Below, in pieces: positions 1-64,000 of a stretch of DNA of 64,000 nt. The notes below the pieces were generated by a model. It had not been told where the DNA came from. It saw only the letters and a list, made by a program, of their open reading frames with translations, and did not search any database. The number at the start of each line of letters is the position of its first letter. The stretch's first letter is position 1. Both the position numbers and the translations under genes were made by a program. Origin of the DNA: Bordetella parapertussis. GTDB lineage: Bacteria; Acidobacteriota; Terriglobia; Bryobacterales; Bryobacteraceae. The DNA is taken from positions 1 to 64,000 of the forward strand of contig CALQCC020000016.1 of the NCBI GenBank assembly GCA_943328975.2, in the 5' to 3' direction.

Positions 1-88
1 TCGGCCGCAGCGGATGGTCCGACGGCACCCGCTGTTCCGGCATCAAGTAACTGAACATCGCAGCTTGCTGAGTGTCGTCTCCACGCAT
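1..88 (-). CDS. IS5/IS4-type transposase, N-terminal fragment (cut by window edge)
   Basis: Read on the minus strand from ATG at 88, the frame stays open for 29 codons to the window edge. It begins MRGDDTQQAAMFSY and continues PEQRVPSDHPLRP. This is the usual opening of IS5-group DDE transposases (M-[RK]-G-x-D-x-Q-Q-x-x-MFSY, then a RVPxDHPLR motif), so I call it from the motif alone. The catalytic DDE domain lies outside the window. A TTGACA hexamer sits just upstream of the start codon. Bases 89-157 are then probably the non-coding end of the element; I cannot place its terminal repeat without the other end. The adjacent nadC gene appears intact. Confidence 0.75.
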   Translation of the reverse strand, partial: MRGDDTQQAAMFSYLMPEQRVPSDHPLRP

Positions 89-157
89 GTTGTCAAGGCG
101 ATTCTCACGCCATCAAAATTACCAGCCGCTTACTTTTTCCGCACCCTGTCACGCATG

Positions 158-191
158 GCGGTTCCGTGTCGGTATCCTGACACCGAACCGC
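158..191. repeat. Imperfect 34-base inverted repeat next to the IS end
   Basis: The arms GCGGTTCcGTGTC (158-170) and GACACcGAACCGC (179-191) pair at 12 of 13 positions around a short centre. It lies between the transposase start and the stop of nadC. It could be a dispersed palindromic element, a terminator for nadC (no T-run is present) or part of the IS terminus. I cannot choose between these from one copy. Confidence 0.55.
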
Positions 192-221
192 GACTGTCAG
201 GGAGCGGATAGACGCTAACCC

Positions 222-1076
222 CTACCCCATCGTCAAGCCGAAGTTGATGTCGACCGCTGGCGCCGAGTGCGTGATCGACCCACTGGACACGAAGTCCGCG
301 CCGGTCTCCGCGTAGGCCCGAGCATTCTCCAGCGTGATCCCGCCCGATAACTCCACCGTGACCGCATCGCCCTTGGCCGCACGAATGTGAGCGATCCACT
401 CGCGCGCTTCGGCTGGCGTCAGATTGTCGAGCAAAAGATGCGTTGCTCCGCACGCCAGCGCTTCATCCAGCTCAGCCCGCGTGCGAACTTCAATCTCCAC
501 CAGCACGCCCGCACCCCGCGTCTTTTCGAGCGCAGCCCGAACGCTCCCCGCCGCCGTGATGTGATTGTTCTTGATCAGCACCGCGTCGTAAAGGCCATGA
601 CGGTGATTGGTGGCTCCGCCTGCTGCTGCTGCCTGCTTTTCCAGGCGACGTAGACCAGGGGTCGTCTTGCGCGTATCCAAAATCTTGCAGCGCGTGCCTT
701 CCATCAATCGAGCATAGGCACTCGCGGCAGTCGCGACGCCGCTGAGCCGTTGCACAAAGTTCAACGCGGTGCGTTCGCCGGTCAACAACGCTCGCGCAGG
801 ACCCTTCACCACGGCAATCGCATCGCCGCTTTTCAGCCGCGCGCCCGATGGGTGTAGCAGCTCGATCTCGCACTTACGCGGAGCAATCGCATCGAAGATC
901 ACCGGAACTAACTCTACGCCCGCAAGCGTCAGATCCTGCCGAGCCACCATTCGCCCCGTCGCGCGTGCATCCGCGGGCACGGTGAAGAAGGTGGTGATGT
1001 CGCCCGTGCCGATGTCTTCTTCGAGAGCGCGCCGGACAGCGTCTTGGATTTGAGGGTGGGAAACGTCGAAGGGCAT
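222..1076 (-). CDS. nadC: Nicotinate-nucleotide pyrophosphorylase (carboxylating)
   Basis: Cytoplasmic quinolinate phosphoribosyltransferase of de novo NAD synthesis: quinolinate plus PRPP gives nicotinate mononucleotide, CO2 and PPi. The 284 residues match the family length. The N-terminal domain covers about 10-105 and the barrel domain 107-280. Substrate-binding motifs are visible: TRKTTPGLR from residue 135 and HRHGLYDAVLIKNNH at 158-172. A glycine-rich phosphate-binding stretch (ELSGGITLEN, then SSGSITHSAPAVD) closes the protein. Its ATG overlaps the nadA stop codon by one base (TAATG), so the two are translationally coupled. nadB is not in the window. Confidence 0.97.
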   Translation of the reverse strand: MPFDVSHPQIQDAVRRALEEDIGTGDITTFFTVPADARATGRMVARQDLTLAGVELVPVIFDAIAPRKCEIELLHPSGARLKSGDAIAVVKGPARALLTGERTALNFVQRLSGVATAASAYARLMEGTRCKILDTRKTTPGLRRLEKQAAAAGGATNHRHGLYDAVLIKNNHITAAGSVRAALEKTRGAGVLVEIEVRTRAELDEALACGATHLLLDNLTPAEAREWIAHIRAAKGDAVTVELSGGITLENARAYAETGADFVSSGSITHSAPAVDINFGLTMG

Positions 1077-2005
1077 TACTTGACGGCCAACATCCGTTCA
1101 ATGGGAAGCGCCGCGCGCCGGATCATTTCTTCACTCAGCTCAATGCGCGGGGACAAGTTCAATAGCGCGTCGCGCAAGTTTTCCAGATTGTTGCGCTTCA
1201 TGTACGGGCACTCGCTGCAATTGCAGTTTTCGTTCGGGACGAAGTAGAACTCCTTGTGGGGAGCCAGCTTCTTGAGCGAATGCGAGACACCACTCTCCGT
1301 CATGACGATGAACTCCGGAGCGTCCTGTGCCACGCACCATTCGATGATCGCGCTGGTGGATCCGATGAAATCCGCCTGCTTCAAGACCTCTGCAGGACAT
1401 TCCGGATGCGCCGCGACCAGTGCCTTGGGATGTTCGGACTTCGCGGTCATCAGCTTGCGCGCCGCAAAGGTGTGATGCACGATGCAGGCACCCTGCCAGA
1501 TCTGCATGTTCTCGCGACCGCTCATCTTCTTCACGTAGTTGCCCAGGTTCATGTCCGGCAGGAACAGAATCGGCTTGTCCGCTGGAATGGAATTGACGAT
1601 CTTCACCGCGTTGCGCGAGGTGCAGATGATGTCGCTTTCTGCTTTCACCTCTACGGAGGTGTTGATGTAGCTAACGATGACGTGGTCCGGATGGCGCTCT
1701 TTGAAGGCGCGAATCTGCGAGGCAGGGCAGCTATCGACAAGGCTGCACCCGGCTTCCAAATCCGGTAGCACGACGATCCGCGTGGGGTTCAGCACCTTGG
1801 CGGTTTCCGCCATGAACTTCACTCCGCAGAACGCGATGACGTCGCCTTCAAAATCCCGGGCCCGGCGCGCGAGTTCCAAACTATCACCGACCGAATCGGC
1901 CAGTTCCTGAATCTCATCCACCTGATAGTGGTGGGCCAGAATGATGGCGCGGCGCTCCCGTTTCAGCTCCGCAATTTGTTCGACTACCGTTCCTACTGCC
2001 TGCAT
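1076..2005 (-). CDS. nadA: Quinolinate synthase A
   Basis: [4Fe-4S] enzyme that condenses iminoaspartate with dihydroxyacetone phosphate to quinolinate, the step before NadC. The 309 residues fit the family. AHHYQ near the N-terminus and the repeated-fold motifs FCGVKFMAETAK and PDLEAGCSL are typical. Cysteines available as cluster ligands include those in GCSLVDSC, QGACIVHH and CNCSECPYM. It precedes nadC in the same transcript and lies 32 bases after the HDOD gene. The partner L-aspartate oxidase (nadB) must be elsewhere. Confidence 0.97.
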   Translation of the reverse strand: MQAVGTVVEQIAELKRERRAIILAHHYQVDEIQELADSVGDSLELARRARDFEGDVIAFCGVKFMAETAKVLNPTRIVVLPDLEAGCSLVDSCPASQIRAFKERHPDHVIVSYINTSVEVKAESDIICTSRNAVKIVNSIPADKPILFLPDMNLGNYVKKMSGRENMQIWQGACIVHHTFAARKLMTAKSEHPKALVAAHPECPAEVLKQADFIGSTSAIIEWCVAQDAPEFIVMTESGVSHSLKKLAPHKEFYFVPNENCNCSECPYMKRNNLENLRDALLNLSPRIELSEEMIRRAALPIERMLAVK

Positions 2006-2037
2006 CGCTTTCAGTGTAGCGCGGCCGGCAGGGGTTC

Positions 2038-2925
2038 TTACTGATAAAACTGAGCGATGGCGCTGTGCTCAATATGGAACTGTTCCAGCAGCTCCTCCTG
2101 GGCAGCTGGCGTGAGCCCCAGGGAAGCGATCCCCACCAGTCCGTCGGTGTCAGGCCGTGTCTCTGCCTCAATAGAATGTCCGAGCGAGTCCACATAAATG
2201 TCCGCCGCATGCAGGACGATGGCCAGCGCCACCGGCTTGCCTGTCGCGAGCGCTGGAGGCTGGTGGTGCCCCTGAATTGCGTCGCGGATCGGATCCGGTA
2301 GTTTCCATTCGTACATCGCATCTGCGGAAAGGCCAGCATGATGGAAGCCCAGGATTTCTTCTTCGCATTCAAACCAGGACTTCGAGGATTGCGCGTGCAG
2401 CGTCGAAATCTCGGCATACTCGCGCGGCAGGCCCATGGCGATCAGCAGTCGTCCGATGTCGTGCAGCAACCCGGCCACAAAGGCGCCTTCCGGATATTCC
2501 GTGCGCACCTTCTGGACCAGAAGATCGCTCAGCATCGCCACGGCCGCAGCGTGTTTGTTGAAACGCTCCATCGACCATCCGGCGGGCGGCTTGCCCTGAT
2601 TCAGCATGCGCGATATCGACATCGCCAGCACCGTATTGCGGACCTTCTCCACGCCCAACACCGAGAGCGCGTGCCGCACCGAATTCACCGTCCCACGTCT
2701 GGCGTACGCGGCGGAATTCACCACCCGCAGAATGTTGGCTGCGACCACCGTGTCCTTCTCGATCAAGTCCCCTAACACCACGAAAGAGACATCCTCGCCC
2801 GCTAGCGATGCCATTAACTTGCTGAGAATCGGCGAGAACGGAGGCAGCTTACTCAAGGAATCGATCGCGCGCTTGCGGGCGTCTTGCCCGGTCAACAGAG
2901 CGGATACTGGCGAAGAAATAGTCAC
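2038..2925 (-). CDS. HDOD domain signalling protein
   Basis: A 295-residue protein with one HDOD domain (about residues 20-225), a degenerate HD-family fold found in bacterial signalling proteins. GLLHDIGRLL near residue 155 carries the HD-like pair, and a later GHH lies near 225. There is no output domain such as GGDEF or EAL. The first codon is GTG, and no clear ribosome-binding site precedes it. It sits 41 bases after cinA and 32 before nadA in a co-directional run, which says little about its role. Function beyond protein-protein signalling is unknown. Confidence 0.85.
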   Translation of the reverse strand: MTISSPVSALLTGQDARKRAIDSLSKLPPFSPILSKLMASLAGEDVSFVVLGDLIEKDTVVAANILRVVNSAAYARRGTVNSVRHALSVLGVEKVRNTVLAMSISRMLNQGKPPAGWSMERFNKHAAAVAMLSDLLVQKVRTEYPEGAFVAGLLHDIGRLLIAMGLPREYAEISTLHAQSSKSWFECEEEILGFHHAGLSADAMYEWKLPDPIRDAIQGHHQPPALATGKPVALAIVLHAADIYVDSLGHSIEAETRPDTDGLVGIASLGLTPAAQEELLEQFHIEHSAIAQFYQ

Positions 2926-2966
2926 ACCAACGTATCGGCCTCCGCTAGAGGATATTGAGGGCCCGC

Positions 2967-4208
2967 TTAGACGATTCCGAGCAGCCGACGCCGCAATAGA
3001 TCGAGCGCCGCGTTGGTGCTGAATCCACGCACCCGGCTGCGATCCCCAGGCATGACGAAACGCACGGCTTCGCTGTGATCCTTGGTCGCGAAGCCGATGA
3101 AAACCGTCCCCACAGGCACGCCGGTGCTCGATTTTGGCCCGGCTTCCCCCGTCGTGGAAATGGCATAGTCCGCCCCCGTCCGAGCTTGCGCCCCTGCGGC
3201 CATCGCTGCGGCCACGGCTTCGCTCACGGCGGTGTTCTGTTCGATCAACCCTGCGTCCACGCCCAGCAAGTCCGTTTTCATCCGGTCCGTGTAGGTCAGG
3301 AATCCGCCCACGAAGTATTCCGAGCTTCCCGGCACCGACGTGATCCGTTGTCCTAACTGTCCACCCGTCAAACTCTCGGCAATCGCCACGGTTGACTTGC
3401 GCTCTCGTAACAGTCTGCCGATCACCGCTTCCAGCGAATCGCCGGTGGTCGAGTACAGGCTTGTGCCGAGCAACGCTTCAATCGGGTCGCCTGCCTCAGC
3501 CAGCAGGCGTTCCGCTTCTTCCACCGTCGTGCAACGTGCGCGCAAATGGACCTGAATATCGCCAGCCGAGGCCAGCACCGTCGTCACAGGGTTCGCGTAC
3601 TTCGTGTACACGGGAGCGATTAGTGTGTCCAGATCCGATTCGGTCAGCCCTGTCACCCGGTAGAATCGCGAACGAATCACCACCCCAGGCAGACGCTGCT
3701 TGAAGCGCGGTAAACACTCCTGCTGAAACACAGGCTTCATCTCGCTGGGTGGCCCGGGCAGCAGCACCACCAGCTTCTCCCCGTCCTCGATCCACAAGCC
3801 CGGAGCCGTACCCGCCGGGTTCTGGAGAACCTGCGCGCCGTGGATCACGAACGCCTGGCGCTTGTTGATCTCCGCCATCTTGCGGCCGCGCGTGCGGAAG
3901 CGTTCCTCAATGATGTCGCAGACATCCTGATGGAATTCCATTTCACGCCCTAGTGCCGCCGCCACGGCGTCGCGTGTGACGTCATCCTCAGTGGGCCCCA
4001 GGCCACCCGTCAGGATCACTACGCTCGCATGCTGCAGCGCGTGCCGTACAGCCTCAGTCAGCGCCGCGCGGTCGTCCCCGACGATCACCTTCTGCCGGAC
4101 CTCGATCCCGAGCCCGTTCAATTGGTCTGTGAGATAGAGCGAGTTGGTATCGGTGCGGCTCGGCGTGAGCAGCTCGGATCCAATGGCAATGATCGAGGCA
4201 TCAACCAT
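2967..4208 (-). CDS. cinA: CinA-like protein (MoCF-binding plus nicotinamide-nucleotide amidase domains)
   Basis: Two-domain CinA of 413 residues. The N-terminal molybdopterin-binding-like domain (about 4-170; IAIGSELL, TGGLGPTEDD, LPGPPSEM) is known in other CinA proteins as an ADP-ribose pyrophosphatase. The C-terminal PncC-type domain (about 255-410; ESLTGGQLGQRIT, YTDRMK, TTGEAGP) deamidates NMN to nicotinate mononucleotide in pyridine-nucleotide salvage. That would connect it in pathway terms with nadA/nadC about 1 kb downstream; the link is inference from position. The start ATG directly abuts the TAA of the propeller gene upstream. Confidence 0.93.
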   Translation of the reverse strand: MVDASIIAIGSELLTPSRTDTNSLYLTDQLNGLGIEVRQKVIVGDDRAALTEAVRHALQHASVVILTGGLGPTEDDVTRDAVAAALGREMEFHQDVCDIIEERFRTRGRKMAEINKRQAFVIHGAQVLQNPAGTAPGLWIEDGEKLVVLLPGPPSEMKPVFQQECLPRFKQRLPGVVIRSRFYRVTGLTESDLDTLIAPVYTKYANPVTTVLASAGDIQVHLRARCTTVEEAERLLAEAGDPIEALLGTSLYSTTGDSLEAVIGRLLRERKSTVAIAESLTGGQLGQRITSVPGSSEYFVGGFLTYTDRMKTDLLGVDAGLIEQNTAVSEAVAAAMAAGAQARTGADYAISTTGEAGPKSSTGVPVGTVFIGFATKDHSEAVRFVMPGDRSRVRGFSTNAALDLLRRRLLGIV

Positions 4209-5246
4209 TTACGGCAATGGCCGGCCCTGGACGCCGACCTCTACACGAAACAGCGCGTTATTCGTAGCCAGGATCATCGACTTGGGAGCCATGAACGCCA
4301 GCCCCACGATCGACGGACCAGAAAGGAATAATTCGGCCTTCGCGTCCGGCGTAATGCGAACCACGCCGCGCCGTCCGGCGAGCGATGCTGCTACATAGAG
4401 ATTGCCGTCCACGTCGAACGCCATGCCTTGCGGGCGGCCCAGTCCGCGATAGAACACGGTCACTTCGCCGTCCGGCGACACGCGATGCACCACATCGAAG
4501 CTCGACGTTGTAGGCCCGGTGACGTACAAGAACCCGTCCGGCCCCATCGCGAGATGGTAGGCCGAAATCGACCGCTCAATGGTCGCGAACACGTAGATCT
4601 GGCGGTCGCGGCTGATCTTGAAAATGGTCCCGCTGCGGTCGCCGACGTAAAGATTGTCGTCGCGGTCGAACACGATGCCGGTCGCAACGCCCATGCCTTC
4701 CACGTAGGTCACCGCGTTGCCGCTGGGCGAGACCTGATACACGGTGCCGTCATGGCGGCTGGAGACGTAGAGCAGGCCGGAGGAATCGAGCGCCAGCCCT
4801 GTGGCGTTCGTAATGTCCGTCACTAAAGCGCGAGGGCGCAGGTTCGATTCGATCTTGTACACCGATACGGGCGTCTTCTGTCCCGCTGTTCCGCTCTTGG
4901 TGGCGTAGATGTTGCCGTAGACGTCGACCACGGGATTCGCTACAGGGTGCAGGTCGTCCGCGATCTGGATGCCGATATCGCAGGTCCAGGCCACGTCTTC
5001 GCTTGCGCCCAACGAAAGCTTGCCGTCCAGGGCACCTTCGGGCACCTTCACGATCAGCAAGGACTCGGAGCCGATGACCACGGGCGCAAACACGCCGCCA
5101 AAGGTCGCAGTGGGACGTGCTTCCCCGCTGAGGCCTGTGCCGCGAATCTGAAATTCTCCCCCAGGAATCGCCGCCGCGGGCGATACGGTGGAAATCTGCG
5201 GGCCGGAAGGTCGTTTACGAAGGGTCACTATTATCGATTGAACCAT
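4209..5246 (-). CDS. IPT/TIG plus NHL beta-propeller protein
   Basis: 345 residues. An Ig-like IPT/TIG domain (about 17-95; PQISTVSPAAAIPGGEF) is followed by NHL/SMP-30-like blades with recurring motifs (VDVYGNIYATKSG, LDSSGLLYVSSR, FDRDDNLYVGDR, MGPDGFLYVTG, FDVDGNLYVAAS). No signal peptide is visible from this ATG. Such proteins usually bind ligands or act as lactonases, but no catalytic set is evident. The first 16 bases overlap the end of pgpA, which supports this start and co-translation. Function unknown. Confidence 0.8.
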   Translation of the reverse strand: MVQSIIVTLRKRPSGPQISTVSPAAAIPGGEFQIRGTGLSGEARPTATFGGVFAPVVIGSESLLIVKVPEGALDGKLSLGASEDVAWTCDIGIQIADDLHPVANPVVDVYGNIYATKSGTAGQKTPVSVYKIESNLRPRALVTDITNATGLALDSSGLLYVSSRHDGTVYQVSPSGNAVTYVEGMGVATGIVFDRDDNLYVGDRSGTIFKISRDRQIYVFATIERSISAYHLAMGPDGFLYVTGPTTSSFDVVHRVSPDGEVTVFYRGLGRPQGMAFDVDGNLYVAASLAGRRGVVRITPDAKAELFLSGPSIVGLAFMAPKSMILATNNALFRVEVGVQGRPLP

Positions 5247-5695
5247 CCGGCGGCGAGCAATACAAGCGCCGCGTAGATTCCCGCACCTACGTCATCCAGC
5301 ACAATGCCCGCTCCGCCGGGGATTTTCTCCAGCGAACGGACCGGCCAGGGCTTCCAGATGTCGAAGAGACGAAACAGGACAAACGCTGCCAGCCAGCATT
5401 CCCAGTCTTCCAGGTTGGGCACCGCGGCGAGCGCGATCCACTGGCCGATAACTTCATCCACAACAACGATTTGCGGATCCTTGGAACCCATGTCGCGAGC
5501 CATGCGGTCCGCCGCCCAAATGCAGGGGAGCAGGGTCACCGCCGCCAGTCCCGCGAACACCAGCGGATTCCAGCCGGTATAGATCGCGATGGGCCAAGCG
5601 ACCAGCAGTGCCCCCAGCGACCCAGCCGTCCCCGGACCTTTCGGAAAGTAGCCGCAGTAGAACCAGGTCCCGATCAGGCGCGCAAGGAAGCTCAA
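5231..5695 (-). CDS. pgpA: Phosphatidylglycerophosphatase A
   Basis: Membrane enzyme that dephosphorylates phosphatidylglycerol phosphate to phosphatidylglycerol. The 154 residues match PgpA. The conserved opening [16 protein letters not shown] (about 15-30) and the acidic motif VVDEVIGQW (about 78-86) are visible, with several hydrophobic segments between and after them ([40 protein letters not shown]). The start is TTG at 5695, overlapping the yacG stop by four bases (TTGA), which argues for coupling and for this start. Confidence 0.93.
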
Positions 5696-5856
5696 TCGTC
5701 GTCCTCGATGCTGAAGTCTTCCAGCAGCACGGGTTCGGAGATCACGTATTTTTCCATCGCCCAGTTACCCAGGTCGACCGTCTTACAGCGATCGCTGCAA
5801 AAGGGCATGAACGGGTCAGAAATCTGGACAGGTTTTTGACAAATAGGGCACTGCAT
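5692..5856 (-). CDS. yacG: YacG-type zinc-ribbon protein, 54 aa
   Basis: A small gene of 54 codons. It begins [10 protein letters not shown] and continues [20 protein letters not shown], so it has the four zinc cysteines (CPIC ... CSDRC) and the CKTVDLGNW signature of YacG, known in E. coli as an inhibitor of DNA gyrase. The C-terminus is acidic (FSIEDDD). It starts four bases after the rimO stop and its TGA overlaps the TTG start of pgpA. Position inside a tight operon and the complete motif make it a real gene. Confidence 0.9.
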
Positions 5857-5860
5857 AACT

Positions 5861-7249
5861 TTAGCGAGCGTTTAGGCTAGGCTGAATCGTGATGAACTGT
5901 GGCGGCGGGGCCGTCTGGGGCACGTCGACCAATTCGCCCGACAGGTCGTAATCGTGCGCCTTCGTAATCCGCATGCGCCGGAACTCGCCGGAGCGCAGCG
6001 GAGCTTCGCCCGGATCGGTGATGTAGCAAACGCCATCGATCTCAGGAGCCTGCGACGGCAGCCGAGCTTGCCACACCAGGTCGGAATCCGCCGACGGACC
6101 TTCGATCAGCACCTGGAACTCACGTCCCACCAGCGCCTTGTTGTGCGCCTTGGAAATCTTCTTTTGCAGCGCCATGATGTGCCGCTGCCGACGCGTGATG
6201 GTTTTCTGATCCACCTTGCCGTCGAGCTCGAAACTCTTGCTGGAATCTTCGTCCGAGTACGCGAACACGCCCAGCCGATTGAATTGCGCGGCCTGCACGA
6301 ACTGGCACAACTCTTCGTAGTCGGCTTCGGTCTCGCCCGGGAACCCCGCGATCATGCTGGTGCGGATCGCCACGCCCGGAATCGTCTTGCGCATCTTCTC
6401 CAGCAGCTTCAGGAAGAAGTCGCCATTGGACCCGCGCTTCATCCGCTTCAGAACATTGCCGCTCGCGTGCTGCAGCGGGATGTCGATGTATTTGACCAGC
6501 GCCTCATGCTCGGCAATCGTGTCGAGCAGTTTCTGCGTCACCCGGTTCGGATAGCAGTAAAGGAAGCGCACCCATTTTTCATGCGGCGTCTCAATCCCCG
6601 CGAGCCCGGCCAGCAACTGCGCGAGCCCATCCTTCAGGCCGAGGTCTTCGCCGTAGCAAGTCGTATCCTGCCCGATCAAGTTGATCTCGCGCACGCCCTG
6701 CGAGAACAGCCGCGTGGCTTCGGAAATCACGCTCTCAAAGCGACGGCTCCGGAACGCCCCCCGGTACTGCGGGATCACGCAAAACGTACAAGGATGGTCG
6801 CAGCCTTCGGCGATCTTGATGTACGCAAAATGCTTCGGCGTGGAGAGCACCCGAGGCGTCGCGTCGTGATACAAATAGGCGTCCATCGGATTGGCCTTCG
6901 GCACCACGCCCTCGCACAAGGCCGTGATGTTATCCAATTCGTTGGTCCCGATGACCGCGTCCACCTCGGGCATGTTCTTGGTGATGTCCGCCCGATAGCG
7001 CTCGACGAGGCACCCGGCGACGATCAGCCGCTGCGCCCGCCCGGTCTTCTTGTATTCCGCCATCTCCAGAATCGTATCGATCGATTCCTGCTTGGCCGGA
7101 TCGATAAAGCTGCACGTGTTGACGACAATGACGTCCGCGTCCGAAGGATGCGGAGTAAGCTCGTGCCCGGAACTGGTGAGCTGCCCCATCATGACCTCCG
7201 AATCAACGAGGTTCTTAGGGCAGCCGAGACTGACGAATCCAATTTTCAA
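5861..7249 (-). CDS. rimO: Ribosomal protein S12 methylthiotransferase
   Basis: Radical-SAM enzyme that methylthiolates an Asp of ribosomal protein S12. From TTG at 7249 the product is 462 residues. Order: UPF0004 domain ([10 protein letters not shown], first cluster Cys about residue 10), radical SAM core with CDHPCTFC (CxxxCxxC), and a C-terminal TRAM domain. The frame is open further upstream, but the family motif starts right at this TTG and AGGAAA lies about ten bases before it, so I reject the longer reading. Head of the rimO-yacG-pgpA-propeller-cinA run. Distinguished from MiaB by [10 protein letters not shown]. Confidence 0.95.
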
Positions 7250-7305
7250 GGGTGTTGTTTCCTGGGGGTGTCTCGGGGAGCGGGACTCTTCTATTGTAGC
7301 GGACG

Positions 7306-8454
7306 CTACCCCTTCCCAAACCTCCGCCACAACGACCCGATCCGGCCCTCCGCTGGAGCCTCCGCGCTCGTAATACTCCGAGCCAGTTCCGCGCAGCCTT
7401 TTCCAAACGAACTGTCCCGGGACACCAGTCTCGACTCCATCGCGGCGTTCTTCACCTGCAGATAGTCGTTGGGCATGGCCGCGTACATCGGAACCTGAGC
7501 GGTCTTCTCCAGCGCTTCTTTGGTCAACCGCCGGCCCTCCCAGCGGTTCCCCAGGACGCAAATCTTGCCGGTCCCCACGCCGACCGCCTCTAGCTCCGCG
7601 CGTCGTACGCTCACCAGTTTCAACGAGGCCAGTTCCGGCTCGCACACGATAAATACGTTGCGCGCCGCGCAGGCCACTTCGGTGGTCGCCGGATTAATCA
7701 ACTCCGGCAGATCTACCAGGATGAAATCGTACAGCGACTGCGCGAAGTCCAGGATCTGAAAATACGTCGCCCACGTAGGCTGCGGACCCGGACGCAACGG
7801 ATTCGCCAGCAGCATATCCAACTTGCCGATGGAGACCAAATGCTGGTGCCAGGCCACCGGCGTCAGTCGCCCCGGTTCCGCCAGAATCGCCGGCAACCCG
7901 CCGCGATCTTCCACGTTCAGCACGATCGACATCACGCCCGAACGCCGGTCGGCTTCGATCAACAGAACCTTCTTGCCCATCTCGTTCGCCAGCACGGCTG
8001 CCGTGTTGAGGACCACGGTCGAACATCCGCTACCCGCCTTCGATGGCAGAAACGCGAGGATATTCGGATGCTTTACGGGACGGCGTTTGTGCAGCGCCTC
8101 GCGCGCCGCCACCTCTAATTGCGCTGCTGAAAACGGTCGCGACAACAAGACCGTCACGCCCGCGGCCTCCATCTCCGCCTGTTCTTCCGGAGTCCACATA
8201 GACCGAAAACCCACCACCGCTGCGTTTCTGGTGGCTTTCAACATGTGCCCCAATAGAACGCTGGCAGATTTCCAGTCATCCACATCGAGCACGATCACTT
8301 CCGGCCCAGCCATCGATAGATCGCGTGGCAAACTCTTTGCTGGATCAAGATTGGAATCGAGGTAGACTACCTCGAAGGCTCCCGTATCCCCAGCCAACAA
8401 CGGAATCGCATCTGCGGTTGTATCCGGAGGCCTCAGTATTGCTAGACGAATCAT
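7306..8454 (-). CDS. CpaE/TadZ-like atypical MinD-family ATPase with pseudo-receiver domain
   Basis: 382 residues. Residues 1-125 resemble a response-regulator receiver: an Asp-rich strand end (VIVLDVDDW) is kept, but the usual Lys-Pro is SRPF. Residues about 132-380 form a MinD/ParA-like ATPase domain. The P-loop reads KAGSGCST, with Cys where the Walker A Lys is expected, as in TadZ/CpaE proteins whose P-loops are atypical. CpaE/TadZ normally localise Tad pilus machinery at a pole; no other tad genes are in the window. It reads toward rimO, 56 bases away. Partner unknown. Confidence 0.82.
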   Translation of the reverse strand: MIRLAILRPPDTTADAIPLLAGDTGAFEVVYLDSNLDPAKSLPRDLSMAGPEVIVLDVDDWKSASVLLGHMLKATRNAAVVGFRSMWTPEEQAEMEAAGVTVLLSRPFSAAQLEVAAREALHKRRPVKHPNILAFLPSKAGSGCSTVVLNTAAVLANEMGKKVLLIEADRRSGVMSIVLNVEDRGGLPAILAEPGRLTPVAWHQHLVSIGKLDMLLANPLRPGPQPTWATYFQILDFAQSLYDFILVDLPELINPATTEVACAARNVFIVCEPELASLKLVSVRRAELEAVGVGTGKICVLGNRWEGRRLTKEALEKTAQVPMYAAMPNDYLQVKNAAMESRLVSRDSSFGKGCAELARSITSAEAPAEGRIGSLWRRFGKG

Positions 8455-8599
8455 TCTGTGTCCCTATTGTTTCAGGCCTTCGCGGAGAACGCCACCCGGC
8501 CCGGACCCGCTTGCGCCCGGCCTTTCGTTGCGAAATACTAGGGCTAGTCTGCGGGCAGTGTATAGTGCATTGGTCCGAAGACCGCGTGGAGGAATGAGA

Positions 8600-11119
8600 A
8601 TGCAGAACCCGGTCGTTCACTCATGGGCAGTTCCAGCCGCCCTGACGGCCCTCATCGTAGGTGGGCTCGCTGCCAACGTCTTATTGCACGCGCAAGCTCC
8701 GGCCGCTTCGCAACGTCCTGCTGCCTCTCCCGCCAACCCCCGAGCCTTCATCGATACCTATTGCCTCGGCTGCCATAACGACAAGCTCCGCACCTCCGGC
8801 CTCTCACTCGAAAAGCTCGACGTCACCAATCCCGGCGCCAACGCCGAAGTGTGGGAACGCGTCATCGGCAAGCTCCGCTCCGGTTCCATGCCGCCCGCCG
8901 GAATGCCCCGGCCCAACGCCGAAATCTATCGCACCATCTACACAACCCTCGAAAATGAAATCGACCGTGCTTGGGCCGCCAAGCCAAACCCCGGCCGCAT
9001 CGGTTCGGTCCACCGTCTGAATCGCGCCGAATACGGCAACGCGATCCGCGACCTCTTCGGTCTCAAGGTAGACGTGGCCTCTCTGCTTCCCGGCGACGAC
9101 ACCGCCGACGGCAGCTTCGATAATTTCGCCGACACACTTTCGATCTCCACCGTCCATCTGGAACGCTACATGTCGGTCGCCCGTCAGGTTTCGCGTCTAG
9201 CGACCGGCCTGCCTCCTGCGCGTCCGGGCACGGAAAGCTGGGAAGTGCCCAAGTTCGTCGTCCAAAAGGACCGCATGAGCGAGGACCTACCCTTTGGCTC
9301 CCGCGGCGGTTTGGCGATTCCCTACAACTTCCCCGTCGATGGCGAATACGTTGTTCGCCTTCGCCTGAAGCGTCAGTATCAGGACTACCTGCAAGGCATG
9401 GGTTGGAAGCAGCAAGTGGAGATCCGGCTGGACGGCAAGCTCCTGAAGCGCTTCTCGGTCGGTGGCGAAGGTAAAGGCCGCGCCGCGGCCGCGAGCTACG
9501 CAGGCGATGGCGAAGTCGATTTCGCCGGCGATCCCGAGTGGGAAACCTACATGCAGTTGACCGGCGATGCAGGCCTGGAAGTGCGCGTCCCCGTGCAAGC
9601 GGGCCCGCGAACCGTCGGCGTCTCCTTCGTGCGCGAAGTCTTTGAACCCGAGGGCCTCCCGCAAGAAGTACAACTAGGCCGCGTTGTCTCCAACGACCAA
9701 ATCTATATGGAGTACGCCAGCGTCGGCTCGGTGCAGATCGCTGGCCCGTACGATCCGAAGGGCGCGAAAGACACCCCCAGCCGCCGCGCCATCTTCACCT
9801 GCTATCCGACGCAACTCTCGCAGGAACGCGATTGCGCCAATACGATCCTCTCTCGCATCGCCCGCCTCGCCTACCGTCGCCCCGCGACGAAAGCCGACCT
9901 CACCACGCTGATGGACTTCTTCGCGCAAGGCCGCAAGGATGGCGGCAGCTTCGACGAAGGCATTCAGTTCGCGATCGAACGCATGCTCGTCGACCCCGAC
10001 TTCCTCCTGCGCATCTACAAAACTCCGGTCGCGCGCACACCGGGTGGTCCTGCTCTGCAAGTCAAAGCCACGACGACCAAGGCTCCCGCCGCCTACAAGC
10101 TCAGCGACCTCGATCTGGCCTCCCGCCTCTCCTTCTTCTTGTGGAGCAGCATCCCCGACGACCAACTGTTGAACGCGGCCGAACGCGGCGAACTCAGCAA
10201 GCCCGCAGTCCTCGAAAAAGAAGTGAAGCGCATGCTTGCCGATAAGCGCGCCACGGAAGCGCTGGTGAACCAGTTCGCCGCGCAATGGCTGAACCTGCGC
10301 CAGGTGGTCGACGTCGTGATCGACCCCAATAAATATCCGCTCTACGACGAAAGCCTGCTGCGCGCCTTCCAGACGGAGACAGAAATGTTCGTCGCCAGCA
10401 CCGTCGAAGAAGATCTCCCGGTGAAGTCGCTCATTGATGCCAACTACACTTTCGCCAACGAACGTTTGGCCGAGCACTACAAGCTCCCCGGCATCTACGG
10501 CAGCCGCTTCCGGCGCGTCACTCTGCCGGATCACGATCAGCGCGGCGGCTTGCTCGCTCACGGCTCCATCCTGGTAACAACGTCGTACCCGGACCGCACG
10601 TCTCCGGTGCTGCGCGGAAAATGGTTGATCAATAATATGTTCGGCCTGACGATTCCTCCGCCTCCGCCCGGTGTGAACGCGACGCTCGAAGCCAAGGCCG
10701 GCACGATCATCCCCGGCATTCGCGAGCGCCTGGCCCAGCACCGCACCAGTCCCACTTGCAACAGTTGCCACTCCGTGATCGATCCGCTCGGCTTCGCGCT
10801 GGAACGCTATGACGTCACCGGCGGTTGGCGCACGAAAGACGAACTGGGCAACGCGGTGGACTCCAGCGCCACCACCTCGACCGGCGTCAAGATCGACGGC
10901 TTGACCGGACTGCGCACCCTACTGCTCAGCGATCCCGAACAGTTCCCCCGCACCGTCACGGAAAAATTGATGGCCTACGCTTTGGGGCGCAGGCTCGAAT
11001 CTTACGATCAGCCGGCCGTGCGCAAAATCGTACGCAACGCAGCGGCGCAACAATACCGCTGGTCCGGCCTGGTACGCGGCATCGTCGAAAGCCCTGCGTT
11101 CCTTATGCGCGCAAATTAA
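8600..11119 (+). CDS. DUF1587/DUF1592/DUF1588/DUF1585 haem-binding secreted protein
   Basis: A large exported protein (839 residues from ATG 8600). A signal segment (about 10-32) is followed by a cytochrome-like site C55-L-G-C-H59, a DUF1587-type block (VHRLNRAEYGNAIRDLFGL), a carbohydrate-binding-like beta region, DUF1592 (ARLAYRRPATKADL), DUF1588 (SYPDRTSPVLRGKW) and DUF1585 with a second CxxCH at 720-724. The start is chosen by GGAGG at 8588-8592, seven bases before ATG 8600. First gene of a seven-gene operon, always paired with DUF1552 in this phylum. The substrate is not established. Confidence 0.9.
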   Translation: MQNPVVHSWAVPAALTALIVGGLAANVLLHAQAPAASQRPAASPANPRAFIDTYCLGCHNDKLRTSGLSLEKLDVTNPGANAEVWERVIGKLRSGSMPPAGMPRPNAEIYRTIYTTLENEIDRAWAAKPNPGRIGSVHRLNRAEYGNAIRDLFGLKVDVASLLPGDDTADGSFDNFADTLSISTVHLERYMSVARQVSRLATGLPPARPGTESWEVPKFVVQKDRMSEDLPFGSRGGLAIPYNFPVDGEYVVRLRLKRQYQDYLQGMGWKQQVEIRLDGKLLKRFSVGGEGKGRAAAASYAGDGEVDFAGDPEWETYMQLTGDAGLEVRVPVQAGPRTVGVSFVREVFEPEGLPQEVQLGRVVSNDQIYMEYASVGSVQIAGPYDPKGAKDTPSRRAIFTCYPTQLSQERDCANTILSRIARLAYRRPATKADLTTLMDFFAQGRKDGGSFDEGIQFAIERMLVDPDFLLRIYKTPVARTPGGPALQVKATTTKAPAAYKLSDLDLASRLSFFLWSSIPDDQLLNAAERGELSKPAVLEKEVKRMLADKRATEALVNQFAAQWLNLRQVVDVVIDPNKYPLYDESLLRAFQTETEMFVASTVEEDLPVKSLIDANYTFANERLAEHYKLPGIYGSRFRRVTLPDHDQRGGLLAHGSILVTTSYPDRTSPVLRGKWLINNMFGLTIPPPPPGVNATLEAKAGTIIPGIRERLAQHRTSPTCNSCHSVIDPLGFALERYDVTGGWRTKDELGNAVDSSATTSTGVKIDGLTGLRTLLLSDPEQFPRTVTEKLMAYALGRRLESYDQPAVRKIVRNAAAQQYRWSGLVRGIVESPAFLMRAN

Positions 11120-11134
11120 AGGAGACTCTCAGTC

Positions 11135-12457
11135 ATGGCATTCCTGACAAAATCCCTTTCTCGCCGGACAGTGCTCAGAGCCGCCGGAGCCTCCATGGCT
11201 CTCCCGTTTCTCGACGCGATGCTGCCGCCCATGCGCGGTGCCGTCAAACCCGTGCACCGCTTCCAAGCCTTCTACGTCCCCAACGGCATGGCGATGGAAT
11301 ATTGGACGCCCAAAGGCGAAGGCGCCAACTTTGAGATCCCGCCGATCCTGGAACCGCTCAAGGCCCATCGCGACAAACTGCTTATGTTCACCGGCCTCAA
11401 GGCCAGCTGGAACTACATCCACGCCGGAGCTTCGGGATCGTTCCTCACTGGCACCCCGCGCGGCGGCCGCAACGAAATCGAAATCATCGCCGACACCTCC
11501 ATTGACCAAATGCTCGGTCGGCATTTTGAGGGTGAAACGCAGCTCGGTTCGCTCTCGATGTCGCTCGACCCGCCCGCCAACGCAGGCGCCTGCACCGGCA
11601 ACCTCAGTTGCGCCTATCTCTGCACTCTCTCCTGGCGCAACGCGACCCAGCCTCTGCCCATGGAGTGGAATCCGCGCACGGTTTTCGAAAAACTGTTCGG
11701 CGATAGCGGCACCACCGATTGGGCCGCGCGCGAGAAGCGCCTGGTCCAACACAAGAGCCTGCTCGATTCCGTCAACGACAAACTGAACGGCCTGCGCCGC
11801 GAACTCGGCCCCGGCGATCAACGCAAGCTGGAAGAGTACACCGAGTCCGTCCGCGACGTGGAACGCCGTATCCAGATGGCCGAAAAGCAGCGCGACGTGG
11901 AACTGCCGTCACTCGATCAGCCGCTAGGCGCGCCCGCCGTCTTTGAAGACCACTTGGCGCTGATGATGGACCTCAAAATTCTGGCCTTCCGCTCCGACCT
12001 GACCCGCGTCATCGCCTTCATGCTCGCGAAAGAGCAGAGCCCTCGCCCCTATCCGCAAATCGGCGTCCCCGAAGCGCATCACCCACTCTCGCACCACAAC
12101 AACGTGCCCGAACTAGTGGAGCGCATGTCGAAGATCAACAAGTATCACGCGCAGTTGTTCGGCAAGTATGTCGACAAGCTCTCCACCACGCCCGATGGCG
12201 ACGGCAGCTTGCTGGACCACATGACCATCCTCTACGGAGCAGGCCTTTCCAACAGCAACGGCCACTCCGGCGTCGACCTCCCGCAGATCCTGGTCGGTGG
12301 CGGCGCGGGTCGCTGGAAGGGCGGCAAGCACCTGGTTCTGACCGACAAGCCTTCGCAAGCGAACCTGCTGCTCACCATCATGGATAAGTTTGACGTGCCT
12401 CTCGAAAAGGTCGGCGGCAGCACGGGCAAGATCTTGCTCGAACCCATCACTCTCTAG
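11135..12457 (+). CDS. DUF1552 family protein with Tat signal
   Basis: 440 residues. The N-terminus has a twin-arginine signal (SRRTVLRAAG followed by a hydrophobic stretch), so it is probably exported folded. Family motifs are visible: FYVPNGMAMEYW, a GLKASWNYIHAGASGSFLTG block, and a C-terminal ILYGAGLSNSNGHSGVDLPQILVGG resembling phosphatase or sulfatase-like folds. AAGGAG lies nine bases before the ATG. It sits 15 bases after the DUF1592 gene, its usual partner in Acidobacteriota and Planctomycetota. No biochemical role is known to me. Confidence 0.9.
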   Translation: MAFLTKSLSRRTVLRAAGASMALPFLDAMLPPMRGAVKPVHRFQAFYVPNGMAMEYWTPKGEGANFEIPPILEPLKAHRDKLLMFTGLKASWNYIHAGASGSFLTGTPRGGRNEIEIIADTSIDQMLGRHFEGETQLGSLSMSLDPPANAGACTGNLSCAYLCTLSWRNATQPLPMEWNPRTVFEKLFGDSGTTDWAAREKRLVQHKSLLDSVNDKLNGLRRELGPGDQRKLEEYTESVRDVERRIQMAEKQRDVELPSLDQPLGAPAVFEDHLALMMDLKILAFRSDLTRVIAFMLAKEQSPRPYPQIGVPEAHHPLSHHNNVPELVERMSKINKYHAQLFGKYVDKLSTTPDGDGSLLDHMTILYGAGLSNSNGHSGVDLPQILVGGGAGRWKGGKHLVLTDKPSQANLLLTIMDKFDVPLEKVGGSTGKILLEPITL

Positions 12458-12464
12458 GAGCCCC

Positions 12465-13859
12465 ATGCGCTACTTCGTACTCCTATGTCTGTCGGCAGCC
12501 AGCTTGTTCGCCGCCGGGTCTCTTGTGGACGCCGCGAAAGCGGGCGACAAAGCCGCTATCCGCACGATGCTGCAGCAGAAGGCCGATGCCGGGGCCACCA
12601 CTCCCGACGGCGCGACCGCTCTGCACTGGGTCGCCTATCACGACGACGTCGAAAGCGCCGACCTGTTGCTGCGTGCCGGCGCCAATGTAAACTCCGCGAA
12701 TGATCTTGGAGCCACGCCGCTGTGGCTCGCCTCGCAAAACGGTGGCTCGGCCATGGTACAGCGCTTGCTCGCCGCGGGCGCGAATCCGAACCTCGCTTTG
12801 CTCTCCGGCGAAACCCCGCTCATGGTCGCTTCGCGCGGAGGTTACGCCGGCGTCGTCACGCAGTTGCTCGCTAAAGGAGCCAACGTCAACGCCCACGGCA
12901 CCCGAGGCCAGACCGCGCTCATGTGGGCCGTCTCGCAACAACATCCCGAAGTGGTCAAAGTGTTGCTGGCCAACAAAGTCGATGTCCACGCCAAGTCCGA
13001 CGTGTGGAGCGAAGTCATGGCCATCCCTCCGCATGGGTACCTCCCGTACAACAAGAACATCCCGCATGGCGGTGAAACCGCGCTGATGTTCGCTGCGCGT
13101 GTGGGCGATCTCGATTGTGCCAAACTGCTGCTGGCCGCGGGCGCCAACGTGAACGATGCCGATGCCTGGGGCGTTACTGCCGTCACGCTCGCCGCGCACT
13201 CCGGCTTCACCGATCTCGTCCTCTACCTGCTGGACAACGGCGCCGACCCGAACAAATCCGACAACGGCTTCGCTGCGCTACACGAGGGCATCATGCGCCG
13301 CGATGAAAAAATGATCGCCGCACTGCTCGACCACCGAGCGGACCCGAACCTCACCCTCAAGACGTGGACCCCCACGCGCCGTTCCTCCGACGATTGGAAC
13401 TTCGATCCCGCTCTGATCGGTGCGACGCCACTCTTCATGGCCACCCGCTTCGCCGAACCCAACGTCATGCGCATGTTGATCGCCAAGGGAGCGGACACCA
13501 GGTTCGTTCAGAGTGTGGAGTACGTCGCAGAGGCCGGGTTCGGCCAAGAGCCCCGTAAGGAGCGCACGACTCTGATCATGGCCGCCGCCGGCATGGGCCG
13601 CGCCGGCAACCTATGGGTCCCGTACCCCGCGCGCGAACGTGAAGTCGCAGTGCTCGAAGCCGTGAAGCTCGCAGTCGAACTCGGGGGCGACATCAACGCC
13701 ACGGGACTTGACGGTCGCACAGCCCTCGACGGCGCGAACCAACTTCGAATGAAAACTGTGGTCGACTTCCTCACGGAGAAAGGCGCAAAATCCACCGCCC
13801 CCGCAGGTGGAGGTCGCGGAGGCCGAGGAGCTCAACCGCCCGCCGCGCCAGCCAAATAA
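12465..13859 (+). CDS. Secreted ankyrin-repeat protein
   Basis: 464 residues. The signal peptide is residues 1-17 (MRYFVLLCLSAASLFAA), followed by about eight ankyrin repeats with consensus turns such as DGATALHWVAYHDD, GETPLMVASRGGY, RGQTALMWAVSQQHP and GLDGRTALDGANQL. A 50-residue insert interrupts the array near 180-200. The C-terminus is Gly/Arg/Pro-rich. The ATG at 12465 is preferred over upstream in-frame codons because it gives the signal peptide and follows the DUF1552 stop by seven bases. Likely a periplasmic binding scaffold for another operon product (inference). Confidence 0.9.
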   Translation: MRYFVLLCLSAASLFAAGSLVDAAKAGDKAAIRTMLQQKADAGATTPDGATALHWVAYHDDVESADLLLRAGANVNSANDLGATPLWLASQNGGSAMVQRLLAAGANPNLALLSGETPLMVASRGGYAGVVTQLLAKGANVNAHGTRGQTALMWAVSQQHPEVVKVLLANKVDVHAKSDVWSEVMAIPPHGYLPYNKNIPHGGETALMFAARVGDLDCAKLLLAAGANVNDADAWGVTAVTLAAHSGFTDLVLYLLDNGADPNKSDNGFAALHEGIMRRDEKMIAALLDHRADPNLTLKTWTPTRRSSDDWNFDPALIGATPLFMATRFAEPNVMRMLIAKGADTRFVQSVEYVAEAGFGQEPRKERTTLIMAAAGMGRAGNLWVPYPAREREVAVLEAVKLAVELGGDINATGLDGRTALDGANQLRMKTVVDFLTEKGAKSTAPAGGGRGGRGAQPPAAPAK

Positions 13860-13860
13860 C

Positions 13861-14253
13861 ATGCGAACACTCGTCTGCACCTGCTTGCTCTTCTTAGCCG
13901 CCGTAATCCCTGCGTCACCGCAGGAAGGCCACCCCCTCTCCGGCACCTGGACCGGTGATTGGGGCGCGTCCGCCACCAGCCGCAACCACCTCACCGTCGT
14001 TCTCAACTGGGACGGTAAAGCGGTCACTGGTATTTTGAACCCAGGTCCCGGGTCAAGCCCCTTGCAGAACGTCGCCCTCGACGTCTCCAACTGGACCGTT
14101 CGCCTGGAAGCCGACGCAAAAGACGCCGCTGGGGCCGCTGTCCACATCGCCGCCGAAGGTAAGCTGCAAGACCTCGGCTCCATCCACCGCACCATCAAAG
14201 GCAATTGGAAACAAGGCACCGTCACAGGCGACTTCCGCCTGACGCGGGACTAA
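13861..14253 (+). CDS. Small secreted beta-rich protein
   Basis: 130 residues with a clear signal peptide (about 1-20, ending SPQ). The mature part has alternating hydrophobic strands: SGTWTGDWGA, LTVVLNWDGKAVTGILNPGPG, NWTVRLEADA and IKGNWKQGTVTGDFRLTRD, a lipocalin-like pattern ('GTWTGDW ... GNW..GTVTGDF'). The ATG at 13861 follows the ankyrin gene stop by one base. No family is recognised with confidence. Its place in the operon suggests an extracytoplasmic partner of the DUF1592/1552 proteins. Confidence 0.8.
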   Translation: MRTLVCTCLLFLAAVIPASPQEGHPLSGTWTGDWGASATSRNHLTVVLNWDGKAVTGILNPGPGSSPLQNVALDVSNWTVRLEADAKDAAGAAVHIAAEGKLQDLGSIHRTIKGNWKQGTVTGDFRLTRD

Positions 14254-14255
14254 CC

Positions 14256-15335
14256 ATGCGACGGATCGCCATTGCCGCATTCACCGCTGCCAGCCTCTAC
14301 GCGCAGCTCCCTTTCGCTGCGACCTACGATGCGGATCGCACCCTTCGTTTACAAGGCGCGGTAACACGCATCGACTGGGTCAACCCCCGCGCTTACATCT
14401 TCGTGGACAGCAACAATGCGAACTGGGCCGTCGAGATCGGCAACCCATTGGAACTCGAAGCCAGTGGTTGGAGCCGCAGTCGTCTTCACGCTGGCGATAT
14501 CGTCGCGGTGGAAGCCAACCCATCGCAAGGTCAGAAGAAAACTGCCTTCGCGAAATCCGTCACGCTCACGCGCACCGGCGAGAAACTCTTCGTTATAGCG
14601 AAAAAGCCTGCATCAACTGCCGCAGCCCCCGCGCCCCGCTGGCCCGATGGACACGTTCGCCTGGGCCCCGCGCCAGGACAAAAAGGCTACTGGGGTTCCG
14701 CCTCTGCCTCCAGTCTCACCGAGAAATCCACGACGCCGATCCGTATGGATGCATCCGGCCTGCTCAAGAATCTCTCTGACGCCGATCGCGTCGCCCCCTT
14801 CCATCCCTGGGCCAAAGCCCTCTACGAATACCGCCAGCGCAACCTGCTCCAAGACGATCCCGGTGCCCGCTGCATGCCTCCTGGTGGACCGCGCCAATTC
14901 CACACGCCCAACGGATTCCAGTTTGTAGAACAGCGCGAGCTCGGTCGCATCCTTGTCCTGCTGGGCGGCGGCAATCGCAACTGGCGAGCCATCTACACCG
15001 ACGGCCGCCCGCTCGCTCCCGCCGATGAAGTTGTCGCCGGCTACTACGGCACCTCGGTCGGAAAGTGGGAAGGCGACACGCTGGTGGTCGAATCCACCGG
15101 CTACAACGAGAACTTCTGGTTCAGCAACGGCGGACTCCCGCACACCGAAGCACTTCGCCTAACCGAACGCTTCACCCGCACGAACCTGAACACCCTGCGC
15201 TACGAAGTGACCGTGAACGACCCGCGCGCCTACACGCGCCCTTGGACCGGAGGCTGGAACATCCAATGGGTCGCCGGCAAAGAAATCCAAGAGTTTTTCT
15301 GCGAAGAGAACGCAGAGTCTACATTTGAACGATGA
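14256..15335 (+). CDS. Secreted fusion of a DUF6152 domain and a 'WPDGH' domain
   Basis: 359 residues: signal peptide (1-17), an N-terminal DUF6152-like beta domain (about 18-112; YDADRTLRLQGAVTRIDWVNPRAY), a Pro/Ala linker and a C-terminal domain (about 127-355) starting RWPDGHVRLGPAPGQKGYWG and including GKWEGDTLVVESTGYNE and LTERFTRTNLNTLRYEVTVNDP. The next two genes encode the same two domains separately. It starts two bases after the previous stop. The role is unknown; the C-terminal domain is common in Acidobacteriota secretomes as a stand-alone protein. Confidence 0.85.
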   Translation: MRRIAIAAFTAASLYAQLPFAATYDADRTLRLQGAVTRIDWVNPRAYIFVDSNNANWAVEIGNPLELEASGWSRSRLHAGDIVAVEANPSQGQKKTAFAKSVTLTRTGEKLFVIAKKPASTAAAPAPRWPDGHVRLGPAPGQKGYWGSASASSLTEKSTTPIRMDASGLLKNLSDADRVAPFHPWAKALYEYRQRNLLQDDPGARCMPPGGPRQFHTPNGFQFVEQRELGRILVLLGGGNRNWRAIYTDGRPLAPADEVVAGYYGTSVGKWEGDTLVVESTGYNENFWFSNGGLPHTEALRLTERFTRTNLNTLRYEVTVNDPRAYTRPWTGGWNIQWVAGKEIQEFFCEENAESTFER

Positions 15336-15346
15336 GGAAGGGACCT

Positions 15347-15724
15347 ATGAGAATCCTTGCAGCTAGTTTGATCGCGCTCCTAAGTGGACTGCCGCTCGCA
15401 GCCCATCATTCCTTCGACGCCGAATTCGACGCCAATAAGACGCAGACGCTAACCGGCGTCGTCACCAAGATCGATTGGATCAATCCCCACGCCTACGTTT
15501 TCTTCACCATGAAGGACGCCAAAGGCGAAGTTCAGACCTACAAGGTCGAGCTAGGTCCGCCCTACGCGCTCACTCGAGGTGGTTGGAAGAAAGACACCAT
15601 CAAGATCGGTGACACCATCCGAGTCGAGAACGCCGCCATGGCGAAAGACGGATCGAACTACGCCGGAGCCACGCGCGACACGTACTTGTTCCTTTCCAGC
15701 GGCGAAAAAATGGTGATGCGCTAA
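15347..15724 (+). CDS. DUF6152 family secreted protein
   Basis: 125 residues with a signal peptide (about 1-18, LSGLPLAA|HHSF). The mature protein opens HHSFDAEFDANKTQTLTGVV and continues TKIDWINPHAYVFF, the DUF6152 signature, and resembles residues 18-112 of the product of the gene before it. ATG 15347 is chosen over the in-frame ATG at 15332 because GAGGAAGGGA (15335-15343) precedes it at ribosome-binding distance. An N-terminal His-His pair could bind a metal, but that is only a guess. Confidence 0.88.
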   Translation: MRILAASLIALLSGLPLAAHHSFDAEFDANKTQTLTGVVTKIDWINPHAYVFFTMKDAKGEVQTYKVELGPPYALTRGGWKKDTIKIGDTIRVENAAMAKDGSNYAGATRDTYLFLSSGEKMVMR

Positions 15725-15728
15725 AACT

Positions 15729-16484
15729 ATGTCGAGAGCCCTTCTTCTGCTCGCACTAGCGCTGCCTCTCTGCGCGCAGAACCCTCCAGCTCCGCCTGCT
15801 AAGCCAGCGAAACCGGCTGCGCCAGCCCCCGCGCCCACACCGCGCTGGCCCGATGGACACGTCAACCTCGGCGCGACGACCGATCAAAAAGGCTACTGGG
15901 AGATCCGCCCCGGTGGCGGTAATCGTTTCCCTCGCCCCGCCGACGTCCCCCTGCAACCCTGGGCCCGAGCGCTCTACAACTACCGCACCGCCGCCGTCGA
16001 ACTCTATCCGCCGCTGGTCCACTGCAAGCCCGCCGGAGGCCCAGGCTTCTTCAACTCCCCCGGCTTCGAAATCGTCGACGCACCGGCACTCAAACAAATC
16101 TTCATCCTCAACATCGCCGGAGCCCACTCCTGGCGCGTCATCTATATGGACGGTCGTCCCCACCCGCAAGGCGACGCCCTCCGGCCCACTTACCTGGGCC
16201 ACTCCACCGGCCGTTGGGAAGGTGACACGTTAGTCATCGACACTGTCGGCTTCAACGAAAAACAGTGGATCACCAGTGCTTACCCGACGACCACGCAGCT
16301 CCACCTAACCGAGCGTTTCACGCGCCCCAACGTGGCCACGCTGAACTACGAAGTCACCTTCGATGACCCCGGAGCCTTCACCGCCCCCTGGTCCGGTAGC
16401 TGGACCATCGGCCCCGGCTCGTCCTCCTCGCAATGGGTCGAAGGCGGCGAACTGTTCGAGTACATTTGCCAAAACGAACGCTAA
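15729..16484 (+). CDS. Secreted stand-alone 'WPDGH' domain protein
   Basis: 251 residues. A signal peptide (1-16) and an Ala/Pro/Lys linker lead into RWPDGHVNLGATTDQKGYWE, then GRWEGDTLVIDTVGFNEKQW and LTERFTRPNVATLNYEVTFDDP. These align along their length with the C-terminal part of the fusion protein encoded at 14256-15335, so the two are paralogues. It starts four bases after the DUF6152 gene and ends the operon; the efflux genes begin 52 bases later. No catalytic motif is recognised. Confidence 0.85.
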   Translation: MSRALLLLALALPLCAQNPPAPPAKPAKPAAPAPAPTPRWPDGHVNLGATTDQKGYWEIRPGGGNRFPRPADVPLQPWARALYNYRTAAVELYPPLVHCKPAGGPGFFNSPGFEIVDAPALKQIFILNIAGAHSWRVIYMDGRPHPQGDALRPTYLGHSTGRWEGDTLVIDTVGFNEKQWITSAYPTTTQLHLTERFTRPNVATLNYEVTFDDPGAFTAPWSGSWTIGPGSSSSQWVEGGELFEYICQNER

Positions 16485-16536
16485 TTCGTCGGCGGATTTA
16501 TCGCCCATTCATCTACCTACCCCTAAGCTAGGGCAG

Positions 16537-17772
16537 GTGAAACTTCTCATCAGTCCGAAATTCCTCTTGTTGGCGGTGCTGAGCATCGCTGGAACGGCCC
16601 ATGCCCAGACCCTGTTAATGCTGGACGACGCGGTGCGCCAAGCCCTGGACAACCATCCACTACTGCAAGCCGAATCCCAGCGCATTGCCACGGTGGACGC
16701 CCTGGCCGAACAAGCCGGCGTGCGCCCCAATCCACGTTTATTTGTCCAAAGTGAAAACTGGCGCTACAGCACGCCGACGCAGCCCATCGCCTCCACGTTT
16801 ACTGACCAGTTCCTCTACCTATCGCAGGTGCTCGAAACTGGAGGCAAACGCCAGCGCCGCGTCGATGTTGCGCAACAAAACGTCCAGCTCTCTCAACTCG
16901 AACGCGAGCTACTCGCGAAGCAAATCGAGGCCCGCGTCAAGCTAGCCTACTGGTCCGCCGTAGGAGCGCAACGCGTCTTGGAACTGCTGCGCGCGAGCCA
17001 GCAGAACCTGCAACAAACCGTCGAATACCATGAGATCCAGCTGCGCGAAGGCGCCATTGCCGAGTCCGACGTCCTTCGTGTCCGGCTAGAAGGCGACCGC
17101 GCCGCCATCGCGGTGGAGAACGCGGCGCGCGACGCCGACGCCGCTCGCATTGCCCTCCTACGTGAGATGGGGAGCCAAACGTTTATGGACATCCGGCTCG
17201 GCGAAACTCTCGATGCCCAGCCCGATCCGCCCCTGGCGAACGTCGACGAAGCTCTGAGTAACCGCACAGAAATACGCCAAGCCCGTCAGGCGATCGACCA
17301 AGCCAGCGCCGGGCTCCGCTTGCAGAACGCCGTAGCGCGACCCGACGTGGAAGTGATCTCCGGCTATAAACGAACCTCGGGATACAACACTGTGCTGTGG
17401 GGCTTTCAAGTGAACCTGCCTTTCTTCAACAAGAACCAAGGCAACATCGCCGCGGCCACCAGCGAAATTACTGTCGCCGAATCCCGCTTGAAAGCCGTCG
17501 AAGCCCGCGTGCGTGCCGACGTCGAAGCTGCCTTGCGCGACGTGCAGAGCCGACGTCAGCGCTTAGCTTCGCTCGTCACCGGGACCTTGGCCCGCGCCGA
17601 CGACTCTGTCTCCGTCGCCCGCGCAGCCTACCGCGAAGGCGGCACCGACTTGCTCCGCTTGCTCGACGCAGAACGTATTTACATTGAACTGGAAGTCATG
17701 AACGCGCGCATGCGCATGGAGTACCGGCAAAGTTTGGTCGGGCTCGAAACCGCCTTGGGGGTGAGCCGATGA
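16537..17772 (+). CDS. czcC: TolC/CzcC-family outer-membrane efflux protein
   Basis: Outer-membrane channel of a tripartite RND metal pump. From GTG 16537 the product has 411 residues with a convincing signal peptide (VKLLISPKFLLLAVLSIAGT followed by AHAQ). Two outer-membrane efflux repeats follow, rich in long coiled-coil helices (about 75-160 and 260-340). RPNPRLFVQSEN and GGTDLLRLLDAERIYIELE are typical of the family. The Shine-Dalgarno sequence is weak, so the start is set by the signal peptide. It overlaps the adaptor gene by four bases (ATGA), the first of a czcCBA-regulator-sensor run. Confidence 0.9.
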   Translation: MKLLISPKFLLLAVLSIAGTAHAQTLLMLDDAVRQALDNHPLLQAESQRIATVDALAEQAGVRPNPRLFVQSENWRYSTPTQPIASTFTDQFLYLSQVLETGGKRQRRVDVAQQNVQLSQLERELLAKQIEARVKLAYWSAVGAQRVLELLRASQQNLQQTVEYHEIQLREGAIAESDVLRVRLEGDRAAIAVENAARDADAARIALLREMGSQTFMDIRLGETLDAQPDPPLANVDEALSNRTEIRQARQAIDQASAGLRLQNAVARPDVEVISGYKRTSGYNTVLWGFQVNLPFFNKNQGNIAAATSEITVAESRLKAVEARVRADVEAALRDVQSRRQRLASLVTGTLARADDSVSVARAAYREGGTDLLRLLDAERIYIELEVMNARMRMEYRQSLVGLETALGVSR

Positions 17773-18983
17773 AACCGTTGATTGTAGTTTGTGCAGCATT
17801 GTTCTGCGTCGCATGTTCCAGCGATCCAGTTGCCGAAGTCGCCTCCCCGCCGCCTGCTGCCACCGCGCCGGCCAAAGTCTCGAACACCGTGACATTCTCA
17901 GCCGAAGCCCAAGCCAGCAGCGGCCTGGCCGTGATCACGCTGTCCTCGCAAGCCATGCCCGAAGTAGTCCGTGCGACGGCCCGCCTGACCAACGACGAAA
18001 ATCACACTTGGCGAGTGGGCGCAGTCGCCGAAGGCCGCATCGAACGTGTGCAAGCCAACCCCGGCGACATCGTGCAGAAAGGGCAACTGCTCGCCCAGAT
18101 GCACAGCCACGACATCCACGAATCCCGAGCGCTGTACAAAAAAGCCAAGGCCGATCTAGCTCGCGCCGAAGGCGTGGAAAAATACCAGACTGGAGTGCGC
18201 GACCGCGCTAAGCGATTGCTCGATCTACGCGCCGGTTCCGTGGCCCAATTGGAGCAAACCGAGACCGAGTTGAAGAATGCCCAGACCGAAGTCCACAACG
18301 CGGAGTTTGAAGTCGAGCGAACCCGCGCGCATCTTACAGAAGTGTTGGGCATCCCGGCGGAAGAATCTGAAATCCCCGCTGGCCCCAGCGGCGACGACAA
18401 CGACTTGATCCCGGTCAAGGCTCCGGCGAATGGCGTTGTTCTCACCAGGAACGTCACGCTCGGCACCGTAGTGAACCCCTCCACCGACCTGTTCGTGCTG
18501 ACCGACCTCTCCACCCTCTGGGCCATCGCCGAAGTCAACGAAGAGTATCTCGCGAAATTGCGCATCGGCATGCCCGTCAAGATTTTCGTGCAAGCGTATC
18601 CCAACCAGGCCTTCCAAGGCCGCATCGGTAAACTGGGGGAAGTGCTCGACCCCGGTACGCGCACCATCAAAGTCCGCATCGATCTTCCCAATCCGCAAGG
18701 CCGCCTCAAACCCGAGATGTACGCCGACGCCGAACTTCAAGTCGGTCGCGGCGGCTCTGCCCTGATGCTGCCTTCCGAAGCCATACAAGACCTGCGCGGC
18801 GAATCCGTTGTATTCGTGCGCGTCGCCCCGGATCGTTTCGAAATGCGCCCCGTGCGTACCGGTAAGACCGTGGATGAATCCATGGAAGTCCTCTCCGGCC
18901 TCCAACCCGGCGACAACGTCGTCGTGAAGTCCGCCTTCATCTTGAAGTCCGAGTTCATGAAAGAGTCCCTCTCCGGGGAGTAG
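17769..18983 (+). CDS. czcB: RND efflux periplasmic adaptor (CzcB-like lipoprotein)
   Basis: Membrane-fusion protein linking pump and channel. 404 residues. The N-terminus carries a lipobox-like CVACSS, so it is probably lipid-anchored. A barrel-sandwich hybrid (VQANPGDIVQKGQLLAQMHS, later IPVKAPANGVVLTRNVTLG) surrounds an alpha-hairpin (about 115-190); the beta-barrel (LWAIAEVNEEYLAKL) and membrane-proximal domain (IQDLRGESVVFVRV) follow. Order and length match CzcB. No extra N-terminal metal-binding Met/His cluster is seen. Overlaps czcC by four bases and ends two bases before the pump gene. Confidence 0.93.
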   Translation: MKPLIVVCAALFCVACSSDPVAEVASPPPAATAPAKVSNTVTFSAEAQASSGLAVITLSSQAMPEVVRATARLTNDENHTWRVGAVAEGRIERVQANPGDIVQKGQLLAQMHSHDIHESRALYKKAKADLARAEGVEKYQTGVRDRAKRLLDLRAGSVAQLEQTETELKNAQTEVHNAEFEVERTRAHLTEVLGIPAEESEIPAGPSGDDNDLIPVKAPANGVVLTRNVTLGTVVNPSTDLFVLTDLSTLWAIAEVNEEYLAKLRIGMPVKIFVQAYPNQAFQGRIGKLGEVLDPGTRTIKVRIDLPNPQGRLKPEMYADAELQVGRGGSALMLPSEAIQDLRGESVVFVRVAPDRFEMRPVRTGKTVDESMEVLSGLQPGDNVVVKSAFILKSEFMKESLSGE

Positions 18984-18985
18984 TC

Positions 18986-21900
18986 ATGTTAAAACGCATC
19001 CTCGATTTCCACATGGAGCACCGCTTGCTGGTGCTGGTCGGCGTCGTCGGCATTATCGCAACCGGCGTATGGGCGCTGCTGCGCATTCCCATCGATGCCT
19101 TCCCCGACCTCACCAACAATCAAGTCACCGTCATGACTGATTCTCCCGGCATGGCCCCCGCCGAGGTCGAGCAGTTAGTCAGCTACCCCATCGAGATCGC
19201 TCTCATGGGAACGCCGAATACGCAGACCGTGCGATCCATCTCCAAAGCCGGACTGTCCGTAGTCACCGTCGTCTTCGATGATTCCGTGGCTACGTACTTC
19301 GCGCGCCAACTCGTAAACGAGCGTCTACAAGAAGTTCGCGCGCGTTTGCCGAAAGGTCTCGAACCGACTCTGGGACCCGTCGCTACCGCCTTCGGCGAGA
19401 TCTACCAGTACACGGTCGAAGGCGCGTCGCAGACGCCGATGGAATTGAAGACTACCCAGGAATGGCAGATCCGCAACCAACTTCGCACCGTGCGCGGAGT
19501 CAACGAAGTCAACACCTGGGGCGGGGAAACGCGCCAGTATCACATCGAGATCGAGCCCGACCGCCTGCGCTCCTACGACCTCACGCTTCGCGACGTCTTC
19601 GCGCGCGTCAGCGAAAATAACGCCAACTTCGGCGGCGGTTATCTCGAACACGCATCGCAACAATACACGCTGCACGGCATCGGCCGCGCGCAGAGCATCG
19701 CGGACCTGGAAGAAATCGTGCTTGTCTCGCGTGCCGGAACCCCCGTCCGCTTGAAGAACGTCGCCAGCATCTCCATCCAGCCCATGCAGCGCCAAGGCGC
19801 GACACTCCGCGACGGCAAGGGTGAAACCGTCTCCGGTATGGTGATCATGCTCAAAGGCGAAAACGGCAAACAAGTGCTGGAGCGCGTGAAAGATCGCCTA
19901 GCGGCCCTGGTGCTTCCCGCCGGAACCAAGATCCGAGCCTTCTACGATCAGTCCGAAGTCATCGACCGCACCATCGAAACCGTAAAGAAAAATCTCCTCG
20001 AAGGCGGCATCCTCGTCGTCGCTGTACTGCTGCTCTTCTTGGGCAACATCCGCGCCGCCCTCATCGTGGCCGCGGTGATTCCCCTCTCGCTCTTGGTCGC
20101 CTTCATCGGGATGAACATCTTCGGCATTAGCGCCAACCTGATGAGTCTGGGTGCCATCGACTTCGGCATGATTGTCGACGGAGCCGTAGTGATGATGGAA
20201 AATTCCATCCGCCGCCTGCAGCACAAGCCCGCCGGCACAACGCCCGAGCACGAAATTCGTGAGGGCGCCTACGAAGTCGCCCGGCCCATCCTCTTCGCCG
20301 TCGCCATCATCATCGCCGTGTACATGCCCATCTTCTTCCTCGAAGGCTTGGAAGGCCGCATGTTCCGTCCCATGGCTATCACCGTTTGCTCCGCTTTGCT
20401 GGGAGCCTTGGTATTCGCCTTGACCGTCGTGCCTGCAGCCACGGCCTTGACCTTCCGCAATGGCATCTCCGAACACAAAGAGACCTACTTCGCGCCGATC
20501 CGCCGCGGCTATCAATCCGCCGTTGAGTTCCTGCTCCGTCACCAATTCAGCACTGTCGTTGTTGCCTTGAGTCTGGTCGTAGTCAGCATTTGGTCGCTCG
20601 CCTGGATCGGAACCGAGTTCATGCCGCGCCTCGATGAAGGCTCCATACTCATTGAGACTCGCAAGCTGCCCGGCGTCTCTCTCCCGCAATCCATCGACAT
20701 GAGCACCCAAGTCGAAAAGGTGGTGCGCGGCTTCGATGAAGTCTCCGGCGTCGTCACTAAGATCGGCCGTCCCGATCTTGCCACCGAAGCCATGGGCATC
20801 TACCAGGGCGACGTGTACGTCTTGTTGAAGCCTTACGAACAGTGGAAGAACGGCGGCACCAAGGAAGAATTGATTGACCGCCTGTCCGCCGCTCTCTCGA
20901 AGATCCCCGGCGTAGCCTACAACTTCACTCAACCTATGGCTATGCGCCTGGACGAAGTGATCTCCGGCGTGAAGGGCGATGTAGCCGTGAAGATCTTCGG
21001 CGAAGATCCGCGCGTCCTCGAACAACTTGCCGAACAGACTTTACGTGTTGTCTCTACCGTGCCCGGCGCGGCCGACGCCCAGATGGAAATGACCAGCGGT
21101 GTCTCCGAACTGCAAGTCTCCATCAATCGCTCCGAACTCGCCCGCTATGGCCTCAACGTCTCCGACGTGCGCGAGACCATCGAAACCGCCGTCGGTGGGC
21201 GCTTTGTCAGTGACATGATCGAAGGCCAACGCCGCTTCGCGATCGTAATGCGCCTGCCCGAACACTACCGCCACGATCCGCAAAGCCTGCGCGGCATTCT
21301 TCTCTCCGCCCCCGGTGGCGAGCGCGTCCCTCTGGGACAAGTAGCCGAAGTGGCTCTGCGCCAAGGCCCCGAACTCATCACCCGTGAAAACGGCCAGCGC
21401 CGCATCGTAGTCCAGACGAACGTCCGTGGCCGCGACCTCGGTGGCTTCGTCGCCGACGCGCGCCCCAAAACCGCCAAGGCTGTTCCACTGCCGCCCGGCT
21501 ACTCCATGGAATGGGGCGGTCAGTTCGAAAATCAGCAGCGCGCCACCGAACGCCTTGCCATTGTCCTCCCGGCTTCCATCCTGATCATCTTCGGACTGCT
21601 GTTTGCGACGTTCCAATCCGCACCGCAGTCACTTCTCATCCTGCTGAACGTTCCGTTCGCGCTCGTAGGCGGAATCGCGGCACTCTGGATTCGCCATCTC
21701 AATCTGAATCTCTCGGCCTCGGTCGGTTTCATCGCGCTCTTCGGAGTCGCCGTCTTGAACGGCATCGTCATGGTCAGCTACATCAACAGTCTGCGCGACA
21801 CGGGAATGCCGCTTCGTCAGGCGGTCCTCGAAGGCTCCTCCATTCGTCTGCGACCCGTACTGATGACCGCGCTCGTCGCCAGCCTCGGCTTCATTCCCAC

Positions 21901-22051
21901 AGCGCTCTCCACATCAGCCGGTGCCGAAGTGCAGCGTCCGTTAGCCACCGTAGTCATCGGCGGCTTGGTCACCTCCACTATCCTTACGCTGCTCGTTCTG
22001 CCCGTCGTCTATCCTTGGTTTTCCAAGCGCGACGCTGCAATGACAAAATAG
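18986..22051 (+). CDS. czcA: Heavy-metal RND efflux pump (CzcA family, HME type)
   Basis: Inner-membrane proton-driven pump, 1021 residues, with 12 expected membrane segments and two large periplasmic loops. The TM4 motif at 390-406 reads AIDFGMIVDGAVVMMEN. By the established HME scheme the DFGx3DGxxxxxEN form marks divalent-cation pumps (Co, Zn, Cd, Ni), whereas Cu(I)/Ag(I) pumps of the CusA type have AIGxxxDAxxxxxEN. I therefore infer divalent-metal export. Other conserved parts include PDLTNNQVTV near the start and GTEFMPRLDEGS at mid-length. The downstream regulators are in the same transcript. Confidence 0.95.
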   Translation: MLKRILDFHMEHRLLVLVGVVGIIATGVWALLRIPIDAFPDLTNNQVTVMTDSPGMAPAEVEQLVSYPIEIALMGTPNTQTVRSISKAGLSVVTVVFDDSVATYFARQLVNERLQEVRARLPKGLEPTLGPVATAFGEIYQYTVEGASQTPMELKTTQEWQIRNQLRTVRGVNEVNTWGGETRQYHIEIEPDRLRSYDLTLRDVFARVSENNANFGGGYLEHASQQYTLHGIGRAQSIADLEEIVLVSRAGTPVRLKNVASISIQPMQRQGATLRDGKGETVSGMVIMLKGENGKQVLERVKDRLAALVLPAGTKIRAFYDQSEVIDRTIETVKKNLLEGGILVVAVLLLFLGNIRAALIVAAVIPLSLLVAFIGMNIFGISANLMSLGAIDFGMIVDGAVVMMENSIRRLQHKPAGTTPEHEIREGAYEVARPILFAVAIIIAVYMPIFFLEGLEGRMFRPMAITVCSALLGALVFALTVVPAATALTFRNGISEHKETYFAPIRRGYQSAVEFLLRHQFSTVVVALSLVVVSIWSLAWIGTEFMPRLDEGSILIETRKLPGVSLPQSIDMSTQVEKVVRGFDEVSGVVTKIGRPDLATEAMGIYQGDVYVLLKPYEQWKNGGTKEELIDRLSAALSKIPGVAYNFTQPMAMRLDEVISGVKGDVAVKIFGEDPRVLEQLAEQTLRVVSTVPGAADAQMEMTSGVSELQVSINRSELARYGLNVSDVRETIETAVGGRFVSDMIEGQRRFAIVMRLPEHYRHDPQSLRGILLSAPGGERVPLGQVAEVALRQGPELITRENGQRRIVVQTNVRGRDLGGFVADARPKTAKAVPLPPGYSMEWGGQFENQQRATERLAIVLPASILIIFGLLFATFQSAPQSLLILLNVPFALVGGIAALWIRHLNLNLSASVGFIALFGVAVLNGIVMVSYINSLRDTGMPLRQAVLEGSSIRLRPVLMTALVASLGFIPTALSTSAGAEVQRPLATVVIGGLVTSTILTLLVLPVVYPWFSKRDAAMTK

Positions 22052-22060
22052 AGGTGGCCC

Positions 22061-22747
22061 ATGCGAATCCTTCTTGTCGAAGATGAGCAAGACGCCGCGC
22101 GGATGCTTGCCAAAGGCCTGCGCGAGCAATCGTACGCGGTGGATGTGGCCGAAAACGGCCTTGAAGGCCTGGAAAAAGCCGAGATCAATTCTTACGACCT
22201 CCTCGTTCTGGACGTCATGCTGCCCGGCCTCGACGGCATGCAAGTGTGCCGCCGCCTGCGCCAGCAAGGTTCCCGCGTCCCCATTCTGCTGCTCACCGCG
22301 CGCGACGGAGTGCACGATCGCATCTCCGGACTCGATTGCGGCGCCGACGACTACCTCACGAAACCCTTCGACTTCGGCGAGCTGCTGGCCCGCATCAGAG
22401 CCCTGCTGCGGCGCGGCACCGAATTGAAAGATACTGTTCTGACAGTGGGCGACCTTTCCTTAGACACACGAACCCACGCCGTTGTCCGCGCCGGAGTGCC
22501 CATCTCACTCACCGCGAAGGAATACGCACTCCTCGAATACCTTGTGAGCCGGACCGGAGACGTCGTGACTCGCGCTGACATTTCCGAACACGTCTGGGAA
22601 GAATCGTACGACCCCTTCTCCAATCTCATTGAAGTCTACGTGCAACGCCTGCGCCGCAAGCTGGAGGCAAGAGGTGGCACCTCCCTCTTGCACACCCGCC
22701 GAGGCGAAGGCTACGTGCTGAGCGCCGAACAGGACGTGCATGCTTAA
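22061..22747 (+). CDS. OmpR-family response regulator of the efflux operon
   Basis: 228 residues: a receiver domain (1-120) with the acidic pair E7-D8, phosphoacceptor D51 (LLVLDVMLPG), and K101 in YLTKPFDF; then a winged-helix DNA-binding domain (about 130-222; ISLTAKEYALLEYLVSRTGD, then LHTRRGEGYVL). It resembles CopR/CusR/CzcR regulators. It starts nine bases after czcA and overlaps the sensor gene by eight bases, so the pump and its control genes are one unit, probably autoregulated. Confidence 0.94.
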   Translation: MRILLVEDEQDAARMLAKGLREQSYAVDVAENGLEGLEKAEINSYDLLVLDVMLPGLDGMQVCRRLRQQGSRVPILLLTARDGVHDRISGLDCGADDYLTKPFDFGELLARIRALLRRGTELKDTVLTVGDLSLDTRTHAVVRAGVPISLTAKEYALLEYLVSRTGDVVTRADISEHVWEESYDPFSNLIEVYVQRLRRKLEARGGTSLLHTRRGEGYVLSAEQDVHA

Positions 22748-24161
22748 CTCCGTCCGCTTCCGTCTCACTGGTTGGTATGTCGGCGTGCTCTCCTTGGTGA
22801 TGATCGCCTTCAGCATGGGTGTCTATTCCATGCTCGCGCAGACCATTCGCGAAGAAGCCGATCGGCAACTTGCGGGAGCCATCGACGTCCTTGGCCGCTC
22901 GTTACGGCATGAAATCGAAGAACACGAAGGCCAGCAGCAAGGCGAGCCGTCCTTCCAAGGCGTAGTGTCCACCGTCTATCGCGATTCCTTCCCCGGCATC
23001 GGCGTCGCCGTCTATCAAGGAAAACGGTCAGTTGCTGTGAAGCCGGGGCCAGGGGGCCTCATTCCACCGCACACCGAAGGTTTCGCGACTCCTGCCTTCC
23101 ATGACACCCAGGTGCAGGGTGAACAATGGCGAGTTCTCACACAAGACCTCCCCGTCAAAGACGCTGGCACCTACCAGTTTGTCTCCACCGCGTCCCTCGA
23201 ACCCGTCGACGCCGAACTCGCCGGTCTGCGTCAAACTTTCTTCTTCGCCATTCCTCTCGCACTCGTCGCCGCTGCGATCGGCGGCTTCCTGCTCGCGCGC
23301 AAGAGCCTCGCCCCCGTAGTGGAGATGTCTGAAACGGCCAACCGCATCAGTTCCAAAGACCTCAGCCAGCGCGTCGCTGTCGGAAATCCCAAAGACGAAC
23401 TGGGAAGACTGGCTTCCACATTCAACCGTTTGCTGGAACGCCTCCAGGGTTCCTTCGCCCTGCAACGCCAGTTCATGGAAGATTCCTCGCACGAATTGCG
23501 CACGCCCATCTACGTTGCGCAAACTGCGGCTCAAGTCACCTTGGGTCACGGTGGCCGCAGCGAAGAAGAATACCGCGAAGCGCTCACCACCATCGATCAA
23601 CAATTGCGACGCTTGCAGCACATCGTCGAAGACATGTTCGTCCTGGCCCGCGCCGATGCAGGAGCCTACCCTCTCCAAGTCGCCGACTTCGACTTGGGTG
23701 AGACCGTGAATGAATGTGTCCGAGCCGCTGCCTTACTAGGACAACGCCACGGTGTCTCCGTCACCGGTCCCGATCCCCAGGAACTCCCCGGCCGCGGCGA
23801 CGAAGGCCTTATCCGCCAACTGGTGCTCATTCTGCTCGATAACGCAGTGAAGTACACGCCGCAAGGCGGACACATCTCCGTCGCCATTGACGAAAGCGAT
23901 CCGCAATCCTACTCCGTCATTGTTCGCGATACCGGACCCGGCATTCCCGCCGAAGCCCGCGAGAAAATCTTCGAACGCTTCTATCGCGTCGACAAAGCCC
24001 GCTCGCGTTCCAACGTAGCGGGCGGCAGCGGCGCGGGATTAGGCCTAGCCATCGCCAAGTGGATCACCGGCATGCACGGCGGCTCGCTCACGCTCGTCGA
24101 CTCCGATCGCGGCAGCAGCTTCCGCGCCACCATCCTCCGCCAGACTGTCCCTGTCGCTTAG
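22740..24161 (+). CDS. Sensor histidine kinase of the efflux operon (CusS/CopS-like)
   Basis: 473 residues. TM1 12-33, a periplasmic sensor of about 130 residues, TM2 166-187, HAMP about 188-240, HisKA with phosphorylated His251 in SSHELRTP, and HATPase with N-box LLDNAVKYTP, then DTGPGIP and GSGAGLGLAIAKWI. The motif set is complete, so it should be active. The periplasmic loop has few His or Cys residues, so the metal-binding mode is unclear. Start ATG lies inside the end of the regulator gene. Confidence 0.94.
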   Translation: MLNSVRFRLTGWYVGVLSLVMIAFSMGVYSMLAQTIREEADRQLAGAIDVLGRSLRHEIEEHEGQQQGEPSFQGVVSTVYRDSFPGIGVAVYQGKRSVAVKPGPGGLIPPHTEGFATPAFHDTQVQGEQWRVLTQDLPVKDAGTYQFVSTASLEPVDAELAGLRQTFFFAIPLALVAAAIGGFLLARKSLAPVVEMSETANRISSKDLSQRVAVGNPKDELGRLASTFNRLLERLQGSFALQRQFMEDSSHELRTPIYVAQTAAQVTLGHGGRSEEEYREALTTIDQQLRRLQHIVEDMFVLARADAGAYPLQVADFDLGETVNECVRAAALLGQRHGVSVTGPDPQELPGRGDEGLIRQLVLILLDNAVKYTPQGGHISVAIDESDPQSYSVIVRDTGPGIPAEAREKIFERFYRVDKARSRSNVAGGSGAGLGLAIAKWITGMHGGSLTLVDSDRGSSFRATILRQTVPVA

Positions 24162-24273
24162 TACCAGGACAAAACCCGCTGGCCCGTTCCCGCACTGAAG
24201 CGGTATCCTGAGAGTGGACCAAGTCGGTACCGGTCCCCGAGTGCAGGCAGCTACCGGGAAAAGAGGCGAATCG

Positions 24274-24591
24274 TTGGACGACCAATTGAAAGATCTGATG
24301 CAGGAGTTGGGCAACGCGATCAATGAGTCGCTGTCGGATTCCGACCGCATCGCCGCCGCTATCGGAGAGATCAAGCGGTCCGGCTACGATGTCTTCCTGG
24401 TGCTGGAAGCCACCATTGGCTTCAATAAGCGCAGTGAGGATTCCGAAGAAGACACCGAAGAGAACGTCGAGATGGAGGCGCCTCCGCCGAAGGCCCGCCG
24501 CAAGCAACTGGGCGGGAAAATCAGCCTGACCTCGCAGGATCAAAAATTCCTGCGCGCGCTGAAAATCTCCATCGACGAAGAGAATCGCTGA
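24274..24591 (+). CDS. Small acidic conserved hypothetical protein
   Basis: From TTG 24274 the product has 105 residues. AAGAGG lies eight bases before this TTG, and the sequence becomes protein-like from LDDQLKDLMQELGNAINESL onward; an ATG at 24214 would only add a poor 20-residue stretch. A helical N-terminal half (GEIKRSGYDVFLVLEATIGF) is followed by a very acidic linker, a basic PPPKARRKQ patch and a conserved-looking tail (LTSQDQKFLRALKISIDE). No family recognised and no signal peptide. It lies 112 bases after the sensor kinase. Confidence 0.7.
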   Translation: MDDQLKDLMQELGNAINESLSDSDRIAAAIGEIKRSGYDVFLVLEATIGFNKRSEDSEEDTEENVEMEAPPPKARRKQLGGKISLTSQDQKFLRALKISIDEENR

Positions 24592-24604
24592 ACCGGGCGC
24601 ATCC

Positions 24605-25975
24605 GTGTTGCTCCTCCTTCTGCTGCTCGCTATACCAGCCGCGGCGGAATCTGTAGAAATCGTTCGCGACGCCTACGGCACGCCCCACATCTTCGCCACC
24701 ACCGCCGCAGGGGCCGCTTTCGGGGCTGGATACGCGCAAGCCGAAGACCGCCCCGCCGCGTTACTGAAAAACCTCACCTCCGCCGAAGCCTCCATCACGC
24801 TCACCCCGGATGTCCAAGCCATCGTGGACGCCTACGTCGCCGGCGCGAATCGCTCCTTCGGCGAGCCCCGCATCACCGCCGCGCAAGTGATCGCCTTCTC
24901 GCGCCAAGCCTACACTTCGATCCACGGTTCCAACGATCTCTTTCTCGGCCCCACGCGGACCACGTCGAAAGCGCTCACTGCGATCCTCGATCCCATTGCC
25001 GATTGGAACGCGTCGGATCGTCCCTATGAGATGTCGCTCTACGCCAGTAGCACGGATCTTTCCATCGCCGGCGTCGCCCCACCCGGCATGCCGTTCCCCA
25101 TCGTCGGTCACAGTCAATACATCGCCATCGGTTGGTCCGGCGACCCAGCGCCAGCCGGCCCCCGAGCCATTGAAGAAGCTTGGTCCCTCATCACGTCTCA
25201 CTCCATCACTGACCTTCGCCGAGCCCTAGCGATGAATCAAATCCCAGGACGCGTCTCCTGTGGTGCCGCCACTGGCGAGCTCTGCCAGCAAGACATCCCA
25301 AGTGCCGCCCACCCCATCGTCAAGGAAAAGCTCCGCGTCCAACAAACATGGTCCTTTGGGGGAATCGAAGCCCTCGCTTTCTCCACCGAAGTCTACAAGG
25401 CGGAGACCTGGCAACGCCTGCTCTCTCGCCTGGAACCCAACTCCAAGTTTGTCCGCATCCTAACCAACTGGAATCGCCGAGCCGACGCCGATTCCCGCGG
25501 AGCCCTCGCATTCTATCTGTTCAAGATGGAGCTGGCCCGCGATGCGACCGCGTTGGAACCGCCCGACTCGTTAAGCCCCGCCCGCATCCTGGCCGCCCTC
25601 ACGCGCGCTCAAGATCGCCTGGAAACTGAACTCGACTTCAACGCCACCTACGGCTCAATCTTCCGCATCAGCCGAGACACCTCAAGAGCGGCTTTCTCCG
25701 CCGCCGGAGGCATCCTCCCCGAAGCCGGCATCGAAACCCCGCGCACGCTCTACTTCACTGGCAACCGAACTCACTCCGGCCAGGCCGCCACGCGCATCGT
25801 CGAACTCTCCCGCATCCCCACCGCGACATCCATCCTGATCTCCGGAGTCTCCGACGACCCCGCATCCCCTCACTTTGAAGACCAGTCCCGCCTGCTCAAA
25901 CCCAAGCCCACCTACTTCCGCAACCGCCGCGAACTGGAACGCGCCGCCTCCTCGGGCAGGCAGTTAGTGTTCTGA
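24605..25975 (+). CDS. Compact penicillin-acylase (Ntn-hydrolase) homologue
   Basis: 456 residues from GTG, with a signal peptide (about 1-15). The start of the mature protein, VEIVRDAYGTPHIFA then GAGYAQAEDR, is the opening of penicillin amidase-family enzymes. HGSNDLFLG (about residue 108) provides the Gly-Ser-Asn expected at the autocatalytic beta-chain N-terminus, with the Ser as nucleophile. LDPIADWN and SDDPASPHFEDQ match later family motifs. Typical members have 700-800 residues, so this is short in both chains. Likely an exported acyl-homoserine lactone or other amide hydrolase; the substrate is unknown. Confidence 0.8.
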   Translation: MLLLLLLLAIPAAAESVEIVRDAYGTPHIFATTAAGAAFGAGYAQAEDRPAALLKNLTSAEASITLTPDVQAIVDAYVAGANRSFGEPRITAAQVIAFSRQAYTSIHGSNDLFLGPTRTTSKALTAILDPIADWNASDRPYEMSLYASSTDLSIAGVAPPGMPFPIVGHSQYIAIGWSGDPAPAGPRAIEEAWSLITSHSITDLRRALAMNQIPGRVSCGAATGELCQQDIPSAAHPIVKEKLRVQQTWSFGGIEALAFSTEVYKAETWQRLLSRLEPNSKFVRILTNWNRRADADSRGALAFYLFKMELARDATALEPPDSLSPARILAALTRAQDRLETELDFNATYGSIFRISRDTSRAAFSAAGGILPEAGIETPRTLYFTGNRTHSGQAATRIVELSRIPTATSILISGVSDDPASPHFEDQSRLLKPKPTYFRNRRELERAASSGRQLVF

Positions 25976-26047
25976 GCATCCCTGCTGCATCTAGTAAATT
26001 TGCGAGGTGTCACAGAGGAAACGCCAGTGATACCTTGAATTGCAGTT

Positions 26048-26104
26048 GTTCATTCTTGGTGAACGACTCTGCTTAGCGGGGTGAGTCTCGGAGGAGCACC
26101 CCGC
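26048..26104. repeat. Two hairpin-forming inverted repeats between convergent genes
   Basis: GTTCA (26048-26052) pairs with TGAAC (26060-26064), and GCGGGGTG (26076-26083) with CACCCCGC (26097-26104). They lie between the 3' ends of the acylase gene and the NarL-type regulator, where transcription should stop in both directions. No T-run follows either hairpin, so a terminator role is only suggested by position. Confidence 0.4.
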
Positions 26105-26137
26105 AACGCGGCTCTTGGCGCAAATCACCAGAACCAG

Positions 26138-26755
26138 TCAGACCGTCAGCCCGTGATGGATGGCCATAGACGCTAGCTCAGCACTGGACCGGACCCCGAG
26201 ACGCTTCATTAGTCGATACTTGTGGAACTCCACTGTACGAACGGAGAGGTGGAGCATACCAGCGATCTCTTTAGGTGTGCGGCCCTCCGCCAATAGCTGC
26301 CAAATTTCCCGTTGACGAAGCGTGATGTCGCCGATCGCTTCTTCCGCCGGCCCCGGAGGAACGCTGAAATCCGCAGGCGACCGTTCAGGCCTCTTGCCCG
26401 CAGTCTTGCGGATTGCCGCCAGTAACTTGTCCGGAGCGTCGCGCTTCAAAATGTAATCGGAAGCTCCCGCCAGCTTGGCCTGTCGCAGGTATAACGCGTC
26501 CCCATGCATCGTGAGGAAGATCAGCTTGGAGGTGCAGCCTTCCGCCGCCAACGCCCGAGCCGCATCAATGCCGTTGAGCAAGGGCATCGAGATGTCCGCC
26601 ACGATGACATCCGGCTTCCACTTGGCCGCTGCTGCCAGTAAAGCCCGTCCATCCTCCACCGCTGCGACTACGTTAAAAGCGGGTTCCAGAAGCTGCTTCA
26701 GCCCCGCCAGAAACATGCGATGATCGTCCGCCAACAGGACTCGAATCTTCTTCAT
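26138..26755 (-). CDS. NarL/FixJ-family response regulator
   Basis: 205 residues. Receiver domain with DD at 10-11, phosphoacceptor D54 (VIVADISMP) and K104 (YILKRD). The LuxR-type helix-turn-helix spans about 140-203 (LTLRQREIWQLLAEGRTP is preceded by ITLRQ; PKEIAGMLHLSVRTVEFHK follows). It starts three bases after the stop of the upstream histidine kinase, its obvious partner. That kinase gene is broken, so this intact regulator may be an orphan or served by another kinase. Confidence 0.93.
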   Translation of the reverse strand: MKKIRVLLADDHRMFLAGLKQLLEPAFNVVAAVEDGRALLAAAAKWKPDVIVADISMPLLNGIDAARALAAEGCTSKLIFLTMHGDALYLRQAKLAGASDYILKRDAPDKLLAAIRKTAGKRPERSPADFSVPPGPAEEAIGDITLRQREIWQLLAEGRTPKEIAGMLHLSVRTVEFHKYRLMKRLGVRSSAELASMAIHHGLTV

Positions 26756-26758
26756 CCC

Positions 26759-28252
26759 TTACCTTTGTAGCGGCACACGAGCTTCGACTCGTGTCCCTCG
26801 GCCGACCGCTGAATCGATCAGCAGTGTTCCTCCCACTTGGCGGAGCCGCTCGGCCATGCTGATTAAGCCGAGGCTTTGTCGCGACCGAGACTGCGTCGGG
26901 TCAAAGCCTGCACCCGTGTCCTCCACGCAAAGCCGAATCTCGCCAGGCCCGCCATCGAGAGTCACCGCAGCCCGCTTTGTCTTCGAGTGAGTGATCACGT
27001 TCCTCAGACACTCTTGCGCAACCCGGTAGAGACAGATCGACACGTTCTCCGGAAGCACGTCCGAAGGCGCTCTCTCGGCCTCGAAGTCAATTTGAATCTT
27101 CGTGCGTTCCGAAATCGCAGTGCACTCTTGTTCCAACGCGGCCCGAAGACCGAACTGCTCCAGCCCCGCCGAATGAAGTTGCAGCGCGATCCGGCGCACA
27201 TCATCCGAAACCCCAGCAATGCGGCGCTTCAAGCCTGTCAACGGCGACCGGAAAAGTTCCACGGTCTTTGGCGGATTGCGCTGCAGTAAGCTGAGGTCCA
27301 GAATCAGCGACGCCAGGCGTTGATTCAAATCATCGTGCAGTTCCCGCGAAACCCGTTTTCGTTCCGCTTCCTGGGCGGTGATCAGCGCTTCCGCGAACAG
27401 CCGCAGCTTCTCGCGTTCTAAGCGGTCCGTCTCCGCTTGCTTCTGCGCGGTGATATCCACCATATGCCCGACAAGTTCTACCAGGTTTCCAGACTCATCC
27501 CTCACCGCCACGGCCGAGTCACGGACAAAACGGTATTCGCCATCCGCGTGCTGGAATCGATAGTCGGTGAACCATTGGCCCACCGAAATCCGTTCCTCTA
27601 CGTGGGAGAGCAGGTATGACACGTCATCCGGATGCACCCGCGTCAGCCAGAACGTGGAATCCCCTAGAAAGTCCTCGGGATCCTAGCCGAATACGGCTTT
27701 GACGTTTTCACTGATATAAGTTGCCCCGAAATCGCCAGAAGCTCGGGACACCCACAGAACGGCAGGGCCCCGGAGCAACAATTATTTGAGCTTCTCTTCG
27801 CTATCACGCAGCGCCTGCTCCACCCGCCGCCGTTCCGCGACTTCCCGCAGCAACTCGTCTTCCGCATACTTGCGTTGCGTGATGTCATTGGAGCAGCCGA
27901 TCATCCCGATCACGGTCCCCGACTCATCCCGCATTAAAGAGAGCCGGAGCGCGACAAAGATCTCACTGCCATCCTTACATCGATTGCGCACCGTGAGCTC
28001 GTGAGACCCGTTCGTTTGCAGAGGCTCGATGATTTCGCGCTCAAACGAAGGACGGTCCTCCGGAAAGATGATCAGCCGGATGCTTTTCCCCAAAACTTCG
28101 GCAGCCGAGTAGCCATACATGCGTTCGGCCGCTGCATTCCACGCCACAATAATTCCATTCGGATCCGTCGCGTTAATCGCGTCATGAACCTGATCCACAA
28201 GGTCCAGCCTCGCGAAAAATGCGTCCCCCGATCGGCGTGGCATACCCGTCAT
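26759..28252 (-). pseudogene. PAS-PAS histidine kinase (HisKA_3) with two in-frame stop codons
   Basis: One continuous minus-strand frame from 28252 to 26759 (498 codons) encodes PAS (about 15-130; TDPNGIIVAWNAAAERMYGY), a second PAS/PAC and an NarX-type kinase domain (RELHDDLNQRLASLIL, phosphorylatable His; later HATPase with CVEDTGAGFDPTQ). TAA at 27782-27784 follows SEEKLK, and TAG at 27683-27685 interrupts VFG*DPEDFLG, where PAS domains normally have Tyr or another aromatic. Reading resumes in the same frame both times, so the lesions are substitutions. The second half could restart at MHPDDVSYLL but would lack most of the second PAS. Confidence 0.88.
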
Positions 28253-28298
28253 TTTATCCTGGTCGGCAAGAGGAATCTTGAGTGGAGGGAAGGAGAAA

Positions 28299-28330
28299 GG
28301 AAGCGCCTACCTTTGACGGTGAGCGCTTCC
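28299..28330 (-). terminator. Possible terminator hairpin downstream of the cytochrome gene
   Basis: GGAAGCGC (28299-28306) pairs perfectly with GCGCTTCC (28323-28330) around a 16-base loop. On the minus strand the hairpin is followed by TTTCTCCTTCC, a weak T-rich tail. It sits between the cytochrome stop at 28445 and the broken kinase gene, in the right place to end the cytochrome transcript. The long loop and weak tail leave this uncertain. Confidence 0.4.
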
Positions 28331-28444
28331 ATCCCTGGCAGGCACTCGGAGGAAGATAACTTGCCAGAAGAATTGTAACAAAGAGGGCCCGATCCCCTCT
28401 ACATCTTTTGGCGAAATGTTGACCGTAAGCCTCCGGTTAACAGC

Positions 28445-29653
28445 CTAACGCCCCGCCGCCGCCCTCGGAGCCGGTTTCGCGAGCTTCGCGGCGTCGATCG
28501 CCACGTTATTCTCCACCTTCTCCACATGGACCACCATCGTGTCCGCGGGACTGACGCTCAAAGTCCGGATCAGAAACGGGACCTTCACTCCGCCCACGTC
28601 CCGATAATCTTCGTAGTCGGTGTTGATGATGTACTTCCCGAGCGGCGTATTGTTGGCCGTGCCTTTGCGCACCAGCAAGCCCGACTGCACATCGAAGTAC
28701 AGCGTCTCCGGATTGTCGCCATCCAGCGTGCCCTTCAAAACGTACGCCTCGCGACCGCCCACCTTCTCCGTACCCTCCATCGTGAGTGTCTTATACTGCC
28801 GCTCCAACGCGAGGCTCCCATAGAAGTCCGCATCCCGCTTCGCCCGCGCCAGATCGACCCCCGCCGCCACCGTAACTGACCCGTTGGCCGCCTGCGTCCA
28901 AGCGTCCGTGCCATCGAAGCCCTTCGCGGTCGTCGGACCCGTGAACGGTTGAGACGCCGCCGCGTACAAGTTCGGAGCCTTCGAATACTGCGTCTGTTGC
29001 ACGAACACCACCGGTCCCGCGCCGCGCACGTTCGGAGACATCTCCACCGTGGACGTGATCACGCGCGAGGTCACCTTGCGCACCGCCTGCTCGCCACCCA
29101 GCGCCGTCACGTACTTCGCCAGCACCTGCGCCGCGGTCGGCATCGCAGCCGCCCGAGCCGCCCGCTCCTTCGCCATGAACGCCAAGTAAGCATCCGACAT
29201 CGGCCCATCGGTCGCGCCCACCGGCGGCCCCGACGGCTTGTAGAACACTTGCGGCCCCTCCGCCGAATATTGCCCCGTCGGCGTCGGAGCGTTCACCGGA
29301 ACATGGTTCCCCTTGTGGCACGTGTGGCAAGTCACCACCTGTTGTCCACCGAAGTTCTTGTTGTTAATCTCCGCCATCATCAGCATCATCTGCCGAGCCT
29401 TCACCTTATTCGGCGAATCCTCTGACCGCGTCCCCACATGGCAGAACTCGCACTCCACCCCCAGCGCCGTCGAAAGAAATCGCATCGACGCAATGAACTC
29501 GGTCGCCGGAACATCCTTCAGCACCTGAATATTCTTGTACTGCTGCGCCGCAGTCCGCACCGGAGCCTGTTGTGCAGGCGCGAACAGCGCAGCCGTAAAC
29601 ATGAGCCCGGCCATGACAACGAACTTCCCGGTAAGAATGAGTGTGTTTCGCAT
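28445..29653 (-). CDS. Two-haem cytochrome (reaction-centre cytochrome-like) with C-terminal LolA-like domain
   Basis: 402 residues with an N-terminal signal/anchor (about 8-28). The N-terminal domain has two haem c sites, C68-E-F-C-H72 and C109-H-T-C-H113, with the spacing and surroundings (FIASMRFLSTALGVECEFCH) of the 'photosynthetic reaction centre cytochrome c subunit' family. That family is frequent in non-phototrophic Acidobacteriota. Residues about 175-395 form a beta domain resembling outer-membrane lipoprotein-sorting (LolA-like) proteins: ALGGEQAVRKV, then ETLYFDVQSGLLVRK and DYRDVGGVKVPF. Periplasmic electron carrier or sensor; partner unknown. Confidence 0.87.
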   Translation of the reverse strand: MRNTLILTGKFVVMAGLMFTAALFAPAQQAPVRTAAQQYKNIQVLKDVPATEFIASMRFLSTALGVECEFCHVGTRSEDSPNKVKARQMMLMMAEINNKNFGGQQVVTCHTCHKGNHVPVNAPTPTGQYSAEGPQVFYKPSGPPVGATDGPMSDAYLAFMAKERAARAAAMPTAAQVLAKYVTALGGEQAVRKVTSRVITSTVEMSPNVRGAGPVVFVQQTQYSKAPNLYAAASQPFTGPTTAKGFDGTDAWTQAANGSVTVAAGVDLARAKRDADFYGSLALERQYKTLTMEGTEKVGGREAYVLKGTLDGDNPETLYFDVQSGLLVRKGTANNTPLGKYIINTDYEDYRDVGGVKVPFLIRTLSVSPADTMVVHVEKVENNVAIDAAKLAKPAPRAAAGR

Positions 29654-29717
29654 AGAGGATCCAGCCCAGTTTACCCCACTCAGCGCTAGCCAATTGCGAA
29701 GGTACTCTCGCGATTTT

Positions 29718-30113
29718 CTATCTCAAATTCGGACAAGCGTCTTTGACCGCGTTCCCCAAACTCCGCGCCGACTCCGTGAACACCAGGTCGCCGTCGCTCT
29801 TGAAGACCGCGATTTTATTGTCTTTCTGGAAGACTTCCTTGCCGCCTTCGTGGTCCAGCAGCACAACGTACTGCGCCTTCGTGCGGTCCATCGTGATCGT
29901 AACTTTGGAGCACCGTTCCGAAAACGTCTTGATGATTTCCGCAGTCTGCGGCCGCGCTCCCCCGGAAGCTCCGCCACCCACTCCATTCGCGCTACCGCCA
30001 AAGCCGCCCGACATCTGCCACGAGTTGCTGTCGGTGATGAACACGCGGATCTTGTCCTGCGCGAAGCCGCTGGTAGAAAGAAGGATGGCGAGAAGAGCAA
30101 GTCTGTAAGTCAT
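29718..30113 (-). CDS. Small secreted hypothetical protein
   Basis: 131 residues from ATG 30113, which gives a clean signal peptide (MTYRLALLAILLSTSGFAQ). The open frame extends upstream to 30149, but that adds a Pro/Arg stretch in front of the signal. The mature part has a Gly-rich loop (SGGFGGSANGVGGGASGG) and an alpha/beta pattern (TAEIIKTFSERCSKVTITMD, AQYVVLLDHEGGKEVFQKDN), somewhat like proteins that handle a nucleotide or a damaged-residue ligand. No family assigned. It stands 64 bases upstream of the cytochrome gene on the same strand. Confidence 0.75.
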   Translation of the reverse strand: MTYRLALLAILLSTSGFAQDKIRVFITDSNSWQMSGGFGGSANGVGGGASGGARPQTAEIIKTFSERCSKVTITMDRTKAQYVVLLDHEGGKEVFQKDNKIAVFKSDGDLVFTESARSLGNAVKDACPNLR

Positions 30114-30203
30114 GTCCGTGGGACGCGGCCTGCCCGGAAACGGTTTCACGAGCGCCGCTTCGGAAAAACTGATATTCCGCGACCCGCGCGCCCACTACAC
30201 TAG

Positions 30204-31652
30204 GTGCCCGACATTCGACCAGCCATTGAAAGCTTCTTCGCCACCGCCCGCCAGCCTGTCATCATCGAACCCGGCGAAGACCCCATCTCCATCGGCCCGG
30301 ACAACTTCGTCCTCTCCGGCACGCCCACCCGGCCCGCCATCGAATGCTGGAGCACCTCGAAAAATCTGGTCCGCCGCATCTCCGCCATCCACGCCGAACG
30401 CCGTGGCAAACTCGAACTCGACACCGAACACTTCGGAGGCCGCACCGGCCGCTTGCTCCTCATTGATCTAGCCCACCCCGCCAACGCCACCGCGACCCGC
30501 CGAGGCGACCGCCTCAAATACCGAGAGCAATTTCGCCTATCGTTGAACCGCCAATACCCAGACTGGAAAATTGTCGAGCTCTCTACCGACCCCGACCTGG
30601 AGCACACTCTCTCCCCCGCCTACCCGCGAGCCCTCCTGCGCAAAGGCACGTCGGCGATGGCGGCCATCGGAGCCGCAGAAGATGCCACCGACCCCGACGG
30701 AGCCCTCACCTTTGGCCTCATCTGGCTCGACTACCTGCGTCGCCGCGAACCGCGCCTCTCCATCGGAGGCCTGCTGCTCTTCCTCCCCATGGGTTCCGAG
30801 GTCAACACCTGCCATCGCATCCGACACCTCGATCCGCAGATCGCGATCTTCGTCCACAGCAAGGAAGGCGAAGAAGTCGTCCACCCCGAGGACTACACCA
30901 ACTTCACCACCCGCGTCGAACCCCTGCGCGAGCCTTCGTACGCCGGCACCGAAGTTGAATCCTGGCTCGCTCACTTGTGCGGCATCGAGGGCGTCCAGCA
31001 AACCCCGCGCGCCAACGGAGCCACCCGCCTCGCCGTCCGAGGCGTCGAATTCGCCCGCACCTCCGGCAGCGAACTCCTCTTCGGTCTCGAACACAAACAT
31101 GCGGGCAGTCTCGCGCAAGCCGAAGCTCTCGCCCGAGGTCTAGCCCGCCTCCGCCATCCCGACGCCGACGATCGCCACAACCTGCTCTACCTGCGCCACC
31201 CCGAAGCCTGGCTCGAAGCGCAGCTCCGCGCCAACGTGCAACTCCTCGACGGCACACTGCTCGCCGCGCCGCTTTACGGCCAAGCCCCACAGATCGCCTC
31301 CGCCAACCGCGGCATCCTCGACCTGCTCGCCGTCGACTTCGAAGGCCGCCTCGTCGTCATCGAGATCAAAGCGACCGAAGATCTCCACCTGCCGCTGCAA
31401 GCCCTCGATTACTGGATGCGCGTCAAGTGGCACCTGGAACGGGGCGACTTCGCCCAAGCCGGCTACTTCCCCGGCATCACCGTCCGCCCTGTCCCGCCCC
31501 GCCTGCTGCTGGTCGCCCCCGCGCTGCAGTTCCACCCCTCGAATGAATCCCTCCTCCGCTACTTTTCATCCAATGTAGAAGTGGAACGCATCGGCCTCGG
31601 GATAGAATGGAGGCGGGAACTGAAGGTGGTCCTTAGACAGGCATGTCGCTAG
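30204..31652 (+). CDS. Uncharacterised protein with C-terminal PD-(D/E)XK nuclease-like domain
   Basis: 482 residues from GTG. The first 270 residues match no family I know (alpha/beta, LSIGGLLLFLPMGSEVNTCHRI in the middle). About residues 365-420 carry GILDLLAVDFEGRLVVIEIK followed by ATEDLHLPLQALDYWMRV: an Asp, then E-x-K twelve residues later, then a Gln-containing helix, the arrangement of PD-(D/E)XK nuclease folds such as NucS or DUF91. No signal peptide. Its last ten bases overlap the next gene, implying coupled expression. Could act in DNA repair or RNA processing; inference only. Confidence 0.75.
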   Translation: MPDIRPAIESFFATARQPVIIEPGEDPISIGPDNFVLSGTPTRPAIECWSTSKNLVRRISAIHAERRGKLELDTEHFGGRTGRLLLIDLAHPANATATRRGDRLKYREQFRLSLNRQYPDWKIVELSTDPDLEHTLSPAYPRALLRKGTSAMAAIGAAEDATDPDGALTFGLIWLDYLRRREPRLSIGGLLLFLPMGSEVNTCHRIRHLDPQIAIFVHSKEGEEVVHPEDYTNFTTRVEPLREPSYAGTEVESWLAHLCGIEGVQQTPRANGATRLAVRGVEFARTSGSELLFGLEHKHAGSLAQAEALARGLARLRHPDADDRHNLLYLRHPEAWLEAQLRANVQLLDGTLLAAPLYGQAPQIASANRGILDLLAVDFEGRLVVIEIKATEDLHLPLQALDYWMRVKWHLERGDFAQAGYFPGITVRPVPPRLLLVAPALQFHPSNESLLRYFSSNVEVERIGLGIEWRRELKVVLRQACR

Positions 31653-32503
31653 CACTCTTCCGTCAGGTCAAACACGCGCTGGGGAACTTGAAGCCCGACG
31701 ACGTGCGCGCAGAAGCCGCCCGCCCGGTGCGCATCGGCCTCATCGCCAGTTCGCCTGAGATGTTGGGTCGCATGGAAGCCTTCCTCGCCCCCGCCCACAT
31801 GTCGCCCGAGCGCCGTACCGAAGCCCTGCGATCCATCCATCGCAGCGATCCGAATTGCGACGTCGTGCTCTACGAATCTTCCTTGCTCGGCCCGAAAGGT
31901 GCGTTCGCCTTCGATCCCGATGCCCCCGAAGTCTGCGTCAAGCAGGTGCTTGCCGCGCGCGAGGATCTGATGCTCCCGCTGGCTCGCCGTTTCTACCCGT
32001 TCCGCAAACGCGCCAGCCAAAATATCATCCGCGCAGTGGCCAAGGAAAACGCGCTCTTCTGTTTGGCCACCGCACTGCCCGACGTTGTACCGAGCATCTT
32101 CTCGCTGCCCTGGGCCGTGGGAGCCTACGGTTCCGACGCCGTCTTCCTCACCGTGAATCAGATCCGAATGTCGTTCTTACTCGCCGCCGCCAGCGATCGC
32201 CCCATCGGCTATCGCGAACAGCGCTCTGAGATCGCTTCCATCGCCGCAAGTTCCTTCGGTTGGCGAGCCCTCGCCCGCGAACTGGTCGGCAAGATCCCGC
32301 TAGGCGGAGGCCTGATCCCCAAAGCTGCCATCGCTTGGGCCGGAACCTTCGCGCTGGGCCTCTCGATGGAACGCCTTTATCGCCTGGGGTACGGCTTCAG
32401 CCGCGAGGAACGTGGAGCCGTCTACAAAGAAGCATTTCAACACGGCAGGGAAGTCGCAGGCTTGCTACTGGAAGACCTCACACACCGGCGCAAAACCGCT
32501 TAA
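31643..32503 (+). CDS. DUF697-like protein
   Basis: 286 residues. The C-terminal half has FGWRALARELVGKIPLGGGL and IPKAAIAWAGTFALGLSMERLY, the typical hydrophobic DUF697 hairpin otherwise found after Era-like GTPase domains (YcjF and relatives). No G1 P-loop is present: the N-terminal part (RIGLIASSPEMLGRMEAFLA) starts like a GTPase strand but lacks GxxxxGKS. Two or three helices (about 135-165 and 220-250) may insert into or lie on the membrane. It overlaps the nuclease-like gene by ten bases. Function unknown. Confidence 0.75.
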   Translation: MSLALFRQVKHALGNLKPDDVRAEAARPVRIGLIASSPEMLGRMEAFLAPAHMSPERRTEALRSIHRSDPNCDVVLYESSLLGPKGAFAFDPDAPEVCVKQVLAAREDLMLPLARRFYPFRKRASQNIIRAVAKENALFCLATALPDVVPSIFSLPWAVGAYGSDAVFLTVNQIRMSFLLAAASDRPIGYREQRSEIASIAASSFGWRALARELVGKIPLGGGLIPKAAIAWAGTFALGLSMERLYRLGYGFSREERGAVYKEAFQHGREVAGLLLEDLTHRRKTA

Positions 32504-32859
32504 CGCTTGGAGTCTTTATTCTTCTTCGGCTTGATCTTGGGCTCAGCAGACTTCTGCTTCTCGGCTTCCGGCAGGATGAACGTAGTCTCGCCCTGCTTCA
32601 GCAGGTTCAGCTTTCGGATCTCCAGATCCTGATCGCTCGGGCTGCTCTCCAACCGCTCAATGCGTTGCTTCAACTGCCCATTCTGCGTTTCGATCTGCGC
32701 GTTCTCTTCCTGCAGTTGCCGGATCTGATCCTGCTTCTCCAGTAGTTCGTCAAAGCTCTGGGTTCCGCTTACTGCAGCCCAGCCAAGTGTCACAACCATG
32801 CCTGCCGTAAGCAGCATGCCCTTGTGGCGCTTCGCAATTTGTAGAAGTGGGTGAGACAT
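32500..32859 (-). CDS. FtsB/DivIC-type septum formation initiator
   Basis: 119 residues: a short cytoplasmic N-terminus, one membrane segment (about 14-32, MLLTAGMVVTLGWAAV), and a coiled coil (about 38-73; LEKQDQIRQLQEENAQIETQ, then NGQLKQRIERLE). The tail contains LLKQGETTFILP, close to the KxGE-ilP motif of FtsB/DivIC proteins, and ends in a Lys-rich stretch. This architecture marks the divisome bitopic coiled-coil family that joins FtsL and FtsQ. It converges on the DUF697-like gene with a four-base overlap. Confidence 0.85.
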   Translation of the reverse strand: MSHPLLQIAKRHKGMLLTAGMVVTLGWAAVSGTQSFDELLEKQDQIRQLQEENAQIETQNGQLKQRIERLESSPSDQDLEIRKLNLLKQGETTFILPEAEKQKSAEPKIKPKKNKDSKR

Positions 32860-33010
32860 CGAAACAGGGAATAGAGACCGGCGAAGTCTCTTCTAAAGTT
32901 ATAGCCCGAATCCAAGAAAAACACCAGACCAAGCTGAGTTTTCTTCGTGCTATTCTCAAACGGCAGGCACTTCTTGCCGCGAAGACAGTTTCAAGAAAGC
33001 CTCTCTGCTT

Positions 33011-33217
33011 ATGGAAGACGACCTCTTAGAGGAAGACGGGCCACCGGTCAAATCGGACAAGTTCCAATGCCCGAAGTGCGGTTCCACGGACGTCCGCCGC
33101 TCTTCGCGCGAAGGCTTCGGGGCCACCCTGTTGGCGATTGTTGGTCGCTGGCCATTCCGCTGCCGCAGCTGCCGCGGACGCTTCTTCCGCTACGCTCCTC
33201 CCCCGCCTGAGGCCTGA
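33011..33217 (+). CDS. Small zinc-ribbon protein
   Basis: 68 residues. An acidic start is followed by FQCPKCGSTDVRRSSREGFG, a hydrophobic stretch (ATLLAIVGRWPF) and CRSCRGRFFRYAP. Two CxxC knuckles about 25 residues apart form a zinc ribbon. The family is not identified; similar small ribbons occur next to division and envelope genes in Acidobacteriota. It is divergent from the FtsB-like gene and ends two bases before the next gene on the opposite strand. Confidence 0.75.
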   Translation: MEDDLLEEDGPPVKSDKFQCPKCGSTDVRRSSREGFGATLLAIVGRWPFRCRSCRGRFFRYAPPPPEA

Positions 33218-33218
33218 C

Positions 33219-33965
33219 CTATTTCGCCTGTTTAGCCGCCAGCGCCGCCACACCCGCGGGCAAATCGAACTGACTCGCAGGGATCTCCACGTTCATCTCC
33301 ACCGAATCCAACGTCAGCGTGAACTCTTGCCCCGCAGCCTTCTGCGTTTCCTTCGACGGCTTCAAAACCCCGCCGAAATCCTTGTAATCCGAGAAGAATA
33401 TCTCCATCGCCAAATCGCCCTGCTGCGTGTTGGTCACCGAAGCCAGCTTCACCAGCAACCCTGACTTGCGTGAAAAATACCACGTCTCCGGATCGTCCCC
33501 CATGGGAGTCATCACCACTCGGTAGCAGTCTTCGCCGTTGACCGCTTCTTCCCCTGCCGTCTCCGCCTTGGAGTACAACTGCCGCCACCGGTACTCCGCG
33601 TCCAGCGTTGCATCCTTCATCGCTTCCGCCCGTTCCGCTCCAGAGAGGATGCGCGGACCTGCCAGCACGCTATCCTGCCACGCCACGCCGTCCTTGAAGC
33701 CCATGTCCATGGCGCCGATACCTGGCAGTTCAATGGTGGCCCGATACCCGCCCGTCTCCCCTATATAGCGGACCACTTTGCCCTTGAGTCCCATCGCCGC
33801 GTATTCCATCGTGCCGCGCGCGACTTCATTCTTGCGCGCCGCGTAGGCTTGCTTGCCGCCCGTGACCTCCACGTACCGGTCCAACAGACTCTCCGCCGAC
33901 GGCAGATCCGCCCCGAACGCACTGGCCCCAGCCAGCATCAGCACTACTGCAATTCGTCGATTCAC
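33219..33965 (-). CDS. Secreted LolA-like (outer-membrane lipoprotein-sorting) protein
   Basis: 248 residues from GTG 33965, with a signal peptide (about 1-18). The pattern LLDRYVEVTGGKQAYAARKN, DPETWYFSRKSGLLVKLASV and DYKDFGGVLKPSKETQ is the LolA-like half-barrel also seen in this window in the cytochrome C-terminus, the 49694 product and the M16 protein tail. The GTG overlaps the stop of the S41 peptidase gene by four bases (GTGA). A long upstream extension of the frame runs inside the peptidase gene and is rejected. Ligand unknown. Confidence 0.85.
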   Translation of the reverse strand: MNRRIAVVLMLAGASAFGADLPSAESLLDRYVEVTGGKQAYAARKNEVARGTMEYAAMGLKGKVVRYIGETGGYRATIELPGIGAMDMGFKDGVAWQDSVLAGPRILSGAERAEAMKDATLDAEYRWRQLYSKAETAGEEAVNGEDCYRVVMTPMGDDPETWYFSRKSGLLVKLASVTNTQQGDLAMEIFFSDYKDFGGVLKPSKETQKAAGQEFTLTLDSVEMNVEIPASQFDLPAGVAALAAKQAK

Positions 33966-35182
33966 TTCGCTGTCCTCTGTTTTCCGATCCAAGCAAGCGC
34001 CGCGTCCACTACCGTGTCGTGTCCATTGACCAAAGCCTCGCGCGTCAGCTTGACCTCTTCGTCTGGAGTCACGCCCGCGCCTTCCAGCGCCTTGCCGCCC
34101 TGCGAAATGTAGTTCGCGATCGCGTACTGAAAGCCATCGCCATTCGGAAGCTTGGCGAACACCGAGGGCAACGCCGCCGCCGCACTGCGCGTCCCGAACA
34201 CGCGGGCCCGGCCCAAATCCTGCAAGCCCCCTGCGAAAATCTCCGACGTCGAGGCCGAGTTCGCGTCCATCAATACCGCCACCGGTCCCGTAAACACATC
34301 GGCCCGTGGATTGATCACAAAGCTCAGCTTCGCATCGCGCATATACATCGTGCCCAGCTTCTGATTCGCCTTGTCCACCAGGAAGCCCGCCATGCCCATC
34401 GCCATCCCACCGATCCCGCCCGGATTGCCGCGCAGGTCGACGATCAATCCGTCGCACGGGGTACAGGCCTGCAGCGTCTTTTGAAAGCTCGGGATCAGCC
34501 GGGGGATATCCAGGAACATATTGAAGTGAACGTAGGCCGTCGAGCCCAGCCGCTTCTCTTCGTACCAGACAGGCGTGGGCGGAAGATTCCCGAACGCAGT
34601 CAGTGTCCCTCGAGGCTCCGATAGCCCCACCCGCAGCGTGCCCGTATCAAAGGTGATCTCCACCGCGCCACCCACCGGACCGCTTAAGCGCGCCAGCAGC
34701 GCCCGCGTCAGTTGCAGCTCAAGAACATCGGCCAGCTTGAGAGCCCGACCGTTCACCGCGCGAATTACCCAGCCAGTCCGCACGCCCGCGCGCTCCGCCG
34801 GCGATCCCGGATCAATCGAAGTGACCACCACCTCGCCATCCAGCACACGCAGATCGATGCCGGTAGAGCCCGAGCCGCCGACTTCACCATCCGCAATGGC
34901 GGAATAGGTGACGCCCGGCACAATCCCAAAGTGAGTTTGCTTCAGCCGTCCCAACATCTCCTGAGTGGCGGCACGAGCAGCGTCCGAAGTTGCCGCCGCT
35001 TCCACGCGAGGCCGATACTCCGCTCGCATCGCATCCCAATCGAGCCCGCCAGGCGTCTTGTCCCAGTGTGTGTCACGGACGGTACTCCACACCAGATCGA
35101 ACGCCGCCAAGTCCGCAGCCGTGCGCGCCTGTCCATACAGGCCTGCAGCCGAAATCGCGAAGACCACCCAGCAGCGCAGCAT
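33962..35182 (-). CDS. S41-family (tail-specific) peptidase, possibly without the catalytic Lys
   Basis: 406 residues: signal peptide (about 1-18), an N-terminal helical region, PDZ domain (about 103-190; VTSIDPGSPAERAGVRTGWV) and S41 core. The Ser motif NSASTSEIFAGGLQDLG includes S311, aligned with the Prc/CtpA nucleophile. The Lys normally lies about 25 residues later in a TxGKG loop; here that loop reads GTRSAAAALPS and position 336 is Ala. Some S41 groups use other residues, so activity cannot be excluded. Coupled by overlap to the LolA-like gene. Confidence 0.88.
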   Translation of the reverse strand: MLRCWVVFAISAAGLYGQARTAADLAAFDLVWSTVRDTHWDKTPGGLDWDAMRAEYRPRVEAAATSDAARAATQEMLGRLKQTHFGIVPGVTYSAIADGEVGGSGSTGIDLRVLDGEVVVTSIDPGSPAERAGVRTGWVIRAVNGRALKLADVLELQLTRALLARLSGPVGGAVEITFDTGTLRVGLSEPRGTLTAFGNLPPTPVWYEEKRLGSTAYVHFNMFLDIPRLIPSFQKTLQACTPCDGLIVDLRGNPGGIGGMAMGMAGFLVDKANQKLGTMYMRDAKLSFVINPRADVFTGPVAVLMDANSASTSEIFAGGLQDLGRARVFGTRSAAAALPSVFAKLPNGDGFQYAIANYISQGGKALEGAGVTPDEEVKLTREALVNGHDTVVDAALAWIGKQRTAK

Positions 35183-35193
35183 CTCTCTTCACC

Positions 35194-36462
35194 CTACAGC
35201 AATTGTGTCGCGGAATCAGTACTAAGCTTCTTCTGCACCCGCCGCAGCAAACGTTCCTCACGACGCCGCAACTCCGGCGTGTCCTCATGCTCCAACGCCG
35301 CTCGTGTCCACTCCAGCGCCCGAGCCGGATTCTTCCCCCGATGCTCCTCGTGTTTCGCGAGTTCCTCCAGCGCCTTCACGCGGTACGGACTCCTCGCCGT
35401 GGCCAACTCGGTCCACGCTGCCAACGCTCGCTCGTTAGCCCCCAACTTGCGATCCAGCGCCGCGATCTCCCACATCGTGCGGAACAGCAACTCATCCGGC
35501 AGCCCCGCGTCCACGGCGCGCGCGAACAGCGCTCGGGCTTCTGACGGATCACCGGTTTGCAGCAACCACCGTGCCATACCGACAATCTCCACTCCATGCT
35601 GCAGCACGCCGTTGTCCTTGAACGCAGGCGGCACGATGCCCGTCAAACAGGCCAGCGAAAGGATGTCGAGCGCGTTGTGCTCAAACACCGGCTGCAAGCG
35701 CCCAGCTTGGCGCGTGCGCAAATACTCAAAGTATAAATGCGGAATCAGCGAGCCCGGGACGTCGCCCTCGCGCTCATACCCGAGCACCCGCGTTTCCAGT
35801 TCCACCAACCGGCAACTCTCGAAGCGTAGCTTCCACAACCTCCGCGCGCCGTACAGTAGGTCCACGTGATGCGCCATTTTCGCGAACGGCGGACGCGTGC
35901 GGTTCAAACGATAACGTGTCTCCAGCAGGGGCTGATCGAACGTGCGCCCGTTATAAGTGATGAGCACCCGGAACGGAGCCAGATGCTCCGCCAGCGCAGC
36001 GAGCAAACTCGCCTCTTCCGCATAGTCGCGCATGAAAAATTGCCGCACGCGGAAGCCTTCCGGAGTGATGCGCCCCACTCCCACCAGGAACGCGCACGTA
36101 CCTGTTCCACCCGCCAGGCCAGTAGTTTCTGTATCGAGAAACGCCCACTCCGCCGGCGCGCTAGAGGGCGCGGCGCCCTCTGAAATTGCATCGAGCAAGT
36201 CGTGCGGCAGGTCCGCCAATGCTCCCACATCCGCGCTGCCATGGCGTCGATGGCTGGCGTAAAACGTCTCGCTTTCCCAGTGCGAGCCGTATTCGGTTTC
36301 GACTACGTGTCCGGCAAGATCAGCGGTCGCAGTGCGGGAACCCCCCTGTTCATGCGGCTCCGGAGCATCCTCAAGAGGCTCCGCGTACTTTTCCGCAAAG
36401 CGTGCGTTGACCCGCGCAACGCGCTCCCGCAATGCAGCGAGCTGTTCCTGTAAGTCGTTCAT
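35194..36462 (-). CDS. YprB-type RNase H-like exonuclease domain protein with C-terminal TPR-like helices
   Basis: 422 residues. The exonuclease-like domain (about 105-270) shows the DEDD set: FLDTETTGLAGG (Asp and Glu), TYNGRTFDQPLLETR (Asp) and HNALDILSLA (Asp). After it, about residues 280-400 are helical repeats resembling TPRs (DPSEARALFARAVDAG, LGANERALAAWTELAT, NPARALEWTRAALEHE). An N-terminal coiled segment (LAALRERVARVNARFAEKY) opens the protein. YprB is a poorly characterised family; a DNA or RNA 3'-exonuclease role is inferred from the fold. Confidence 0.85.
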   Translation of the reverse strand: MNDLQEQLAALRERVARVNARFAEKYAEPLEDAPEPHEQGGSRTATADLAGHVVETEYGSHWESETFYASHRRHGSADVGALADLPHDLLDAISEGAAPSSAPAEWAFLDTETTGLAGGTGTCAFLVGVGRITPEGFRVRQFFMRDYAEEASLLAALAEHLAPFRVLITYNGRTFDQPLLETRYRLNRTRPPFAKMAHHVDLLYGARRLWKLRFESCRLVELETRVLGYEREGDVPGSLIPHLYFEYLRTRQAGRLQPVFEHNALDILSLACLTGIVPPAFKDNGVLQHGVEIVGMARWLLQTGDPSEARALFARAVDAGLPDELLFRTMWEIAALDRKLGANERALAAWTELATARSPYRVKALEELAKHEEHRGKNPARALEWTRAALEHEDTPELRRREERLLRRVQKKLSTDSATQLL

Positions 36463-36585
36463 TCGCTACTCATTGCCGCTAGGAGGTAGATTAACACGCG
36501 AAGCGTAAAACAGCGCCCTGTCTAGCCTTCCCGCGTGTCGCATGTGGAAATTGTGCGAAACCTTGAGGTTTTTTGTAGTTTTCTC

Positions 36586-36614
36586 TTTACACGCGTTGCG
36601 CGATCCCTTATGAT
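36586..36614 (+). promoter_or_regulatory. Strong sigma70-like promoter of the HU gene
   Basis: TTTACA at 36586-36591 and TATGAT at 36609-36614 are separated by exactly 17 bases. Transcription would start near 36621, giving a leader of about 60 bases before the ATG at 36683, which is preceded by an AAAGGAG ribosome-binding site. The best promoter match I found in the window, which fits an abundant nucleoid protein. Confidence 0.75.
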
Positions 36615-36682
36615 GCGAATGTACGTGAACGCACCTGCGCACGTTGTACAAGGGAAAATCAGAGATTTCGTAAAGGAGAAAC

Positions 36683-36988
36683 ATGGCAGCAGCAAAGATG
36701 ACTCAATCGCAATTCATCAAGGAACTGGCAACGTCCTGCGACGTTCCCACCAAGACCGCCAAGGCATTGGTCACCGCTTACGGTGATTTGGCCGTGAAGG
36801 AAACCAAGAAGAACGGCATGTGCGTTCTTCCTGGCGTCGGCCGTTTGGTCCGCGTCGATCGCAAGGCGCGTATGGGCCGTAACCCGGCCACCGGCGAAGC
36901 GATCAAGATCGCGGCCAAGAAGGTCGTAAAGTTCCGCGTGGCGAAGGCAGTGAAAGACGCCATCGTTCCGCCCAAAGTAAAGAAGTAA
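36683..36988 (+). CDS. HU-family DNA-binding protein
   Basis: 101 residues, a full HU/IHF fold: N-terminal helices (MTQSQFIKELATSCDVPTKT), the beta-saddle start GMCVLPGVGRLVRVDRKARM, the DNA-intercalating arm RNPATGEAIKIAAKKVVKF with the conserved Arg-Asn-Pro, and a Lys-rich tail (VPPKVKK). The N-terminus is a few residues longer than E. coli HU. It is a single-gene unit with its own promoter and terminator. IHF is less likely because only one subunit gene is here. Confidence 0.95.
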   Translation: MAAAKMTQSQFIKELATSCDVPTKTAKALVTAYGDLAVKETKKNGMCVLPGVGRLVRVDRKARMGRNPATGEAIKIAAKKVVKFRVAKAVKDAIVPPKVKK

Positions 36989-37005
36989 GCTCGATCGCAA
37001 ATGAT

Positions 37006-37060
37006 AAACCCCGCACCGTCGCCATCCTAAAAGGGTGACGGTTGCGGGGTTTGTTTTTTT
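37006..37060 (+). terminator. Rho-independent terminator of the HU gene
   Basis: AAACCCCGCACCGTC (37006-37020) pairs with GACGGTTGCGGGGTTT (37037-37052) with one mismatch or bulge, around a short loop, followed by a T-run at 37054-37060. It lies 18 bases after the HU stop. On the other strand it could also stop tatA read-through from the right. Confidence 0.88.
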
Positions 37061-37106
37061 CTATTCCGATTCAGGCGCCGCTCACACTTCTGGCGCGCCG
37101 AAAGCC

Positions 37107-37277
37107 TTACGCCGGCTTCTTGTCGTCGGGGGTGTCGTCGCCCTTCAAAGAGTTCTTGAAGTTGCGGATGCCTTCGCCCAAGCCCTTGGCCACTTCTGGG
37201 ATCTTCTTGCCGCCAAATAGCAGCACCGCGACCACCAGGATGATCAGTAACTCTGGCAAGCCGATTGATTTCAACAT
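37107..37277 (-). CDS. tatA: Twin-arginine translocase subunit TatA/TatE, 56 aa
   Basis: 56 codons. It begins [20 protein letters not shown], a short membrane helix, followed by [20 protein letters not shown], the TatA amphipathic helix with the FGxxKxPxxAxGLG signature, and an acidic-basic tail. AAGGAGG lies seven bases before the ATG. TatA proteins form the pore of the Sec-independent export system for folded proteins, such as the DUF1552 protein in this window. tatC is not here. TatB is excluded because the Glu after the membrane helix and the length fit TatA. Confidence 0.93.
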
Positions 37278-37307
37278 AAACGGCCTCCTTACTTATTCGA
37301 GTCTAAC

Positions 37308-37457
37308 ATGAAACCGAAAAAACCCGTTTTCGACCAGGAAAAAGAAGTTCGTGCAATCGCCCGCGAGCGCGTCGGACCCGTAAAGGCCTCCCGCGCCATC
37401 GTCCCTAAGCTGGACCGCAAGAAGCCCAAACACAAGAAGCCGCCCGAAGAGGAATAA
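37308..37457 (+). CDS. Small basic protein, 49 aa, of unknown function
   Basis: An ATG at 37308 opens 49 codons: MKPKKPVFDQEKEVRAIARE, then a Lys/Arg-rich stretch (RKKPKHKK) and an acidic end (PPEEE). The sequence has coding-like composition and ends cleanly before the FMN reductase start 38 bases later, on the same strand. I recognise no family. It might be a small nucleic-acid-binding protein because of its charge. It diverges from tatA, only 30 bases separating the two starts. Confidence 0.6.
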   Translation: MKPKKPVFDQEKEVRAIARERVGPVKASRAIVPKLDRKKPKHKKPPEEE

Positions 37458-37495
37458 GTTCGCAACGCCGCTTGGGGTCACAGCATCCGATCTTT

Positions 37496-38053
37496 ATGAC
37501 CCAACCTCTCAAGATCCTCGGGATCCCCGGCAGCCTGCGCAAACAAAGCTACAACCACGGAGCCCTGCGCGCCGCCCAACAACTGACGCCCGAAGGAGTC
37601 ACGTTCGACATCTTCGACCTCAACGGAATCCCCGTCTACAATCAGGACCTTGACGGCACTCCGCCGGCGCGCGTCACCGAGTTCAAGGCCGCCATCCGAG
37701 CCGCCGACGCGATCCTTTTCGCAACCCCCGAATATAACTTCTCCATCCCCGGCGTTTTGAAGAACGCCATCGACTGGGCCTCGCGCCCGTATGGCGATAG
37801 TGCATGGTCCGGCAAGCCAGTCGCTGTTATGGGGGCTTCTGTCGGCGCGCTGGGCACGTCGCGCGCTCAGTATCACTTGCGCCAGACCTTCGTGTTCCTC
37901 AACATGCCGGTGCTACAGCAGCCCGAGGTCATGATCGGCAACGCGGGGGAACGCTTCGATAAAGACGGCAACCTCACCGACGACAAAACCAGGGAGTTCA
38001 TCGGCAAACAAGTCGCAGCACTAGTGGAATGGACCCGGCGGTTATCGCGCTGA
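37496..38053 (+). CDS. NADPH-dependent FMN reductase
   Basis: 185 residues, flavodoxin-like. ILGIPGSLRKQSYN binds the FMN phosphate, and PEYNFSIPGVLKNAIDWASR is the family signature of chromate/azo/quinone reductases such as ChrR or YieF. GASVGALGTSRAQYHLRQTF follows. ATG 37496 is used rather than an upstream in-frame codon because the first beta strand starts four residues later. Cytoplasmic two-electron reductase protecting against quinones or metals; the exact substrate is unknown. It converges on the sulfur operon with a two-base gap. Confidence 0.92.
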   Translation: MTQPLKILGIPGSLRKQSYNHGALRAAQQLTPEGVTFDIFDLNGIPVYNQDLDGTPPARVTEFKAAIRAADAILFATPEYNFSIPGVLKNAIDWASRPYGDSAWSGKPVAVMGASVGALGTSRAQYHLRQTFVFLNMPVLQQPEVMIGNAGERFDKDGNLTDDKTREFIGKQVAALVEWTRRLSR

Positions 38054-38055
38054 CC

Positions 38056-38793
38056 TTACCAGCCCATGGCGGTGGACAGGCCTTTCCAGGCCAGGTTGCC
38101 GCCCAGGCCGACCAGAGCCAGGCAGAGGATAAACTTCAGCTTTTGGGAAGGGAGCTTGTTGGCCAGAAGGGAGCCGACGATGGCACCGATGGAGCCACCG
38201 ATCAGTAGCTTGACCAGCACCGGCCAGTCGAGGTCGCCTGCTGCGGCCCGGATGCCGCCGCCTACAAGTGATAGAACGAGTCCGAAGCTCAGGTCCGTGC
38301 CGACCACGGCAGCGGGTGAGAGCACGGTCATGTTCATCAGGCACAGCGCACCCAGCGCTCCTGCGCCCGCGGAAGAGAATCCGACTTCCAGGCCGATGGG
38401 CAAGCCGACCATCGCTAACCACGGTCGGCGGTCATGACGCGTCACCGCACTGAAGCGGAATAGATTGAGCAGCGAGATGCTGACGATGGTGAAGCCGACG
38501 AACGCCGTGACCCAGTCGCTCTTGATCCCGCCCAGCAACAGCGAGCCGATCAAGACGCCGGGGAGTCCGGTCGCCAGCAGGAATCCCAGTGCTTTCCAGT
38601 CGACTTGCCGGCGCGCTACGTAAAACGGGGTGGTGATAATCTTGACTGCCGCGCCGAAGATCAGCGCCGTGCCAACGGCCTGCGAGGTAGGCATGCCGAG
38701 CAACAGAATCAACAGAGGCGTGGTCATAGAACCCGCACCGACCCCTGTCAGTCCGATGAAGACTGAGATGACGAACCCGAGCGCGTATTCCAT
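38056..38793 (-). CDS. TSUP/TauE-SafE family anion transporter
   Basis: 245 residues with about eight hydrophobic segments in two halves, each starting with a GLTGVGAGSMTTPLL- or GLEVGFSSAGAGALGAL-type motif, as expected for the TSUP family. Last gene of cysN-cysH-TSUP; its ATG follows the cysH stop without gap, so it probably moves sulfate, sulfite or another sulfur anion across the inner membrane (inference from context). Confidence 0.9.
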   Translation of the reverse strand: MEYALGFVISVFIGLTGVGAGSMTTPLLILLLGMPTSQAVGTALIFGAAVKIITTPFYVARRQVDWKALGFLLATGLPGVLIGSLLLGGIKSDWVTAFVGFTIVSISLLNLFRFSAVTRHDRRPWLAMVGLPIGLEVGFSSAGAGALGALCLMNMTVLSPAAVVGTDLSFGLVLSLVGGGIRAAAGDLDWPVLVKLLIGGSIGAIVGSLLANKLPSQKLKFILCLALVGLGGNLAWKGLSTAMGW

Positions 38794-39483
38794 TTAGTGT
38801 TCTTTAACGCCGGAGCCGTCGGCTCCAATGTGGATGCCGCATTCGATTTTGCCTTGTCCCTGCCAGCGGCCCGAGCGCGGATCGTTGGGGTCGAGCGGCT
38901 TCACGGTGCAAGGGGCGCAGCCGATGCTGGTGTAGCCTTGGTCGTACAAGGAAAGCTCCGGGATGCCGAACTTCTGCATGTATTGGTAGATGTCGCGCGT
39001 GGTCCAGTCGGCCAGCGGAGCAACCTTCTGCAGCGCTTTGCCGGTGGGCAGTTTGAAGTCTTCCACGAACTGCAAGTTGGCGCGCGTGGGGGATTGATCG
39101 CGGCGCAGGGCCGTGAACCAAGTGTCGAAGTTTTCGAGACCACCGAACAGCGGCTCGACCTTACGCATGCGGCAGCACTCTTTGGGGTTGGTCTGGTTAA
39201 GGATGCCGAACTGCGCTTCCTGATCGGCGACGCTTTGCTTCGATTCCAGGTTGATCAGGTTCAGCTTCCAGTCAGATGTCAGTTGGTCGCGATACGCCAG
39301 CGTTTCCGGGAAGTGGTAGCCAGTCTCGAGGAACAGCACCGGCATGTTTGGACGCTGGCGGCGGATCATGTCGACCAGCACCACGCACTCGGATTGAAAG
39401 CTCGAGGTGACGCAGGGGATGCCCGCGTTGTTCAGTTGCTCTTTGATAAGGGCTTCGGCGACTGCAATCTTTTCTTCGATCAT
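38794..39483 (-). CDS. cysH: Assimilatory adenylyl-sulfate (APS) reductase
   Basis: 229 residues of the PAPS/APS reductase family (SFQSECVVLVDMIRR; FLETGYHFPETLAYRD, the PP-loop region). The Cys-Cys pair in ECCRMRKVEPL and the CxxC in GCAPCTVKPL are ligands of the [4Fe-4S] cluster that marks APS reductases rather than PAPS reductases. ECGIH near the C-terminus holds the catalytic Cys. So sulfate is probably reduced at the APS level, without CysC. The ATG overlaps the cysN stop by four bases. Confidence 0.94.
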   Translation of the reverse strand: MIEEKIAVAEALIKEQLNNAGIPCVTSSFQSECVVLVDMIRRQRPNMPVLFLETGYHFPETLAYRDQLTSDWKLNLINLESKQSVADQEAQFGILNQTNPKECCRMRKVEPLFGGLENFDTWFTALRRDQSPTRANLQFVEDFKLPTGKALQKVAPLADWTTRDIYQYMQKFGIPELSLYDQGYTSIGCAPCTVKPLDPNDPRSGRWQGQGKIECGIHIGADGSGVKEH

Positions 39484-40886
39484 TTGAGAATTCCCTTCAG
39501 CAAGGTGCGCAGGACTTCGACCGCCTGCGTGTCGTCAGCCGGCAGGCTCAAGTGCGCGTCGTCGGAGACGGCGTGGCGGATGAGGCGGATCAAACGATCC
39601 TGACCGGTTTCGACGGAGCCTTCCGCGGCTCCCAGAATCATGCCGGCACCTGCGGTGGCGTTGGTTTTGCGGTCGATCAGAATGAAGCTGCCCGACGAAC
39701 GGTTTTGTTTGTACGGGTCGAAGAACAACGGCTTCGATGTCGCGATGCGGACCACGCCGATTTCGTTCATCGCCAGGCTGGAGGCCGGTTCGGTATCGAG
39801 CTTCGATACGTTCACCAAGTGCTTCACCTTCTCGATGCGGGCGGGGACTACGTGCGAGGTGTGCTTCACCAAGTAGTCGTGAGTGGTGTCGAGCGGATGC
39901 GCGTCGAACCACACGATGGTGGCGTCAAACGCGCGGGCGACTTGCGGTTCGTCACCGGAGGCGATCATGTCGCCGCGGCTGATGTCGATTTCGTCTGCGA
40001 GAGTGAGGGTTACAGATTGGGGCGCGTGGGCCTCCTGGAGGTCGCCATCGAAGGTCACGATGCGAGTGACCTTGGTCCAGCGACCGGAGGGCAGGGCACG
40101 CACGCGGTCGCCCGGTTTCACTCGTCCGGAACCGATCTGGCCAGCGAAGCCGCGGAAGGTTTGGTCGGGTCGCGAGACGCGCTGCACGGCCATCCGGAAC
40201 GGCGCGTGAACACTGCGATTCGCGGTGTCGACCGATTCCATGTGCTCCAATAAGCACGGTCCGTTGAACCAGGGCATGTGCGTGCCGGGCTCCACCACGT
40301 TGTCGCCTTTGAGCGCGCTCATCGGGATGAAGTAGGCGTCGTTCACGCCCAGGCTTTCCAGATACGCCTTGTACTCCGTGTGGATGCGGCGGAACGTTTC
40401 CTGATCGTAGCCGACCAGATCCATTTTATTGACGGCGACAACGAAGTGCGGAATGCCGAGCAGCGCGGAGATGTAGCCGTGGCGGCGCGACTGCACCGTC
40501 ATGCCGCGATGGGCGTCGAGGAGAATGATGACCAGGTCCGCCGTCGATGCGCCGGTCGCCATGTTGCGCGTGTACTGCTCGTGGCCGGGCGTGTCGGCGA
40601 GGATGAACTTGCGTTTCGGCGTGGCGAAGTAGCGGTAGGCGACGTCGATGGTGATGCCTTGCTCGCGTTCGGCGCGCAGTCCGTCGGTGAGCAGCGCGAA
40701 GTCGATTTCGCCGCCACGGATGGCGCTTTTCAGTTGGTCTTCGTAGGCTCCCTTGGCGTCATGCAGAAGGCGGCCGATTAGGGTACTTTTGCCGTCATCG
40801 ACGCTGCCGGCGGTGGTGAGGCGGAGGAGGTCTTTGGACTCTTCCTGGGCCAAGAATGCTTCGATATCGAACGCTAAAGTGCTCAT
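39480..40886 (-). CDS. cysN: Sulfate adenylyltransferase subunit 1 (GTPase)
   Basis: 468 residues, EF-Tu-like GTPase that drives ATP sulfurylase. G1 is GSVDDGKST, G3 DTPGHEQYT, G4 NKMD; the switch region is REQGITIDVAYRYF. Domains 2 and 3 follow (about 230-430). No APS-kinase domain is fused to its C-terminus, in keeping with the APS-type CysH next to it. The catalytic subunit CysD normally precedes cysN; here a promoter-like gap and then an unrelated gene on the same strand lie upstream. Confidence 0.95.
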   Translation of the reverse strand: MSTLAFDIEAFLAQEESKDLLRLTTAGSVDDGKSTLIGRLLHDAKGAYEDQLKSAIRGGEIDFALLTDGLRAEREQGITIDVAYRYFATPKRKFILADTPGHEQYTRNMATGASTADLVIILLDAHRGMTVQSRRHGYISALLGIPHFVVAVNKMDLVGYDQETFRRIHTEYKAYLESLGVNDAYFIPMSALKGDNVVEPGTHMPWFNGPCLLEHMESVDTANRSVHAPFRMAVQRVSRPDQTFRGFAGQIGSGRVKPGDRVRALPSGRWTKVTRIVTFDGDLQEAHAPQSVTLTLADEIDISRGDMIASGDEPQVARAFDATIVWFDAHPLDTTHDYLVKHTSHVVPARIEKVKHLVNVSKLDTEPASSLAMNEIGVVRIATSKPLFFDPYKQNRSSGSFILIDRKTNATAGAGMILGAAEGSVETGQDRLIRLIRHAVSDDAHLSLPADDTQAVEVLRTLLKGILK

Positions 40887-40904
40887 TGTCTGAGGTCTAA
40901 GTTT

Positions 40905-40933
40905 AGCCTAGCATTGAATGTCCCTATTGTCCA
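40905..40933 (-). promoter_or_regulatory. Likely promoter of the cysN-cysH-TSUP operon
   Basis: Read on the minus strand, TGGACA (40928-40933) and TAGGCT (40905-40910) are 17 bases apart, with the cysN ATG 19 bases beyond the -10. The -35 matches the consensus well, the -10 moderately. This supports cysN being the first gene of the operon. Confidence 0.45.
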
Positions 40934-41040
40934 TCGGGATTGAGGGGCGTGGCCGGAGGCCAGAAGTAACTCACAAGGGGATTATAGGGGTGTGCCGAGC
41001 GGCGGGCGGGTTGGGTCGAGGCGGGATGTGATTGAATCGG

Positions 41041-41086
41041 CCGCGGATAAACGGGATCCGATTTTAGGATCTCCGTCTATCCGCGG
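41041..41086. repeat. Long imperfect inverted repeat downstream of the PQQ enzyme gene
   Basis: CCGCGGATAAACGGGATCC (41041-41059) pairs with GGATCTCCGTCTATCCGCGG (41067-41086) with three interruptions, leaving a loop of about seven bases. It starts ten bases after the stop codon of the PQQ gene on the minus strand, so it would fold in that mRNA. No T-run follows, so it may protect the 3' end rather than terminate. Confidence 0.55.
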
Positions 41087-41095
41087 GCCAAGCGA

Positions 41096-42973
41096 TTATT
41101 GCTTGTCGTTGCCGTGCAGTGCTTCCGGCGGAGGGGGCGGAGGCGCGGGGGCAGCCTTGGGGGCTCCCTTACCCTTGCCAGCCGGAGCCGGAGGAGGCGT
41201 CGGCATGGTCGCCGTGCCGCCGACCTTCATGGCCAAGAACTGCGTGCCGGTGGCGAAGCCGACGTACTGCGTGCCGTCGACCGTGTAGGTGATCGGGGGA
41301 GCAGGACCGCCTAGGTTGAAGGGCAGGGCGAGGAGTTCTTCGCCGGTGTCCGCCTTATAGGCGTAGAGCGAATTGCCCGCGACCTGGAATACCAGGTTGC
41401 TGGCCGTGGTCAGCGTGCCGCCGCCGGTGGCGCCACCGCGTCCGGTCTTCACCCACTTGATGGTGTTCGTCTTAGGATCGCGTGCCTGCAGGCCACCGCG
41501 GCCCACATTGTCAGGTCCCCAGACGGGCTGCGGGGTCTGCTTGTCCTGGCCAGCGCGGCCCAATCCATGCGCGCCGCCGCCGGCCTTCGGATCGGGTTCT
41601 TTGGCGGCGGTGAAGTTGTAGCTGCCAGCGCTATAGGGCAGGTAGACCAGCCCCGCGTTCGGGTTGTAGGACATCGGAGCCCAGTTATGTGCGCCGCCGC
41701 CTCCGGGGTAGATCACGACCGTGTTTTCCTGATTGTAGTAGGCAGCCGGATTGATGATTGGGTGGCCGTTATTCTTCTTATCGAAGCCGGTCACCCAGTT
41801 CACCGGGACGAAGGGCTCGGCTGAAATGAACTGGCCGTTGGTGCGGTCCAGGATGTAGAACACGCCGCTCTTGGGAGCCTGCATGATGACCTTGCGCGTC
41901 TTGCCTTCGATCGGGATGTCGGCCATGATGAAGCCGCCCACCGAATCGAGGTCCCAGGCGTCGTTGGGGACGGTCTGGTAAAACCACTTCAGTTTGCCGT
42001 TGCTGGCGTCGACGGCCACGATGGAGGCGGTATAGAGGTTGGTGTATTTGCCCCAATCCTTTTTCTCGGTGCCGCGCAGTTCCAACGGCCAGGGCTCGGC
42101 GTTCCCGGTGCCCGCGATGACCAGGTTTGTGTCCGGGTCGTAGACGAGGCCGTCCCATACCGGACCGCCACCGCCGTACTTGGACCAGTCGCCGGTCCAG
42201 GTCTTGGCCGCGTCCGCCTGGGCCTTGTCTTCAAAGGGCTTGCCGGGGGCGGGCGGAACGGTGTGGAACTTCCAGGCGAGCGCGCCGTCCTTGAGGTTGT
42301 AGGCCGCGAAGAAGCCGCGAATGAAGTACTCGCCGCCCGCGACTCCGATCACTACCTTGTCGCCCGCGATGCGCGGGGCGATGGTCAACGAGTAGTACTG
42401 ATTGATGTCGGCGACCTTGCTCTGCCACAACTCCTTGCCAGTGATGGCGTCGAGCGCGATCAGGCGGGCGTCGTTGGCGGCCAGGATGATCTTGCCGTCA
42501 GAGATCGCGAGGCCGCGGTTGTGCGTGCCGCAGCACATATGGCTGGCCGTGATGGGATCGGTCTTGGCATCGTACACCCACTTCTGTTGGCCGGTGCGCG
42601 CGTCGATGGCAAACACGATGCTATTGTCCATGGCCTGGTAAATCGTGTTGTTCCACATCAGCGGCGTGGCTTCGGTGCCTCCGCGGCCACCGGGGAGGGT
42701 GAGCGGTGCCGACCAGCCCAGGCCCAACTTGCCGACGTTCGATGCATCGATCTGCTTCAGTTGGCTGTAGCGCTGTTCGGTTTGGCTGAGGCCGTAGGTG
42801 AGCCAGGTGCCGGGGATGGCGTCTTTGGCGGTGCCGGCGGTGGCGAGAACTTTAGCGTCCACCTTGGTGTCCGCCGCGCGCGGCTGCTGGGCGAAGATCG
42901 TCGAGATGAGAGTGAACGTGGTGATGGCGGCAGTCGCGAGCAGGGCCGTCTTCTTGATGTTGAGCGTGGTCAC
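41096..42973 (-). CDS. PQQ-dependent dehydrogenase (methanol/alcohol dehydrogenase-like propeller)
   Basis: 625 residues from GTG 42973. GAGAGG lies nine bases before this GTG; the ATG at 42991 would place that sequence inside the coding region. Signal peptide to about residue 28. The beta-propeller shows tryptophan-docking motifs (DARTGQQKWVYD, DAITGKELWQS, DASNGKLKWFYQ) and the adjacent-cysteine motif CCGTHNRG of quinoprotein alcohol dehydrogenases. VNWVTGFDKKNNGHP follows. No haem domain is present. The Pro/Ala-rich tail (PPPPPPEALHG) is unusual. Periplasmic oxidation of an alcohol or sugar; substrate unknown. Confidence 0.9.
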   Translation of the reverse strand: MTTLNIKKTALLATAAITTFTLISTIFAQQPRAADTKVDAKVLATAGTAKDAIPGTWLTYGLSQTEQRYSQLKQIDASNVGKLGLGWSAPLTLPGGRGGTEATPLMWNNTIYQAMDNSIVFAIDARTGQQKWVYDAKTDPITASHMCCGTHNRGLAISDGKIILAANDARLIALDAITGKELWQSKVADINQYYSLTIAPRIAGDKVVIGVAGGEYFIRGFFAAYNLKDGALAWKFHTVPPAPGKPFEDKAQADAAKTWTGDWSKYGGGGPVWDGLVYDPDTNLVIAGTGNAEPWPLELRGTEKKDWGKYTNLYTASIVAVDASNGKLKWFYQTVPNDAWDLDSVGGFIMADIPIEGKTRKVIMQAPKSGVFYILDRTNGQFISAEPFVPVNWVTGFDKKNNGHPIINPAAYYNQENTVVIYPGGGGAHNWAPMSYNPNAGLVYLPYSAGSYNFTAAKEPDPKAGGGAHGLGRAGQDKQTPQPVWGPDNVGRGGLQARDPKTNTIKWVKTGRGGATGGGTLTTASNLVFQVAGNSLYAYKADTGEELLALPFNLGGPAPPITYTVDGTQYVGFATGTQFLAMKVGGTATMPTPPPAPAGKGKGAPKAAPAPPPPPPEALHGNDKQ

Positions 42974-43122
42974 GATGTAATTCCTCTCCATGCAGTATGA
43001 CGGATTTTGAGTGGCCGAGGAACGGGGAGAAAATGGGTTCGTTTTCGGACGCGGAACCACCTGGATCTTGTTTGGGGTGGGCGCGTGACTGGGCGGGGAT
43101 GCTGCTTACCGTCTCAAAACAG

Positions 43123-43151
43123 TCGACAGGCGATCGGAGAACGCTTATCCT
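43123..43151 (+). promoter_or_regulatory. Likely promoter of the AHSA1 gene
   Basis: TCGACA (43123-43128) and TATCCT (43146-43151) are 17 bases apart and lie about 70 bases before the ATG at 43220. Each hexamer differs from the consensus at one or two positions. No competing promoter was seen in this divergent gap. Confidence 0.45.
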
Positions 43152-43219
43152 TTGGGAGCACCGTCGGCTAGAGACGTTTTGGGAATCCACGAAGGCAACA
43201 CCAACCAAGGGAAAGAAAA

Positions 43220-43741
43220 ATGGCCAGCGAAGATAGCAAGACAACCATGGGCATCGCATTCGAGATGGAGCGCGTGTTCAATGCGCGGCGTGGCCGCGTG
43301 TGGCGGGCGTGGAGTGAGGCAGACCAACTGGGGCAATGGTGGGGCCCTAGCGGCTGTTCCGTAGAGATTGCTCGTTGCGAGTTCAGTCCAGGCGGCTTTC
43401 TTCACTATGCAATGAAGTTCGCCGACGCGCCCACCATCTGGGGTCGGTTCAATTATCGTGAGATCGCCGCACCCGAACGTATCGTCTGGCTCAATTCATT
43501 CTCCAATGAGCGAGGCGGTATCACTCGAGCCCCGTTCAGCGGGATTTGCCCGCTAGAAATTGAGAATACGGTGGTGCTTGCGGAGCACGGCGAATCCACC
43601 ATACTGCGCTTGCGCGCGGAGCCCTTTGGCGCAAGCGAGGAAGAGCGGCAGTTCTTCGAAGAGCTATTTTCATCACGATCCCTCGAACAAGGCTACGGTG
43701 GGACCTTTGAACAGCTTGCCACGTATTTATCGCGCCCTTAG
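43220..43741 (+). CDS. SRPBCC / AHSA1-type protein
   Basis: 173 residues, START-like fold: N-terminal strand FEMERVFNARRGRVWRAWSE, then the WWGPSGCSVEI motif typical of AHSA1 proteins, and a C-terminal helix (LEQGYGGTFEQLATYLS). GGGAAAGAAAA precedes the ATG as a ribosome-binding site. Such proteins bind hydrophobic ligands in a cavity and often partner ArsR-type regulators; none is adjacent here. The role is unknown. Confidence 0.9.
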   Translation: MASEDSKTTMGIAFEMERVFNARRGRVWRAWSEADQLGQWWGPSGCSVEIARCEFSPGGFLHYAMKFADAPTIWGRFNYREIAAPERIVWLNSFSNERGGITRAPFSGICPLEIENTVVLAEHGESTILRLRAEPFGASEEERQFFEELFSSRSLEQGYGGTFEQLATYLSRP

Positions 43742-43812
43742 GGCTGGCCAATGATGGGTGCAAATGAGACAACCAGCTAACGGTGGAAGGCGAGAAGCAC
43801 GGGCCATCCGCG

Positions 43813-44730
43813 TTATGGATTTCCCTTCGTCGCCTCAATGGAGATCGGGCCCATCAGCGAGAAGGCACCACCTTGGCCGCGCCCGGTCGGGAGGTTCTCT
43901 TGCGACGTGGTGGCGCGCATTTCATTGCCGGCGATGCGGGCGGTGACGTGCTTCTGGAACGTGGTGGTGTAGTCGCCCCAATCCTGGTGCATGATGTCGA
44001 ACTTGAGCGTATCGCCGCTGAGCTGGAAGTTGTCGAGCGCGGCCATGGTGTAGGGATTATCGCAGCGGCCGCAGACCATGCCTCGGAGCTGGTTGCCGAC
44101 CTTGCGGATGATGAAGAACTGCTTGTTGATGCCGGAGCCGAAGCCGAGCCAGACGCCTACGACGTCGGCGTCGGTGAGTTGCTTCCAGGGTCCGGGCGGG
44201 AGGTAGGCAGGGGGAGCGGGGGGAGCGGTACCTCCACCTCCTCCTCCACCGGCACCGGCAGGCGCGGGACCGCCGCCGCCTCGGCCTTGCAACACGGGCA
44301 CGGGCTTGGGCGGCAGCATCAGGATGGGGATGGCCAACGGGTCAGGGCCGCGCGAATCCTTGATCATGGTCCACTGGAACTTGCCTTCGCCGCGGGCACC
44401 GCTCATCCCGGCCACGATTAAATTGCCGCGATCGAACTTCGCGGTGGCGCGGTCCTGAAAGTCTGTGCGGCCGTCGGGCTTCACATGCGTGACGACGAAG
44501 GAGAGGCCGTCGGGTCCGAGCTTGCCGTCGACGAAGGCGAGCGTGGTCGCGTCGCTGCAATGGGTGCAGTAGATGCCTCGCACTTGATCGCCCAGGATCG
44601 CGAATTCATAAGTGTGCTGCGCCCCGCTTTTTTCGTCGGTGCGCCAGCCGCCGCGATAATCGTCGGCTGTCTGCGCTGTGGCGACGTGCGCGAATGCGAG
44701 GACGGTTAGGAATAGCAGTGAACGCTTCAT
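43813..44730 (-). CDS. Secreted protein with two CxxC-bearing repeats
   Basis: 305 residues: signal peptide (1-19), repeat A (about 20-130, with GIYCTHCSDATTLAFVDGKL), a Pro/Gly-rich linker (about 140-180) and repeat B (about 182-300, with GMVCGRCDNPYTMAALDNFQ). Both halves share the order GxW...FxIxGDQVRGxxCxxC...LAFxDGKLxxDGLxF...A.I.GN.M/I. This looks like an internal tandem duplication. The CxxC pairs could be redox active or bind metal. Family not recognised. Last gene of a minus-strand group; the next gene upstream is the ParD-like antitoxin. Confidence 0.8.
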   Translation of the reverse strand: MKRSLLFLTVLAFAHVATAQTADDYRGGWRTDEKSGAQHTYEFAILGDQVRGIYCTHCSDATTLAFVDGKLGPDGLSFVVTHVKPDGRTDFQDRATAKFDRGNLIVAGMSGARGEGKFQWTMIKDSRGPDPLAIPILMLPPKPVPVLQGRGGGGPAPAGAGGGGGGGTAPPAPPAYLPPGPWKQLTDADVVGVWLGFGSGINKQFFIIRKVGNQLRGMVCGRCDNPYTMAALDNFQLSGDTLKFDIMHQDWGDYTTTFQKHVTARIAGNEMRATTSQENLPTGRGQGGAFSLMGPISIEATKGNP

Positions 44731-44820
44731 AGTGACTCCCGATGCTGGTTGCAGATCGTGGTCATTATGGCATGTTCTAAGTGGAGACTGAATCTTCCGG
44801 CGTGAGGCTGTACTGCTCCG

Positions 44821-45087
44821 TCACTGACGGGTCTGGAGCCACGCCCGTTTTTGTTCGTCCATGCGGGCACGGACTTGGGCGGCATCGGCAAGGTCGCCGC
44901 GTTCGGCGGAGGCGAAACCTTGCTCACTTTTGGCGGCGATCTCCGCGCGGTTCTCGCGGAGCCAGTTTTCCTGGTCGTGCAGCATGTGCACGGCGTGCTC
45001 CAGAAACTCGTCGGCGGACCGGTAAGGGCCTTGGGCGACGTCCTCTTGGATGAGGGCTTCGAGTTCGGGCTTGAGCTGGATCGCCAT
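44821..45087 (-). CDS. ParD-like antitoxin without an adjacent toxin
   Basis: 88 residues. MAIQLKPELEALIQEDVAQG followed by PYRSADEFLEHAVHML is the ribbon-helix-helix and helix pattern of ParD-type antitoxins; the C-terminal half is helical and charged, as in toxin-wrapping tails. A parE gene normally follows within a few bases. Here 90 non-coding bases and then a secreted protein follow, and the upstream gene is an SRPBCC gene. So it is an orphan or regulates another toxin. Confidence 0.72.
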   Translation of the reverse strand: MAIQLKPELEALIQEDVAQGPYRSADEFLEHAVHMLHDQENWLRENRAEIAAKSEQGFASAERGDLADAAQVRARMDEQKRAWLQTRQ

Positions 45088-45118
45088 ACCTGTACGCTAG
45101 CGCTCGTGGCGTGGCGAG

Positions 45119-45618
45119 TCAACTCAGAAAAGGCTGTCGGGCCGAAGATGAATGGGGACGAGTCCAAGATCGGGCCTCCGCAGCGGATTGGACAACCGCC
45201 GCGCGGATATTGAGGAGCCGCCGCATATAGCGCTCGAGGAAGAGGACGTCGGCTATGCGGCCCAGCAGTCCGAAGGGGGCACCGTAATTGAACACGTCAG
45301 TCATCGTGGTTACACCGTTAGTGTGTTCAAAAAGATGGTCGTGATCGAAGCGTCGAAACGCGCCGCGTACCTGTGAGTCGCGGAAGCTGTGGGGGCGGTC
45401 GAACGCCGTGATGCGGCTGGTTAAGCGTTGGCGGATGGCGAAGTGGGTAGCTTCCCAAGTGACTTCTTCGTGCAAGCCAATGAGGCCCGTAGTGACTCCG
45501 CTCACGGCGCGTTCACCAGTCAAGCGCACGGATTCCACGTGGAGATCGATACTGCGGGCTAGGCGAAGCACACTTCGATGGGCGCTCGGATCGGAGTCGC
45601 GATGCGGATGATGGGCAT
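45119..45618 (-). pseudogene. SRPBCC family gene with a one-base deletion near the 5' end
   Basis: From ATG 45618 the frame reads MPIIRIATPIRAPIEVCF and then hits TAG. The remainder, LARSIDLHVESVRLTGERAV to the stop at 45119, is in another frame. Homologues have ...CFDLxxxIDLHxxS... at this point; inserting one base in TTC-GCC-TAG (TTC GAC CTA GCC) restores it. The rest (GLIGLHEEVTWEATHFAIRQ, then RGAFRRFDHDHLFEHTNGVT) is a full SRPBCC domain. A GTG at 45571 could start a shortened protein missing the first strand. Either a pseudogene or a sequencing error. Confidence 0.78.
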
Positions 45619-45624
45619 GAATCG

Positions 45625-46761
45625 TTAGGGCACACTGACGAACACGATGCTAACGGGTTCGAAGACTTCTAGGGAGCTCGTTTGAATAAGCGCGCCGGTG
45701 TCGGGGTTGATTTGGAGCACGACCAGATTCTGCGAGTTTTGATTCGCCGCGATGAGGTGCGTGCCGGTTGGGTCGATGGCGAAGGCTCGCGGGGTTCTGC
45801 CTTGCGTGGATACATTGCCTGCTGGCGTTAGGCGGCCTTGTTCGGCGTCGATGGTGAAGATTGCGATGGAGTCGTGGCCTCGGTTGGAGGCGTAGAGGAA
45901 GCGGCCGGTGGGGTCAATGGCGATCTCGGCTGCGCCTTTGTCGCCGGTGAAATCTTTGGGTAGCGTGGTGATGGTTTGCAGTTCTTCCAGCGCCGCAGTG
46001 GCGGCGTCATGACGGAACGTTGTGATGGTCGCGCTGAGTTCGCTCAGCGAATAGAGGTAGCGGAGGTCGCGTGAGAACGCCATGTGGCGCGGGCCGGAGC
46101 CGGGCTTCAGTTGCGTCGTGGCGCGCTGCGTGAGTTTGCCGCTGGCGGCGTCGAAGTTGTAGACGACGATTTGGTCGTTGCCGAGGTCGGAGACGTAGAG
46201 GAATTTGTTGTCGGGCGAGATGTCGACCGAGTGGGCGTGCGGGGCTTCCTGGCGGACCGGGTCGACGTTGGTGAAGCCGCTGTGTTGTACGATCTGCGAC
46301 GCTTCACTGAGCGCTCCGTTGTCTTGGATGGGGAAGACGGCGATGCTGCCTCCGCTGTAGTTGGCGACGAAGAGCCAGCGGCCTGTGCGGTCCGTGGTGA
46401 GGTGACAGGGGTCGGCTCCGCGCGATGGGACGATGTTAAGCAGCGTGAGCTTGCCGGTGGTGTGGTCGATGGTGAACGCGCTGACGCTGCCGGAGTTCGC
46501 GTTGCCGCTGTAGCGGCGGGATTCGTTCACCGCATAGAGCGTGTTGCCGTTGGGGTGGACCGCTAGGAACGACGGGCTGACAGTTGGCGCGGCGAGGCCG
46601 ATGGGTGTGAGTGTTCCGGTCTCTGGTGCGTAGCGTGCGACGTAGATGCCTTTACTGGCTCCGCTGGTGTAGGTGCCGATATAGGCGAACCAATCTTGTG
46701 CTTGTGACATAGAAGTGAAGGTTAGTAGAAGTGTGATCCAGATCTTATAGGTAGCGTTCAC
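45625..46761 (-). CDS. Lactonase family beta-propeller (6-phosphogluconolactonase-like)
   Basis: 378 residues from GTG 46761, which gives a signal peptide (NATYKIWITLLLTFTSMSQA). Seven blades follow: YIGTYTSGASKGIYVAR, LAVHPNGNTLYAVNE, TDRTGRWLFVANYSGGSIAV, ISPDNKFLYVSDLGNDQ and so on, as in YbhE/Pgl proteins. Being exported argues against a role in the cytoplasmic pentose pathway; other lactones are possible substrates. The start overlaps the DinB gene end by 17 bases. Confidence 0.88.
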   Translation of the reverse strand: MNATYKIWITLLLTFTSMSQAQDWFAYIGTYTSGASKGIYVARYAPETGTLTPIGLAAPTVSPSFLAVHPNGNTLYAVNESRRYSGNANSGSVSAFTIDHTTGKLTLLNIVPSRGADPCHLTTDRTGRWLFVANYSGGSIAVFPIQDNGALSEASQIVQHSGFTNVDPVRQEAPHAHSVDISPDNKFLYVSDLGNDQIVVYNFDAASGKLTQRATTQLKPGSGPRHMAFSRDLRYLYSLSELSATITTFRHDAATAALEELQTITTLPKDFTGDKGAAEIAIDPTGRFLYASNRGHDSIAIFTIDAEQGRLTPAGNVSTQGRTPRAFAIDPTGTHLIAANQNSQNLVVLQINPDTGALIQTSSLEVFEPVSIVFVSVP

Positions 46762-47272
46762 GTAGAACCTCGACGTGATGCGCGGCATGTCCGAGGGTGA
46801 TGTAGATCATGGCTCGGGTGCTCATGGGAGCGCCACCAACCTGTCCCATGCGGGTCCATGCGGCGTCGGGTAGATTGGTGCACATCAGAATCGTGGAGCG
46901 GCGGACATATTCAAATTCGGCGAGCAGGTTGTGGCTATCGCACTGGTCGGCCTCGGCGGCGATGACATACGGGTCCTGATCGAAGCCCGGGAGCGGGGTG
47001 GTGTCGCCGCGGGCGATGCGCAGCGCGCGGCACGCAAAGATACGTTCGGTATCGATCATGTGCCCCAGCAATTCCTGCAGACTCCATTTCCCGGGCGCGT
47101 AGCGATGGAGCCAGAGGGTGCGATCACGGGTTCGGAGTAACGCGAGGATTCCGTCTAGCTGCAGCTTCAACTGCGCAATGGGATTCGCAAACGGCCGGGC
47201 CTTTGCAACGTAGCCGGCGAAGGGCGCACCGTATTCGTTGGGTTCAGGAAAACCAGCGAGGTAAGCGCTCAT
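46745..47272 (-). CDS. DinB family protein
   Basis: 175 residues forming a four-helix bundle. Metal-ligand histidines are at GHMIDTERI (about residue 72) and GHAAHHVEVL (about 161-170), the DinB_2/YfiT-like triad. Such proteins may be thiol-dependent metalloenzymes (for instance bacillithiol transferases) or have unknown roles. It lies 19 bases after the propeller gene and overlaps the lactonase gene. Confidence 0.88.
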   Translation of the reverse strand: MSAYLAGFPEPNEYGAPFAGYVAKARPFANPIAQLKLQLDGILALLRTRDRTLWLHRYAPGKWSLQELLGHMIDTERIFACRALRIARGDTTPLPGFDQDPYVIAAEADQCDSHNLLAEFEYVRRSTILMCTNLPDAAWTRMGQVGGAPMSTRAMIYITLGHAAHHVEVLRERYL

Positions 47273-47291
47273 GCTCCATTTTAACGCGCTG

Positions 47292-48485
47292 CTACTTTTG
47301 CGGCCAAACCGTGCCTTGATCCACTTTCGTAACCGGGGCGAGTCCTTTGTAGACGAACTTTTGCACGCGCTTTCCTTCGTAGGTTTCGGTGGTGTAGATG
47401 TTGCCCTTCGAATCGGTCGCGATGCTGTGGACGGCGTAGAATTGTCCAGGCTGGCGGCCGCCGTCGGCGAAGTTGGTCAGTTCCTCCAGCGTGTCGCGCA
47501 GCAGGATGTGGATGCGGTCATTGGATCCGTCGGCCACGTAGATGAACTTCTGCGCGGGGTCCTTGGAGAAGGCGATGTCGAAGACGGCTCCGTCGCCCAG
47601 GGTTTCTTTGGCGATGAATTGTTCTTTGACGAAGGTGCCATCTTTTTTGAAGACCTGGATGCGATCATTGGTGCGATCGCAGACGTAGAGCAGTCCGTCA
47701 TGCGCGAGTTCGGCGCAATGCACGGGGTTGCGGAATTGTTGAGCGGGCGGCGCGCCGGGATTGTACGGGCCGGGGTCGGCGTCGTCGGGCTTGTTGCCAT
47801 AGGCTCCCCAGTGGCGCTTGTAGGCTCCGCTGTCCGCGTCATAGACGATCACGCGTTTGTTGCCATAGCCGTCGGCGATGTAGGCTTCGTTGGCTTCGGG
47901 GTCGACGAAAATCTTCGCGGCCCGGTGAACGTTGGCGGTGTCGTTGCTGCCTTTGCTTTGGCCGGAGTGGCCGATCTGCATGAGGAACTTGCCCGCTTGC
48001 GTGAACTTGAGGACCTGCGAGTCTTTCTCGTCATTGCCGCCGATCCACACGTTGCCTTTGTAGTCGATGGTGAGGCCGTGGTTGGAGACGGGCCATTCGT
48101 AGCCGTCACTTGGATTCGCAGCCGGGCCACCCCAGGAGTTGAGCAGCGTGCCGTCGGAGTCGAATTCGAGCACCGGTGGCGCGGCGGAGCAGCAAATGGC
48201 AGCGCGCGGACTTTGCGAGGCGTAGGCTTCTTTGGGTTGCAGCGTGGCCGGGCGGTGCAGGACCCAGACGTGATCCTTCGCGTCCACTGAGACGCCGATG
48301 GTGGAGCCGATGCGCCAATGGTTCGGGAGCGGCTTGGGCCACAGCGGGTCGACTTCGAATTTGGGCGCCTCGGGTCCGGTGGTTGGTGCGGGAGCGGCGG
48401 AGTGTCCTGAGAACAGGCCCATGCCAGCTCCAAGGGCGAGTAACACGGCGGCAAAGCCGAGGCCAATCATGCGGTCGGTCTTCAT
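47292..48485 (-). CDS. Secreted NHL-repeat propeller
   Basis: 397 residues: an N-terminal signal/anchor (about 6-30), then six NHL-type blades (VSVDAKDHVWVLHRP, TIDYKGNVWIGGND, VDPEANEAYIADGYGNKRVI, LAHDGLLYVCDRTNDRIQVF, FIYVADGSNDRIHIL, TDSKGNIYTTETYEGKRVQK). Resembles proteins annotated as peptidylglycine alpha-amidating lyase-like, though no lyase residues are assigned. The signal region contains a Cys-Cys pair later (RAAICCSAAPP). Exported; the substrate is not known. Confidence 0.85.
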   Translation of the reverse strand: MKTDRMIGLGFAAVLLALGAGMGLFSGHSAAPAPTTGPEAPKFEVDPLWPKPLPNHWRIGSTIGVSVDAKDHVWVLHRPATLQPKEAYASQSPRAAICCSAAPPVLEFDSDGTLLNSWGGPAANPSDGYEWPVSNHGLTIDYKGNVWIGGNDEKDSQVLKFTQAGKFLMQIGHSGQSKGSNDTANVHRAAKIFVDPEANEAYIADGYGNKRVIVYDADSGAYKRHWGAYGNKPDDADPGPYNPGAPPAQQFRNPVHCAELAHDGLLYVCDRTNDRIQVFKKDGTFVKEQFIAKETLGDGAVFDIAFSKDPAQKFIYVADGSNDRIHILLRDTLEELTNFADGGRQPGQFYAVHSIATDSKGNIYTTETYEGKRVQKFVYKGLAPVTKVDQGTVWPQK

Positions 48486-48526
48486 GGGTTCTCCTTCGGA
48501 TCTACGCTACTATACACGATACGACG

Positions 48527-49687
48527 ATGTGGGGACGACTGAGTTTATTGGTGCTGGCGGCTCCCTTGTGGGCGCACGACATTGCGGGCGATGTGAAGGT
48601 ACAGGCGTATCTGAAGCCTGAGGCGCAGACGATGCACATGGTGTTTCGCGTGCCATTGAAGGCGATGCGCGACATCGAGTTTCCCAAGCGCGGCACCGGG
48701 TTTCTGGACGTGGAGAAAGCCGAGCACGCGCTGCGTGATGCGGTGACGATGTGGATCGCGAGCGTGGTGGAGTTGTACGAAGATGGCGCGCGCGTGGGCG
48801 CCCCTCGATTGGCCGGGGTGAAGGCGTCGCTGGAATCGGACCGGTCTTTCGTGGCGTATCGCGATGCGTTGGCGCATGTCACGGGGGATACGAAAGCGAT
48901 CGGCGATGTGCCGGTGGAGCAGGTGATGCTCGACGCGGTGCTCGACTACCCGATCCGATCGGAAGCGTCGGAGTTTTCGATCCGGCCCAAGCTGGAACGG
49001 CTCGGGATGAATGTCGTTACGGTGCTGTGGTTCCTGCCTCCGCAGGGGACGGTGCGCGCATTCGAGTACAACGGCGACGCGGGGCTGGTGCGACTGGATC
49101 CGAGTTGGCTGCAAGCGGCACTGACGTTCGTGCGGCTGGGGTTCTTTCACATCTTGGACGGCACGGACCACTTGTTGTTCTTGTTCTGCCTGGTGATCCC
49201 GTTCCGCAAGCTGCGGCAGTTGTTGATGATCGTGACCAGTTTCACGGTGGCCCATTCGATCACGCTGATTGCGTCGGCGTTCGGCGTCGCTCCCAGCGCG
49301 CTATGGTTCCCGCCGTTGATTGAGACGCTGATTGCGGCTTCGATTGTTTACATGGCGCTGGAGAACATCGTGGGGACGGCGAGCGTGCATCGGCGTTGGA
49401 TGATCACCTTCGGCTTCGGGCTGGTACACGGCTTCGGGTTCTCCTTCGCGCTGCATGAGACGCTGCAGTTTGCCGGGTCTCATCTGGTGACGTCGCTGCT
49501 AGCGTTCAACGTGGGCGTGGAGTTGGGTCAGGTGTTGGTGTTGCTGGTGCTGGTCCCCCTGCTGGGGCTGTTGTTCCGCCACGTGGTGGCGGAGCGCATG
49601 GGTACTATCATCCTGTCCGCGCTGGTCGCGCACACAGGGTGGCACTGGATGGTGGAGCGGTGGGACGTGTTGCGGAAGTTTTATTGA
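48527..49687 (+). CDS. HupE/UreJ-family membrane protein with periplasmic N-terminal domain
   Basis: 386 residues from ATG 48527. Signal peptide (1-16, ending WAHD), a periplasmic beta-rich domain (about 17-190), then six or so membrane segments with histidine-rich motifs: FFHILDGTDHLLFL, VAHSITLIASAF, GLVHGFGFSFAL and VAHTGWHWM. HupE/UreJ proteins transport nickel or cobalt; the larger form here is common in Acidobacteriota and its metal is unproven. The long 5' extension of the frame is rejected because it runs antisense through the NHL gene. Confidence 0.88.
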   Translation: MWGRLSLLVLAAPLWAHDIAGDVKVQAYLKPEAQTMHMVFRVPLKAMRDIEFPKRGTGFLDVEKAEHALRDAVTMWIASVVELYEDGARVGAPRLAGVKASLESDRSFVAYRDALAHVTGDTKAIGDVPVEQVMLDAVLDYPIRSEASEFSIRPKLERLGMNVVTVLWFLPPQGTVRAFEYNGDAGLVRLDPSWLQAALTFVRLGFFHILDGTDHLLFLFCLVIPFRKLRQLLMIVTSFTVAHSITLIASAFGVAPSALWFPPLIETLIAASIVYMALENIVGTASVHRRWMITFGFGLVHGFGFSFALHETLQFAGSHLVTSLLAFNVGVELGQVLVLLVLVPLLGLLFRHVVAERMGTIILSALVAHTGWHWMVERWDVLRKFY

Positions 49688-49693
49688 TCGAGC

Positions 49694-50506
49694 CTAGCGC
49701 TTCTTCTTTTTGTCCGTGGACGTCTCGAACGGGCGGGTGTCGGCTTTCGGAATGGCGAAGCGGACCTCGTCGATCGGTTGGTTGATGACCACGGTGTCCG
49801 CAAACATTTCGTAGGTTTTGCGGCCGTTGCGTTCGCGGTTGATTTGGAAGGGCCACTGCGTGCCGCTCACATCGCGGAAGCGGGCGAAGCGGGTGACTTC
49901 CTCCATACGCTCGCGGGTTTCGGGATCGCGCCATGTCCAGGATTCGCGCAAGGGCAGCTTGGTGGTGGGGTGGAAGTAGACGGTGACCACGCGGTTTTGC
50001 GAATCGATAATGTCGACCAGGTTCATAGGAACGTTTTCAACGACGTCGCTGCCGCGCGATTCGAATACCAGGCCAGGCTCTTTGAGGCGGTTCCGCAGGA
50101 TGTAGAAGATGTCGTGCATCGTCACGTCTTGATGGCGGGTGACTAGTTCTTTCTCGATCTCTTTGGGTCCACGGTAGGTGACCTCCCAGCCGCCCTCCTG
50201 GCGAAACACTCGGAAGAAGGCTTCATTCTTGCCGAGGCCTTGGTGTTCCTGCTGCGCGAGTTCCCGGCCACTCTTCGATGGATCGATGGGGATGTAGCGA
50301 GTATAGTAGCGGGCGATGGAGAGGCCGCTCAATTGGTCGAAGGAGAAAGAATAGGCGCGGCCGGTCTCAATGCGGTTCTGGACAGTGAGGAACTTTTCTC
50401 CGCCCAAGGCCTGGATGGCGTCGTCGATGATTTGCCGACCTTTGACTTGGGCGTCCTGCGCGAAGGATACGGCTGCGAAAAAACAAATTACCACGAAATG
50501 TTTCAT
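49694..50506 (-). CDS. Secreted LolA-like protein
   Basis: 270 residues with a signal peptide (1-16). The lines QIIDDAIQALGGEKFLTVQN, TVYFHPTTKLPLRESWTWRD and DVSGTQWPFQINRERNG give the outer-membrane lipoprotein-sorting-like pattern; a Lys-rich tail (DKKKKR) ends it. It overlaps the upstream M16 gene by four bases (ATGA), and that M16 protein has its own LolA-like tail. The two probably act on the same envelope substrate (inference). Confidence 0.82.
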   Translation of the reverse strand: MKHFVVICFFAAVSFAQDAQVKGRQIIDDAIQALGGEKFLTVQNRIETGRAYSFSFDQLSGLSIARYYTRYIPIDPSKSGRELAQQEHQGLGKNEAFFRVFRQEGGWEVTYRGPKEIEKELVTRHQDVTMHDIFYILRNRLKEPGLVFESRGSDVVENVPMNLVDIIDSQNRVVTVYFHPTTKLPLRESWTWRDPETRERMEEVTRFARFRDVSGTQWPFQINRERNGRKTYEMFADTVVINQPIDEVRFAIPKADTRPFETSTDKKKKR

Positions 50507-52593
50507 GGACGTTTTCCAATCTCCTCCGGGGTGAGCCCGGTGTTGAAGGTGTAGGAGGCGATGTTGGCCTGACCGATGCGCTCGGTGCCTTGTTCGATCA
50601 GGACCTTGAACGGCACTTTGAAACCCGAGGCATCGCGAAAGTCGGACATGGTTTCCGTGGACTCAGCGGGAACGCCGGTCGGGCCGGGGGAGCGATACAG
50701 CATCTTTGAAGGCAGGCCCGTAGCCGGGTCGAATTCCAAGCGAACGGTTTCGCTTCCGCCTGCGATCTCCACGGTGGTGGGGTTGATCGCGTTCACGCTG
50801 CGGCCGGGGATCCGGTCGGAGAGGAGCAGCGGCAGGAGGTTACGGAAGGCTTCGCCCTGCGCTTGCTTCACGATTTCGCCAGGCATATCCTGCGTGCCCT
50901 GCGGCGTGGCGAGCCAGCCGGCGTTGCCGTTGATATAGGCGATGACGTTGCCGAAGGGCAGCACTTGATCCTGGCGGTAATGGGTCGCGGCCAAGTAGCG
51001 GATGGTTTGCTTCATGATGATGCCGCCTTGCGACGGCGCCATGACGAGGTCCAAGACCTGCGTGAAGTCCTTGACGGCCGCGAGCTTGTCAGTGCCGCCC
51101 ATGGCTTGCTGGGCGCGTTGCAGCAGGGCCTTGCCGCGCGCGAGGCTGGCTGCATCGGATGCCGCGAGTTCTACCTTCGGTTCCGGGATCGTCAGGTCGA
51201 TGACGTTGACCGGTCCAAGGGTGCTGAGCGGTTTCGGCAGCTCTTTCGGATTGCCGACAGCGACGATCGTGAGTTGGTCGGGCTGAATGTATTGCTTCAT
51301 GACGCGCAAAACGTCGGCGCGCGTGACGGACTCGATCGCCTTTTGATACTGGAAGAGGAAGTCCTTGGGGTAGCCGTGATACGCGTATTGCAGCACGCGG
51401 GTGAGGGTCTTCTCGGGGCTGTCGAAGAAGAAGACGAAGCTGTTCAGAACGGCCTGCTTGGCCTCGGCGAGTTCCACTGGGGTGACTTCGGCGGTACGCA
51501 TCTTTTCGATTTCGACCTTGATCGCCTGGATGGTTTCCACGGTGGAGGCCGATTTGGTGCTGCCACCGATGCGGAAGGTGCCGGGGTGATTGTAGTTGGC
51601 GGCCCAAGAGGCTCCGATGGAGTACGCGTAGCCGAGCTTGGTGCGGATCTGCGCCATCAGGCGGCTCTTGAAGCCTTCGCCCAAAATATTGGAGGCGACT
51701 TCGAGGGCAGGGTAGTCCTTATCGCGCAACATGCCGCCAAGGTGGCCGATGGAGAAGAACGTCTGCGTGACGTCGGGCTTCTCGGCGAAGTAGATGCCGG
51801 GGGCGGGCTTGGCGGTGACTTTCGGGAACGCCGGGACGTCGGGTTGCTGCACGGTCCAGCCGCCGAAGAGGGTTTCGAGTTTTGCGCGCATCTGGGCGAC
51901 GGTGAAGTCTCCGTACACGGCGAGCATGATGTTTTTCGGGAAGTAGTAACGCTGGTAGAAGTTCACCACGTCCTGACGCTTGATGTTGTTGAGATGCTCG
52001 TATTCGGTGGACCAGCCGTAGGAGTTGTCGCGGCCATAGAGCAGGCTGAGGAGTTCGCGACGCGGGATTTCGCCGGCTTCGTCGTTACGGCGCGCGATGC
52101 CGCCTTTGAATTGGTTGAGTGACAAGTCGATCTTGTCTTGGCGGAATTCCGGAGAGGTCAACACATCTTTAAAGACGGCCAGCACCTGGTCTTCGGTTTC
52201 CTTTAATCCGGAGAAGCCGACGGTGGCGCTGGTTTCGCCCATCGAACTTTCGACCGACGCGGCGACGTTTTCGAGTTCTTCGTCGATTTGGTCCCCGGTC
52301 TTCGCGCGTGTGCCGCCGGAGCGCATCACTTCAGCCATCACTTGCGACAGGCCGCGCTTATCGTTGGGGTCGAAGAGATTGCCCGTACGGACCATCGCGA
52401 AGCCGTGCAGGATGGGGAGCTCGTGATTTTCCAGTAGGAAGACGCGCATGCCGTTGGACAGCGTGATCTCCACGGGCTCGGGCGGCGTGACTGCTTTGAG
52501 CGGCGGGTAGACCAGTTGCTTGTAGGACGGAATGGGAGCCGTTTGGGCCGAAGCCGCTAGGGCGGCCGTTAGGATGAGGATGAAACGTTTCAC
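50503..52593 (-). CDS. Inactive-type M16 peptidase subunit fused to a LolA-like domain
   Basis: 696 residues. Signal peptide (1-17), two M16 halves (about 40-460), then a LolA-like domain (about 480-690; LLQRAQQAMGGTDKLAAVKD, EFDPATGLPSKMLYRS, FRDASGFKVPFKV). The zinc motif HxxEH is absent: the aligned place reads GLSQVMAEVM. So it is the non-catalytic partner of the next-upstream M16 enzyme, as in two-subunit M16B systems. Both junctions in this three-gene set are ATGA overlaps. The fused tail is unusual. Confidence 0.9.
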   Translation of the reverse strand: MKRFILILTAALAASAQTAPIPSYKQLVYPPLKAVTPPEPVEITLSNGMRVFLLENHELPILHGFAMVRTGNLFDPNDKRGLSQVMAEVMRSGGTRAKTGDQIDEELENVAASVESSMGETSATVGFSGLKETEDQVLAVFKDVLTSPEFRQDKIDLSLNQFKGGIARRNDEAGEIPRRELLSLLYGRDNSYGWSTEYEHLNNIKRQDVVNFYQRYYFPKNIMLAVYGDFTVAQMRAKLETLFGGWTVQQPDVPAFPKVTAKPAPGIYFAEKPDVTQTFFSIGHLGGMLRDKDYPALEVASNILGEGFKSRLMAQIRTKLGYAYSIGASWAANYNHPGTFRIGGSTKSASTVETIQAIKVEIEKMRTAEVTPVELAEAKQAVLNSFVFFFDSPEKTLTRVLQYAYHGYPKDFLFQYQKAIESVTRADVLRVMKQYIQPDQLTIVAVGNPKELPKPLSTLGPVNVIDLTIPEPKVELAASDAASLARGKALLQRAQQAMGGTDKLAAVKDFTQVLDLVMAPSQGGIIMKQTIRYLAATHYRQDQVLPFGNVIAYINGNAGWLATPQGTQDMPGEIVKQAQGEAFRNLLPLLLSDRIPGRSVNAINPTTVEIAGGSETVRLEFDPATGLPSKMLYRSPGPTGVPAESTETMSDFRDASGFKVPFKVLIEQGTERIGQANIASYTFNTGLTPEEIGKRP

Positions 52594-54086
52594 TTGGCGG
52601 CTCCTTCGGGGGCGGCGGGGGGATAGGTCCAGGCAACGGTGCGGCTGGTTTCGATCAAGTACTTCTTCGCGACGCGCTGCACGTCCGCGGCGGTGACCTT
52701 GTTATATTCGTCGAGTTCTGTGAACACTTTTCGCCAATCGCCGTAGCTGGCTTGATAGGACGCCAAGGTTTCCGCGAGGCCGGTGTTACTGGCGAGGCCT
52801 TCGATCAGGCCCGCGCGCAATTTCGTTTTGACCCGTTGCAGCGCGGCTGCGTCGGCGGGCTGCGTTTTGGTGCGCTCGATAATGTCGTACACGGCTTTTT
52901 CGTTTTCTTCCAGCGTGTGGCCCGCGTTGGGGACCATGAAGAAAAGGAACAGCGACGGGTACTTGCTGCCGGGATACTCGCTGATCGCCTGCGCGGCCAG
53001 CGCCATCTGTTTATCGCGCACCAATTCCTTGTACATGGTGCCGGTGCGGCCGCCTGAGAGGAGCTCGGTCAAGACGTCGAGCGCGGGGGCGTCGGCGGAA
53101 TATTGGTCGGGGCGTTTGTAGCCGATCACCATCAGCGGCTGCGCGGGTGAGGCGACCTTCACGCGCTTCTCGCCGTTCTGTTCTGGCTCGACCGTGCGGA
53201 CCAACGGTGGCGTGGGGCTGGCGGGGATGCGTCCGAAGTAACGTTGAGCCATGCGCTTGGCGGCGACGGGATCGACGTCGCCCGCAATGGAGATTGTGAG
53301 GTTCGACGGGCCGTAGTATTTCTTGAAGAACGCTTCGGCGTCCGGGCGGCGGAAGCTTTCGATGTCACTGCCCCAGCCTCCGGCGAAGTTGTGATACGGG
53401 TGCGCTTCGAAGGCGGTGGCGAGCAGCGCTTCCACCAGCATGCCTTGCGGGCTCGATTCTACGCGCATGCGGCGCTCTTCGCGGACGACGTCGCGCTCTT
53501 TGTAGAACTCGCGCAGGACGGGGCGAAGGAAGCGCTCGGATTCCATGAGGAACCAGAGTTCGATGCGGTTGGAGGGGAAGCTGTAGAAGTATTGCGTGTT
53601 GTCTTCCGACGTTCCGGCGTTCATGCCGACGCCGCCGTTCGATTCCACGATGCGGTCATACTCGTTCGATTCGACGAAGCTGTCGGCGGTGGCGATGGCG
53701 TCTTTGAGAGCCGCTTCCAGGCTCGCGATCTTAGCTTTGTCGGAGCGGAAGCCTTTGTTACGCTCGGCTTCCAGCTTGTCGTAGGTGCGCTCGATGCCGT
53801 CTAGCGCGGCCTTTTCCTTCAGCCAGTTCTTGGTGCCGATGGCGGGCGTGCCCTTGAACGCCATGTGTTCGAACATGTGCGCGAGGCCGGTGGAGCCGCT
53901 GGGATCGTCGACCGCGCCGGCGTTCACGTAGGTGTGAAAGCTGACGACGGGCGCGTCGTGACGTTCAATGACCAGGAAGTGCAGGCCGTTGGGGAGGGTG
54001 AAGCTGGTTACTGTTTTCTCGAAATCCTGCAGGGACTGGGCGGAAAGCAGGCCAGGGAGCAGGAGGAGAAGGAGACGGAGCCGCAT
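52590..54086 (-). CDS. Catalytic M16 zinc metallopeptidase
   Basis: 498 residues with a signal peptide (1-16). The inverted zinc motif is at H70-M-F-E73-H74 (GLAHMFEHMAFKGTP); the downstream Glu is in the AALKDAIATADSFVESNEYD region or the following helix. YGPSNLTISIAGDVDP and SGGRTGTMYKELVRDKQMAL are typical of the second M16 half. First gene of a coupled set with the non-catalytic M16 subunit and the LolA-like protein. Periplasmic processing of a peptide or protein is likely; the substrate is unknown. Confidence 0.94.
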   Translation of the reverse strand: MRLRLLLLLLPGLLSAQSLQDFEKTVTSFTLPNGLHFLVIERHDAPVVSFHTYVNAGAVDDPSGSTGLAHMFEHMAFKGTPAIGTKNWLKEKAALDGIERTYDKLEAERNKGFRSDKAKIASLEAALKDAIATADSFVESNEYDRIVESNGGVGMNAGTSEDNTQYFYSFPSNRIELWFLMESERFLRPVLREFYKERDVVREERRMRVESSPQGMLVEALLATAFEAHPYHNFAGGWGSDIESFRRPDAEAFFKKYYGPSNLTISIAGDVDPVAAKRMAQRYFGRIPASPTPPLVRTVEPEQNGEKRVKVASPAQPLMVIGYKRPDQYSADAPALDVLTELLSGGRTGTMYKELVRDKQMALAAQAISEYPGSKYPSLFLFFMVPNAGHTLEENEKAVYDIIERTKTQPADAAALQRVKTKLRAGLIEGLASNTGLAETLASYQASYGDWRKVFTELDEYNKVTAADVQRVAKKYLIETSRTVAWTYPPAAPEGAAK

Positions 54087-54106
54087 GCTCCTAGTGTAAC
54101 TGTGGG

Positions 54107-54187
54107 GCAGGCACTATGCCTGCTGCGTGCTTGTAGGCCGCATTCAAGAAGGGCGGGCAGGGTGCCCGCCGCAGGCTGGGAGCCTGC
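54107..54187. repeat. Three perfect short hairpins in tandem
   Basis: GCAGGCA-cta-TGCCTGC (54107-54123), GGCGGGCA-ggg-TGCCCGCC (54152-54170) and GCAGGCT-ggg-AGCCTGC (54171-54187) are each perfect, with three-base loops; the last two abut. They fill the gap between the kinase gene and the M16 gene, both on the minus strand. The design is REP/BIME-like. Whether other copies exist in the genome cannot be seen here. Confidence 0.8.
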
Positions 54188-54191
54188 CCTA

Positions 54192-56801
54192 CTAACGCAG
54201 CCGGTCGATCAGGCGTTGGGGGCGGTCGAAGTCCTTCATCAAGTAGATGCCGGTCTTGATGCGCAGGACCGAGGTCAGGAAGCTCTTGCCGTCCGGGTGC
54301 AGGCTGAAGCCGCGGTAGGCGAATTCGTTCAAGGGATCGGCGAGATCGAACTCCGGAGGCACCGGGCCTAGATCCGCAATGCGCGATTCGCGGCGGGAAT
54401 CGATTTCGATTTGTTGGAGCAGTAACCGCCGATTGGCCCCGCGCGCGATGCCGACGATGCGAGCGCCGTCCTTTGACCAGCCGAATGTTTCCCACGTAAG
54501 CTGGCTGAGCTCGCGGTTCTGTTTTCCGTCAGGGCTGACCACTTTCAGCACGTCGCCGTCGCGATAGAGGATCCAGTCCCCACGTGGCGACCAGCGGACT
54601 GGGTTCAGGCGGTTCATCGTGGCCAGAGCTTTCGGTGGTGCTGCACTGCCAACACCGATGGTCATGACTTGCGCGCTGCCATCGTGAATCCCGTAGTAGG
54701 CGATGGTGTTTCCATCCGGCGACCAGGAGGGCCCGCGCTGCGGGTCAGGATTGTCCCACAGCCGCACGGGCGCTTCCCCACTGAGAGGCGAAATCCAGAT
54801 AGCGGCCCCTCCCCCGCGTGCGGCCCTGTAGGCCACCCGGCCGCCATCGGGCGAAATCGCCAGGTCGAGGAACGAGCCACCTGGGAATTGTTCCTCGCCG
54901 GTAATCCGAGTTTCGGAACCATTGATACGGTTTCGAAGCCAAATTTCCCGGCCTCCGCCGCGATCCGTGGTGTAAGCAAAACGTACACCGTCCGGAGCCT
55001 ACGCTGGGGAGAGCTCCGTGCGAGTGGTTGCGACAACTTCCCGCGGTGCGGAACCATCCAGCGGAAATTCGACCACGTCGTAGCCCATTTCGCCACTGGT
55101 GAACGCCAGCGTTTGTGTGTCCGGAGCTAAGACAGGAAACATCTGCCTAGTCGATTCCGCCGTGACCAGCCGCCGGTTACCGGAGTTCGTCTGGATGGAA
55201 GCCAACTGCGAGCTTGGAGTCGATGGCCCTGGACCCATGATAATTTGACCGCGCCCGTCGAGCATGAAATCCCCCTGGGACAATCCGCGTAAAGCTACTT
55301 CCTCTTGCGGTGCTCCACCATCGAGCGGGATGGTCCAGAACTGATTCTGCGCTCCGAATAGCGTGCTCACCGCAAGATGCTCACCGCTGGGATCAAACGC
55401 CGTGTACGTCGCAACTCCGGGCGTGCGGAGATCCGCGAATGGAGCAACGGAATAGGGCTTGGGGGGAGCTTCCGGGGGCGATGCAAATGCCAGGCGATAG
55501 GTGCCTGGCGAATCCGAGACAAAAATAGCCAAGGTCTTTCCGTCCGGTGAGAGCTTGGCTTGGAAGACATTCTTGAGAAGAGTCACCGGAGTACCGCCTG
55601 CTACCGCGATCGACCGCAGATTGACCCCGGGTCTAACGCCTGTTTCGTAGTAGATGCGGGAGCCGTCGCCCGACCACATGGGATTCAAGGCGGATTCCGG
55701 CTCGTGCGTAATTTGCGTGGGCGTGGAGGAACCCAGAGATCGAGTAAAGATTTGCAGCACTCCACTTACGTCGGCGACGTAGGCAATGCGATCTCCCTTG
55801 GGTGACCATCGAGGCATGGCTTGGATGTTGGCTTCGGTGGCGAAAGGGGTCACTTGAGCGGGTTCGCTGGGAGGCAGCGGCCAGAACAGTAGCGCGGCGA
55901 TCGCGACAGTGAGTGCGGCGGCTAAAAGCCAGGGGAGCTTGGAACTCCGGCGCGGGGTGGGCGCTGGGAGAGGAGCGGTGTCCGGAGCGACAAACGTGAT
56001 GTCGGAGAGACGCTCCTTCACTTGGCGCAACTCGCGATACAGATCGCGGGTGGAGTCGTAGCGCTCGGCGGGGTCCTTGGCGAGGCAGCGCTCGATGATC
56101 CAGCGCAGAGGGGCGGGGATGTTGGCTTCGAGCGGAGGCGCGTCGTCCTTGATGATGGCGGCCATTGTCTCCGCCGCGCTGTCGCGCTTGAAGGCTCGCT
56201 TGGAGGCGGCCAATTCGTAGACGATCAGGCCGAAGGAGAACTGGTCGCTGCGCGTGTCGGTAGATTGGCCGCGAGCTTGTTCGGGGCTCATGTAGGCGAC
56301 GGTTCCGAGCACCGTTCCCGGGTCGGTGAGGGCCATGGTTAACGTGGCGTCGGTTTCCGAGATCGTGGTCGCGTGTTTGGCGAGGCCGAAGTCGAGAATC
56401 TTCACGCGGCCTTCGCGGGTGATGAGGATGTTGTCGGGTTTGAGGTCGCGGTGGGTGAATCCGGCGCTGTGGGCGGCGGCCATACCATCGGCGATCTGCG
56501 TGGCGATGTCGAGCAGCTTGCGCGGGTTGTCCTGCGGGGCTACGGGGGAGCCTTCGACGTATTCCAGCACCAGATAGTCGGGGCCGATGTCGTAGAGTTG
56601 GCAGATGTTGGGATGGTTGAGCGCGGCGACGGCTCGGGCCTCGCGTTCGAAGCGTTCGCTAAATTTCGCGTGGGAGAACTTGATGGCGACGATGCGGTCC
56701 AGGCGGGTGTCGCGGCCTTTCCACACCTCGCCCATGCCGCCGACCCCGAGCGGGGACAGCAGTTCGAAGGGGCCTAGGCGGTCGCCGGGGGTGCGGGGCA
56801 T
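54192..56801 (-). pseudogene. Pkn-type Ser/Thr kinase with TolB propeller, interrupted by an in-frame TAG
   Basis: One minus-strand frame from 56801 to 54192. Kinase domain about 10-270: glycine loop LGVGGMGEVWKG, K41, HRDLKPDN (D119) and DFG (D137). One membrane helix lies near 288-305, then a TolB-like propeller outside. TAG at 54999-55001 cuts it after residue 600, in LSPA*APDGVRFAY. Every other blade has Trp there (RWSPKGDRIAY, MWSGDGSRIYY, SWSPDGNTIAY), so TGG became TAG. The frame continues through about four more blades to a normal stop. The 600-residue product keeps a whole kinase and half a propeller. Confidence 0.85.
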
Positions 56802-56856
56802 CTGTACGAGTGTACCCGAACGGAGCAGGGTCCCCGATGATTTGCGTAGCTTATGT

Positions 56857-56862
56857 TAATAT
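56857..56862 (+). promoter_or_regulatory. -10-like hexamer at leaderless spacing before vapB
   Basis: TAATAT ends seven bases before the ATG at 56869, so transcription would begin at or next to the start codon. No Shine-Dalgarno sequence is seen upstream. No good -35 was found. Confidence 0.4.
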
Positions 56863-56868
56863 GCTTTT

Positions 56869-57096
56869 ATGCGTACGACGATCGACATGCCCGATGCGCT
56901 CTACCGGAAGACCAAGGCCGTGGCTGCGTTGCGTGGTTCGAGTATGAAGGACCTGATTGTCGCGGCAGTGGAGAAGGACGTCAACCAAGCTCCGGTGAAG
57001 GCGGCGCAGAAGCGCGTGAAATTGCCGCTGATCCCGTGGAAGGGCGATAAGAAGCTGGATTTATCGGGATTCGATTTCGATGAATTACTTGGTTGA
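56869..57096 (+). CDS. vapB: VapB-like antitoxin
   Basis: 75 residues. MRTTIDMPDALYRKTKAVAA is a ribbon-helix-helix DNA-binding start, and the tail (LDLSGFDFDELLG) is acidic and helical, suited to wrap the toxin. It overlaps the PIN-domain gene by 17 bases, the usual arrangement of type II pairs. The pair probably represses its own promoter. The gene starts without a ribosome-binding site close to a -10-like hexamer. Confidence 0.85.
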   Translation: MRTTIDMPDALYRKTKAVAALRGSSMKDLIVAAVEKDVNQAPVKAAQKRVKLPLIPWKGDKKLDLSGFDFDELLG

Positions 57097-57502
57097 TGTG
57101 AATGTGTGGTTGGCGTTGTCAACGCCGGGGCATGTCCATCATCGAACGGCGCTGGATTGGTTTGAGTCCGTCGAAGAGCGCTTGTTCTTCTGCCGTGTGA
57201 CGCAGATGGGGTTTCTGCGGTTGATTACGAATCGACGTGTGATGGAGATCAGCGTCGTCAGTACGGAGCGGGCGTGGGCGGTGCTGGCGGCTCTGCGGGA
57301 AGATAGCCGAATCGGGTACGTCGCGGAACCGGGTGGTCTCGAAGAGTCGTGGCGGCAACAAACGCGGGGGCACACCATGGGGCACAATTTCTGGACGGAC
57401 TCCTACTTGGCGGCGTTTGCCGAGGCTGCGGATCTCACGCTGGTGACGTTTGATCGCGGCTTCACGCGGCGCAAGAATGTGTCGGTCAGAGTGCTCGCCT
57501 AG
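57080..57502 (+). CDS. vapC: VapC-like PIN-domain toxin
   Basis: 140 residues, a PIN ribonuclease fold. Acidic active-site residues D6 (YLVDVNVW), D107 (WTDSYLAAF) and D125 (VTFDRGF) are visible; the fourth position reads TQMGFLRLIT, with Gln42 where many PIN toxins have Glu. The TQ form also occurs in functional VapC groups as far as I recall, so this alone does not mean inactivity. It cleaves RNA, typically tRNA, when VapB is lost. It converges on the next gene with a four-base overlap. Confidence 0.9.
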   Translation: MNYLVDVNVWLALSTPGHVHHRTALDWFESVEERLFFCRVTQMGFLRLITNRRVMEISVVSTERAWAVLAALREDSRIGYVAEPGGLEESWRQQTRGHTMGHNFWTDSYLAAFAEAADLTLVTFDRGFTRRKNVSVRVLA

Positions 57503-58251
57503 AGCTCGCAGCCGTAGATGGTGGAGGCGGTTTCTTCCATGGCCGTGGCGGTCAGCTTGAACAGCGTGAACATGTACTCGCAGTTGGTGCCTTCCGGGTG
57601 CCATTGGAGGAACAGGTATTTCTCGGCGCCGATGGTGATTTGAGCCGCGCCATCGGTCTTGGAGGTGGCGGGGGTTTTGAGGGCGGCCGAGCGCGCGGTG
57701 CCTTCTGCGGTGTAGGTGACGCGGATGGTTTTGGCTTCGGGGGTGATCGAGAGGGCGGTCTCGGGGACGTCCACTGCTTCAGACGTTACGGGAGCGTCGG
57801 CGGCCCATACGAAGGCGCCTTCGACATATTCGTCTTCGGGGATGGTGTCGAAGATGGCGTTGCCGCCGAAGGCCACTTTCTTGATCTCGGGTTTGTTGCC
57901 GTCGGGGTCGAAGTTGTAGCGGATGGTGCCGACCAAGTTACGGGTCCGCAGTGGCGTGAGGCCGTACTGTGAGATGACGTAGTAGCGGCGGTCCTTGAAC
58001 TGTTGCGGCACGGGGACCTGGAAATTGAAGTCCGTGTTACCGACACTATCTTTGTTCTGCCACAGGTCCTGGAGGCGTGTCGTGGGCTTTTCGACGTCCT
58101 TGCCTACGATTCGGATGGCCGTGTCCTTCCAGTTGATCTGGCTGTCGGGAATCGCCATGCGAAAGCCGCCGCCGGGGATGTGGCCGAAGGCGGAGACGAT
58201 GTCCGCTGCGAAGGCGGAACTGGCCAACAAAGCTAGCGCAAGGAGTTTCAT
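57499..58251 (-). CDS. Secreted hypothetical protein
   Basis: 250 residues with a clear signal peptide (1-15, MKLLALALLASSAFA). Composition suggests beta sheets (YYVISQYGLTPLRTRNLVGT, KTIRVTYTAEGTARSAALKT). Two Cys near the C-terminus (GTNCEYMFTL and YGCEL) might form a disulfide. No family recognised. It is the last gene of the minus-strand run after frr, five bases away, but this need not mean a role in translation. Confidence 0.75.
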   Translation of the reverse strand: MKLLALALLASSAFAADIVSAFGHIPGGGFRMAIPDSQINWKDTAIRIVGKDVEKPTTRLQDLWQNKDSVGNTDFNFQVPVPQQFKDRRYYVISQYGLTPLRTRNLVGTIRYNFDPDGNKPEIKKVAFGGNAIFDTIPEDEYVEGAFVWAADAPVTSEAVDVPETALSITPEAKTIRVTYTAEGTARSAALKTPATSKTDGAAQITIGAEKYLFLQWHPEGTNCEYMFTLFKLTATAMEETASTIYGCEL

Positions 58252-58256
58252 GTGGC

Positions 58257-58850
58257 TCAGATGGCCAGGATTTCTTTTTCCTTGGCCTTGGCGGTGAGGT
58301 CGACTTTGGCGATGTAGCCGTCGGTCAACTTTTGCGTTTCTTCCAGGCCACGGCGCTCTTCGTCCTCGCTGATGGCCTTGTCCTTGAGCAGCTTCTTCAG
58401 ATGCTCGTTGGCCTCGCGGCGGACGTTGCGGACGGAGACGCGGTGATCTTCGGCGATGCCGATGAGGCGCTTGGCGATTTCCTTGCGACGCTCTTCGGTG
58501 AGTGCCGGTACGGGGACGCGGATGATTTTACCGTCGTTGCCGGGGTTCAGGCCCAGCTCCGCGGCCTTGATGGCCTTCTCGATCGCGGTGATCATAGAAA
58601 CGTCCCAGGGCTGGATGGTGATGAGCTGCGGCTCGGGGACGTGCAGGTTCGCGACCTGGCTGAGCGGGGTCATGGTGCCGTAGTAATCCACTCGGACGTT
58701 GTCGAATACCGAGACGGAGGCGCGACCGGTGCGGATGGTGGAGAGGGCGTGCTGCAGGTCGCCCAGTGCCTTCTCCATACGCGCTTTGGCGTTGGCTTCA
58801 ACGTCTTTCACGCTGGTGAAGGTAGTGGAGGGAGTCTGTTCAGGCTTCAT
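58257..58850 (-). CDS. frr: Ribosome recycling factor
   Basis: 197 residues. With EF-G it splits post-termination ribosomes. The core matches RRF: NAKARMEKALGDLQHALSTI, then RTGRASVSVFDNVRVDYYG, PLSQVANLHVPEPQLI and RVPVPALTEERRKEIAKRL. A 12-residue N-terminal extension (MKPEQTPSTTFT) is longer than in E. coli; a GTG codon in SVKDVEAN could be an alternative start. It follows pyrH by six bases, the common tsf-pyrH-frr order. Confidence 0.96.
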   Translation of the reverse strand: MKPEQTPSTTFTSVKDVEANAKARMEKALGDLQHALSTIRTGRASVSVFDNVRVDYYGTMTPLSQVANLHVPEPQLITIQPWDVSMITAIEKAIKAAELGLNPGNDGKIIRVPVPALTEERRKEIAKRLIGIAEDHRVSVRNVRREANEHLKKLLKDKAISEDEERRGLEETQKLTDGYIAKVDLTAKAKEKEILAI

Positions 58851-58856
58851 AAGTTT

Positions 58857-59564
58857 TCAGGAAATGAGCGTACCGATGGCTTCACCCATCGCCATTCGCA
58901 TTATATTGCCTCGGACGTTTAAATCAAAGACGGTGATGGGCAAGTTGTTGTCGCGGCACATGGAAACGGCGGAGGCGTCCATCACGCGGAGGTTCTGGCC
59001 GAGGACTTCGGAGAAGCCGATGCGGTCGTAACGCTTGGCGTCGGGGTTCTTCTTGGGATCTTTGTCGTAGACGCCGTCGACGCTGGTGGCCTTGGCTACG
59101 ATCTCGGCTTTGATTTCGAGGCCGCGCAGGGTGGCGGCGGTGTCGGTGGAGAAATATGGGTTGGAGGTTCCGGCGGCGAAGATGACGATGCGGCCCTTTT
59201 CGAGATGCCGGAGGGCTCGGCGGCGGATGTAGGTTTCTGCGACGGGGCGCATTTCGATGGCGGTCATCACGCGGGTGGGGATGCCGGTTTTTTCGAGCGC
59301 GTCTTGCAGGGCCAGGGAATTGATGACGGTGGCGAGCATGCCCATGTGGTCCGCTGCGACGCGATCCATGTGTTGGGCTGCTGCGGCAACACCGCGGAAA
59401 AAATTGCCACCGCCGACGACTAAGCCGATTTGGACACCGGCTTTTGCGACTTCAGCGACTTCTTCGGCGAGGGCCGCCACTTTCGCGGGGTCCACTCCAA
59501 AGGAAGCCTGCCCGGCGAGCACTTCGCCGGACAGCTTCAGCAGAATGCGGCGGTAGCGGGGCAC
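58857..59564 (-). CDS. pyrH: UMP kinase
   Basis: Phosphorylates UMP to UDP in pyrimidine synthesis. From GTG 59564 there are 235 residues, the family length, beginning [18 protein letters not shown]. An ATG at 59609 is in frame but would overlap tsf by 38 bases and add 15 basic residues, so I prefer the GTG. Motifs: [30 protein letters not shown] and [20 protein letters not shown]. Between tsf and frr as in many bacteria. Confidence 0.95.
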
Positions 59565-59571
59565 AGGTTGC

Positions 59572-60192
59572 TTACTCGGCGGGAGCTTCTTCGGTCTGCG
59601 TGCCGCCAACTTTGTAGCGGGAGAAACGGGCCACCGAGATCTTTTCCCCCAACTTGGCGATTTTCGCCTTGATGAGGTCCTGGATGGTCATGGTGTTGTC
59701 TTTGATGAACGGTTGTTCGTAGAGGCAGAACTCTTCGTAATACTTGTTCATGCGGCCTTCGACGATCTTGTCGACCATCTTCTCGGGCTTGCCTTCGGCC
59801 AGCGCACGGGCGCGTTGGATGTCCTTCTCCTGGTCCATCGCGGCTTGGGTTACTTCTTCGCGGCGGATGAAGGAGGGGTCAGAGGCGGCGATCTGCATGG
59901 CGATGTCGTGGACCAGTTCCTGGAAGTCCTCTGTGCGGGCCACGAAATCGGATTCGCAGTTTACTTCGATCATCACGCCCAGCTGCGAGCCGGGGTGGAT
60001 GTAGCAGCTGATGACGCCTTGCTTGGCGTTACGGCTCTCTTTTTTACTGGCATTGGCGATGCCTTTTTTACGCAGGACAACTTCGGCTTCCGCCAGGTCG
60101 CCTTTGGCTTCCACGAGTGCGGCCTTGCATTCCATCATGCCGGCGCTGGTACGATCCCGGAGCTGCTTCACTAACGATGCGGTGATTTCCAT
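59572..60192 (-). CDS. tsf: Elongation factor Ts
   Basis: Nucleotide-exchange factor for EF-Tu. 206 residues, the short form with one core subdomain (E. coli has 283). [26 protein letters not shown] is split here as the TS-N domain ([12 protein letters not shown]), followed by [19 protein letters not shown] and [12 protein letters not shown] at the end. It starts 80 bases after rpsB in the usual rpsB-tsf pair. Confidence 0.96.
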
Positions 60193-60272
60193 AAATTCCT
60201 CTTAAAGTTGTAGAAAAGGCGCGACCAGCGAGGGCAGGCCGCGCCCAGTGAACAAGAATGATCGATTTCGGC

Positions 60273-61151
60273 TTACGCGTCGGGGTCGATCGCTTTTTTG
60301 AGCGAGTTGGACGGCAGGTCTTCGTCGGGCATGCTTTCCGACATGAGTTGCTGCGCGTACTTCGGATCTACATACTGCGCGTATTCCGGGATGTCTTCGA
60401 CGGAGGTGACTTCCATTTCGTCGGATTGTTCCGCGGCTACGGGCTGCTGCGAGAAGTCGACTTCGGTGGCCAATTGACGGCCTTCGATGCAGGCTTCCGC
60501 GATCTTGGTGGTGAACAGGCGGATGGCGCGCAGGGCGTCATCGTTGCCGGGGATCACGTAGTTTACTTTGTCCGGATCGCAGTTGGTGTCAACCACGGCC
60601 ACGACGGCGATGCCCAGTTTACGGGCTTCTTCGACGGCGATGGCTTCTTTGTTGGAATCGACCACGAACATCACGTCGGGGAGACCGTGCATGTCCTTGA
60701 TGCCGCAAAGGTTCTGGTTCAGTTGCTTGCGCTCGCGTTCCAGACGGATAACTTCCTTCTTGGCGCGACCGTCCCAGTTGCCCTCTTCGGCCATGGCGTC
60801 GAGTTCTTTCAAACGCTTGATGGACTTTTGGACAGTGGTCATATTGGTGAGCAAGCCGCCCAACCAACGTTGATTCACGTAGTACATGCCGGCTCGCGTG
60901 GCTTCTTCGGCAATGGCTTCCTGCGCCTGCCGCTTGGTGCCCACGAACAGAACGGTCTTGCCTTGCGCGGCCATATCGCCCACGTAACGCATTGCGTCCT
61001 TGAACAGCTTCAAGGTCTTCTGGAGATCGATGATGTAGATCCCGTTACGTTCGCCGAAGATGTATTCTTTCATCTTGGGATTCCAGCGCTTGGTCTGGTG
61101 CCCGAAGTGAACGCCAGCTTCGAGCAATTCTTTCATGCTGATTTGAGGCAA
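60273..61151 (-). CDS. rpsB: Ribosomal protein S2
   Basis: 292 residues, with family motifs [40 protein letters not shown] and [15 protein letters not shown]. The C-terminal acidic tail (from about residue 240; [20 protein letters not shown], then [11 protein letters not shown]) is about 50 residues longer than in E. coli S2, which is common in this phylum to my knowledge. Part of the small subunit head; binds S1 region. First of rpsB-tsf-pyrH-frr. Confidence 0.97.
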
Positions 61152-61229
61152 AAGTCCTCCTTATGGACGTTTGACGGAACCTCACCACGGTCCAAAGCGG
61201 GATTTGTGGCGAGGGGTTAGAAGAAACGA

Positions 61230-61250
61230 GCGGGCTAAACCAAAGCCCGC
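61230..61250 (-). terminator. Possible terminator or attenuator between rpsI and rpsB
   Basis: GCGGGCT (61230-61236) pairs with AGCCCGC (61244-61250) around a seven-base loop. On the minus strand it is followed by TCGTTTCTTCT, a weakly T-rich tail. It lies in the 165-base gap between the two ribosomal-protein units, in the leader of rpsB. It may end the rplM-rpsI transcript or regulate rpsB. Confidence 0.5.
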
Positions 61251-61316
61251 CCGAAAAACAGTGTGAACATCTTCCGAACGCCTCTGCGCCAAAGGCGCGA
61301 GAGGGCCGCGAGCGGC

Positions 61317-61715
61317 CTAGCGCTTGGAGAACTGGAAGCGTTTGCGCGCGCCCTTTTGTCCGTACTTCTTGCGTTCCACCTTGCGAGCGTCGCGGGTAAG
61401 CATGCCGAGTTCCTTCAGCTTGCCGCGCAGTTCGATGTTGAACTCAAGCAGTGCACGGGCAATGCCGAGCTTGGCAGCGCCAGCTTGACCGTTCGGACCA
61501 CCACCGGCGGCGGTGATCAGAATGTCGAACTTGTCGCTGGTTTCGGTAGCCACCAGAGGCTGCTGCACGATGGCGCGCGCCGTGGGGCTGGGGAAGTAAT
61601 TTTCAAATTCGCGACCGTTGACCTTGATCGCTCCGGTGCCGGGACGAAGGAAAACGCGTGCGACGGCCGTCTTGCGGCGGCCCGTTCCGAGGTGTTGTAC
61701 CAATGTTGCTGCCAT
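61317..61715 (-). CDS. rpsI: Ribosomal protein S9
   Basis: 132 residues. [19 protein letters not shown] at the N-terminus, [20 protein letters not shown] in the middle and the C-terminal [17 protein letters not shown], whose last Lys-Arg reaches the P-site tRNA, match S9 throughout. It begins nine bases after rplM, the usual pair. Confidence 0.97.
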
Positions 61716-61724
61716 GAGGATTCC

Positions 61725-62159
61725 TTAGGATGCTACTTTCAACTCGACCGGCTTCTGTGCTTCGTGCGGATGCTTGTCGCCAGCATAAACGTTCAGCTTG
61801 CGATACATCTGCTTGCCGAGTTTGTTCTTCGGCAGCATGCCCTTGATCGCTTCTTCGATCAAGCGGATCGGGTGGTTCTGGCGAACGTCACGGGCCAGGA
61901 CCTCCGTCAACCCGCCCGGATAACCGGAGTGGCGGCGGTACAGTTTCTGATCTTCTTTACGTCCGGTCATGCGGACCTTGGCGGCGTTGACCACAATAAT
62001 ATGGTCGCCGGTGTCCATGAACGGCGTATAACGAGGCTTGTGTTTGCCCATCAGGATCAGCGCCGCCTGGCTGGCGATGCGTCCGAGGACTGCTCCTTCG
62101 GCATCGATGACGTGCCAATCACGCTGGATGCTGGGGAGCGAAGGGAATACGGTTTTCAT
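61725..62159 (-). CDS. rplM: Ribosomal protein L13
   Basis: 144 residues. WHVIDAEGAVLGRIASQAAL, GDHIIVVNAAKVRMTGRKED, KLYRRHSGYPGGL and MLPKNKLGKQMYRKLNVYAG are conserved L13 stretches; the protein is a primary assembly protein of the 50S subunit. First gene of the rplM-rpsI unit, preceded by a TTGACA promoter. Confidence 0.97.
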   Translation of the reverse strand: MKTVFPSLPSIQRDWHVIDAEGAVLGRIASQAALILMGKHKPRYTPFMDTGDHIIVVNAAKVRMTGRKEDQKLYRRHSGYPGGLTEVLARDVRQNHPIRLIEEAIKGMLPKNKLGKQMYRKLNVYAGDKHPHEAQKPVELKVAS

Positions 62160-62228
62160 TTGAGTCTCTTTTTCTGGACGACGCCGTCACGGCGGCGGGC
62201 CAGCTCTGGGCTAGCAATAGCTCTATTG

Positions 62229-62258
62229 AGATTAGCGGATTGGGGGGTGCGGTGTCAA
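62229..62258 (-). promoter_or_regulatory. Likely promoter of rplM-rpsI
   Basis: On the minus strand, a perfect TTGACA (62253-62258) is followed after 18 bases by TAATCT (62229-62234). Transcription would start near 62221 and give a leader of about 60 bases. It lies divergent from the toxin-antitoxin pair. Confidence 0.55.
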
Positions 62259-62283
62259 AGACCAGGCATACCGCCGTCGGGAG

Positions 62284-62289
62284 TATAAT
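62284..62289 (+). promoter_or_regulatory. -10 hexamer at leaderless spacing before the mazE-like gene
   Basis: A perfect TATAAT ends seven bases before the GTG at 62296, so the transcript should begin at the start codon. No ribosome-binding site precedes the GTG, and no clear -35 is seen. Confidence 0.55.
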
Positions 62290-62295
62290 TATCTT

Positions 62296-62517
62296 GTGCG
62301 AGTCAAGACATCTATCACACTTCCGGAGGAGTTGTTGACCCGGCTGGATCGTGTCGACAAAAACCGTTCGGCCTTGTTGGAGCGAGCCGCGCTGGCCTAT
62401 CTCGACAAGTTATCCCGGCAGGAGCGCGACCGGCGCGATTTGGAACTCATCAATCGCAATGCCGACCGGCTGAACCGGGAGGTTGAGGACACGCTGGAGT
62501 ACCAGCAAATTTGGTGA
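62296..62517 (+). CDS. Ribbon-helix-helix antitoxin (MazE/CopG-like)
   Basis: 73 residues from [23 protein letters not shown] is a ribbon-helix-helix strand and helix, then an Ala/Leu/Glu-rich helix ([20 protein letters not shown]) and a charged, Asn/Arg-rich tail that would bind the toxin. Ten bases separate it from the MazF-like gene. It probably represses the pair's promoter at TATAAT. Confidence 0.85.
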
Positions 62518-62527
62518 GGACCCGATC

Positions 62528-62881
62528 TTGAAACGTGGCGAGTTGTATCTAGTTCGCAAGCCGGGTTCGCATGATACGCGCAAGGAAAATCCGCGCAAGC
62601 AGCGTGTCTTTGTGATCGCAAGTCGACAGATGTTGATCGACTCGCGGCATTCCTCGGTGATCTGTGCTCCGGTGTATTCGGAACATGTTGGCTTGAGTAC
62701 GCAGGTCGCGGTGGGTGTGGCGGAGGGGCTGAAGAAAGATTCCAGCATTCATTGCGACGAATTGGTGAGCCTCTCGAAGACTGTGTTGACGCACTATGTT
62801 GGGTCGTTGAGTCCTGGGGTGCTGCGGGAATTCGATGCGGCTCTGACGGTGGCGTTAGGGCTGGAGCCTGATCTGTACTGA
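62528..62881 (+). CDS. MazF/PemK-family endoribonuclease toxin
   Basis: 117 residues from TTG 62528, chosen because GGTGAGGA lies seven bases upstream and because [20 protein letters not shown] is the family N-terminus. [18 protein letters not shown] and [20 protein letters not shown] are MazF strands, the last with the conserved (D/E)-x-(I/L)-x-(T/S) loop. It would cut mRNA unless bound by the upstream antitoxin. Followed by a bidirectional terminator. Confidence 0.9.
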
Positions 62882-62899
62882 GGCGTGCGCTACAAAAAG

Positions 62900-62936
62900 A
62901 AAACGGCCCCGCTACCCGAAGGTAGGGGGCCGTTTT
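62900..62936. terminator. Bidirectional rho-independent terminator
   Basis: AAAACGGCCCCGCTACC (62900-62916) pairs with GGTAGGGGGCCGTTTT (62921-62936) with one bulged G and a CGAA tetraloop. A T-run follows on the plus strand and an A-run precedes, so it serves both the toxin gene and the convergent TonB receptor gene. Confidence 0.92.
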
Positions 62937-62953
62937 TACTGCCTTGCGGTTGC

Positions 62954-64000
62954 TTAGAACGTCAAGCGACCGACCAGGGTGCCTTGGCGCTGACCACCGA
63001 CGTTGCCGAGGGTGTTGATGGTGCCGAAGCCCGAGGTGTAAACGCCCGTCGCACGATCCTGCACCAGGGCCGCGCCGCGGTTGGTGGAGGGGTCGACGAA
63101 ACCGGCCGTGTTGGTGGTGCCAACGATGGTGCGGTTCATGACGTTGTTGAATTCAGCGCGGACCATGAAGGTGATGCCTTCCTTGATCCGGAAGTTACGA
63201 GCGATGCTGGCCAACTCAGACGGCCGCCGCATGGCGCGGAAGTCGTTGTAGAAGGCAGCGGACGGGCTGAACGTTCCGTTGGCCGGATCCGTCCAAGCGA
63301 GCGGGTTCAGGATCTGCGTGTGGCCATAATCGTAGCAGCCACAGTTGATGTCCTTCACCAGGAACAACGGCTGACCTTCGACACGCTGAGAATAGGTGCC
63401 GCGGAGCAGGGTGTTAGCGTTGTTGTTGGTTGTGGTGGCCGGAGTCTGGATGGGAAGGCCGCTGCCGTACTGCATTACAGCGCCGATCTGCCAGTCTGCC
63501 AACAGGGCATTGACAACCTTGTTGCCGAAGTACTTCTGAACCGTGTAGTTCGCCGCAAGCACGAACCAATTCGGCCGTGAGTTGCTGGAGAGTTGCTTGT
63601 TGTTGTTGCGGTTCAGAATGTCGTTGATGACGCCACCGCCGGTGTCGCTTTCGGCACCGAGGGTGAGTTCCTTCGAGTAGGTGTAGTTCATGCTGAGGTC
63701 CAAGCCATGCGAGTAGCGCTTGGTGACCTTCATCTGGAACGAGTCATACCAGGTCTTGCCCAGGGGCGAGCCGGTGACCGTCATGTTGGTGAACTGCGGG
63801 AAGAGACGGAGCGACTGGGCCACCGTGGAGGTGGTCGGGAAGCCCGAGTAAGGAATGCGGCCCTGGAAGCGGCCGGCTGCGGCGCTGTTGACCTGAGCGG
63901 AGAGGATCGTGCGATCCGCCGCGCTGCCGAACCAATCCAGACCGTACTGACTCTTAAGGATGGCCGGGTCCAGCAAGTTCGGGTTGGTCAAACTGCTGGT
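62954..64000 (-). CDS. Oar-type TonB-dependent receptor, C-terminal part (5' end outside window)
   Basis: The frame is open from the window edge to the stop at 62954 (about 348 residues shown; full members exceed 1000). Alternating beta strands with aromatic girdle residues, such as TWYDSFQMKVTKRYSHGLDL, SMNYTYSKELTLG, NWFVLAANYTVQKYF and RAEFNNVMNRTIVG, and a terminal Phe (LVGRLTF) mark the outer-membrane barrel end. FNNVMNR resembles the FNLFN-like motif of carboxypeptidase-regulatory-like (Oar) receptors common in Acidobacteriota. Substrate unknown; the plug domain is not visible. Confidence 0.88.
   Translation of the reverse strand, partial: TSSLTNPNLLDPAILKSQYGLDWFGSAADRTILSAQVNSAAAGRFQGRIPYSGFPTTSTVAQSLRLFPQFTNMTVTGSPLGKTWYDSFQMKVTKRYSHGLDLSMNYTYSKELTLGAESDTGGGVINDILNRNNNKQLSSNSRPNWFVLAANYTVQKYFGNKVVNALLADWQIGAVMQYGSGLPIQTPATTTNNNANTLLRGTYSQRVEGQPLFLVKDINCGCYDYGHTQILNPLAWTDPANGTFSPSAAFYNDFRAMRRPSELASIARNFRIKEGITFMVRAEFNNVMNRTIVGTTNTAGFVDPSTNRGAALVQDRATGVYTSGFGTINTLGNVGGQRQGTLVGRLTF

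Follow-up and report, generated by a model that had tools for sequence, protein, structure and literature searches.

A fusion of DUF6152 and WPDGH domains is co-inherited with stand-alone copies of both and lacks the histidines of a putative N-terminal metal site

Four genes lie on the + strand of the window (the whole 64,000-nt stretch of DNA analysed here, from a soil-type bacterium of the Bryobacteraceae) in the order c0, fusion, DUF6152, WPDGH. The first, c0 (13861-14253), encodes a predicted secreted protein of 130 aa that belongs to no known family. The second (14256-15335), characterised from its ORF, Pfam and BLAST matches, an AF2 model and fold comparison, encodes a fusion in which a signal peptide is followed by a DUF6152 domain, modelled as an OB fold, and a WPDGH domain, modelled as a calycin-type barrel. 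The third and fourth encode a stand-alone DUF6152 protein (15347-15724) and a stand-alone WPDGH protein (15729-16484), and the products of the DUF6152 and WPDGH genes carry signal peptides. The first-pass annotation had described a three-gene unit made up of the fusion and both of its separate halves; all three ORFs were confirmed as intact, on the + strand and separated by gaps of 4-11 bp, but c0, which was left out of that description, also belongs to the unit.

The fused and split domains proved to be significantly similar on pairwise alignment, as had been expected from their shared motifs (WEGDTLV, LTERFTR and RYEVT/NYEVT), all of which are present. By BLAST, residues 6-86 of the fusion are 38% identical to the 15347-15724 product (E 3e-18), and residues 117-350 are 44% identical to the 15729-16484 product (E 3e-66). 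With fusion/split alignments of 86 aa for the DUF6152 part and 241 aa for the WPDGH part, local scores were 162 and 490, far above the means of 26 and 35, respectively, for shuffled sequences. The assignment of both N-terminal copies to a DUF6152-type domain also held, since the fusion (59.2 bits) and the stand-alone protein (86.5 bits) each exceeded the Pfam PF19649 cut-off of 27. No match to the WPDGH domain was found in Pfam or NCBIfam.

Both domains belong to large families. The genome from which the window is taken (4.34 Mb, 99.7% complete) holds 122 matches to the fusion, and a profile search, with loci fetched from the genome, identified 88 WPDGH and 43 DUF6152 domains, mostly in adjacent pairs; its ORFs comprise three fusions, 40 DUF6152-only and 84 WPDGH-only genes. 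Together these two uncharacterised exported families, one of which is without a Pfam model, account for >120 of its genes. In gene neighbourhoods rebuilt from genome regions with a home-made gene caller, a WPDGH gene lay at most 500 bp from a DUF6152 gene in 27 of 36 cases, compared with a rotation expectation of 1.2. The pairing is also found in other Acidobacteriota and on plasmids of Sphingomonadales (Sphingobium, Croceibacterium and Novosphingobium). DUF6152 and WPDGH genes are therefore coupled, and the earlier suggestion that the two domains are functionally linked is upheld by their adjacency, by the Sphingomonadales pairs and by the conservation of the fusion together with its split partners.

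The genes c0, fusion, DUF6152 and WPDGH form a co-inherited cassette. Each of the three fusions in the genome is followed by a stand-alone DUF6152 gene and then a stand-alone WPDGH gene. A survey of 200 family genomes found the fusion together with its split partners in 13, spanning three genera, and c0 in the identical 13; those orthologues of the window fusion that carry names come from Bryobacteraceae and Terriglobia MAGs. Gene calling at 20 fusion loci in other genomes, plus L101, L056, L059 and the window, placed c0 directly before the fusion, or before a cytochrome gene that precedes the fusion, in all loci but one (L168, the sole examined fusion locus without c0). Three of the five c0 copies in the window's genome lie ahead of fusions and two beside split pairs, all five adjoining a single WPDGH subclade, that of the cassettes, and a fusion or a split DUF6152/WPDGH pair is present at 29 of 30 c0 loci. 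Few genes besides the cassette members recur around fusion loci.

The origin of the fusion was traced in a tree of WPDGH domains, where all 18 fused domains formed one clade (support 0.967) that grouped with the WPDGH domains of split pairs L031, L064, L094, L095 and L097 (support 0.902); L031 and L064 also carry c0. Within a 42-member clade (0.998), the other half comprised the stand-alone WPDGH proteins of the cassettes, itself a weakly supported grouping (0.631). Because the fused clade nests among the WPDGH domains of split pairs, a single fusion event, from such a pair, is most likely, with the cassette most likely duplicated after fusion to give groups A (which includes the window), B and C. 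The single origin is read from the WPDGH tree because the DUF6152 tree is weak; the latter places the fused domains of group A apart from those of groups B and C. Seven group B cassettes contain a c-type cytochrome gene, which precedes the fusion and, in those that have c0, follows c0; the cassettes of groups A and C lack it. The proposal in the first-pass annotation that one set of domains arose as a duplicate of the other did not survive in its simple, local form: the WPDGH tree separates fused from split copies as two sister groups predating the cassette duplication, and this rules out a recent simple local duplication as the source of the fused and split sets.

AF2 models were obtained for the fusion (pLDDT 91.8, pTM 0.84), with a confidence compatible with packing of its two domains, and for the stand-alone DUF6152 protein (pLDDT 92.4, pTM 0.82). 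Using VIA-align, the DUF6152 domain of the fusion (model residues 11-92; 14334-14579, + strand) matched PriB (4apv) with a Z of 9.9 and an rmsd of 1.9 over 76 aa, and the stand-alone model matched the OB folds of SSB and Teb1 with a Z of about 9. In these models DUF6152 thus adopts the five-stranded barrel of an OB fold. The fold alone is common to DUF6152 and proteins such as PriB and SSB; unlike these, DUF6152 is predicted to be exported and carries no sign of nucleic-acid binding. The WPDGH domain of the fusion (model residues 115-327; 14646-15284, + strand) matched FABP, CRBP1 and NanoLuc barrels with Z of 7.8-8.5 over 118-128 residues at 11-14% identity (Z 8.0-8.5 for NanoLuc, CRBP1 and FABP5), a level that may reflect mere common arrangement, so that the alignment is no more than suggestive of a calycin-type (FABP-like) barrel. 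Although the barrel can be aligned, WPDGH differs from FABP, CRBP1 and NanoLuc in its two conserved cysteines, its extra loops and its low identity to them. When solved structures were searched with profiles, neither A1 nor A4 had a usable match and A2 had only a marginal one (6xi3). NlpE, an envelope protein linked with copper, consists of a lipocalin-like barrel joined to an OB domain, in the reverse of the domain order predicted for the fusion.

Histidines are highly conserved in the DUF6152 family. In an alignment of 44 stand-alone proteins the invariant columns are an Ala at -1, His1, His2, an Asn-Pro-His and one Gly. In the stand-alone protein of the window the His-His (15404-15409, + strand) forms the predicted mature N-terminus, and the Asn-Pro-His (15482-15490, + strand) falls between strands 1 and 2 of the model. 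Of 77 distinct DUF6152 proteins, 76 have both a Pro-His and a His-His directly after the predicted signal peptide, the exception being the window fusion. The residue preceding the His-His is Ala in 75 and Gly in one, and most have a typical residue at -3; the cleavage site was assigned from the -1 and -3 residues alone. Where other DUF6152 proteins have the N-terminal His-His, the window fusion has Gln-Leu (AQLPF; 14304-14309, + strand), and the conserved Asn-Pro-His is replaced by Asn-Pro-Arg (14382-14390, + strand).

The combination of His-His and Pro-His resembles what an N-terminal-histidine metal site would be expected to show. Metalloproteins of this kind have recently been found through such a pattern (PMC12537917), and the known examples bind copper or nickel (PMC12537917, PMC10952591), which supports the metal-site proposal for DUF6152. 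DUF6152 goes unmentioned in PMC12537917, and no paper naming it was found in the one literature library searched. Compared with the histidine-brace proteins LPMO, CopC and X325 and the signal-strapped DUF4198, DUF6702 and anglerases, DUF6152 proteins are likewise exported, with a predicted His at residue 1 and a second invariant His (PMC12537917, PMC10952591), the latter matching the second conserved histidine that a histidine brace would require and provided by the Asn-Pro-His in all 44 stand-alone proteins. They differ in having a second, adjacent His and in their predicted OB fold, whereas DUF4198, DUF6702 and anglerases are beta-sandwiches. Since the WPDGH alignment has no conserved histidine, the conserved residues being Cys206, Cys349, Gly265, Glu304, Asp322, Arg244 and Trp271, the proposal of a metal site was confined to DUF6152. 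In the DUF6152 model, strand 1 separates His1/His2 from His29, and the distance between them in the monomer may be large.

Loss of the histidines extends beyond the window. Both motifs are intact in 18 of the 31 distinct fusions, and the other 13 lack the His-His. The loss is seen in 13 of the 14 fusions of group A, the orthologue group of the window fusion, whereas both motifs are kept by the 17 group B and C fusions and by one further protein, L139. The Pro-His is also lost in eight of the 13 fusions without His-His and in none of the 18 that bear it (Fisher p 1.6e-4, ignoring relatedness). In the 13, H1 and H2 are never retained (0/13 each) and H29 is retained in five; E49 is replaced too in three, while W25, P28, G18, L56, W61 and G69 are retained in every one. 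For the DUF6152 part of computable pairs of these fusions, dN/dS was 0.07-0.19, a rough estimate given that dS was >0.8 throughout. The fused OB domain has thus lost its putative ligands but remains under purifying selection, beside a stand-alone copy that retains them. In every computed pair the dN of the fused DUF6152 domain exceeded that of the fused WPDGH domain. L139 (G314:C18), the orthologue nearest to the window fusion (70%), sits, with weak support, within the group that has lost the His-His. Its retention of both the His-His and Asn-Pro-His implies either repeated loss or a later return of the site, which gene conversion by the adjoining gene may have brought about.

The reading that best accommodates these data, to which we give an even chance of being correct as a whole, is that DUF6152 and WPDGH proteins are obligate secreted partners, that DUF6152 binds metal and that the window fusion is a metal-free structural subunit. 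The OB-fold DUF6152 protein would dock onto the calycin-type barrel of WPDGH; His1-His2 at the mature N-terminus and the Pro-His of the first loop would form a transition-metal site, probably for copper, and the WPDGH barrel may bind a small ligand. The fusion would have tethered one such pair, after which, in the lineage of the window, the tethered OB domain would have shed its metal ligands and been retained as a structural or assembly subunit, the neighbouring stand-alone DUF6152 protein keeping the metal site. The c-type cytochrome gene inside seven group B cassettes was counted in favour of this explanation. Counted against it were the lack of that gene in groups A and C, the possible distance between His1/His2 and His29, the replacement of E49, the placement of L139 and a gene context that points to no substrate. 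A more specific version can be offered tentatively, in which DUF6152 would bind copper on its OB fold through a site resembling a histidine brace and would work with an undescribed calycin-type partner, probably in envelope redox chemistry, with the cassette encoding a live metal subunit and a fused pseudo-subunit free of metal.

Considerably less likely is the alternative that the proteins are obligate partners but that the His-His and Pro-His are structural or serve in docking to the partner, so that the tether in the fusion makes a free N-terminus dispensable and lets the histidines drift. The coupling of DUF6152 to WPDGH, on which this explanation also draws, is well supported, and loss of the histidines is indeed confined to fusions. 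However, L139 and the 17 group B and C fusions are equally tethered and keep both motifs, so tethering alone does not release the histidines, and where these are lost the nearby W, P, G and L residues remain.

An unlikely alternative to the metal-binding partnership places the cassette functionally within one of the operons that flank it: a planctomycete-type cytochrome/DUF1552/ankyrin operon upstream (8528-13859) or a CusCBA-like efflux operon with a two-component system downstream (16537-24161). In the window the strand is shared and the spacing tight, and the cytochrome/DUF1552/ankyrin cluster is also found near the cassette in L160, L162 and L163. There, however, it is oppositely oriented, most other cassette loci have unrelated flanks, and the CusCBA-like genes were not seen beside the cassette at any other locus examined. 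No conserved same-strand linkage of the cassette to either operon was seen among the loci examined, and a functional link to them was rejected since the flanks differ among loci. The genome (4.3 Mb) contains about 40 PQQ-dehydrogenase-like loci, 19 DUF1552 genes and about 45 TonB-type outer-membrane barrels. Counts of their association with the DUF6152/WPDGH families looked suggestive, but rotation tests at 3 kb in the window's genome did not support it (PQQ, p 0.08; DUF1552, p 0.20; TonB-type, p 0.07), and none of the three is enriched near these families beyond chance. With no such enrichment, gene context names no substrate. That the fusion is a leftover of gene duplication, neutral or in decay and without a role of its own, is very improbable: its DUF6152 domain does evolve faster than its WPDGH domain, but it is intact in 13 genomes of three genera, cassette order is maintained, and dN/dS is low even where the His-His has been lost.

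The near-absolute conservation of His-His and Pro-His in DUF6152, combined with naturally occurring fusions that lack them, offers a direct test of DUF6152 as a metalloprotein, and the same His-less fusions provide a handle on the role of the WPDGH partner. If the metal-binding proposal is true, the range of N-terminal-histidine metal sites would come to include the OB fold and a widespread soil lineage. As a separate observation, genes for DUF6644-type membrane proteins adjoin DUF6152/WPDGH genes on two Sphingomonadales plasmids and once in the window's genome (L134:12387-13402, L138:7026-7998 and L074:4563-5036), and the DUF6644 protein is a possible membrane partner of DUF6152/WPDGH.
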